A DNA stretch of 30,710 nucleotides from a virus: positions 1-30,710 of the IMG/VR virus record IMGVR_UViG_3300025133_000429; one strand, 5' to 3'. The notes beneath the pieces were generated by a model. It was not told the DNA's origin, searched no databases, and worked only from the letters and a program-made list of their open reading frames with translations. This document shows, one piece after another, positions 1 to 30,710 of the stretch. Positions within the stretch are counted from its first letter, which is position 1, and every line of letters begins with the position of its first letter. The translations under genes and the position numbers were made by a program.

Positions 1-203
1 TTTTTTTTTTTTTTTTATAATATATTATTTATATATTATTTAAATATATTATTTATATATTATTTCTTTTTTTTTCTTTATAATATATTATTTATATATT
101 ATTTAAATATATTATTTATATATTATTTATTTATTATTTATATATTATTTATTTATTTTTTATTTATTATTTATATATTATTTATATATTATTTATATAT
201 TAT
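1..203. repeat. A/T-only satellite with a duplicated block
   Basis: This stretch is almost entirely A and T. It opens with a 16-T run, then a block of about 50 bases built from units like ATTTATATATT. After a second T-rich spacer (around 66-82) the block recurs nearly unchanged from about 83, and then decays into further ATTTATATATT and ATTT units up to about 203. No reading frame is present. It lies behind the 3' end of the tape-measure gene. It could be a DNA-unwinding element, a recombination hot spot, or a region whose exact length is uncertain because of sequencing or assembly. Confidence 0.85.
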
Positions 204-235
204 TAAGTAAAGTTTTACAAAAATACGTTTTTTTT

Positions 236-260
236 TTACAAAATCAATGTTTTTTTGTAA
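236..260. other. Hairpin downstream of the tape-measure gene
   Basis: TTACAAAA (236-243) is complementary to TTTTGTAA (253-260) with a 9-base loop. It lies 17 bases past the stop of the minus-strand tape-measure gene, behind a T-run in the coding sense. It may help end transcription or protect the 3' end. There is no clean U-run after the stem, so a classical intrinsic terminator is not certain. Confidence 0.35.
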
Positions 261-276
261 TTTATTAAAAAAAAAA

Positions 277-2718
277 TTAAAAACTAGGGTTTGGATTGGG
301 TTTTCCCCCACTAAATACGTTGGCAGTTGCCTCTTTTACCTTAAGATTAAGTGATTTTACAAATCTATCATTATTTATCAATTCATTTGCTGTATTTTCA
401 GACAAACCAATAAATTCAAATGTCATCTTAATTGGTTTATGTTCATGTGTTACAGTCATCTTATCTGAACCACCAGCTATAGCTTTAGCCATATCTTTAT
501 TCCCACCAGCATTTGTTCCAGCAACCAATGTATCATTACCAATAGTTAAAAATTTATCTTTTGGATTAAATTTAACAATACCATCATTTATTTGTTTTAT
601 ATTTCTTGATTTAACTATTGCATCATTAGCAAAAAATTCATCATAAACACCTTTACCAGCACCAAGAGCCCCTCCAATCGCCATCCCCCATGGGCCCAAA
701 AGTGAACCATAAGCCGCATATTCTGCGGCTTTAGCCGCAACACCAACTCCTTTACCTAAATTACCTTCTGAACCACCAAGGGTTTCTGGTATATAATTTC
801 TACCAAAGTTTGCCGCCAAAGCAATGCCGCCAGCCTTAAGCCCTTTTACCATCATTTTTTCATTAATTAGACTACCACTTTTAATTGCACCCCACAAACC
901 TTTTACTATCCCTCCTGGTCCACCCATAGCAAGATTAGCGGCAGCACCAAATGCAGCACCATTTAACGCCCATAGAGCCGCAGAACCACCTATGAGTAGC
1001 GCAAGGCTACCCCCTGGCCCCAAAGTTTTATAAATGGATACAACCCAATCCTTTCCCCATTTAATCCACCCCCACATATCTTTGCCAAATTGTTTAATGG
1101 TTGGTATGCTATCAATAGCCCATTTACCAAAGTCTTTTGCTACTTCAACAAGTTTAAAAGTCCAGTCTGTTATTCTTTTTGTGACACCATCTTTATTTAA
1201 TGTATCTACAAATGCTTGTAATGGTTTACCTAAAGCTTCTTTAAGTGCAATAGCAACTGGTAATAACATTTGTTGCAACATACTATATAAATCTTCAAGC
1301 GTATCCGTATATGTTCTATTATCTTCAGCCCTTTGTTTTAATGTTGCTTTTTGATTTATTAATGATTTTCTATTTTCCAGACTTAAATTTTTAACTAATT
1401 CATCATGCCCATCAACATTTATCATCCATTGCCCTTTTTTCATTACAGCTAAACTAGTTATAAGTTCTTTATCATCATCATCAAAATCAAGTGGCACTAT
1501 AGAACCAATAGCATCAATTCTTTTTTGTGCCACAGCCATTTCTTGAAGCTTATCAACACTAATACCAGTCATATTTGCAATCTCTCTCATTCTGTCTCTT
1601 GCAAGCCCTCCCTTTACTTCAAATGCACCACTTTCTGCGTTAAATTCAACAAATTCCGCAGAAGCCTTTCCAATATCCTTAGCAAATCCCTCAAAATCAT
1701 TTCTAGCCTTAAACATTAATTGCATAGGGTCAGCAATCTTTGAAAAATTACCACCCATGGTTTTAAGTTGTGCCGCCAATTCTATTGCCCCCTCTGGTCT
1801 AAATACCTTATCAGCCACACCAGCAATACCATCCATATCCAATTTCAGCTTAACGGCAGAATTAGCCATTTTAGCCAATGATTTAACACCACCCTTGAAA
1901 TTATACCTCTGAGACATTTGAAGTGTTTTTTGGAGTGTTTTAACGGCTTTCCCACCACTTACTCCCATCTCCGCAGCGATGTTCATTGTATCTGCAACCA
2001 TATCTCTGCTGGCTTCTGCTCCTACACCAAAATTATCCATAGCTACGGCCATCTCAACAGCAAATTGTTCCCCCAATCCAGTCCCAGCTGCCATTTGAGC
2101 CATCGCAATAGCCCCGTCTTCCGTTAATATTGTTGCTCTACCTATCCCATCACTATAACCACCTTGTATCTTAGCAAGCTGCTTTAAGTTAACCCCCATC
2201 ATTGTTGTTGAATGGGCAGCGTTAGATAAATTCTTCGCAAAACCAGTGTATTTGTTACTACTAACACCAATAGTTCTTGCAGCATTTCTGAGTTCTTTGT
2301 CCATCTCAAAAACACCCCATTTCTTAAGGTTATCCCATCCCCATTTCTTAAGTAAACCCTTACCAGACCTAAGTACCGCTATAGTTCTGCTACTTGTTTT
2401 TAGTATTTCTTTACTCTTTTTTAGGCTTTTTTCTTGTTCTTTACGATATTTTATTGCTGCCGCTAAACCAACTTTTGCGTTTTTTAATTGTTCTTTACCT
2501 TCATCAGTACCATCCTTCTCAAGTTCATTAATCTTTTTTATATACTTTGCTTCTTCTTTTTTAGAGTTAGCAATATCTTTATTAATTAATCTTATTTCCT
2601 TAGCAAGTTCTAACCTAGCCTTAACACTAGTTTCAGCTTTTTTAATTAGGTTAAGCTCTTCTTGTCTTAATCTACCTAATTCTCTTAAATTTTCATTTCT
2701 ATCTTTATCGTCAGCCAT
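277..2718 (-). CDS. Tape-measure-like tail protein
   Basis: An 813-residue protein. Residues 1-125 are charged and strongly helical (predicted coiled coil), the middle is helical and alanine/methionine-rich, and two glycine/alanine-rich hydrophobic stretches lie at roughly 570-610 and 655-700. This layout (coiled coil plus hydrophobic segments in a long helical protein) is typical of phage tape-measure proteins, which set tail length and are ejected into the host envelope. Its place soon after the gp26-like chaperone pair with a frameshift signal is the classic position of a tape-measure gene. It starts 4 bases after the stop of the upstream 507-aa gene, so the two are probably co-translated. 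T4 gp29 (590 aa) would be the counterpart. No sequence identity to gp29 can be shown by eye; another large baseplate-associated protein is possible. Confidence 0.62.
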   Translation of the reverse strand: MADDKDRNENLRELGRLRQEELNLIKKAETSVKARLELAKEIRLINKDIANSKKEEAKYIKKINELEKDGTDEGKEQLKNAKVGLAAAIKYRKEQEKSLKKSKEILKTSSRTIAVLRSGKGLLKKWGWDNLKKWGVFEMDKELRNAARTIGVSSNKYTGFAKNLSNAAHSTTMMGVNLKQLAKIQGGYSDGIGRATILTEDGAIAMAQMAAGTGLGEQFAVEMAVAMDNFGVGAEASRDMVADTMNIAAEMGVSGGKAVKTLQKTLQMSQRYNFKGGVKSLAKMANSAVKLKLDMDGIAGVADKVFRPEGAIELAAQLKTMGGNFSKIADPMQLMFKARNDFEGFAKDIGKASAEFVEFNAESGAFEVKGGLARDRMREIANMTGISVDKLQEMAVAQKRIDAIGSIVPLDFDDDDKELITSLAVMKKGQWMINVDGHDELVKNLSLENRKSLINQKATLKQRAEDNRTYTDTLEDLYSMLQQMLLPVAIALKEALGKPLQAFVDTLNKDGVTKRITDWTFKLVEVAKDFGKWAIDSIPTIKQFGKDMWGWIKWGKDWVVSIYKTLGPGGSLALLIGGSAALWALNGAAFGAAANLAMGGPGGIVKGLWGAIKSGSLINEKMMVKGLKAGGIALAANFGRNYIPETLGGSEGNLGKGVGVAAKAAEYAAYGSLLGPWGMAIGGALGAGKGVYDEFFANDAIVKSRNIKQINDGIVKFNPKDKFLTIGNDTLVAGTNAGGNKDMAKAIAGGSDKMTVTHEHKPIKMTFEFIGLSENTANELINNDRFVKSLNLKVKEATANVFSGGKPNPNPSF

Positions 2719-2722
2719 TTAT

Positions 2723-4246
2723 TTATTTCTTTTTACCATAATCAATTATCTTTAATGTAGAATTAATAATTTTTCTTTTTTCATTGGTCTTTTCTTTACG
2801 TTCCAATATTTCAACCCTATATAAATTATCTTCAATTTTTTTTCCAATTAAAAATTTGTACTTAGCATTATTACCATTAATATCATATGAATCATTATTT
2901 ATATTACTCCATAATTTTATTTTACTATCTTTAGAAATATTTAATTTACCAACCTTTAATTTAAAATTTTCATATATTGTAATTAAATCATTCAACTGTG
3001 TTAATTGACCTGTTATTATCTTACCAGTTTCAAATTCTTTACCAGGATAATCTCCCGTATCTTTTTTTGATTTAATATCTGTTTTAAATTTTCTAATTGC
3101 ATCTTCAGCTGCTTTAAGACCCTTACCCCTATAGTTACCTAAAAATCTAACAAAAGGTCCAGGTTGTTTAAGTACAATATTTTTAATAAATTCATCATTT
3201 TTAATATATTCTCTAAATTCTTCATCCGACATATCTTCATCTTCTTCATCCGACATATCTTCATCTTCTTCATCTTCAGAATCTTTTGGTTTTGATATCT
3301 TATTAATTCCATATACATTATTTAATGGGAATTTTTTAGCCTCTGGACTACCATCTATCTTTTCATACATTACTGAAATTGGGACATCAAATTTAACATT
3401 TAATTCATCACCTTCCTCTTCTTTTAATGATTCTTTCTTTTCAAAATTGGTTATATCATTAATGTCGAAAGTAATATAATAAGAATAGACCGTATTTATT
3501 TTTTTTATAAACTCTCTAATTGGTGCAATGAACTCTTCAGCCTTACCTTTATATTTTTTTATCACACTATCAACATCATCAAAATCAATAGAAACCTTTG
3601 ACCCCTCTTTTTGATAAATGTTGAAATCAATAGTAGAACCATCACTAAATTTTATCTTATACCATTGATTTTCTTTTAAATGATTATTAATGTCTGTTTT
3701 AAATTTTTTAACAATATCAACCTTCATATTATCACCCTTAACATCTAAGTTACCGTCATCTTCTGTTTCTGGGTTTTTATAAACATTAATAACATCATCC
3801 AACGTACATTTATATTCATCGGCCTTATCCTTTAATATTTCTGGTTCTTTTAAAAGATTAAAGGTATATGGTTTCCATATGGTTTTATCAGAAACACTAT
3901 TTTTAAATTTTTTGATATCATTAACATGTTTTACATGTACCTTAAGTGTCTTTATTTTTAAATTTTCCTCAGAATAATCTATTAATTTATATATATAATT
4001 TTTATCAATAGCGTTGTTACAATCAATCATGAAAATTTGATTTGAAAATCCATTAACTATTTTTAATATTTGTTCAGTACCACTTTTAAGTGTAACCTTA
4101 AGCATATCACCACCAACCAAATTATTCTTAAGTTCAATTTCAGATAACAATTTATTATATTGGCTTTCAGTTATAACCAATTTTCTTTTTTTAGAGTTAA
4201 ATATTCTATTATATTGAGACTCCGTTAATATTAATTTTTGTTTCAT
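2723..4246 (-). CDS. Hypothetical virion protein with doubled LTESQ N-terminus
   Basis: A 507-residue acidic protein of unknown function. The N-terminus carries the same motif twice, ILTESQYNRIF and VITESQYNKLL, followed by LLSE. These look like [IL]xE sites of the type cut by T4-like prohead proteases. Around residues 326-343 a 24-base tandem repeat encodes two copies of EDEDMSDE. The rest is lysine/aspartate-rich with beta-prone segments. It lies between the chaperone pair and the tape-measure gene, 4 bases before the latter, so a tail or internal-virion role is likely but unproven. It has its own leader: a terminator, an ATATTTATT box and a hairpin lie just upstream. Confidence 0.6.
   Translation of the reverse strand: MKQKLILTESQYNRIFNSKKRKLVITESQYNKLLSEIELKNNLVGGDMLKVTLKSGTEQILKIVNGFSNQIFMIDCNNAIDKNYIYKLIDYSEENLKIKTLKVHVKHVNDIKKFKNSVSDKTIWKPYTFNLLKEPEILKDKADEYKCTLDDVINVYKNPETEDDGNLDVKGDNMKVDIVKKFKTDINNHLKENQWYKIKFSDGSTIDFNIYQKEGSKVSIDFDDVDSVIKKYKGKAEEFIAPIREFIKKINTVYSYYITFDINDITNFEKKESLKEEEGDELNVKFDVPISVMYEKIDGSPEAKKFPLNNVYGINKISKPKDSEDEEDEDMSDEEDEDMSDEEFREYIKNDEFIKNIVLKQPGPFVRFLGNYRGKGLKAAEDAIRKFKTDIKSKKDTGDYPGKEFETGKIITGQLTQLNDLITIYENFKLKVGKLNISKDSKIKLWSNINNDSYDINGNNAKYKFLIGKKIEDNLYRVEILERKEKTNEKRKIINSTLKIIDYGKKK
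3227..3274 (-). repeat. 24-bp tandem repeat encoding EDEDMSDE
   Basis: Two adjacent, nearly identical 24-bp units (catccgacatatcttcatct plus four bases on the plus strand) inside the 507-aa gene. They code for a duplicated acidic octapeptide. Such in-frame repeats can change copy number by slippage without breaking the reading frame. Confidence 0.75.
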
Positions 4247-4253
4247 AGTTTTA

Positions 4254-4279
4254 ATTATTTTAATTGGTGCGAACCAACT
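4254..4279 (-). promoter_or_regulatory. Leader hairpin upstream of the 507-aa gene
   Basis: In the coding sense, TTGGT TCGC ACCAA forms a 5-bp stem with a tetraloop, extended outward by four further pairs including one G-U (TTAG/TTAA). It sits between the ATATTTATT box at 4285-4292 and the start codon at 4246, so it would be in the 5' end of the message. It may stabilise the mRNA or affect initiation. Confidence 0.5.
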
Positions 4280-4284
4280 AATTA

Positions 4285-4292
4285 ATAAATAT
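4285..4292 (-). promoter_or_regulatory. ATATTTATT box, candidate late promoter element
   Basis: ATATTTATT in the coding sense, 39 bases upstream of the 507-aa gene and directly after the terminator of the preceding gene. The order terminator, box, leader hairpin, start codon fits a transcription restart. The same box recurs upstream of many structural genes in this window. Confidence 0.45.
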
Positions 4293-4296
4293 CTAG

Positions 4297-4332
4297 TAAA
4301 AACAAAAATACCCAGCTAAATTAGCTAGGTAT
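4297..4332 (-). terminator. Rho-independent terminator of the chaperone operon
   Basis: In the coding sense a stem of ATACC and AGCTA pairs, interrupted by one mismatch, closes over a short AT loop (4308-4332) and is followed by TTTTTGTTTTT. The stop codon of the 64-codon frame is inside the 5' arm. Stem plus U-run is the canonical intrinsic terminator. Confidence 0.75.
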
Positions 4333-4515
4333 CTCTCCACTCTTCATTTTTGATTTTAAGGTTTGTCCCGTTATCGTTTTTGACCTTGACCCTTTGGCAC
4401 CCCTATGCTTTGTTTCCTCAGCCTGTTCATTTTTTTTCTTATGTTCATTTATTAATGTTGATAAGAAAAATTTCCTCTCATATGTCGGGGTTGATAATAC
4501 ATCTTGATAGGTCAT
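4321..4515 (-). CDS. Tail assembly chaperone, downstream frame
   Basis: The ATG-initiated frame gives 64 residues starting MTYQDVLSTPTYERKFFLST, with a lysine-rich C-terminus. The same frame is open upstream through 4562 to a stop at 4615-4617, so it overlaps the end of the gp26-like gene by 53 bases. Read across a T7 run, it would extend the gp26-like protein with residues GLTQTYKKSLLEEIYICVKH before this ATG. Short downstream frames with a YxDVxxxPxxxRxFFL-like motif, made as a frameshift extension of the preceding gene, are typical of tail assembly chaperones encoded before tape-measure genes. Independent initiation at 4515 cannot be excluded. It is followed by a terminator overlapping its stop codon. 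Confidence 0.7.
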   Translation of the reverse strand: MTYQDVLSTPTYERKFFLSTLINEHKKKNEQAEETKHRGAKGSRSKTITGQTLKSKMKSGEIPS

Positions 4516-4561
4516 CCCAATATGTTTAACACATATATAAATTTCTTCAAGTAACGATTTC

Positions 4562-5677
4562 TTATATGTTTGCGTTAGGCCAAAAAAACTTTGTTGTAAG
4601 GGGAAGAAAGGTGTTTATGGACCCACCCCCAGGAGTCCTAACGGTGATATTCATATCAACGCCACAATCAATACTTGATATATACTCTCTTAATTTTTGT
4701 GTATCCATAACTCTCATATTATTAACGAAGTTATTTATGAAATTTCTATCTCTATTTCCATTAACCTCAACCAATTGATTTTGTAGGATAAGTGTTTGCT
4801 CTTGATTAATTAAATTATCCTTATCTGCCAACACTATTTTCTCAAGCCTATCAATATCACCTACTGTAAGTAATTTAAACCTTAAATTTGCTTTTGACAA
4901 TGGTAATATAAAACTAAATAACCCATCCGAATCTGGTTCAATATTAAGCTTTATTGTGTTTAATTTACTTAAATCAATTTCAGTCTCAAATGGTTCATCG
5001 GTACTTTCATCATATATCTGAACTGGGTACATTTCACCATAACCAGTGGCTCTAAGCCAAATCATAATTGCATTCCTATCTCCAGGTAGCAAATCCTTAT
5101 ATCTTATATTTGATTCAAGTAGTTTTCTATTTATGAGAATCTCCAAAAAGTCACCACTTTCGACTAAGTTTGGTGATGTAAGTATATTCTCATCAGCTGT
5201 GGTTAAATACGCAACCTTAACGGTACTTTTTCTTCCTGGATATAATTTACCTTCAGAAGGTAATGGCAACACATCAAATGGTTGATTCATTTGTGGTTGA
5301 CTAATATATTCTATTGTTTGGGTATTGTTATTTTGGAAACCATCATCTCCCCCACCATAATTATTATTTGTTGGGTAAATTGGTGGTGTATGATTATTAT
5401 CCCAAGCATGAATTTGCTTTTCTTTCATCTTTTCTTCTCTGGTTTTTTCAGTTTGATTGTAAATTTCTTGATTTTTATTCAATTGTTCATTTCTCAATTT
5501 CAATTGTTCTTCAGTCCTTTTTTTCATTTCAGCGGCTGCTTTGGCTTCAGATTCTGAAATAGGTTGATTTGTGATATTATTCTCCTCCTTAAACTGATTA
5601 TTAATTTGTTCACCAGTTTCATTGGCTTGATTAATTTGTTCCTGTGTTGGGAACACATTTGGCTTTTTATTACTCAT
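4562..5677 (-). CDS. gp26-like baseplate hub / tail assembly chaperone
   Basis: A 371-residue protein. Residues 1-110 are a Q/N/E-rich, low-complexity helical tail. The conserved part starts near residue 135 with LPLPSEGKLYPG, followed by TTADENILTSPNLVESGD and a run ending in LPLTTKFFWPNANI. The PSxGxxYP and EDxLTSPNL-type motifs match the T4 gp26 family (Pfam T4_baseplate), which acts in tail or baseplate assembly. The extended low-complexity N-terminus is unusual compared with the roughly 208-residue T4 protein. The last six codons follow a T7 run where a +1 or -2 shift would enter the downstream chaperone frame. The leader contains a TTG-N19-TATATTTG promoter and a partial copy of the leader RNA motif found before the sheath gene. 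Confidence 0.75.
   Translation of the reverse strand: MSNKKPNVFPTQEQINQANETGEQINNQFKEENNITNQPISESEAKAAAEMKKRTEEQLKLRNEQLNKNQEIYNQTEKTREEKMKEKQIHAWDNNHTPPIYPTNNNYGGGDDGFQNNNTQTIEYISQPQMNQPFDVLPLPSEGKLYPGRKSTVKVAYLTTADENILTSPNLVESGDFLEILINRKLLESNIRYKDLLPGDRNAIMIWLRATGYGEMYPVQIYDESTDEPFETEIDLSKLNTIKLNIEPDSDGLFSFILPLSKANLRFKLLTVGDIDRLEKIVLADKDNLINQEQTLILQNQLVEVNGNRDRNFINNFVNNMRVMDTQKLREYISSIDCGVDMNITVRTPGGGSINTFLPLTTKFFWPNANI
4582..4588 (-). other. T7 slippery run for programmed frameshift
   Basis: Coding sense AAG TTT TTT TGG. The zero frame ends six codons later at 4562-4564. Skipping one T (+1) or slipping back two (-2) continues into the open downstream frame. The overlap of the two open frames spans only 4562-4614, and this homopolymer lies inside it. 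A -1 shift would stop at once (TTG GCC TAA), so +1 or -2 is required; -2 is known from phage Mu. Confidence 0.6.
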
Positions 5678-5694
5678 AATTATTTTATTTAGTT

Positions 5695-5728
5695 GTTCAG
5701 TCCTTCTTATATTATATAATTGGTCATT
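5695..5728 (-). ncRNA. Partial leader RNA motif before gp26-like gene
   Basis: In the coding sense: CCAA, a TTATA-TAA-TATAA hairpin, then GAAGGACTGAAC, ending 17 bases before the start codon. This is the 3' half (P2 hairpin and CTGAAC) of the motif found complete at 9002-9094 and upstream of the sheath gene. No GTTCAG hexaloop is present upstream, so the pseudoknot partner is missing. An alternative hairpin TTGGT/ACCAA can form instead. Confidence 0.55.
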
Positions 5729-5735
5729 TAGTTAC

Positions 5736-5765
5736 CAAATATAATATAAACAATAAATATCACAA
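5736..5765 (-). promoter_or_regulatory. Host-like promoter of the gp26-like gene
   Basis: In the coding sense TTG (5765-5763), a 19-base spacer and TATATTTG (5743-5736). This matches the Bacteroidota housekeeping promoter (TTG or TTTG, then TAnnTTTG). The spacer also contains an ATATTTATT box (5753-5760), so two promoter types may overlap here. Confidence 0.5.
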
Positions 5766-5787
5766 GTAAAGTTTTATGTACACCCTA

Positions 5788-5853
5788 TTAACAATTGCAG
5801 CAATCACAATTACAAGAAGAATTGCAGTTACATACTTCACAATTACATTTCAT
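5788..5853 (-). CDS. Cysteine-rich metallothionein-like microprotein
   Basis: ATG to TAA gives 21 residues: MKCNCEVCNC followed by NSSCNCDCCNC. Nine of 21 residues are cysteine, in CxC, CxxC and CC arrangements typical of metallothioneins, which bind Zn, Cu or Cd through thiolates. No other residue type suggests an enzyme. It lies 30 bases downstream of the 134-aa gene on the same strand and upstream of the gp26-like promoter, so it may be the last cistron of that operon. The start follows an A/T-rich stretch typical of starts in this window. It is below the length cut-off of common gene finders. Chance is unlikely given the cysteine density, but expression is not shown. Confidence 0.6.
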   Translation of the reverse strand: MKCNCEVCNCNSSCNCDCCNC

Positions 5854-5883
5854 TTGATTTAAGTTTAATTTTAGTTGTTATTA

Positions 5884-6288
5884 TTATATAAATTGACCTA
5901 CAGTTACAAAATCAGTATTATGAAGATTATCGTAATAACCACCAGATGTTGGATGACTTTTTTTAAAGTAAAGACCTATTGTATAGGGTTCAAAATAATC
6001 ATTCATTTTTTCTATAGTGGCTTCATTATCATTTCTGTTTAATACTTTATTCCATACATTAAGTGGTATATCAAATAGGGTTTCTAAATCTCCCCATTCT
6101 GGCGTTTTATATTTATTAAATTCTTCTATATTAAATAAAAAATCTTGAAATTCCCATGGACCAGCAAGCAAGGCTTTTTTAAAGTCAGACCCATCCCCTT
6201 CAGTAATCAGTCCTTTATTATTTAGATATCTTTGTTCTGATAACAAATTAACCTTTTGCATGTTTAATTTTCTGTCTATTCTTCTCAT
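5884..6288 (-). CDS. Hypothetical protein with class B virion-type N-terminus
   Basis: A 134-residue protein not recognised by family. Its first 31 residues (MRRIDRKLNMQKVNLLSEQR, then a segment ending GLITEG) match the start of the 213-aa protein at 9219-9860, while the remainders differ. The leader is basic and contains two [IL]xE motifs (LLSE and LITE), compatible with cleavage by a T4-type prohead protease. The remainder is aromatic-rich and has no recognisable motif. It follows the leucine-rich repeat gene by one base, so the two are probably co-translated. Confidence 0.6.
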   Translation of the reverse strand: MRRIDRKLNMQKVNLLSEQRYLNNKGLITEGDGSDFKKALLAGPWEFQDFLFNIEEFNKYKTPEWGDLETLFDIPLNVWNKVLNRNDNEATIEKMNDYFEPYTIGLYFKKSHPTSGGYYDNLHNTDFVTVGQFI

Positions 6289-6289
6289 A

Positions 6290-7726
6290 TTAATTTATAA
6301 TTTTGGTACCCTTAAGTTTATCCCTAAGATATTTTATTTCATTCTTATGAACGTTTGTGTCTTTTAATCCTAACCATTGTATATTTGGTAATGCAATTAA
6401 ATTATCCATTCCACTACGCCCAACAGGACAACTAGTTAAACTTAAATGTTCAAGATTTTTAAGTGTTTTTAATGTGTGTGGTATATCTTCAATAGAACAA
6501 TTATTACCATTACCTAACTCTAATCTTTTTAACTTAGGTAACTCTTCAATAGAATACATTTGTTGTAAATTATCAACACGTAAATATTCAAGATTTTTAA
6601 GACCCATAATTGTGTTAGGTAAATTTATTCTTTCATTTTTAGATTGTATGGTTAATTTAACAAGGCTAGTTAATTTATTAATACTTTTAGGTATATTAAC
6701 ACTAATTTTTGAAATTATATCAAGTTCAGTTAAATTATCCACGTATGCTAATAATTCTAAATTTAGTCCCAAATTTTCTGAATCATCAAGTTTAATACGT
6801 ACACCACTGCCTCCCCTATTCGCCTTAAATAATTCATTTATAAAATCTTTTATATTTACTTTACCAGAAACAACTTTATTTATAAAATCTTTATTAAGGT
6901 TACCTTTATTATTTGAGTTAATATCAACCCCTCGCCCTGTAAACTTCCAACCAAGATTTTCTAACAGTTTTTTCTTCTCTTCTTCTATATTTTTTTCTTC
7001 TCTTTCTCCTTTCTCTCTATTACTTTTCTCTTCCTTCTCTTTCTTCTCCTCTTTATCTTGCCACTTTTTATTCTCCTCTCGTTCCTTCCCTAACGCCCTA
7101 TTTCTTTCATCATCATCATACTTTTCTTCCCATTTTTTCATGCTTAATCTTTTTGTGATATCCACATACTCACTTGTTTCTCTTTTGTTAGGTTTCCACG
7201 AATTACTTGACTTCCAACCTATAATGTCAAACATTTTTTTTAAATTAATTAAGTCTGAATATTTTTCTGGTATCATATTCATAAGCCCAACGTCATCGTA
7301 TATATATAATCTTGATTTAGAAATGACAAAATCTAGTAGACCTTCATCTAAATCATCTGGTGCATTACTAAATTTAACCTCTAATCGTGCACTATTTACC
7401 CCAGAGAAATCAGATGGGCGAGAAACGATAATCTTAGTTGTAGTATCTTCATTTCTAGTATTTGATACTAAATTTATTGGTTCAATTGTATCTTCACCCA
7501 ATTCAGAACTATGTTTCCTAATTCTTTCAGCAAATTTAGGGTATTTATCACCAAAAGACCTAGCTAATTTTTCCCAAGTAATTTTACTTATTTCATTTAA
7601 TTCTTGTTCATCAATTCTTTTAATCCTATTAAAAACATTTCTAAAATTATCAACAATTAAATTTTCCTTATTTTTAAGTATTTGTTTTTTTTCAGATTCA
7701 GTTAGTATTCTATTCTTCTTTCTCAT
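6290..7726 (-). CDS. Leucine-rich repeat protein with LTES N-terminus
   Basis: A 478-residue protein in three parts. The N-terminus (RILTESEKKQIL, later RIDEQELNEIS) resembles the candidate processed leaders of other proteins here. Around residues 200-255 lies a highly charged E/K/R coiled-coil stretch. Residues about 320-465 form leucine-rich repeats (LTELDII, LVKLTI, LEYLRVDNL, LKRLELGN, LEHLSL, IQWLGLKD). LRR domains mediate protein-protein binding; the partner is unknown. LRR proteins are uncommon in phages. Its start overlaps the stop of the upstream GIY-YIG gene by 4 bases, and it precedes the 134-aa gene by one base, so all three form one transcription unit. Confidence 0.7.
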   Translation of the reverse strand: MRKKNRILTESEKKQILKNKENLIVDNFRNVFNRIKRIDEQELNEISKITWEKLARSFGDKYPKFAERIRKHSSELGEDTIEPINLVSNTRNEDTTTKIIVSRPSDFSGVNSARLEVKFSNAPDDLDEGLLDFVISKSRLYIYDDVGLMNMIPEKYSDLINLKKMFDIIGWKSSNSWKPNKRETSEYVDITKRLSMKKWEEKYDDDERNRALGKEREENKKWQDKEEKKEKEEKSNREKGEREEKNIEEEKKKLLENLGWKFTGRGVDINSNNKGNLNKDFINKVVSGKVNIKDFINELFKANRGGSGVRIKLDDSENLGLNLELLAYVDNLTELDIISKISVNIPKSINKLTSLVKLTIQSKNERINLPNTIMGLKNLEYLRVDNLQQMYSIEELPKLKRLELGNGNNCSIEDIPHTLKTLKNLEHLSLTSCPVGRSGMDNLIALPNIQWLGLKDTNVHKNEIKYLRDKLKGTKIIN

Positions 7727-8040
7727 ATTAATATATTATCCTTACCGTAATTATAATCACTTATCGCTTTTTCAAAACCTCTAACAGTTTTTTCAAAGTT
7801 TAAAATCTCTTCCTCATTTAAATTAAACCATTCACCCCTTATCCTTTTATATGAAAAAAAATTATGTAATGACGTTTCTACCTTGCCATAATTTTTAACC
7901 TCATAATATGAAATGATTTTCAATTCACCAGAATTACCAGTCTGCAATTGCTTAACCCTATCTGAAACAGATTTTTTTGTCATACCAATCTTATATTCAA
8001 AATTAGTATTCATTATTAAATAAATATGACCAACACCCAT
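7723..8040 (-). CDS. T5orf172-type GIY-YIG domain protein
   Basis: A 105-residue protein. HIYLIMN at 5-11 and YKIGMTKKSVSDRVKQLQTG at about 16-35 correspond to the GIY-YIG-like core of the T5orf172/MUG113 family, followed by VETSLHNFF and RGEWFNL, which are also family hallmarks. The family is related to GIY-YIG nucleases. Here the protein is the bare domain without a DNA-binding extension, so it could be a small nuclease or a derived DNA-binding protein. It is the first gene of a minus-strand unit and has an ATATTTATT box 38 bases upstream. Confidence 0.75.
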   Translation of the reverse strand: MGVGHIYLIMNTNFEYKIGMTKKSVSDRVKQLQTGNSGELKIISYYEVKNYGKVETSLHNFFSYKRIRGEWFNLNEEEILNFEKTVRGFEKAISDYNYGKDNILI

Positions 8041-8077
8041 AAAAAAGCTTTACTTATTGTTATTTCACACTATTATA

Positions 8078-8085
8078 ATAAATAT
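8078..8085 (-). promoter_or_regulatory. ATATTTATT box upstream of GIY-YIG gene
   Basis: ATATTTATTATAAT in the coding sense, 38 bases before the start at 8040, within the divergent region between the GIY-YIG gene and the plus-strand nuclease-like gene. Confidence 0.4.
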
Positions 8086-8104
8086 ATGTAATAAATAAAT
8101 AAGA

Positions 8105-8590
8105 ATGTTTATTATTCACTTTAAAAAATTATCAATGGCTTATATTAAAAAAACAAAACCGTCAAAATTTAGGCAAGATTCTTATAATAGGCACAACGAA
8201 TGGGGTATTTCAAGAATCAAAACTTTGCTCAAAAAAAAGGGATATAATATAATACAAAAAGAAGAAGATTTCGGTATCGACATTAAAGCCGATAAAAATG
8301 GTTTAATTTATCTTTTTGAAGTCGAAACAAAAACAGGTTATCCCTTCAAAGATAAAAAATCATTTAAATTCGAAACAGTTTCTTTTTTAGCCAGAAAATC
8401 AAAATGGGTCTCCACACCTTTTTGGTATATAATTATATGTAAGGAAACCGAATCATTAGTTTGCTGTAACAGTGATGTTATATTTAAGGAAAAATATAAA
8501 GAAAAAATAGCAATAAACTCTTACGAAAGAAAAGGAGTTGATGAATTCTATAGAGTACCTAAAGATTTATGTTATTGGTACCAATTATAA
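8105..8590 (+). CDS. PD-(D/E)XK nuclease-like protein
   Basis: A 161-residue protein. FGIDIKA (about 55-61) followed by YLFEVETKTGYPF (about 68-80) gives the D...ExK arrangement of the PD-(D/E)XK nuclease fold, preceded by a helix with KKKGYNII. This resembles small restriction-endonuclease-like or resolvase-like proteins acting on DNA. A second ATG at 8135 (MAYIKKTK) is an equally plausible start, giving 151 residues; neither has a Shine-Dalgarno site. It is followed 23 bases later by the HAD phosphatase gene on the same strand, probably co-transcribed. The exact substrate cannot be inferred. Confidence 0.6.
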   Translation: MFIIHFKKLSMAYIKKTKPSKFRQDSYNRHNEWGISRIKTLLKKKGYNIIQKEEDFGIDIKADKNGLIYLFEVETKTGYPFKDKKSFKFETVSFLARKSKWVSTPFWYIIICKETESLVCCNSDVIFKEKYKEKIAINSYERKGVDEFYRVPKDLCYWYQL

Positions 8591-8613
8591 TATAAAACAA
8601 ATAAATAAGAAAC

Positions 8614-8985
8614 ATGGATAAAGTATTTTTAATAGATATAGATGGTACAATTTGCGATGATATCAAAAATGAAGATAGTCATTTATTTCCCACCGCAAAA
8701 CCCTATAAAAATTCAAGAGAAACCTTAAATAAATGGTATGATGATGGTAATATAATCACATTTTTCACCGCAAGAGAAAGTAAGGATAGAGAAGTAACCG
8801 AACAATGGTTAAAAGATAATGGATTTAAATATCATGGTCTCATAATGGATAAACCAAGAATTAAGGATGGGCAAACTTATCATTGGGTAGACAATAGACC
8901 AGTCAAAGCAACAACATACTTGGGTAATTGGACCGAGTTAATTAAAGAGTCTAAAACAATCGAAATTTTTAAAAAAAATGATTGA
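8614..8985 (+). CDS. HAD-superfamily phosphatase
   Basis: A 123-residue protein with all four HAD motifs: DIDGT (nucleophile D8, acid/base D10), T52 in FFTAR, K80 in MDKPR, and D93 in VDNR. It has no cap domain of any size, as in small LPS/capsule-type or polynucleotide 3'-phosphatase-type HAD enzymes. A role in nucleotide or nucleic-acid end metabolism is plausible in a phage, but the substrate is unknown. It follows the nuclease-like gene and precedes the structured non-coding region. Confidence 0.8.
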   Translation: MDKVFLIDIDGTICDDIKNEDSHLFPTAKPYKNSRETLNKWYDDGNIITFFTARESKDREVTEQWLKDNGFKYHGLIMDKPRIKDGQTYHWVDNRPVKATTYLGNWTELIKESKTIEIFKKND

Positions 8986-8992
8986 AAATTAG

Positions 8993-9000
8993 TATATTTG
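8993..9000 (+). promoter_or_regulatory. TATATTTG box before the non-coding RNA
   Basis: TATATTTG matches the TAnnTTTG element of Bacteroidota promoters, immediately upstream of the structured region at 9002-9094. No matching TTG element lies at the usual spacing. Aligned with the sheath leader, this box falls where that leader has its ATATTTATT box, so both may mark the promoter. Confidence 0.4.
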
Positions 9001-9001
9001 T

Positions 9002-9094
9002 TTATTGGTGAAATTTTGGGTTGGTTCAGCAACCCTAAGTTGGGGAAGTTTTTCACTCAATAACCAATTATATCTAATATAATGTGGACTGAAC
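9002..9094 (+). ncRNA. Pseudoknot RNA motif, free-standing copy
   Basis: Outer stem P0: 9002-9013 pairs with 9051-9063 with one bulged T at 9057. Inside it, P1 is GGGTTG (9018-9023) with CAACCC (9030-9035), closing a six-base loop GTTCAG (9024-9029). Hairpin P2 is TTATAT-CTA-ATATAA (9068-9082). CTGAAC (9089-9094) is the exact complement of the P1 loop, giving a pseudoknot. The sheath leader has the same layout with compensatory changes. No plus-strand gene follows, so this copy is either an independent RNA or the leader of a lost gene. CCC at 9033-9035 could alternatively pair with GGGG at 9042-9045. Confidence 0.65.
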
Positions 9095-9153
9095 GAAGGC
9101 AGATGCTCTATATATAAAATAAAAACACCCATAGGTAGCGATACTTACGAGTG

Positions 9154-9197
9154 CTTAAATAGCCATAGCTATAACGGCCCTAACCGTGTATTTTAAG
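9154..9197 (+). ncRNA. Three-way-junction RNA element
   Basis: CTTAA (9154-9158) pairs with TTAAG (9193-9197). Within it are hairpin ATAGC-CATA-GCTAT (9159-9172) and hairpin ACGG-CCCTAA-CCGT (9074+100 to 9187). The strand is not fixed by the sequence, but it lies 60 bases downstream of the pseudoknot motif and could belong to the same transcript. The segment has clearly more G and C than its surroundings and no reading frame. No known RNA family was recognised. Confidence 0.45.
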
Positions 9198-9218
9198 GTA
9201 TAAAACCAAACAAAAGTC

Positions 9219-9860
9219 TTATTTTATTTTATCAATAATAAATTTTTGTAATGTTTCGTATTTTGGTTTATATTCATTCATCAACCAATTGTTAATCATT
9301 TCTTTAAATTTATTATATAAATTCACTTCACACGAACATTCACCTAATGAATACCTATCTGTAAATAAAAAAACACCAGAACCATGTGTGGTACTTTCTG
9401 TAGATGTAAAATGAAACCAACTTCTATCTAATCTATATAATAGGTATTGAAGTTTAATTACATCTAAATTTTTTATTTCATCATATTTTTTTAATAAATC
9501 TGATTTATAACCTTGTTTTTCAATAAAGTAAGGTATATGTAATTCACCATTTTCTATTGAAATTTCATCAATATAAGCTATTTTATCCAATGCCGCTTCA
9601 GCCCAATAAAAAGCATCTCCAACACCAGGGGCATATGTTCCACCATCTGGTTTACCAGTATAATATATTATATCTTTTTCTTTTTTATAAAACTCATCAT
9701 TACCATTACGTAAAACTTGTTCTAATTTTTTAAATTCTGATTTAACATAATCAACATCTGATGTTAAATTTTCATTTATAAACCCTTTGTTTTTAATATA
9801 TTTTTCTTCTAATAATAAATTAACTTTCTTTAAATTTATTTTTTTGTCTACTTTTCTCAT
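9219..9860 (-). CDS. Hypothetical protein with class B virion-type N-terminus
   Basis: A 213-residue protein of unknown function. Residues 1-32 (MRKVDKKINLKKVNLLLEEK, then a segment ending GFINEN) are clearly related to the N-terminus of the 134-aa protein at 5884-6288, although the bodies differ. LLLE and FINE are candidate [ILF]xE processing sites. The body has aromatic and charged residues, including YYTGKPDGGTY and SWFHFTSTESTTHGSG, without a recognised domain. The stop codon lies within a CAAAAGTCTTATTT repeat (9211-9224) that recurs at 10095-10108. Downstream is the structured non-coding region, in convergent orientation. Confidence 0.6.
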   Translation of the reverse strand: MRKVDKKINLKKVNLLLEEKYIKNKGFINENLTSDVDYVKSEFKKLEQVLRNGNDEFYKKEKDIIYYTGKPDGGTYAPGVGDAFYWAEAALDKIAYIDEISIENGELHIPYFIEKQGYKSDLLKKYDEIKNLDVIKLQYLLYRLDRSWFHFTSTESTTHGSGVFLFTDRYSLGECSCEVNLYNKFKEMINNWLMNEYKPKYETLQKFIIDKIK

Positions 9861-9878
9861 TTAAAACTAAAATTGTAT

Positions 9879-10051
9879 TTATTTTTTAAGTTTATTAATC
9901 ACATCATCAATATTATTATTTATATCATTTTCCCAAAACCTAATAAGAATGTATCCTTTGGTTTTATTCCGTGTTTTTTAAATCTATGATTACCTAAATT
10001 CTTTAAATTATCATATTCTTTTTCACATTTATTACATTTAAAATTTCCCAT
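9879..10051 (-). pseudogene. Eroded zinc-finger / VSR-like homing endonuclease
   Basis: From ATG at 10051 the frame reads MGNFKCNKCEKEYDNLKNLG followed by NHRFKKHGIKP, a C2H2 zinc finger (C-x2-C-x12-H-x4-H), and ends at 9920 after 43 codons. In another frame from about 9962 to 9879 the sequence reads KGYILIRFWENDINNNIDDV followed by INKLKK and a stop. That is the conserved C-terminal segment of VSR-like or HNH-type phage endonucleases. The two ends abut near 9962 with no catalytic core between them, so the gene looks internally deleted and frameshifted. It lies beside the tail tube gene, with an intact homing endonuclease gene on the tube's other side. Confidence 0.6.
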
Positions 10052-10060
10052 AAACAAATT

Positions 10061-10094
10061 GCTTTACACCTACATATATTATGTAGAAATAAAG
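10061..10094. other. Two-step hairpin near the endonuclease remnant
   Basis: GCTTTA and TAAAGC form an outer 6-bp stem. After a symmetrical three-base internal loop (CAC opposite AAA), CTACAT and ATGTAG form an inner 6-bp stem over ATATT. It lies just upstream of the remnant ATG and downstream of the tail tube gene. It could be a terminator-like element or an operator. Confidence 0.5.
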
Positions 10095-10134
10095 CAAAAG
10101 TCTTATTTGATAAAGCTTTTTTATTAGATATAAA

Positions 10135-10623
10135 TCAAAAAAGTAATATTGCCCTGTCGAATCTCAAATCAGCACTTACTTCAGCAATTCCATCATCATC
10201 CATTGATAAATCACCAAAACCAACATTAGTTAGCATTGTACCTTGAAGAAGCCATTTTTCAACAACAACCCCAGTTGGGTCAAGCATCTCAACTTCAACA
10301 TCTTTTTTGTATCCAGCGGCATAACCTTGTCTACCAGTTATTGATTCAGAATGTAAACGTACCCACTCCATTATCGCTTGTGTTGCAGATGGACCAATAG
10401 GGTCTCTGAAGGTAACAGTAATACTTTCCCATGTAAATCTACCTAAAACCCAAGTTGAGGTGTTAAGAAATTGAACCTCAACCTCATTCTGCGTAATAGA
10501 TGGTCTAGAAGCCGATGCTAACCACCACTCCTGTATACCCAAGTCCGAAGGAAATCTGATAAGCCACCTATTCTTTTTCTTCGGTTCATACGGTACGGGC
10601 ATTTTCATTAATAAATCAGCCAT
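10135..10623 (-). CDS. Tail tube protein, gp19-like
   Basis: A 162-residue protein, the same size as T4 gp19 (163). It begins with a polar stretch, then NRWLIRFPSDLGIQEWWLASASRPSI split over residues 18-43, followed by ITVTFRDPIGPS and EWVRLHSESITGRQGYAAGY, which are typical of the gp19 tube family. The C-terminus SADLRFDRAILLF also fits. Stacked hexamers of this protein form the inner tail tube through which DNA passes. In T4 the tube gene directly follows the sheath gene. Here they are separated by about 3.4 kb containing a homing endonuclease, a secreted protein and a 300-aa protein. An ATATTTATA box lies at 10707-10714. Confidence 0.9.
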   Translation of the reverse strand: MADLLMKMPVPYEPKKKNRWLIRFPSDLGIQEWWLASASRPSITQNEVEVQFLNTSTWVLGRFTWESITVTFRDPIGPSATQAIMEWVRLHSESITGRQGYAAGYKKDVEVEMLDPTGVVVEKWLLQGTMLTNVGFGDLSMDDDGIAEVSADLRFDRAILLF

Positions 10624-10637
10624 AATGTTTTAAAATT

Positions 10638-10668
10638 TTTGTTTTTTTAATATTTATTATTATATTTG
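10638..10668 (+). promoter_or_regulatory. Bacteroidota-type promoter of homing endonuclease
   Basis: TTTG (10638-10641), a 19-base spacer and TATATTTG (10661-10668) match the Bacteroidota consensus exactly. The spacer contains ATATTTATT (10650-10657). The endonuclease start is at 10732. Confidence 0.6.
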
Positions 10669-10706
10669 TGTTGATTGTTTGATTTGTTCAACAACTTAAT
10701 TTATAT

Positions 10707-10714
10707 ATAAATAT
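10707..10714 (-). promoter_or_regulatory. ATATTTATA box upstream of tail tube gene
   Basis: ATATTTATATATAAATT in the coding sense, 84 bases before the tail tube start. It overlaps the leader of the divergent endonuclease gene. Confidence 0.35.
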
Positions 10715-10731
10715 ATTAAAAATAAAAAAAT

Positions 10732-12345
10732 ATGGATTTTTATGAATATTTTATAAATGACAATAAATCTGGTTATAAAACTAGACGAGATTGGTTAATT
10801 AAAAATAATAAACAATTATATGGTAATATATTGTCGCATTGCTCTGGAGAGTTAAAAAACATAACCCTTAAGGAACAAATATGGTGTTTTATTAATGGTG
10901 TTAAAAATATACCAAGATGTGAATGTGGGAATAAATTAAAATTTAAGAAATCCCTTAGAGATGGTTATGGTAAATATTGTTCAATAAAATGTACTAATAA
11001 AAGCAAAGGCCATAAATTAAAGGTAAAAAAAACAAATGAAAAGAAATATGGTGGGGTCTCACCATCTCATTCAGATGATATAAAGAATAAGATAAAAAAA
11101 ACTAACCTAAAGAAATATGGTGTTGATAATATATTTAAGGATGTTGAATATATAAAGAAAAAAACACTTGAAAAGCATGGTGTTGAGCATATATCACAAT
11201 TAATGTCAACAAAAATAAATATAGCTGAAACCAATTTAAAAAAGTATGGCGTTACGACACCACTAAAAAATAAAGATATAAGGCAATGTGGTTTTTATAA
11301 AAAGAAAATAAACTTTAAAGAAAAATATAAGACTCTTGAAATATTAAATGTTGTTGGTGATAATATATATATAAAATGTCCATCATGTTGTAATAATTAT
11401 TCAATAAACAGAAGTGTCTTATACCATAGATATTTATTAACCAGTAACCCATGCACCATTTGCCACCCCAAAAAATCTGGTGTTTCAATCGGAGAAAAAG
11501 AATTAAGAGATTTTATTATTTCTCTTGATATTCCTTTTGAAGAAAACTATAGAGAATTAATTAAACCGCTGGAGGTGGATATATATGTACCATCAAAAAA
11601 TATTGCAATTGAATATAATGGTCTTTATTGGCATTCTGAATCATACGTTGATAAAGATTATCATTTAAATAAAACCGAATTATGCAATGATAAGGGTGTT
11701 AAGTTAATTCACATATTTGAAGATGAATGGATTAATAAGCAAGATATTGTTAAATCAAGGCTTAAAAATTTATTTGGTTTAACAAGGGGACGAATATATG
11801 CACGTAAATGTGAGGTTAAAGAAGTACCAACAAAAGATAAAACAAAATTCCTTAATGAAAATCATATTCAAGGTGCCGTTGGTTCAAAATATAATCTTGG
11901 TCTTTATTATGAAGATGAGTTGGTTAGCATTATGACTTTTGGGGCTTATAGAAAGGTTCTTGGGTTAAATAGTAAAAAAGATAACTATGAACTAATAAGG
12001 TTTTGTAATAAAATTGATTTAACGGTGATTGGGGGGGCTTCTAAGCTATTTAAAAATTTCATTAGGGGGTACGACCCAAAAGAAATAATTAGCTACGCTG
12101 ACAGAAGATGGTCAACTGGAAACCTATATGATGTGTTGGGGTTTAAATTTAGTCATAATTCAAAACCAAATTATTTTTATATTGTGAATGGTCTAAGACA
12201 TCATAGATTTAAATATAGGAAGGATTTATTAATTAAGGATGGGTTTAATAAAGAACTCACTGAACGTGAAATAATGCTTAAAAGGAAGATATATAGGATA
12301 TATGATTGTGGTACAATAACATATAAATTTAAAGTTTTTTCATAA
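10732..12345 (+). CDS. Free-standing homing endonuclease, EDxHD/VSR-like
   Basis: A 537-residue protein. A zinc-binding motif CxC...CSIKC lies at 63-87. Four repeats of the form TNLKKYGVxxxFK (about 100-190) resemble NUMOD-type DNA-binding modules. A second Cys cluster (CPSCC...CTICHP) is at about 225-255. The nuclease region follows with GEKELRDFIISL, then LEVDIYVPSKNIAIEYNGLY, WHSE and VKLIHIFEDEW, which fits the EDxHD homing endonucleases related to VSR (for example I-Bth0305I). The C-terminal part (SIMTFG, YADRRWSTG) belongs to the same phage family. These enzymes cut cognate DNA and spread their gene by recombination. It lies divergent from the tail tube gene and opposite to the flanking structural genes, with its own host-like promoter. 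Confidence 0.85.
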   Translation: MDFYEYFINDNKSGYKTRRDWLIKNNKQLYGNILSHCSGELKNITLKEQIWCFINGVKNIPRCECGNKLKFKKSLRDGYGKYCSIKCTNKSKGHKLKVKKTNEKKYGGVSPSHSDDIKNKIKKTNLKKYGVDNIFKDVEYIKKKTLEKHGVEHISQLMSTKINIAETNLKKYGVTTPLKNKDIRQCGFYKKKINFKEKYKTLEILNVVGDNIYIKCPSCCNNYSINRSVLYHRYLLTSNPCTICHPKKSGVSIGEKELRDFIISLDIPFEENYRELIKPLEVDIYVPSKNIAIEYNGLYWHSESYVDKDYHLNKTELCNDKGVKLIHIFEDEWINKQDIVKSRLKNLFGLTRGRIYARKCEVKEVPTKDKTKFLNENHIQGAVGSKYNLGLYYEDELVSIMTFGAYRKVLGLNSKKDNYELIRFCNKIDLTVIGGASKLFKNFIRGYDPKEIISYADRRWSTGNLYDVLGFKFSHNSKPNYFYIVNGLRHHRFKYRKDLLIKDGFNKELTEREIMLKRKIYRIYDCGTITYKFKVFS

Positions 12346-12422
12346 AAATTAGGTATTGTAAAATATTTATTGTAGATTACTACTATTACAAAGAAAAAAA
12401 TATATTAAAAGTTTAAATTATT

Positions 12423-12430
12423 TATATTTG
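12423..12430 (+). promoter_or_regulatory. TATATTTG promoter element before secreted protein
   Basis: TATATTTG matches TAnnTTTG and lies 22 bases before the ATG at 12452. A TTG element at the usual distance is absent. An ATATTTATTG box lies further up at 12363-12370. Confidence 0.45.
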
Positions 12431-12451
12431 TTAACAATTAAAATTTTATAT

Positions 12452-12994
12452 ATGAGAACTTTATTTTTTGTTTTAACATGTGTTATTTACACAAACCTAT
12501 TTAGTCAAACGCAATCTAATTTAAATGTGGTTAGACACATTGTAGGTGAAGAATCTATATTCGATACATCATCAAATGCTGTAGTCCACTACATTAAAGA
12601 ATATATGGAAAAAACAAATTGTATTTGCTACTCCACATATGATGAAAAGACAAATAGTCCTCTATATTTTACTTCAGATTTCTTTGAAGTAAATGAAGTG
12701 GGGAAAAAGGATGTGGCTTACTTCTACACTACATATACGTCAGACACAAGTCAAACCGATGAAGAATTTTTAAAATACGTATTAAATAATATTGATGATG
12801 ATTTTCAAGAAAGATATGTCCAAGAAGATGTTGATTACTATAATTTAAACGATATTGAAAATTTTAATTTTGTAGTTTTCACTACTGAAATATTTACAGA
12901 ACAGACATATTTTGATGTTGAAACATTTGATGCTGTTACAAAACAAACTTTAGAACCATATAAAATTTTGGTCCTAATAGGTTATAATAACTAA
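12452..12994 (+). CDS. Secreted or periplasmic hypothetical protein
   Basis: A 180-residue protein from the ATG at 12452; a TTG eight codons earlier would only add residues before the signal peptide. MRTLFFVLTCVIYTNLFSQT is a typical signal peptide: basic N-terminus, hydrophobic core and cleavage near FSQ, as common in Flavobacteriia. The mature part is acidic with many Asp/Thr/Tyr and includes NCICY. No family was recognised. It carries its own promoter element and a 15-bp terminator stem, like an independently expressed cargo gene. It sits on the strand opposite to the late genes. It could modify the host envelope, for example in superinfection exclusion, but this is inference. Confidence 0.65.
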   Translation: MRTLFFVLTCVIYTNLFSQTQSNLNVVRHIVGEESIFDTSSNAVVHYIKEYMEKTNCICYSTYDEKTNSPLYFTSDFFEVNEVGKKDVAYFYTTYTSDTSQTDEEFLKYVLNNIDDDFQERYVQEDVDYYNLNDIENFNFVVFTTEIFTEQTYFDVETFDAVTKQTLEPYKILVLIGYNN

Positions 12995-13010
12995 AAGGAC
13001 CAAAATTTTA
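12961..13010. terminator. Bidirectional terminator, 15-bp perfect stem
   Basis: TAAAATTTTGGTCCT (12961-12975) is perfectly complementary to AGGACCAAAATTTTA (12996-13010) over a 20-base loop. The left arm codes for the last residues of the secreted protein and its stop codon lies in the loop. The A- and T-rich arm ends serve both strands, and the next gene is convergent (ends 13050). Confidence 0.8.
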
Positions 13011-13049
13011 TCAATAATATGTTATGATGATTAAAAATTACTACCAGTA

Positions 13050-13952
13050 TTAATCACGTTTTTGTGTTTTTATGTTTTCTGGATGTTTTATGTCAATTTT
13101 ACTACCCTTACCTTTTTTAAACGTACTATCATCTGTATCAACTTGGTCCATCCTAGCTGATAATGTCCTAGCTAATATCTCCAATGTAGCATCACCTAAA
13201 TAACCATCTTCATTTGAGTTTGTTTTGCCTGTTTCAAGATTTTTGTAATACTTGGTGGGGAAAAAACCTTGGAACGTTTTAATAACATCTTCACCAAACT
13301 CTGCTCTGAAAAACCTTATTGCTTCTTCACCAGTCTCAGTTGTTATTACATTATTTTTTCCTTCAGCCATATCCTTCAGAACTTTTTGCAAAACTGATAA
13401 ATGGTTCTTCCATGAAAAAGATTTGGGGTCTGATTTATAATCGTCTATCACATCCTTATATTTATCTCCGTAATTTGGTAAAATATGTTCTGGAATAAAT
13501 TTCTTAAGAAGTCCATTTTGTGAAAATAAGACATCTAATTGGTTAGCTTTTTGTAATGTATTTAAGACTTTACCAGATTGGGTTTCTACTCCAGATACGT
13601 CATAACCTCTAATTGGTTTTGATGTATCTTGAGCCATGCTATATGTATCACCTTTATCAATATCCTCTTTAGCTTGTTTAATCATTTCTTTACCCATTGG
13701 CGATTGGTTTAGTGCCTTTGTTGCTTCAACTGCACCAGCTTTACTTAAACTAGGGAATAACATAAGTGCTATTGCAACCCACTCCTTAACACCTTCATCC
13801 AATATTTCTTCATCAATGGTTTCTTCGTTTAATTGTTTTAAACTTTTTAAATACTTAGCCTTAGATGTTTTATGGTTAACCTTAGATTTTCTAACAATAT
13901 TTTCAACAATATAATTTAATTGTTGTTCAGTAATCTTAATCTTTCTTTTCAT
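13050..13952 (-). CDS. Protein with ITEQQ leader and possible peptidoglycan-binding domain
   Basis: A 300-residue protein. The N-terminus MKRKIKITEQQLNYIVENIV matches the ILTESQ-type leaders of the 507- and 478-aa proteins. It continues with several further [IL]xE sites (QLNEE, EILDEG), so maturation by a prohead-type protease is plausible. Residues about 55-80 contain a hydrophobic segment (WVAIALMLFPSL). Near residues 220-270, DVIKTFQGFFPTKYY and EDGYLGDATLEIL resemble the VKxFQ...DGxxGxxTxxxL pattern of peptidoglycan-binding domains. A virion-carried cell-wall-interacting protein would fit but is not proven. It lies 80 bases upstream of the sheath gene's 3' end, towards the tube, on the same strand. 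Confidence 0.55.
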   Translation of the reverse strand: MKRKIKITEQQLNYIVENIVRKSKVNHKTSKAKYLKSLKQLNEETIDEEILDEGVKEWVAIALMLFPSLSKAGAVEATKALNQSPMGKEMIKQAKEDIDKGDTYSMAQDTSKPIRGYDVSGVETQSGKVLNTLQKANQLDVLFSQNGLLKKFIPEHILPNYGDKYKDVIDDYKSDPKSFSWKNHLSVLQKVLKDMAEGKNNVITTETGEEAIRFFRAEFGEDVIKTFQGFFPTKYYKNLETGKTNSNEDGYLGDATLEILARTLSARMDQVDTDDSTFKKGKGSKIDIKHPENIKTQKRD

Positions 13953-13980
13953 AATAATATTTTTATAATTTAATATAACA

Positions 13981-13988
13981 ATAAATAT
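13981..13988 (-). promoter_or_regulatory. ATATTTATTG box before the 300-aa gene
   Basis: ATATTTATTGTTATA in the coding sense, 29 bases upstream of the start at 13952 and directly downstream of the sheath terminator. This is the same terminator-then-box arrangement as at 4285-4332. Confidence 0.45.
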
Positions 13989-13999
13989 GATATAAAAAT

Positions 14000-14028
14000 A
14001 AAAAAACCTAAATTAATAGGCTTTTTTA
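14000..14028 (-). terminator. Terminator of the tail sheath gene
   Basis: In the coding sense AAAAAAG CCTA, a short AT loop, TAGG and then a T7 run. It begins 5 bases after the sheath stop codon. The stem is short but extended by A-T pairs, and the U-run is clear. Confidence 0.65.
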
Positions 14029-14032
14029 TTGT

Positions 14033-16891
14033 TTATATATCATCAAAACTAGCACCAGTGTTCATAATTACGAACTCAAGTGATATAAACTCTAAAGCAC
14101 GGGTTGGCTTTAAGAAGATTTTACCACACAATTCATTTCTGTCAATAGATTCTGGGGTGTTGTCAAGAACCACTCTAAAATCAGTAAGACCTCTTTCAGA
14201 CCTAATGTTATCTAAGATTGGATTAACAAGACCTAAGAATTGGTTTCTTACGATATCATCATTTTGTTCAAATAATAGTCTAATTGAGACAGCTGAAATA
14301 AGTTTTCTTGCTTGCAATAGAAGTCTTCTAACATTAATTCTATTAAGGGCGGTATCTTTAATTTGTAGTGTTTTATTACCCCAAATCTTAATACCCTCAG
14401 AAGCAAATGTTGCAATTGGATTAACCCTACCTTCATAGAGTGTGTCTCTTTCAGCAAGTGTTAGTTTCTTCCTAGCTTTAATTGCATTAACATCACCTCT
14501 TTGTATACCAGCAACGGCAAACCAAGGGAATGAAATATTATCTGTTAATGCTATGTTTCTAACAACATCTCTTGTTGGTGGAACATATATAAAAACATTA
14601 TTTTCGGCATCATTTATTTGAATCCAAGGCCAGTATGTGGCTGTATAGTTACTATCAAATTGGCTATCAAGTGTATCAATAACATCATCTGGTAGCAATA
14701 CATCTCCAGAAGCATCAGTATCTGGTGTTGTCACAATATAAAATGAATCTGCTCTATCTTCTTCAACCATTTCAATACTTTCTTCAACAAGATTTGTATT
14801 TTCAAATGTGTCAATACCTGGAGTTGCAAATACATTAACATTTACAGCTTCTGGATTTTGGAACGTCCAAATAGCTTCCAAGTAAGCATAATAGTCAGAA
14901 GTTATACCATTGTCACCATTAGTTAATGCTCTACTAGCAAAGGCACCCGTACCACCACCAGATGTTGGTCCCCCCTTAACACCTCTGGTACCATTAATTG
15001 TATATGGGTCTGTATTGGTTCTTCTAGTTCTATATATATCCCATCCATCATATCCACCATATGGTGCAAATGTGAATTTTCTTGCATATATTTTTTCATA
15101 AGCAGTACCTTCAACACCATCTTCTGTTCTGAATTGAGCATTACCAGTGTCAAAAAGATAAACTGGACTATATGTGTTACCACTCGCATCAATAACAATT
15201 TCAACGTTGTCAATCGTTGCCCCAGTAGCGGCAATATCCATATGGAAACCCTTTGTAAGACCTGTCCACAGTGTTAAATCACTATCTGGTTGTCCTTTAT
15301 AGTCAAAGAAATCCTGGTCAATACCTTTTGTTTCAGAAAGACCTAAATAGAATTTTCTTTTATTTTCAAATGCACCATAAGTTTGTTTATATTCAATACT
15401 TGGTGACAATACTGTTGTATTTGAGTTCGCTTGGTAGTCTCTTATAGGAAACCCTAAGAATCCAGCTGGGAAAGCATCTGAAGTATCAGACTCTTCTTCC
15501 ATTTCAACAAGTATATAATTAGACCTTGATGCAAAATTACCATCAAGCGTACCAACCCTCTTAGCCACATAATTATTTGATGTTGGGTCCATGCTACACC
15601 TTGTAAATCTTTCTAACGCAATTGGTTTAGCATCTGTATCCGCATAACTTCTTATTTCAATATCAAACTCTTTTAAATCTAGTCTTATATTTTTAATAGA
15701 AATCTTAAATTGACTATTGGCGGCATTACCATCAGATATTGTCCAAAGTCTAAATAGTCTAAGAAGATTTGTACCTCTAAGTTCAGAAACAACCCAAGGG
15801 GTTACTGCTGGTTGATATTCTTGTTTGTATTCGTCAAAAGAATCCTCATAATCAATTAATGATGATATATTGATACCTCTAACTTTTTCATCATCAACAA
15901 AATCACCAAACATTCCACCAAATAATTCTTCAACAAATAGTGCCGTTTTACCATCTTTAGCACCTACACCAAGCACCCTAGTTATATAATTTTTCTTTGT
16001 AGTATCAAATGATAATGAATAACTAAATGCACCCGAAACTGTGGACGTTCCAGTTATACCAAAATCACCTTTTGGTGCCGTTTCTGCTTCGGTTATAGCT
16101 GAGTTAAAACCAATATCCGTTGACCCAGTAACTTCAAAATTAAGTGTTTCATCTGAATCATATTTACCTCTACTTCTAAGTAATGCCACTAATTTATTTT
16201 CAACTGTTGAATATCCAGTACCAGAATAGTGTACTGTTGCACCAGTTGTTATACCAGTTATTGTTGCACCTACACCTGGGTAATTTGACTCTGTTATTGT
16301 TATATCAAATGTTGCACCACTAAATGTGTCGCCTACTTTTTGGAATATAGCACCATATGACTTAGATGTTCCAGTATCAGAAACACCCAAAAATGCCAAT
16401 TGATTATCCAATAGACTATTATCCCATAATGATTGTATCAATGCATCATCTGACACGACTGTTGTAACGGTTCCAGCTGTTGTTGCTGTATATGTTAGTA
16501 ACGTACCACCAGTAAGTCCACCACCTGTTGTTCCTGTAGTTGTAACATCAAGTGCTGCATCAAGTGTAATACCCCAAGATAACCCAGCATCATAACCAGA
16601 AAACCCAAGAATTCTGGTTACAAATAATTGATTTGATTCAGAAAGATAAGATTTTGCTATATATGGTAATTCATATTTTGGTGCACCATTATCTTTTATT
16701 TTTGTTGCATTAAGTCCTCCGAAAAACGAAGTAAACTCATCATAATTCCCAATAAAAATTGGTTGGAAAGCTGGTCCTTGTGTTGTTTCACCCACTAAAC
16801 CAAGTGTTGTAACACCAACTTGTCGTGTTACAAATGTTAGGTCTCTTTCTGATGTGTATATCCCTGGGCTCACAAATACTTTATCTGCCAT
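14033..16891 (-). CDS. Contractile tail sheath protein, gp18-like
   Basis: A 952-residue protein. The N-terminus FVSPGIYTSERDLTFVTRQV followed by TTLGLVGETTQGPAFQPIFI is diagnostic of T4-type sheath proteins. The C-terminal core (SEGIKIWGNKTLQ, INVRRLLLQARKLI, SIRLLFEQND, RSERGLTDFRVVLDN) is the conserved sheath domain that interlocks subunits. It is much longer than T4 gp18 (659). The extra length lies in a threonine/glycine-rich insertion around residues 105-290, probably an exposed beta domain, and in the middle region. The subunits contract to drive the tube through the envelope. The leader contains a complete copy of the pseudoknot RNA motif. Confidence 0.95.
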   Translation of the reverse strand: MADKVFVSPGIYTSERDLTFVTRQVGVTTLGLVGETTQGPAFQPIFIGNYDEFTSFFGGLNATKIKDNGAPKYELPYIAKSYLSESNQLFVTRILGFSGYDAGLSWGITLDAALDVTTTGTTGGGLTGGTLLTYTATTAGTVTTVVSDDALIQSLWDNSLLDNQLAFLGVSDTGTSKSYGAIFQKVGDTFSGATFDITITESNYPGVGATITGITTGATVHYSGTGYSTVENKLVALLRSRGKYDSDETLNFEVTGSTDIGFNSAITEAETAPKGDFGITGTSTVSGAFSYSLSFDTTKKNYITRVLGVGAKDGKTALFVEELFGGMFGDFVDDEKVRGINISSLIDYEDSFDEYKQEYQPAVTPWVVSELRGTNLLRLFRLWTISDGNAANSQFKISIKNIRLDLKEFDIEIRSYADTDAKPIALERFTRCSMDPTSNNYVAKRVGTLDGNFASRSNYILVEMEEESDTSDAFPAGFLGFPIRDYQANSNTTVLSPSIEYKQTYGAFENKRKFYLGLSETKGIDQDFFDYKGQPDSDLTLWTGLTKGFHMDIAATGATIDNVEIVIDASGNTYSPVYLFDTGNAQFRTEDGVEGTAYEKIYARKFTFAPYGGYDGWDIYRTRRTNTDPYTINGTRGVKGGPTSGGGTGAFASRALTNGDNGITSDYYAYLEAIWTFQNPEAVNVNVFATPGIDTFENTNLVEESIEMVEEDRADSFYIVTTPDTDASGDVLLPDDVIDTLDSQFDSNYTATYWPWIQINDAENNVFIYVPPTRDVVRNIALTDNISFPWFAVAGIQRGDVNAIKARKKLTLAERDTLYEGRVNPIATFASEGIKIWGNKTLQIKDTALNRINVRRLLLQARKLISAVSIRLLFEQNDDIVRNQFLGLVNPILDNIRSERGLTDFRVVLDNTPESIDRNELCGKIFLKPTRALEFISLEFVIMNTGASFDDI

Positions 16892-16931
16892 TGTTTATTT
16901 TTTTTAATTTGTTTATTATTTCAATATGTTT

Positions 16932-17011
16932 GTTCAGTCCTCTTATATATTAGTATATAATTGGTTGTTGAATGGATTAACCCCTCTAGGGCCACTGAAC
17001 CGACCCATCAA
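16932..17011 (-). ncRNA. Pseudoknot leader RNA of the tail sheath gene
   Basis: In the coding sense: outer stem TTGAT/ATTCAA with one bulged T; P1 GGGTCG (17006-17001) with TGGCCC (16994-16989), using two G-U pairs; the P1 loop GTTCAG (17000-16995); P2 TTATATA-CTAA-TATATAA (16960-16943); then GGACTGAAC, whose CTGAAC (16937-16932) complements the P1 loop. The spacing from loop to CTGAAC is 57 bases, against 59 in the free-standing copy. CCC at 16991-16989 or nearby can alternatively pair with GGGG at 16984-16981. The motif ends 40 bases before the start codon. Confidence 0.65.
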
Positions 17012-17013
17012 TA

Positions 17014-17021
17014 ATAAATAT
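17014..17021 (-). promoter_or_regulatory. ATATTTATT box before the sheath leader RNA
   Basis: CATATTTATTATTG in the coding sense, directly before the leader RNA. Against the free-standing copy it aligns with TATATTTGTTTATTG, which suggests that this box occupies the promoter -7 position. Confidence 0.5.
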
Positions 17022-17085
17022 GTTCTAAAAAACCAAAAGAATTTTTTATGATATTTTAATATCATAAATAGTGTGACTTTTTTCT

Positions 17086-17093
17086 TACTTTTG
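17086..17093 (+). promoter_or_regulatory. TAnnTTTG element before the small regulator
   Basis: TACTTTTG matches TAnnTTTG, 23 bases before the ATG at 17117. No clear TTG element is present at the usual spacing. Confidence 0.4.
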
Positions 17094-17116
17094 TCATACT
17101 TATTAATAAAACACTT

Positions 17117-17266
17117 ATGAAAAGGACTAAAAACCTAAAGATAACACCAAAAACACATGCAATATTAAAAAAATATTGTCAAAAAAATGATTTAAAGATG
17201 TTTGCATATGTTGAAACTTTGATAAAAAAAAATTGCATTAAACCAAAAGATATTTACGGAGAATAA
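17117..17266 (+). CDS. Small RHH-like putative regulator
   Basis: An ATG-to-TAA frame of 49 residues: MKRTKNLKITPKTHAILKKY, then CQKNDLKMFAYVETLIKKNC and a short tail. A beta strand with alternating residues (KNLKIT) followed by two helices (THAILKKYCQKN and KMFAYVETLIKKN) is the layout of ribbon-helix-helix DNA-binding proteins, many of which begin with similar LKVTPETHxxLK sequences. It is oriented opposite to its neighbours, has a promoter-like element, and ends at the very base before the convergent patatin gene's end. It could be a repressor of nearby late genes. It is short but coherent; expression is not shown. Confidence 0.6.
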   Translation: MKRTKNLKITPKTHAILKKYCQKNDLKMFAYVETLIKKNCIKPKDIYGE

Positions 17267-18181
17267 TCACCAACCCACTAATGCATTTGTGGCAGACTTA
17301 AAACCAAAATTATATAATTTTCTAAGCTTTGTTGGATTAACACCATATAATTCTTTAATTACATATGGTATGAAAATTTGTTTACTTTTAATCTTATGGG
17401 TCTTTTTATTATTAATTATTTCTATTAAATAATTTTCTTCTATTTCATCTTTTTTACTAATTTCTATTGCTGTTATGTCAGTGAGTCTAGTAAAAACAGA
17501 TACAATATTACAATCACACCAATTATTATCTAACACATGTTCATATTTTTTGGGTCTTGCAAAAATTGAAATGTTTTCTGACACATTTGGTATATTTTCT
17601 AACATCCAATGTGATAGTATGTGATTTCTAACACCCCCATCATATAATATCATATCATTAAAATGAACACCTTCTACCGCAAGTGGTATACTTGCTGATG
17701 CATTAATTAACTTTAAAAAATCATCATATGTGTATTTTTCATCTTTTATGTTAACTATAAACCTACTACTACTTTTAAAATCAACAGAACCAATCCAAAC
17801 ATTTGGAAAATCACCATTTTGAAATCTTTTATACTCTTCTTCAGATACAATTTTATTTATGGTTGATAATAAATTATTTTGTGTCCCAAATGACGAATGT
17901 CCAAATATTGCTCTAAGCCTAGCACCTAAACTTAATTTATTTTTTCCGTTTATTGGTTTTTTATCAAATATATTATCAATTGTGAATGTTTGTGTAAACT
18001 CCCTTACTATATCCCATTTACGCAAAGCTATTGGTATGGCTAATATAGCACCAGAACTTATACCACTTATATCTGTTGGTCTATACCCTAAAATATTAAA
18101 AATGTAATCACAAGCACCAGCAAGACCAGATATTCTTGTACCACCTCCAGATAAATTAAGTATTTTCCTTATACCACCCAC
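17267..18181 (-). CDS. Patatin-like phospholipase
   Basis: A 304-residue protein. The oxyanion-hole motif GGGTR is at residues 12-16. The nucleophile elbow GISSG at 40-44 makes Ser42 the nucleophile, and DGG at 181-183 supplies Asp181; together they form the Ser-Asp dyad of patatin-like lipases. Members hydrolyse acyl ester bonds of phospholipids. No signal peptide is seen, so it would act in the cytoplasm or as a virion part. Its place between the fibre genes and the sheath gene on the same strand suggests late expression; it might damage membranes during lysis or entry. It follows the 98-aa gene by 15 bases. Confidence 0.8.
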   Translation of the reverse strand: MGGIRKILNLSGGGTRISGLAGACDYIFNILGYRPTDISGISSGAILAIPIALRKWDIVREFTQTFTIDNIFDKKPINGKNKLSLGARLRAIFGHSSFGTQNNLLSTINKIVSEEEYKRFQNGDFPNVWIGSVDFKSSSRFIVNIKDEKYTYDDFLKLINASASIPLAVEGVHFNDMILYDGGVRNHILSHWMLENIPNVSENISIFARPKKYEHVLDNNWCDCNIVSVFTRLTDITAIEISKKDEIEENYLIEIINNKKTHKIKSKQIFIPYVIKELYGVNPTKLRKLYNFGFKSATNALVGW

Positions 18182-18196
18182 TTTGTTGTTTTATAT

Positions 18197-18493
18197 TTAA
18201 TTATTTTTTATTCTGTGATATTCTTTATTTTTGATTATGATATACGCTTCTACGTATGGTTTACTATAAGGGTAATATTTACACAACACACAATCGACAC
18301 CTATTTCAATTACTTTTATTTTACCATGTAGTTTAGTTTCAATTTCTTTACCAGTTTTAATACTAGCTCGAATATACACTGTTACGTTATTCATATTAAC
18401 GAACATTATATCATCTACTTTAATTTCTATATCTACATTTTTCTTCATTTTCCAAAATAATAAAATATGATATAATTTTTTAAATATATTCAT
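18197..18493 (-). CDS. Hypothetical small protein upstream of patatin
   Basis: A 98-residue protein of unknown function. The N-terminus MNIFKKLYHILLFWKMKKNV is basic and aromatic/hydrophobic and could be amphipathic or membrane-associated. The remainder is beta-rich (VDIEIKVDDIMFVN, KIKVIEIGVDCVLC). An internal Met at residue 16 could be the real start, giving 83 residues and no hydrophobic lead. It is 15 bases upstream of the patatin gene, so it may work with it, but there is no direct evidence. Confidence 0.5.
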   Translation of the reverse strand: MNIFKKLYHILLFWKMKKNVDIEIKVDDIMFVNMNNVTVYIRASIKTGKEIETKLHGKIKVIEIGVDCVLCKYYPYSKPYVEAYIIIKNKEYHRIKNN

Positions 18494-18522
18494 AATATTT
18501 TATTTTTAATGTTTTAATTTAT

Positions 18523-20340
18523 TTATGGTACATCTGACACATAGTCGGCCACAGTCATGTTTTGCGCCTCCATATTAAATCTCCCTGAATAATAGTTATA
18601 CATAACGGGAAAATTTAAAAGGTCAGTATTAGATGGATTTGTTGGGTCTACACCATCACCGCACCTAAAATAATCAACTGGATTTACTATTCCCGTTATA
18701 CCATCCAAACTTTGAGGCGTTCCACCATCCCAAATATCCACAACATTTGTGGGTGTTAATGTATAGTCATAAAAACCTACCTCGTCAACGTAAAGTTCTT
18801 TAGATGTGAAAACAGAGGAAACGTATTGAGTGCGTGCAATGCGTGGATTCAATAAAACATGGAAACCGCTAAAGCCATTTGCATTGATTGCCCCATCAAA
18901 ACCCGTTACACTATAAGATGTTGTTTGAGGCACATTTGCCCCGTTTACATACACTTGAAAACAAGCTTCTGAACCTGCTTGACCCGTTGGGTTTGTGGAG
19001 AAAAGTGTGTCCCCACCGTTGTAAGTCACTACTATCTGTTTCCAGTCCAAAATACTTGTACCTAATAATTTAAAATCTGTATAAATATAGCTCCATTTGT
19101 GCCCGTAATTAATCCGAATTGTTGTATACGTTGCATCACCTTCGCTATACACATCAAACCCTGCCCAGGTTCTATTTTGCCGTGTTGCACCTGCTCCAAA
19201 AAGCGCATTCCAACCTGTTGTATTTGCTGATTTTTGCCACAATACAACAGACCAAGCTTTTGTAGAATCTGAGGCTAAACCCGTGCTATTACTTGCCCTA
19301 AATAAAGGACTTGAAACTTGATAACCAAGCGTTGTGTCGGTTAAAAATCTTTTACTTGCCGCTGTTGTGCCACCCCAAAAGCTTTTGGTATTTGTAAATG
19401 CACTACTAACCGTTATTGTAAGTGTCTGCGTAGTTTGCCCAAAGTAGTTGTAAGCTGTGACATACACCGTATATACCCCGACTGGCAGTGTACTTCCTCC
19501 AATTATTCTGCGAGGGTCTTGGTCGGGTTTTGTTACTGCTCCAGCTGGTACAGTTCCCGTTGTGCTTATGTCTACTTCTAAAGCTACGATATTTGTCCCC
19601 GTAAAAATGTGGTTTATTGTGTTACCCAAAAGAAGTGCAATACTGTTTGAGCTAGTGAATACTGGTAAATTTCCTACCAGACCACCAGCATTAGCAAATA
19701 AAGTGTTTAATTCTATTTTTGCCGTTGCCAAAACGGCTGAAACTAAAACCCCATCTATATAAGTTGTTGTTATATCCAGAGCATCAATAAATATCTCCTC
19801 ACCTCCTGTTCTTTGAATTCTTATATCTACACCATTGGCAACAGCTTGAATAGAGTTAATTGCTTCTGCTCTTAAAATGTTACCTGTAGTTACATCCTTA
19901 AAAAGAATAGTTGTCACGGTAGCATCTTGTACAAAATTCATAGAAGTATCAAAATATTGTGTATCACCACTAATATTAAATGTACCACCACCATTATTTG
20001 TAAATACCATAATATCTGTATTAGAATTATACGTTCCACCAGTAATATAAGTGTCTGTTAATCCACTTATATCTACAGTTGTTGCATCATTTCTATTTAA
20101 TACCATAATATCTGTATTAGAATTATACGTTCCACCAGTAATATAAGTATTGGCACCAGATGTGCCCGTAAAATTAATTAACTTCCACCCACTTACCCCA
20201 TTTACATTTGTATATATGTTAGTTGTATCTATATCTGTAAATTCAGACCCCTTTGGTGCCATATGATTTGGGATACCAAAACCAGATTGTTTTAATATTC
20301 CGTTTAAATTAAATGTTCTTATTTTATTCCCCATAAACAT
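18523..20340 (-). CDS. Tail fibre with LamG-like C-terminal domain
   Basis: A 605-residue protein. An alternative start is two codons in (MGNKIR). Residues 65-130 carry two GGTYNSNTDIMV repeats that are also present in the 768-aa fibre protein. Residues about 130-310 form a middle section, and about 315-560 a concanavalin/LamG-type beta sandwich (AWSVVLWQKSANTTGWNALF, DWKQIVVTYNGGD, VYVNGANV). Such domains bind carbohydrate, so a receptor-binding role is likely. The part encoded by about 18523-19900 is richer in G and C than the N-terminal part and neighbouring genes, which suggests that the C-terminus was acquired by recombination. A 48-bp exact repeat is present at 20005-20052 and 20101-20148. 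Confidence 0.75.
   Translation of the reverse strand: MFMGNKIRTFNLNGILKQSGFGIPNHMAPKGSEFTDIDTTNIYTNVNGVSGWKLINFTGTSGANTYITGGTYNSNTDIMVLNRNDATTVDISGLTDTYITGGTYNSNTDIMVFTNNGGGTFNISGDTQYFDTSMNFVQDATVTTILFKDVTTGNILRAEAINSIQAVANGVDIRIQRTGGEEIFIDALDITTTYIDGVLVSAVLATAKIELNTLFANAGGLVGNLPVFTSSNSIALLLGNTINHIFTGTNIVALEVDISTTGTVPAGAVTKPDQDPRRIIGGSTLPVGVYTVYVTAYNYFGQTTQTLTITVSSAFTNTKSFWGGTTAASKRFLTDTTLGYQVSSPLFRASNSTGLASDSTKAWSVVLWQKSANTTGWNALFGAGATRQNRTWAGFDVYSEGDATYTTIRINYGHKWSYIYTDFKLLGTSILDWKQIVVTYNGGDTLFSTNPTGQAGSEACFQVYVNGANVPQTTSYSVTGFDGAINANGFSGFHVLLNPRIARTQYVSSVFTSKELYVDEVGFYDYTLTPTNVVDIWDGGTPQSLDGITGIVNPVDYFRCGDGVDPTNPSNTDLLNFPVMYNYYSGRFNMEAQNMTVADYVSDVP
20005..20148 (-). repeat. Two exact 48-bp repeats in fibre gene
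   Basis: Copies at 20005-20052 and 20101-20148 are identical on reading. They encode the ITGGTYNSNTDIMV unit. The preserved DNA identity points to recent duplication or gene conversion. Confidence 0.8.
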
Positions 20341-20395
20341 AGTTTTTTAAGTTTTTATATTATAATATAGGTGGTACGAAATTAAGTCCTAATAT

Positions 20396-20403
20396 ATAAA
20401 TAT
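20396..20403 (-). promoter_or_regulatory. ATATTTATA box within an inverted repeat
   Basis: Coding sense CCTAA C ATATTTATAT A TTAGG: the box is flanked by a 5-bp inverted repeat, 56 bases upstream of the 605-aa fibre start. GGACTTAA follows, resembling GGACTGAAC of the leader RNA motif, but without the matching loop. Confidence 0.4.
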
Positions 20404-20474
20404 GTTAGGATTGTATTTAAAACGACATCAATTCACTCTCAATCAATAGGGTTTAGTGGTAAATTACTTGACAT

Positions 20475-20741
20475 TTAACCAGGAGGTGTATCATTGGGTG
20501 TCATCCACTCTAGCGTTGACAATAATGCTAACATTTCAAGATGAGTATAAGGTCCTTCAATTGATGTAAGTGTTAAAACCGATTGGGGGATATCACCATC
20601 CCACTTAACAAAGGATTTGGTTAAGTCTATAGACATTCTAATAGTAGTTGGTGAGGTTTCTAAAACTTCCTTAAAGTTTATTTTGTCTAACTCAGAGATA
20701 TGAAATACTGCGTATTCTCTAGTTTCATAAAGTTTTTCCAT
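20475..20741 (-). CDS. Small fibre-associated protein, copy 2
   Basis: An 88-residue protein clearly paralogous to the 86-aa protein at 21506-21766. They share FxIxxxxKINFxEVLETS, SVDLTKxFVKW or a close variant, and GPYTHLEMLALLSTLEWM versus GPYNYNEMIALMSTPEWQ. The function is unknown. Each copy directly follows a LamG-like adhesin gene, which suggests a chaperone, capping or tip protein for that adhesin. It is separated from the upstream LamG gene by 36 bases. Confidence 0.6.
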   Translation of the reverse strand: MEKLYETREYAVFHISELDKINFKEVLETSPTTIRMSIDLTKSFVKWDGDIPQSVLTLTSIEGPYTHLEMLALLSTLEWMTPNDTPPG

Positions 20742-20777
20742 TTTTTTTATTTATTAAAAAATATATGAATATAAATA

Positions 20778-21503
20778 TTATAAATTATATCTTGCTTTTG
20801 ATGCATTGTAATTTTGTGATACTTCTGATGCTGATAATTCTCTGTTATATATCATAAGTTGTGAAACTCTTCCTTGTTGGTAATGTTCATACGAACTACC
20901 CTTAAATCGTCCTATTGAAGTAAGACCATCCGAAATAAGTGGTATTGTTTTACCTGTTTCACTGTGCCATAAACTACCATCATGATATATTCTTTGATTC
21001 CCCGTTACTGAATCTTTTGTGAATGCCCAATGATGCCATCCATTACATTCTGCTGTTGTAGCTAATTTTGATATTCTATCAAAACCAGTTAAATAAGGTA
21101 TAGTTGCATCTCCCGCATCAAAATAAACTGTTGAATTATCCCAAGGTATTAGTAATGCTATACATCGCTGATAGACTCCACCAGCACCTGTATTGGTAGT
21201 ACCAATAACAAATACACCTTGTTTTTTATCCACCCTTTCACCGAAATTCCAAATACTAACCGTAATTTGTGTACCACTGAATGAAAATTCATCCATTTCT
21301 ATATAATCATCAAGACCATCAAATACCCAACTACCATTATTATCTGTATCATAAGTTACACCATTTTCTAATGTACCTGTAATTTGTGTTATCGACAAAT
21401 CATTACATACAGTATCACCACTAATATAAGATTGTGGGTTTGCACCATCATAATACAAAATCAAACCATCAGTAACTATTTTACTACTCACTACTCCACT
21501 CAT
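20778..21503 (-). CDS. LamG-like adhesin, copy 3
   Basis: A 241-residue protein. The opening KIVTDGLILYYDGANPQSYI and GSWVFDGLDDYIEM are shared with two upstream genes. The pattern continues with ITVSIWNF, WHHWAFTKDSVTGNQRIYHD, and the terminal ASEVSQNYNASKARY. This is the LamG/concanavalin fold often found in Bacteroidota phage receptor-binding or decoration proteins. The N-terminal DNA is about 90% identical to that of copy 2 while the C-terminal part differs, which suggests diversification of the binding face. It starts 2 bases after the 86-aa gene's stop. Confidence 0.75.
   Translation of the reverse strand: MSGVVSSKIVTDGLILYYDGANPQSYISGDTVCNDLSITQITGTLENGVTYDTDNNGSWVFDGLDDYIEMDEFSFSGTQITVSIWNFGERVDKKQGVFVIGTTNTGAGGVYQRCIALLIPWDNSTVYFDAGDATIPYLTGFDRISKLATTAECNGWHHWAFTKDSVTGNQRIYHDGSLWHSETGKTIPLISDGLTSIGRFKGSSYEHYQQGRVSQLMIYNRELSASEVSQNYNASKARYNL
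21301..21484 (-). repeat. LamG N-terminal duplication, copy A
   Basis: About 184 bases that match 22331-22514 at roughly 90% identity by eye. Both encode the N-terminal strand region of LamG-like adhesins. Confidence 0.85.
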
Positions 21504-21505
21504 AA

Positions 21506-21766
21506 TTAAGATATTATATCATCTGATTGCCATTCTGGGGTTGACATCAAGGCAATCATTTCATTATAATTATAAGGCCCCTCACCTGTTGTAAGTGTTA
21601 AAACTGAAGGTGGGGTACCCCCCTCCCATTTAACAAAAGTTTTTGTTAAATCAACCGACTTTCTAACAGTATCCATTGAAGTTTCTAAGACCTCATTAAA
21701 ATTTATTTTTTCCGATTCAGATATATTAAATATCATGAATGTTCTATGTTCATAAATGTGTGACAT
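21506..21766 (-). CDS. Small fibre-associated protein, copy 1
   Basis: An 86-residue protein, paralogous to the 88-aa protein at 20475-20741. The core is HRTFMIFNISESEKINFNEV, a middle with SVDLTKTFVKWEGG, and GPYNYNEMIALMSTPEW. It is a compact alpha/beta protein of unknown fold and has no signal peptide. It lies between two LamG-like genes, 2 bases before copy 3, so translational coupling is likely. It may be a fibre assembly factor or tip component. Confidence 0.6.
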   Translation of the reverse strand: MSHIYEHRTFMIFNISESEKINFNEVLETSMDTVRKSVDLTKTFVKWEGGTPPSVLTLTTGEGPYNYNEMIALMSTPEWQSDDIIS

Positions 21767-21782
21767 AATTTTTTATTTATTA

Positions 21783-21796
21783 ATAAATATAAATAT
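21783..21796 (-). promoter_or_regulatory. Doubled ATATTTAT box before the 86-aa gene
   Basis: Two overlapping ATATTTAT sequences in the coding sense (21783-21790 and 21789-21796), 17 bases before the start at 21766. Confidence 0.35.
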
Positions 21797-21798
21797 TT

Positions 21799-22536
21799 TT
21801 ATTTAAATCTAGATTTCATTGCATTGTAATTTTGTAATACTTCTGATACTGATAGTTCTTTGTTGTACACCTTAACGATTGGTATTTTACCATTCCAAAC
21901 CCTAAGTGGCGTTACTACACCACCAATTTTAAAAGTTTCTGTTGAGTTTATGGTGGCACTTAGGGTATTGGAACGTATGTATAGTGATTCGGCAACCCCA
22001 TTTACATATAAGGTGGCACCAGATGCATCACTATTACCATTATATGTTACTGTGAGATTGTACCACATTGACGTAGATAGTGCTGTACTACCCCACACAA
22101 TAATACCATTCAATCCACCGTTATTTTGTAAATCAAACCTAAGATATGGGTTACCACCAGTGAGAGTGGGGTCTTCATAGACACTATAATGATAACCCCG
22201 TGCTGGTGGATTTGAATATTTAGATAAAATGGGTGTTAATACACTACTTAAAAATACATCACAATATACCCAAGTAGAAAAACTAAACACATCTGTACGC
22301 TCTAAATCAAGTGTAGTGTCACTAAAATCTATATAATCATCAAGACCATCAAATACCCAACTACCATTATTATCTGTATCATAAGTCACACCACTTTCTA
22401 ATGTGCCAATAGATTGTGTTATTGATAAATCATTACATATAGTATCATCACTAATATAAGATTGTGGGTTTGCACCATCACAATACAAAATCAACCCATC
22501 AGTAACTATTTTACCACCACCTTCTAGTGTACTCAT
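21799..22536 (-). CDS. LamG-like adhesin, copy 2
   Basis: A 245-residue protein. It opens with KIVTDGLILYCDGANPQSYI and GSWVFDGLDDYIDF, followed by VFSFSTWVYCDVF, MWYNLTVTYNGNSDASGATL and YVNGVAESLY, the typical LamG strand and loop pattern. It ends with LSVSEVLQNYNAMKSRF, shared with the other copies. It overlaps the upstream LamG gene by 4 bases (ATGA), so translation is coupled. A carbohydrate-binding role at the tail tip is likely. Confidence 0.75.
   Translation of the reverse strand: MSTLEGGGKIVTDGLILYCDGANPQSYISDDTICNDLSITQSIGTLESGVTYDTDNNGSWVFDGLDDYIDFSDTTLDLERTDVFSFSTWVYCDVFLSSVLTPILSKYSNPPARGYHYSVYEDPTLTGGNPYLRFDLQNNGGLNGIIVWGSTALSTSMWYNLTVTYNGNSDASGATLYVNGVAESLYIRSNTLSATINSTETFKIGGVVTPLRVWNGKIPIVKVYNKELSVSEVLQNYNAMKSRFK
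22331..22514 (-). repeat. LamG N-terminal duplication, copy B
   Basis: The partner of 21301-21484. Differences are scattered, about 14 by eye, and many are synonymous. Confidence 0.85.
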
Positions 22537-23273
22537 AATCCAAATCTATATTTTAATGCGTTATAATTTTGTAATATTTCTGATGTCGATAGTTCTTTAT
22601 TATACACTTGAAATGTTGCCACATTACCAGGACTATAGTAGCTACCAATTTTGTTGATATATGTGTCCCAAGCAGTATTATGCATAGCAACGTATGTCGC
22701 ATACGCTGCTGTAGTTATACTCTGCACCACACCGTTTATATAAATTTTTAATCCATTATATGCTAAAGCACCACCACGACCATCATACGTCCCAACTATG
22801 TTTAACCATTGACCTTCTAAGGATGTTAAGGTTCCAGTGTATATGTAATTATATGCACCGTATGAACCAACGGACTCATCATATAACACCAAATAAAGTT
22901 TGGAATCAGTCGCACAATAAAATTGCCACTCACCAGCTTTATAATTGGGGTAATCAAATTTGTTTGCTATGGTAAATGAGTCTGCCTGGTCTATAACAAC
23001 CCATGCTGACATACTAAAAGGTGAATCACTGCTACCATCACCAAAACTAAATATATCACCATGACCTAAGTTTATATAATCATTTGTACCATCAAATTCA
23101 AAATAACCTTTATTATTTGAACTAAACCCTACACCATTTTCAACTGACCCCGTAACACCACCCATTAGACTATTTACATATGTGCCACTACCTGGGTATG
23201 ACTTTTTGTTGGCCGCATCTAAATAAAATATCAAACCATCTGTTACTATTTTTGGTGAAAATCTAAATGACAT
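22533..23273 (-). CDS. LamG-like adhesin, copy 1
   Basis: A 246-residue protein. It starts with KIVTDGLIFYLDAANKKSYP and has GYFEFDGTNDYINLG, FSMSAWVVIDQ, GQWLNIVGTYDGRGG, IYINGVVQ and ends LSTSEILQNYNALKYRFGL. The fold is LamG/concanavalin-like. It is the most divergent of the three copies and lies directly downstream of the 768-aa fibre gene (2-base gap), so it may form part of the same fibre. Confidence 0.75.
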   Translation of the reverse strand: MSFRFSPKIVTDGLIFYLDAANKKSYPGSGTYVNSLMGGVTGSVENGVGFSSNNKGYFEFDGTNDYINLGHGDIFSFGDGSSDSPFSMSAWVVIDQADSFTIANKFDYPNYKAGEWQFYCATDSKLYLVLYDESVGSYGAYNYIYTGTLTSLEGQWLNIVGTYDGRGGALAYNGLKIYINGVVQSITTAAYATYVAMHNTAWDTYINKIGSYYSPGNVATFQVYNKELSTSEILQNYNALKYRFGL

Positions 23274-23275
23274 AT

Positions 23276-25582
23276 TTATATACTTCTTATTATTGTTTTT
23301 ATTGTGTACGTTCCAGTTACTGCTGATATTGCTAAAGTTGCGTTAGCTCCAGAAATTGAAACATTAAAGGTTGCACCACTAGTACTACTACCAATATCAT
23401 TTGTTGTTACATCATTAAACTCTACCGTTGTACCACTCCATATCGACATAATATTACCAGACCTAGCACCACCATTACCAACAAGTGTATAATCAAAAAA
23501 CGCCCCAGTGTATGCCGAAATTGGCATTGAATAAATGTTTGTTGTTCCAGCAGATGCCACTGTTTTTGTTGTTGTATTTAAAGATGGTGCCATAAATGAA
23601 CCCATATTTATTATATCATCAGAAAACACTTCAAATACTGGTAATCCAGATATATTATTAACCGCAAATAAGGAACCTATAAGAGTATCACTAACCGTAA
23701 ACAATTCTCCATTTGAACCACGAACATCAAATATTGGATTTGTTGTGCCAGAGCCAATTAATGTTAATATCGGGCTTGTATTAGCTGAAAATAATGCACT
23801 TGTGCCCGTTAACCCCTTGACATTAGTATCACCAGTTACAATTAAATCCCCATTAATCGTTAACCCTGTTACACTATTAATTGTTGCAATTAAATCTGAT
23901 TCACCATTATTTCTTGATATCGTAAACGTGTTTGTATCATTATATGTGAATCCACTCACAAATGTGTTTGTTGTGGCACCAGAAATTGTACTTAAATCAA
24001 TAGTATAATTATTACCATCATTTCTATCTAATGTGATTAATTTAGTTCCATTATTATATGTTCCACCAGTTGTAAAAGTATCTGCTAACCCAGTTACATT
24101 AAATGTGCCACCACTATTATTATTAAATGTTATAATACCAGTATTAATATTATATGTCCCACCAGTTACCTTAACATCACTAGAAAGAATAGAAAGGTCA
24201 GTAACAAAATTTGTGGAATCATTTCTGGAAGTTGTTAATTGGTAATTACCATTATTGAATGTTACACCACTAACAAATGTATCGGTAATTCCAGTTACAT
24301 TAAATGTATTACCGCTATTATTATTAAATGTTATAATATCAGTACTTGAGTTATATGTTCCACCCGTTACAAATGTATTTTCAGATGATGGTACAGCAAC
24401 ATCAATTTTTTGTATGTTACCAACTTGTGTTATTGTTGTATTTGAACCACCAGATATTGTGTTAAATACTAGTGTTGTGCCAGATTTTCCACTAAATATT
24501 TCATTTGCCCCACCAACATTTAAACCATTTTCAACCTTAGTGTCAAGTATTATTTGTGTATTACCAGTATATGTGTTAAATAAGGTTAAATCAGTCTTAC
24601 CACTTAAAACTGGTAATAAATCAACACTAAGTGTTGATAAACCTTCATTTCTATCAAGTTCAAGTGTTGTTGAATTAAGTGTTGTTGCTGTAACAAATGT
24701 ATCGGTAATTCCAGTTATGGTTACATTAAATAACCCACCATCATTACGGTTAATTGTTAAAATATTAGAATTATATGTCCCACCTGTAGAATATATTTCA
24801 TTGGTTTGTACATACCCAGTAACATATGCGACATTTGTGATTTCACTAGGGTTAGAACCACTAACAGTTAAATTATAAAAAGAACTAGCTTGTAGGTTTG
24901 TTGCACCACTAACAATTAAATTATCTTTTATGGTTATTGGTGAACAACCATAAATATTTGTGACATATAAATCTGCAATACAATTACCAACACCACCAGA
25001 AAAAACAATGGGGGTTAAGTCTGTAGTTAGGTCAACACTATCATTTCTTTCAAGTGTAAGTATATTACCAGAAAGCGTTGTTCCACTCACAAATGTGTTT
25101 GTTGTGGCACCAGAAATTGTACTTAAATCAATAGTATAATTATTACCATCATTTCTATCTAATGTGATTAATTTAGTTCCATTATTATAGGTTCCACCAG
25201 TCGTAAAACTATCTGTTATCCCAGTTATATCTACAGTTGTTGCATCATTTCTATCTAATGATATAATATCTGTATTAGAATTAAATGTTCCACCTGTCAC
25301 AAATGTATTATTGGGATTTATTATATCAAGAATATTTGTCCCACCAGAGAAATAGGTTGTGGCTTCAATCGTGGTTGCTGTAATTGATTGAACGTTAATA
25401 TTACTATTAAATGTTACAAGACCAGTACCTAGCGTTATTGTAGTATCACCACTACAACTCTGAACCAAATTTGTGTACATACTAGTACATGCACTCAATA
25501 CAGGAGTAGTACTACCAGTTAATACTGATGGTTTAATTATAAATGTCTTATTTACGTTTGGTGTATTATTGTTACAACTCAT
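23276..25582 (-). CDS. Long repetitive tail fibre protein
   Basis: A 768-residue protein made largely of repeated units such as FVTGGTYNSSTDIITFNNNS and TFNVTGITDTFVSG, rich in T, N, G and S. This is the pattern of a trimeric beta-helical fibre shaft. MSCNNNTPNVNKTFIIKPSV at the start could be the attachment part. Toward the C-terminus (from about residue 600) the repeats give way to a globular segment ending in GTYTIKTIIRSI. A 108-bp stretch is present in two identical copies, indicating repeat homogenisation. It overlaps the gp15-like gene by 4 bases upstream and abuts LamG copy 1 downstream. Confidence 0.8.
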   Translation of the reverse strand: MSCNNNTPNVNKTFIIKPSVLTGSTTPVLSACTSMYTNLVQSCSGDTTITLGTGLVTFNSNINVQSITATTIEATTYFSGGTNILDIINPNNTFVTGGTFNSNTDIISLDRNDATTVDITGITDSFTTGGTYNNGTKLITLDRNDGNNYTIDLSTISGATTNTFVSGTTLSGNILTLERNDSVDLTTDLTPIVFSGGVGNCIADLYVTNIYGCSPITIKDNLIVSGATNLQASSFYNLTVSGSNPSEITNVAYVTGYVQTNEIYSTGGTYNSNILTINRNDGGLFNVTITGITDTFVTATTLNSTTLELDRNEGLSTLSVDLLPVLSGKTDLTLFNTYTGNTQIILDTKVENGLNVGGANEIFSGKSGTTLVFNTISGGSNTTITQVGNIQKIDVAVPSSENTFVTGGTYNSSTDIITFNNNSGNTFNVTGITDTFVSGVTFNNGNYQLTTSRNDSTNFVTDLSILSSDVKVTGGTYNINTGIITFNNNSGGTFNVTGLADTFTTGGTYNNGTKLITLDRNDGNNYTIDLSTISGATTNTFVSGFTYNDTNTFTISRNNGESDLIATINSVTGLTINGDLIVTGDTNVKGLTGTSALFSANTSPILTLIGSGTTNPIFDVRGSNGELFTVSDTLIGSLFAVNNISGLPVFEVFSDDIINMGSFMAPSLNTTTKTVASAGTTNIYSMPISAYTGAFFDYTLVGNGGARSGNIMSIWSGTTVEFNDVTTNDIGSSTSGATFNVSISGANATLAISAVTGTYTIKTIIRSI
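23951..24058 (-). repeat. 108-bp identical repeat in fibre gene, copy 1
   Basis: Identical by reading to 25082-25189. It codes for the segment containing LITLDRNDGNNYTIDLST. Protein repeats elsewhere in the gene are diverged at the DNA level, so this pair is recent or homogenised. Confidence 0.85.
25082..25189 (-). repeat. 108-bp identical repeat in fibre gene, copy 2
   Basis: The partner of 23951-24058, about 1.13 kb apart in direct orientation. Recombination between the copies would delete an in-frame block of repeats. Confidence 0.85.
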
Positions 25583-26631
25583 ATTATTTTACCTATTAAT
25601 GTGAACTTAGCAGTAGTATAAAAATCTCTACTTACCTTAATATATATACTATCCCCAGCACTAATAATTATATTACTACCAATTGTTAACCCATTCAATT
25701 TTTCAACCCCATTAACCTTTAATAATATATTTGTTGCACCTTCAATATTAGTTATATTTGTATATTTTAAATCAAAATCAGAAACAAAGATAAAGTCTGG
25801 TTCTGAACGTGGTTTAAATATTACATTATGAAATACACTACCTTCGGATTTATTAATACTTGTGGTGAATTTTGGTAGCACTGGTGTATCACTAATCTCT
25901 GTCATAACTAACGCCCTATTTATTGCTGGAATAACCTCAAACTTATTTTCATCTAATACATACCCTTCAAGCCTTATCTCAAATGGTTGAACATAAAATC
26001 TTCTATTTTCAAAATCATCTATATTACTTTCATCACCAATATTTTCTAATATCAAAGGCATTGGGTGTCCATTTACTCTTATATAGTATTGTATAGCGTT
26101 AAATGCTTGTTGCATTTTTACGTTTATCTTATTTAAGTCTCTCATTCTATTACAGAATAACCTAACTTCATATGTAATATCAACAGATGTTGGTTGAGGT
26201 ATTTTGTATAAATCAACACCTTTTCTTCCACCAGCAAATGTTGGTACTTTCATATATGTATAAGTTCTTCTACCTGGAATATTGAATAATCCAGCTTGGT
26301 TTTTACCAACCTGGGGGTTTGGTTGCCTAACTATTGTTATGAAAGGCATCTTAATATCTTTATATTTATCTGCATGTTGCCACGTTTTACTAAATTCAGA
26401 CCACCTTTGAAGTGTTAAAAATATAACGGGGACTTTTTCACCATTTATTACAATTTCTAAATCTTTTTCTACAAATTCAATAAATGATTTATCCATATCT
26501 TCATACATAACACCTCTAGGTAGATAAGTACCATTCTTATCAATATCATTAAGTATTTCTTGTCTTCTTTCGACACCAACTTTATCCTTTATTATTTTTA
26601 TATTTTTTCTAAACCCGTGTGGGAGTGCCAT
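25579..26631 (-). CDS. Tail completion protein, gp15-like
   Basis: A 350-residue protein. KVPVIFLTLQRWSEF is followed by MPFITIVRQP, then PTSVDITYEVRLFCNRMRDL, AFNAIQYYI, and ENRRFYVQPFEIRLEGYV. The order of a VP(I/V) strand, an IxYELxxFxRxxxDxxxI segment, an AIxYYF-like helix and an RRxxxxxFEIxxEGY strand parallels T4 gp15. That protein caps the tail and stabilises the sheath's proximal end. Residues beyond about 250 form an extra C-terminal domain. The similarity is a pattern match by eye, not a computed alignment. It follows the gp14-like gene by 49 bases and overlaps the fibre gene by 4. Confidence 0.5.
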   Translation of the reverse strand: MALPHGFRKNIKIIKDKVGVERRQEILNDIDKNGTYLPRGVMYEDMDKSFIEFVEKDLEIVINGEKVPVIFLTLQRWSEFSKTWQHADKYKDIKMPFITIVRQPNPQVGKNQAGLFNIPGRRTYTYMKVPTFAGGRKGVDLYKIPQPTSVDITYEVRLFCNRMRDLNKINVKMQQAFNAIQYYIRVNGHPMPLILENIGDESNIDDFENRRFYVQPFEIRLEGYVLDENKFEVIPAINRALVMTEISDTPVLPKFTTSINKSEGSVFHNVIFKPRSEPDFIFVSDFDLKYTNITNIEGATNILLKVNGVEKLNGLTIGSNIIISAGDSIYIKVSRDFYTTAKFTLIGKII

Positions 26632-26680
26632 AATAATTATATTTTATTGTTTATTTCTTCGTTAACCATAATTATATTTT

Positions 26681-27202
26681 TTAATATCCACGGAACTCAT
26701 TCTCATCTACTGCGGCACATAATACCGTCCTATATACTCCCTTATACCCCATTATCGTATGTTTATTATCGTAATTTTTAACCCCATCATTTACTACCGA
26801 ATAATACCTAACATCTGTTTCACTAACAGCATATCCTACGTAATCACCATAACTTAAATCAACATCTAATTCGCTTAGTTGCTCTTCATAAATGGCAAAT
26901 GTGAATTGACCATCTTGTAAGTATCTAAGTGACCCAGGTCCACTGTTATATGTTTTATTTTCGGCCTCAGCAAGAATAGGGACAACCCTTAACTCAACTG
27001 GTGGGAAAAACCTAATCTCATCCTTACCAGCCTCATTATAAATATCATCAGATGATGTCATTGTTCTATCAACCCTATACAATACAATAACAAAGTTCCC
27101 ATCACCCTCAACGGATTCACGGGACATGGATTGCTCCAGTTGAAAATCTTCTTGAGAAAAAAATTTATTTATTCTATTTATTGGTATACGATTGTTGGAC
27201 AT
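26681..27202 (-). CDS. Putative neck protein, gp14-like
   Basis: A 173-residue protein. The C-terminal part, GDYVGYAVSETDVRYYSVVN then DGVKNYDNKHTIMGYKGVYR, resembles the GDxIYFP...FEIxxV...LGxxxxYKL portion of T4 gp14, a neck protein that joins head and tail. The N-terminal part lacks such features. It precedes the gp15-like gene, as in T4 (14 then 15). It could instead be another virion structural protein. An ATATTTATT box lies 13 bases upstream of the start. Confidence 0.42.
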   Translation of the reverse strand: MSNNRIPINRINKFFSQEDFQLEQSMSRESVEGDGNFVIVLYRVDRTMTSSDDIYNEAGKDEIRFFPPVELRVVPILAEAENKTYNSGPGSLRYLQDGQFTFAIYEEQLSELDVDLSYGDYVGYAVSETDVRYYSVVNDGVKNYDNKHTIMGYKGVYRTVLCAAVDENEFRGY

Positions 27203-27214
27203 AATATTTTTTTA

Positions 27215-27222
27215 ATAAATAT
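27215..27222 (-). promoter_or_regulatory. ATATTTATT box upstream of the gp14-like gene
   Basis: TTCAAATATTTATTAAA in the coding sense, 13 bases before the start at 27202. If it is a promoter, the leader would be very short. Confidence 0.35.
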
Positions 27223-27250
27223 TTGAAATATTTAAATTGTTGTTGAATTA

Positions 27251-27281
27251 TTGATTTTTTGTCAATTTATGTGTATATTTG
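27251..27281 (+). promoter_or_regulatory. Bacteroidota-type promoter of helicase gene
   Basis: TTG (27251-27253), a 20-base spacer and TATATTTG (27274-27281) match the host-type consensus. It lies 33 bases before the TTG start of the SNF2 helicase gene. No ATATTTATT box is present, consistent with early or middle expression. Confidence 0.55.
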
Positions 27282-27314
27282 TTATATAATATTTTTTTTT
27301 AATTTATTAATAAT

Positions 27315-29186
27315 TTGATTAATTTGGATGATATAAAAGATAAAGGTGTTATAGTGATACTTGAAAATTATGAAGGTAAAAATCCCTACATAAAAAAATT
27401 TAAGCATCGATTAACTAAAAATAAAAAAATAACACTAACTCAAAATCAAACCAATTACATACTTAATAATCATAATTTTGAACCAAAGTATGTAAATAAA
27501 ATAGTTGGTATCACTGAATATCTTGGTAATGAGTTTAAAAAAAGTCAAAACATTTCATTTGTTCCAGTAAAAATCCTAATAGAATATGTTCTTGGTGAAA
27601 CCGATAAGGCTTTTCATGTCTATGGTAAACTAAAAAGAAATCAAGAAAAATGTGAAATGTACTTCATACCAAAAACACAATTGCTTGATGACCCATATTA
27701 TGAAGAAATAGAAGTTGATGTTGATTTTGAAAAATATCAGAAATTAGATACATTTGAACTCAGTGATGGTACTATAGGTAGAACACTATATGAACACCAA
27801 AAGGAAGGTGTAAAGTTTCTCCTATCAAGAAATGGTTGCTTATTAGCTGACGATATGGGGCTTGGGAAAACGGTAATGAGTATTATTGCCGCTTTAGAAT
27901 CTGGTGCAGAAAGAATTCTTATTGTGTGTCCAGCCTCCGTAAAGATAAATTGGGAAAGGGAAATACACTACCTACAATGCTATGATACAAAAATAATTGA
28001 TGGTAAAAGATGGGAACAAGCTAAATTCACAATAATTAACTATGATTTGTTAAAAAACTTTCATGAAATCCCAGGTAAAAACTTTTCAGAAGATGATTTA
28101 TGTTGGGATAATCAACATATTGTTAGCTCAAACTTTGACTTATGTATAATAGATGAGGCTCACTATCTTAAAAACTCAAACAGCATAAGAGGTAGTATAA
28201 TGAAAGATATATGTACAAGTTATGGTATTGAAAAAGTTTGGCTTTTAAGTGGAACACCAGTAGCAAATAGACCAATGGATTTCTATAACTTATTAAAATT
28301 AATAAAATCACCGCTGGCTGATAATTGGAAATTTTATGTTCAAAGATATTGCGAAGGTAGACAAATCACAACAACACTTAAAAATGGTAGAAAGAAGAAA
28401 ATTTGGTTAACAAATGGTGCATCTAACTTAGACGAACTTGCATTAAAAACTAAGAATTTATACTTAAGAAGACTTAAGACTGATATTTCTGATATGCCAG
28501 AAAAAAACATATCACCAGTTTACCATAATTTAAATAAAAAACAAAGAAAAAATTATGAAAATCTATGGGAAGAATATCTTGATGAGAGGGCAAAACAAAA
28601 GAAACGAGGTATTCCACCAAAAGATATGGTTGAACTTGGTCTATTAAGAAAGTTTGTTGCAATGGAGGCCATACCATTAACCATAGACATGGCTGAAAAT
28701 ATCATTGAACAAGGCAATAAGGTTATAATATTCACAAACTTTACTGATGAATTAATGGAATTTGATAAATACTTTGGTAATAAATGTGTTATTCATTATG
28801 GTGAAATGAGTGATAAAGAAAAACAACGTTCAGTCGATAGTTTCCAACAAAATGATAATATAAAGGTCTTTATTGGTAATATAAAGTCAGCTGGTGTTGG
28901 TATCACCCTCACAGAAGCCACATATGTCATATTTAACTCATTTAGTTGGGTTCCTGGTAATAATGAGCAAGCAGAAGATAGAAGCTACAGAATAGGGCAA
29001 AAAAACAATGTGACAGTCTATTATCAATTATTTAATAATACTGTATCAACAATAATGTGGGGTACTGTTAAAAAGAAACAATCTGTCATTGATTCTATCA
29101 TAAATACTAAACAAATAGATGATGATGAATCCATGCGAAAAGCAATGGAAATAATGCTTAATGAAATAATTGATAATTATGAATAG
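27315..29186 (+). CDS. SNF2-family helicase/ATPase
   Basis: A 623-residue protein. Helicase motifs are in order: Walker A LADDMGLGKT (about 177-186), DEAH (280-283), LSGTPVANRP (311-320), a C-terminal domain with IIFTNF (471-476), and motif VI EQAEDRSYRIGQ (551-562). This matches SNF2/SMARCAL1/HepA-type translocases, which remodel DNA or protein-DNA complexes and in phages assist replication or recombination. The first 150 residues are a specific N-terminal region. No in-frame ATG exists near the start: TTG at 27315 is the probable start, with TTG at 27324 as an alternative. It overlaps the glutaredoxin gene by 17 bases at the 3' end and has a host-like promoter. Confidence 0.92.
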   Translation: MINLDDIKDKGVIVILENYEGKNPYIKKFKHRLTKNKKITLTQNQTNYILNNHNFEPKYVNKIVGITEYLGNEFKKSQNISFVPVKILIEYVLGETDKAFHVYGKLKRNQEKCEMYFIPKTQLLDDPYYEEIEVDVDFEKYQKLDTFELSDGTIGRTLYEHQKEGVKFLLSRNGCLLADDMGLGKTVMSIIAALESGAERILIVCPASVKINWEREIHYLQCYDTKIIDGKRWEQAKFTIINYDLLKNFHEIPGKNFSEDDLCWDNQHIVSSNFDLCIIDEAHYLKNSNSIRGSIMKDICTSYGIEKVWLLSGTPVANRPMDFYNLLKLIKSPLADNWKFYVQRYCEGRQITTTLKNGRKKKIWLTNGASNLDELALKTKNLYLRRLKTDISDMPEKNISPVYHNLNKKQRKNYENLWEEYLDERAKQKKRGIPPKDMVELGLLRKFVAMEAIPLTIDMAENIIEQGNKVIIFTNFTDELMEFDKYFGNKCVIHYGEMSDKEKQRSVDSFQQNDNIKVFIGNIKSAGVGITLTEATYVIFNSFSWVPGNNEQAEDRSYRIGQKNNVTVYYQLFNNTVSTIMWGTVKKKQSVIDSIINTKQIDDDESMRKAMEIMLNEIIDNYE

Positions 29187-29439
29187 AGTAAGAGTTTATG
29201 GTTTTGATGATTGTCCATTTTGTAAACAATTAATGGAAACATTTGATAAGGATAATATTGATTATGTTTATGTTGATATTGACCTTGATGAAAACCAAGA
29301 AGAAACCAATAAAATAATGAAAATTGGTAAAACAGATAGTGTACCTATTGTTTTAGTTAATAACACTCTTCTATCTCCAGATGTTAGCTTCACATCAATA
29401 ACCGAAGCACATAAACTCACCAAGAAGTTTTTATTATAA
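29170..29439 (+). CDS. Glutaredoxin
   Basis: An 89-residue protein. The redox motif CPFC is at residues 15-18 in the long form, and the cis-proline region is DSVPIVLVNN. This is the classical glutaredoxin fold and size. It would reduce phage or host ribonucleotide reductase in dNTP supply, as T4 nrdC does, although here it lies outside any nrd genes in the window. It starts inside the helicase 3' end; a second ATG at 29179 (MNRVRV) is an alternative start with a shorter overlap and matches family starts better. Translational coupling with the helicase is likely. Confidence 0.88.
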   Translation: MIIMNRVRVYGFDDCPFCKQLMETFDKDNIDYVYVDIDLDENQEETNKIMKIGKTDSVPIVLVNNTLLSPDVSFTSITEAHKLTKKFLL

Positions 29440-29455
29440 TTTATTTTAGTTAAAT

Positions 29456-29504
29456 AATATAAAGTTTTACGATAAATCAAATATTTATAATAAAACTTTA
29501 TATT
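29456..29504. promoter_or_regulatory. 14-bp inverted repeat around a late box
   Basis: AATATAAAGTTTTA (29456-29469) is perfectly complementary to TAAAACTTTATATT (29491-29504). The 21-base loop holds ATATTTAT (29481-29488). The ATG of the gp13-like gene follows immediately. It could terminate the glutaredoxin transcript, be an operator, or hide the start in a longer read-through RNA. Confidence 0.6.
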
Positions 29505-30644
29505 ATGCCAGTAAGTAACGAAGATAAACAAAGAGTGTTTGAACAATTTAGGGTCTCAATGGGTGCCCCATTGAGACAAATTGAATTAACCGATGATATG
29601 TTATGTGTATTATTAGAAATATCTATAGAAGATTATGCACAATATACACAAGAATGGCTCATTGAACATCAATGGCAATCATTATTAGGGAAGAATATTG
29701 ATACAACAGATATGGCCTTTGCATTAAGTGTTAGAGACTTCGATTTTATGACACAATATACATATGCATATTCAAAACAAGTTGGTCTTCAAGCCAGAGG
29801 ACCATGGGAATTAAAAAAAGATTATATAGACATTGAATCTGGTAGACAGGTATATGAGATACCAGCTGGTAGAGAGGTTAATGAAGTGTTATGGATTACA
29901 CCCCCAACAACACAAATGGCATTGTTTGCTAATTATGCTGGGATTGATTATGGGTTTGGTGGTGGATATGGTCAACTTGGTAGTGGAAGTGGTGGTGGAT
30001 ATGGTTTTGGTGGAAATGGTGGATATTATATATCACCAGCATATGATATTTTATTAACCGCATCCGATTTAAACCTAAAGAACAGACTACTTAGAAGTGA
30101 GTTGGTTTATAAGCTTACTGCTGGTCCAAACGGAACAAGACTTTTACATTTATTGAGTACTCCAGGGTCTAAATTTACCTTTGGACATGGTATTGCTGGT
30201 AATCCAAGCTCGGTCAACTTAACTGGATGCCAAGTATGGTATTTTTATTATGATACGAATGGTGATGCGGATGAATGTAGAAAAGACAACCCAGATATTA
30301 TAAAATTACCAAATGAAGTGCCTTTAGCTAAATTAGATTACTCAACATTTAATGAGCCAACTAAGACACTAATACGACAGTTATTCATTGCTGAGGCAAA
30401 AAGAGCCTTGGGTAGAACAAGAGGTAAATTTGGTGGTATTGTGGGTCCCCCAGAGGCAGAAAGAACAATGGATTATGATTCATTACTTAGTGAAGGTAAT
30501 GAAGAAAGAAAGGCAATTCTAGAACGATTAGATACCAGATTAGAGAGACTTTCATCAACAAAACAATTAGAAAGAGGGGCAACCGAGGCTGAATTCTTAA
30601 ATAAATCACTTAAATTTAGACCATTAGGGTTCTACGTTAAATAA
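29505..30644 (+). CDS. Putative neck protein, gp13-like
   Basis: A 379-residue protein. The opening VFEQFRVSMGAPLRQIELTD matches the pattern YCLRRLGAPVxxINVxDxQ of T4-like gp13 neck proteins. It ends with IAEAKRALGRTRGKFGG, LDTRLERLSS and EAEFLNKSLKFRPLGFYVK, as in that family. In T4, gp13 and gp14 form the neck that closes the head after packaging. A glycine/tyrosine-rich insertion (GFGGGYGQLGSGSGGGYG, about residues 149-170) is unusual and may be a flexible loop. It is transcribed opposite to the tail genes but has an ATATTTAT box, so it is probably late. Confidence 0.58.
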   Translation: MPVSNEDKQRVFEQFRVSMGAPLRQIELTDDMLCVLLEISIEDYAQYTQEWLIEHQWQSLLGKNIDTTDMAFALSVRDFDFMTQYTYAYSKQVGLQARGPWELKKDYIDIESGRQVYEIPAGREVNEVLWITPPTTQMALFANYAGIDYGFGGGYGQLGSGSGGGYGFGGNGGYYISPAYDILLTASDLNLKNRLLRSELVYKLTAGPNGTRLLHLLSTPGSKFTFGHGIAGNPSSVNLTGCQVWYFYYDTNGDADECRKDNPDIIKLPNEVPLAKLDYSTFNEPTKTLIRQLFIAEAKRALGRTRGKFGGIVGPPEAERTMDYDSLLSEGNEERKAILERLDTRLERLSSTKQLERGATEAEFLNKSLKFRPLGFYVK

Positions 30645-30691
30645 CTGTAGATTAATATTAAAAAAACTTCGGTTCAATAAACTTTAAAATT

Positions 30692-30710
30692 ATGAAATTA
30701 TTTGAATTGT
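30692..30710 (+). CDS. Start of a further gene, truncated by window end
   Basis: ATG at 30692 begins MKLFEL and runs off the window. The 47 bases before it are A/T-rich and contain a small AAC-TTCG-GTT hairpin. No function can be given. Confidence 0.35.

Follow-up and report, generated by a model that had tools for sequence, protein, structure and literature searches.

Copies of a structured RNA in the window

The window, i.e. the whole stretch of 30,710 nucleotides analysed here, is a 30.7-kb fragment which, like the viral metagenome contigs compared with it, comes from an uncultivated virus. It harbours two full copies and one partial copy of a structured RNA motif. The first copy (c1; 9012..9094, +) starts with the hairpin P1, GGGTTG-GTTCAG-CAACCC (9018..9035, +; loop at 9024-9029), followed by a middle hairpin, TTGGGGAA..TTCACTCAA (9040..9060, +), a long stem P3, CC-AA-TTATAT..ATATAA-GG (9064..9087, +; helices 4 and 5 of the pair count), and the terminal sequence CTGAAC (9089..9094, +), the pairing partner of the P1 loop. 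The second copy (c2; 16932..17012, -; P1 loop at 16995-17000, CTGAAC at 16932-16937) lies in the leader of the tail sheath gene (14033..16891, -), which owes its name to the first-pass annotation and has relatives encoded in 377 viral-contig stretches. The partial copy (c3; 5695..5757, -; also given as 5732-5695), which had been overlooked before, consists of P3 and CTGAAC without P1 and belongs to the leader that precedes a T4-type baseplate gene (4562..5677, -; PF12322, E=5.6e-6). The window has two matches to the pattern GTTCAG-N(40-70)-CTGAAC (9024-9094, + and 17000-16932, -), compared to 0.02 expected in shuffled sequences.

Just 5' of c1 a pattern match identifies TATATTTG (8993..9000, +), which we take to resemble the -7 promoter consensus of Bacteroidetes. 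In front of c2 the late-promoter-like element TATTTAT (17014..17020, -) is present in the aligned sheath leaders; relatives keep it in both their sheath and their baseplate leaders, and c3 is also located behind such an element. TATTTAT or TAnnTTTG is found within about 45 nt of roughly nine to ten of 11 single copies, while about 12% of AT-rich positions have such an element nearby. As far as can be read from the sequence, this placement behind promoter-like elements suggests that the copies are transcribed.

Eleven full copies from the window phage and from two sister-phage contigs were combined in an alignment of 87 columns (A1). Standard pairs make up 97.3% of the pair cells, compared to 94.3% in shuffles and 36-45% in controls with a slid structure. 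Changes on both sides were found at four pairs, two in P1 (columns 11-22 and 12-21), one in the middle hairpin and one in the CC/GG flank. The pseudoknot that GTTCAG forms with CTGAAC (6 bp) does not vary at all (6/6 pairs in 11/11 copies). All cells of the middle hairpin (columns 30-50) are paired, with GC replaced by AU on both sides in three of the 11 copies, and 89% of the P3 cells are paired, with one copy broken. The conserved RNA structure proposed by the first-pass annotation is therefore borne out by covarying stems and the invariant pseudoknot across the 11 full copies. Its distances from loop to CTGAAC (59 nt in c1, 57 nt in c2), the P1 changes which preserve pairing (GGGTTG/CAACCC versus GGGTCG/TGGCCC), the different lengths of the stem here called P3 (TTATAT/ATATAA versus TTATATA/TATATAA) and the CCAA and GG flanks of this stem are all correct. 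An outer stem with a bulged T found no support, as nothing 5' of about position 9013 is common to the other copies, and the middle hairpin with its GC-to-AU covariation had been missed.

The covariance model R1, trained only on window-type copies, gives 100 bits for c1, 76 bits for c2 and 36 bits (E=8e-6) for c3, and identifies more copies in the sister contigs A and B and in a third contig. The covariance-model search that had been proposed thus recovered homologues with covarying pairs in the sister-phage contigs, while 78 other loci with a sheath gene, 0.93 Mb in all, gave no match. Copies without P1 (c3, L218 and L208:2170) may be dead. Rfam, when searched with the motif, gave no family at gathering score and chance matches only (E up to 5). 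Folding of single sequences misses the pseudoknot and shows a modest gain over shuffles (z -1.3 and -2.1).

Sister contigs, spacers and a Cas12f nuclease

A broad scan of viral contigs for GGTTCAG-N-GGACTGAAC gave mostly chance matches, yet together with subsequent BLAST comparisons it led to two syntenic sister contigs rich in copies: A (3300027996_002167; stretches L178, L207 and L208) and B (3300010151_000064; L209 and L210). Their motif copies are 91-94% identical to those of the window. In both contigs CTGAAC is the 3' end of a short repeat, TATATAAGAAGGACTGAAC, which alternates with variable sequences, so that short arrays with spacers of 11-26 nt are formed. Such arrays are found in L178 and L210, and the window contains single copies only. 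The putative guide of c1 (GAAGGCAGATGCTCTATATA; 9095..9114, +; a length of about 20 nt is assumed) occupies the position equivalent to the L178 and L210 spacers.

In contig A an ORF of 435 amino acids (L178:3132-4439, -) has one motif copy immediately downstream and another immediately upstream. Contig B ends inside the counterpart of this ORF, and again the gene start lies behind a copy. The copy before the gene shares scaffold and downstream flank between A and B, and its last spacer is wholly different. The protein matches the Pfam profile Cas12f1-like_TNB (9e-23) and also OrfB_IS605. Compared with the sequences of solved structures it is most similar to Al3Cas12f (8e-71), CnCas12f1 (8hr5; 6e-56) and AsCas12f (1e-49), with TnpB (9e-8) far behind, and the best matches of its AlphaFold model (mean pLDDT 73) are Cas12f structures. 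The RuvC triad (D228, E325, D403) is intact and invariant in alignments A2 and A3. A cognate Cas12f effector is thus encoded in the sister contigs (L178 and L210/B). A first reading of the L178 locus as a TnpB omega-RNA was dropped after these comparisons of sequence and fold. Searching bacterial genomes for close relatives of this cas12f gave a single distant match only.

The cas12f gene is absent from the window fragment and also from L004 and L005. L004, which shares 99.9% identity with the window along 7 kb, comes from the same metagenome as contig B. The proposed link between cas12f and the window phage is drawn from the similarity of the motif and from this common metagenome.

A profile scan identified 14 viral contigs encoding Cas12f. 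The four best matches of R1 in Cas12f loci (L254, L257, L258, L260) lie within about 700 nt of cas12f, and the independent Cas12f-bearing viral contigs matched by R1 carry ordinary CRISPR arrays. In L254 the hairpin reads GGGCTG-GTTGGA-CAGCC, and TATATCCAA(C) forms the end of the neighbouring CRISPR repeats; TCCAAC at this end is the complement of the loop GTTGGA, so the pairing is kept with changed letters. As a side observation, two cas12f genes on Lysinibacillus plasmids (L251, L252) are preceded by duplicated units of 59-61 nt (~636-1146 and 785-1140, respectively), mixed with interspersed repeats. By position these units are tracrRNA-like, so that systems of this Cas12f group may often have several copies of the tracrRNA.

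Because the motif flanks cas12f in the sister contigs, carries spacers and matches the tracrRNA-crRNA layout of type V-F, we hold with high confidence that it is a Cas12f guide-RNA scaffold. CTGAAC ends a spacer-bearing repeat and the R1 matches adjoin independent cas12f genes; therefore, as judged by comparison of sequences, the P1 loop is the short anti-repeat of a type V-F tracrRNA, and P3 is the long repeat/anti-repeat. In type V-F a pseudoknot of 5-7 bp connects a tracrRNA hairpin loop with the 3' end of the repeat (PMC11246509), which agrees with the 6 bp of the window-type motif and with the compensated GTTGGA/TCCAAC pairing in L254. The sequence 3' of CTGAAC would then be the guide. 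Taken as a whole, the reading as a natural single-guide RNA of a phage Cas12f, about 83 nt long plus guide, is in our view likely. Of the first-pass interpretation the conserved structure, the covarying homologues and a copy capable of acting in trans remain; its role as a decoy for a leader-binding factor is not the best reading of a motif with these neighbours, spacers and layout.

The resemblance to the guide RNAs of AsCas12f1 and Al3Cas12f comprises the 5' hairpin loop pairing with the repeat 3' end beside the guide, the long repeat/anti-repeat stem, a nuclease of 420-510 amino acids and, as a candidate feature on the phage side, a T-rich 5' PAM. We believe that the first hairpin of the AsCas12f sgRNA also has a GTTCAG loop, which serves as a lead only; a text search of open PMC papers did not find the letters of this sgRNA. 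Known Cas12f guide RNAs consist of two RNAs and are larger, with a 138-nt tracrRNA and a 49-nt crRNA for AsCas12f1 (PMC10821844) and gRNAs of 129-156 nt in the MG119 family including Al3Cas12f (PMC13186708). In the phage motif, by contrast, tracrRNA and repeat are fused to about 83 nt and dispersed over the genome. Alicyclobacillus phage MMB025 and L254 have a related nuclease, and L254 the same loop-to-repeat pseudoknot; however, both carry a regular array beside cas12f, and dispersed single-guide copies were not seen there.

Insertions, empty sites and the possible use of the copies

The first-pass annotation treated the motif as part of the sheath leader, but c2 is an insertion: it is missing from 75 other sheath leaders and present only in near-identical contigs. 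An ancestral leader motif was ruled out in the same way, since related loci totalling 0.93 Mb do not have the motif. In L006, with a sheath 93% identical, the empty leader reads GATTA/AAACATATTAAAATAATAAAC (slash, insertion point), and the window element ends exactly before AAACATATTGAAATAATAAAC. The putative c2 guide (AAACATATTGAAATAATAAA; 16912..16931, -) is native leader sequence; compared with the empty L006 leader it has two mismatches in 24, with ATTA in front. Two copies of contig B are missing in A, where the empty sites read TATATTT/ATGAAAGGG.. and GTTTTTTT/AATAAC... A further comparison (A32800 versus B4768) was dropped, because these loci are paralogous and no true empty site exists.

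A spacer of contig B (L210) matches contig A (L178) in 24/24 positions, with CTTA in front; it is the same locus in inverted arrangement, so rearrangement could have produced the match. A 31-nt spacer in B (L210 8668-8760) is an inverted near-copy of sequence at the same locus in A (L178 8971-9110), ending in TATATAAGAA, which resembles the repeat, and this may show how spacers arise. Spacer matches to related viruses amount to the 24/24 match in the sister phage and the near match in L006; the others have none. In 18-mer scans of viral contigs the c1 guide had no match apart from the near-identical L005, and the array spacers TTATCAATGGTGGTTTTG and AAACCACCATCAAGAGTA gave chance matches only; for all three the identity stops 0-2 nt past the searched word, as expected by chance.

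The sequences before the four compared sites are ATTA, CTTA, ATTT and TTTT. All four have TT at positions -3 and -2 (chance about 9e-4), and two of the four empty-site comparisons are imperfect close to the seed (mismatches or an indel). AsCas12f1 has the PAM NTTR (PMC10821844), and a PAM deduced from these four sites would be in line with it.

We infer a mechanism in which the copies would be transcribed, loaded into Cas12f and used for cleavage next to a PAM. The 5' part (P1 with its GTTCAG loop, the middle hairpin and the first half of P3) would be a reduced tracrRNA, the 3' part (the second half of P3 and GGACTGAAC) a reduced CRISPR repeat, and the following ~20 nt the guide. Every copy would be taken up by a single Cas12f encoded elsewhere in the genome, whether from mini-arrays with one to three spacers near cas12f or from single copies directly behind phage promoters, for which native phage sequence would serve as guide. 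The insertion would separate the PAM from the guide sequence, and therefore the carrier would be spared. Since a relative with the empty site would stay cuttable, the likeliest use would be to cut sister phages that compete with the carrier; the element might afterwards be copied into the broken site. To us the chances that attack between phages or homing is the purpose are about even, and homing by repair of the Cas12f cut is possible. A stronger version, in which the ~83-nt elements insert before conserved phage sequence, use this sequence as guide, cut rivals with an empty site by means of a shared Cas12f and are copied by repair, is speculative and in our view rather unlikely. It would amount to a gene drive of phages that needs neither an intron nor a homing-endonuclease gene at the individual sites.

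The nearest functional precedent is found in virus-borne mini-CRISPR arrays, which act from one virus on a related one (PMC6858448, PMC11656645). They likewise have 1-3 spacers and often lack adjacent cas genes, and they carry a spacer against a close relative, to which the 24/24 match would correspond; but known mini-arrays use host Cas and host repeats (PMC6858448), whereas here the nuclease is encoded by the sister phages and each unit has its own tracrRNA.

That the copies act as guides and not as decoys seems probable to us. The decoy alternative corresponds to an RNA anti-CRISPR such as Racr, in which the copies would fill a V-F Cas12f of the host or of a rival with useless guides and so block immunity. 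Solitary repeat units behind phage promoters are known inhibitors, including ones of type V-A (PMC10651486); the window copies are also solitary and behind promoter-like elements, and the scans of viral contigs gave no target for the c1 guide. However, the motif holds a tracrRNA in addition to the repeat, and the complete tracrRNA part and the pseudoknot are kept, which exceeds the needs of a repeat mimic. Moreover, the sister phages own a cas12f with intact triad and the same scaffold with spacers, so that blocking would be self-defeating. We therefore regard decoys as improbable. Even less probable is a control of leaders, where Cas12f would bind the scaffolds and process or repress the sheath and baseplate mRNAs. 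Although c2, c3 and several sister copies are located in gene leaders, neither c1 nor the arrays belong to the leader of a gene on the same strand, and 75 relatives have orthologous leaders free of the insertions, so the genes can do without them. Very improbable, finally, are omega-RNA remnants of an IS605/TnpB-type mobile element spread by transposition: the right edges are exact (CTGAAC, then native sequence) behind T-rich sites and Cas12f and TnpB are related, but the compared insertions have no common left end or flank, no TnpA was seen beside cas12f in L178, the effector is Cas12f by sequence and fold, and tandem spacers are unexpected for transposon ends.

If the guide reading is true, these phages would have made a CRISPR nuclease into a weapon, or a homing system, that is spread over the genome and aimed at close relatives, and the insertion itself would protect its carrier. 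The natural fused scaffold of ~83 nt, smaller than the published Cas12f scaffolds cited above, would be of practical interest together with its 435-aa nuclease, and offers a view on how separate tracrRNA and repeat may merge or split.

Neighbouring genes and a second structured RNA

Several other genes of the window were noted. A gene with DUF7487 and Mom-like domains (10732-12345, +) is possibly involved in DNA modification, to go by its domains. A small T5orf172/MUG113 protein is encoded at 7723-8040 (-), and a patatin-like phospholipase gene (17267-18181, -) is located upstream of the sheath gene. Three paralogous genes whose products start with KIVTDGLI.. lie in a row (20778-23273, -), which also includes two short related genes, located between and next to the three.

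Beside the c1 guide lies a second conserved structured RNA (9106-9218, either strand), consisting of the hairpin CCACTTAG..GGTAGCGATAC..CTAAGTGG followed by ATAGCCGTAGCTATAACGGTCCTAA. Relatives were found in L011 (13364-13442), L058 (5858-5935), L024 (8199-8286), L026 (5633-5712), L025 (5326-5405), L027 (15326-15399) and L022 (15783-15846), and five pairs show changes on both sides. A 22-nt piece of the L024 relative matches E. coli 23S rRNA in 21/22 positions, in what we take to be the helix 69 region. The hairpin loop holds GGTAGCGA, which in 23S rRNA comes after CCTAA, so the order is permuted. The second RNA is possibly a mimic of 23S rRNA or a captured I-CeuI-like site. A weak match to it (74.6% over ~70 nt, E=0.1) is also present in a huge phage of 735 kb (LR756501.1:92810-92880; L270).
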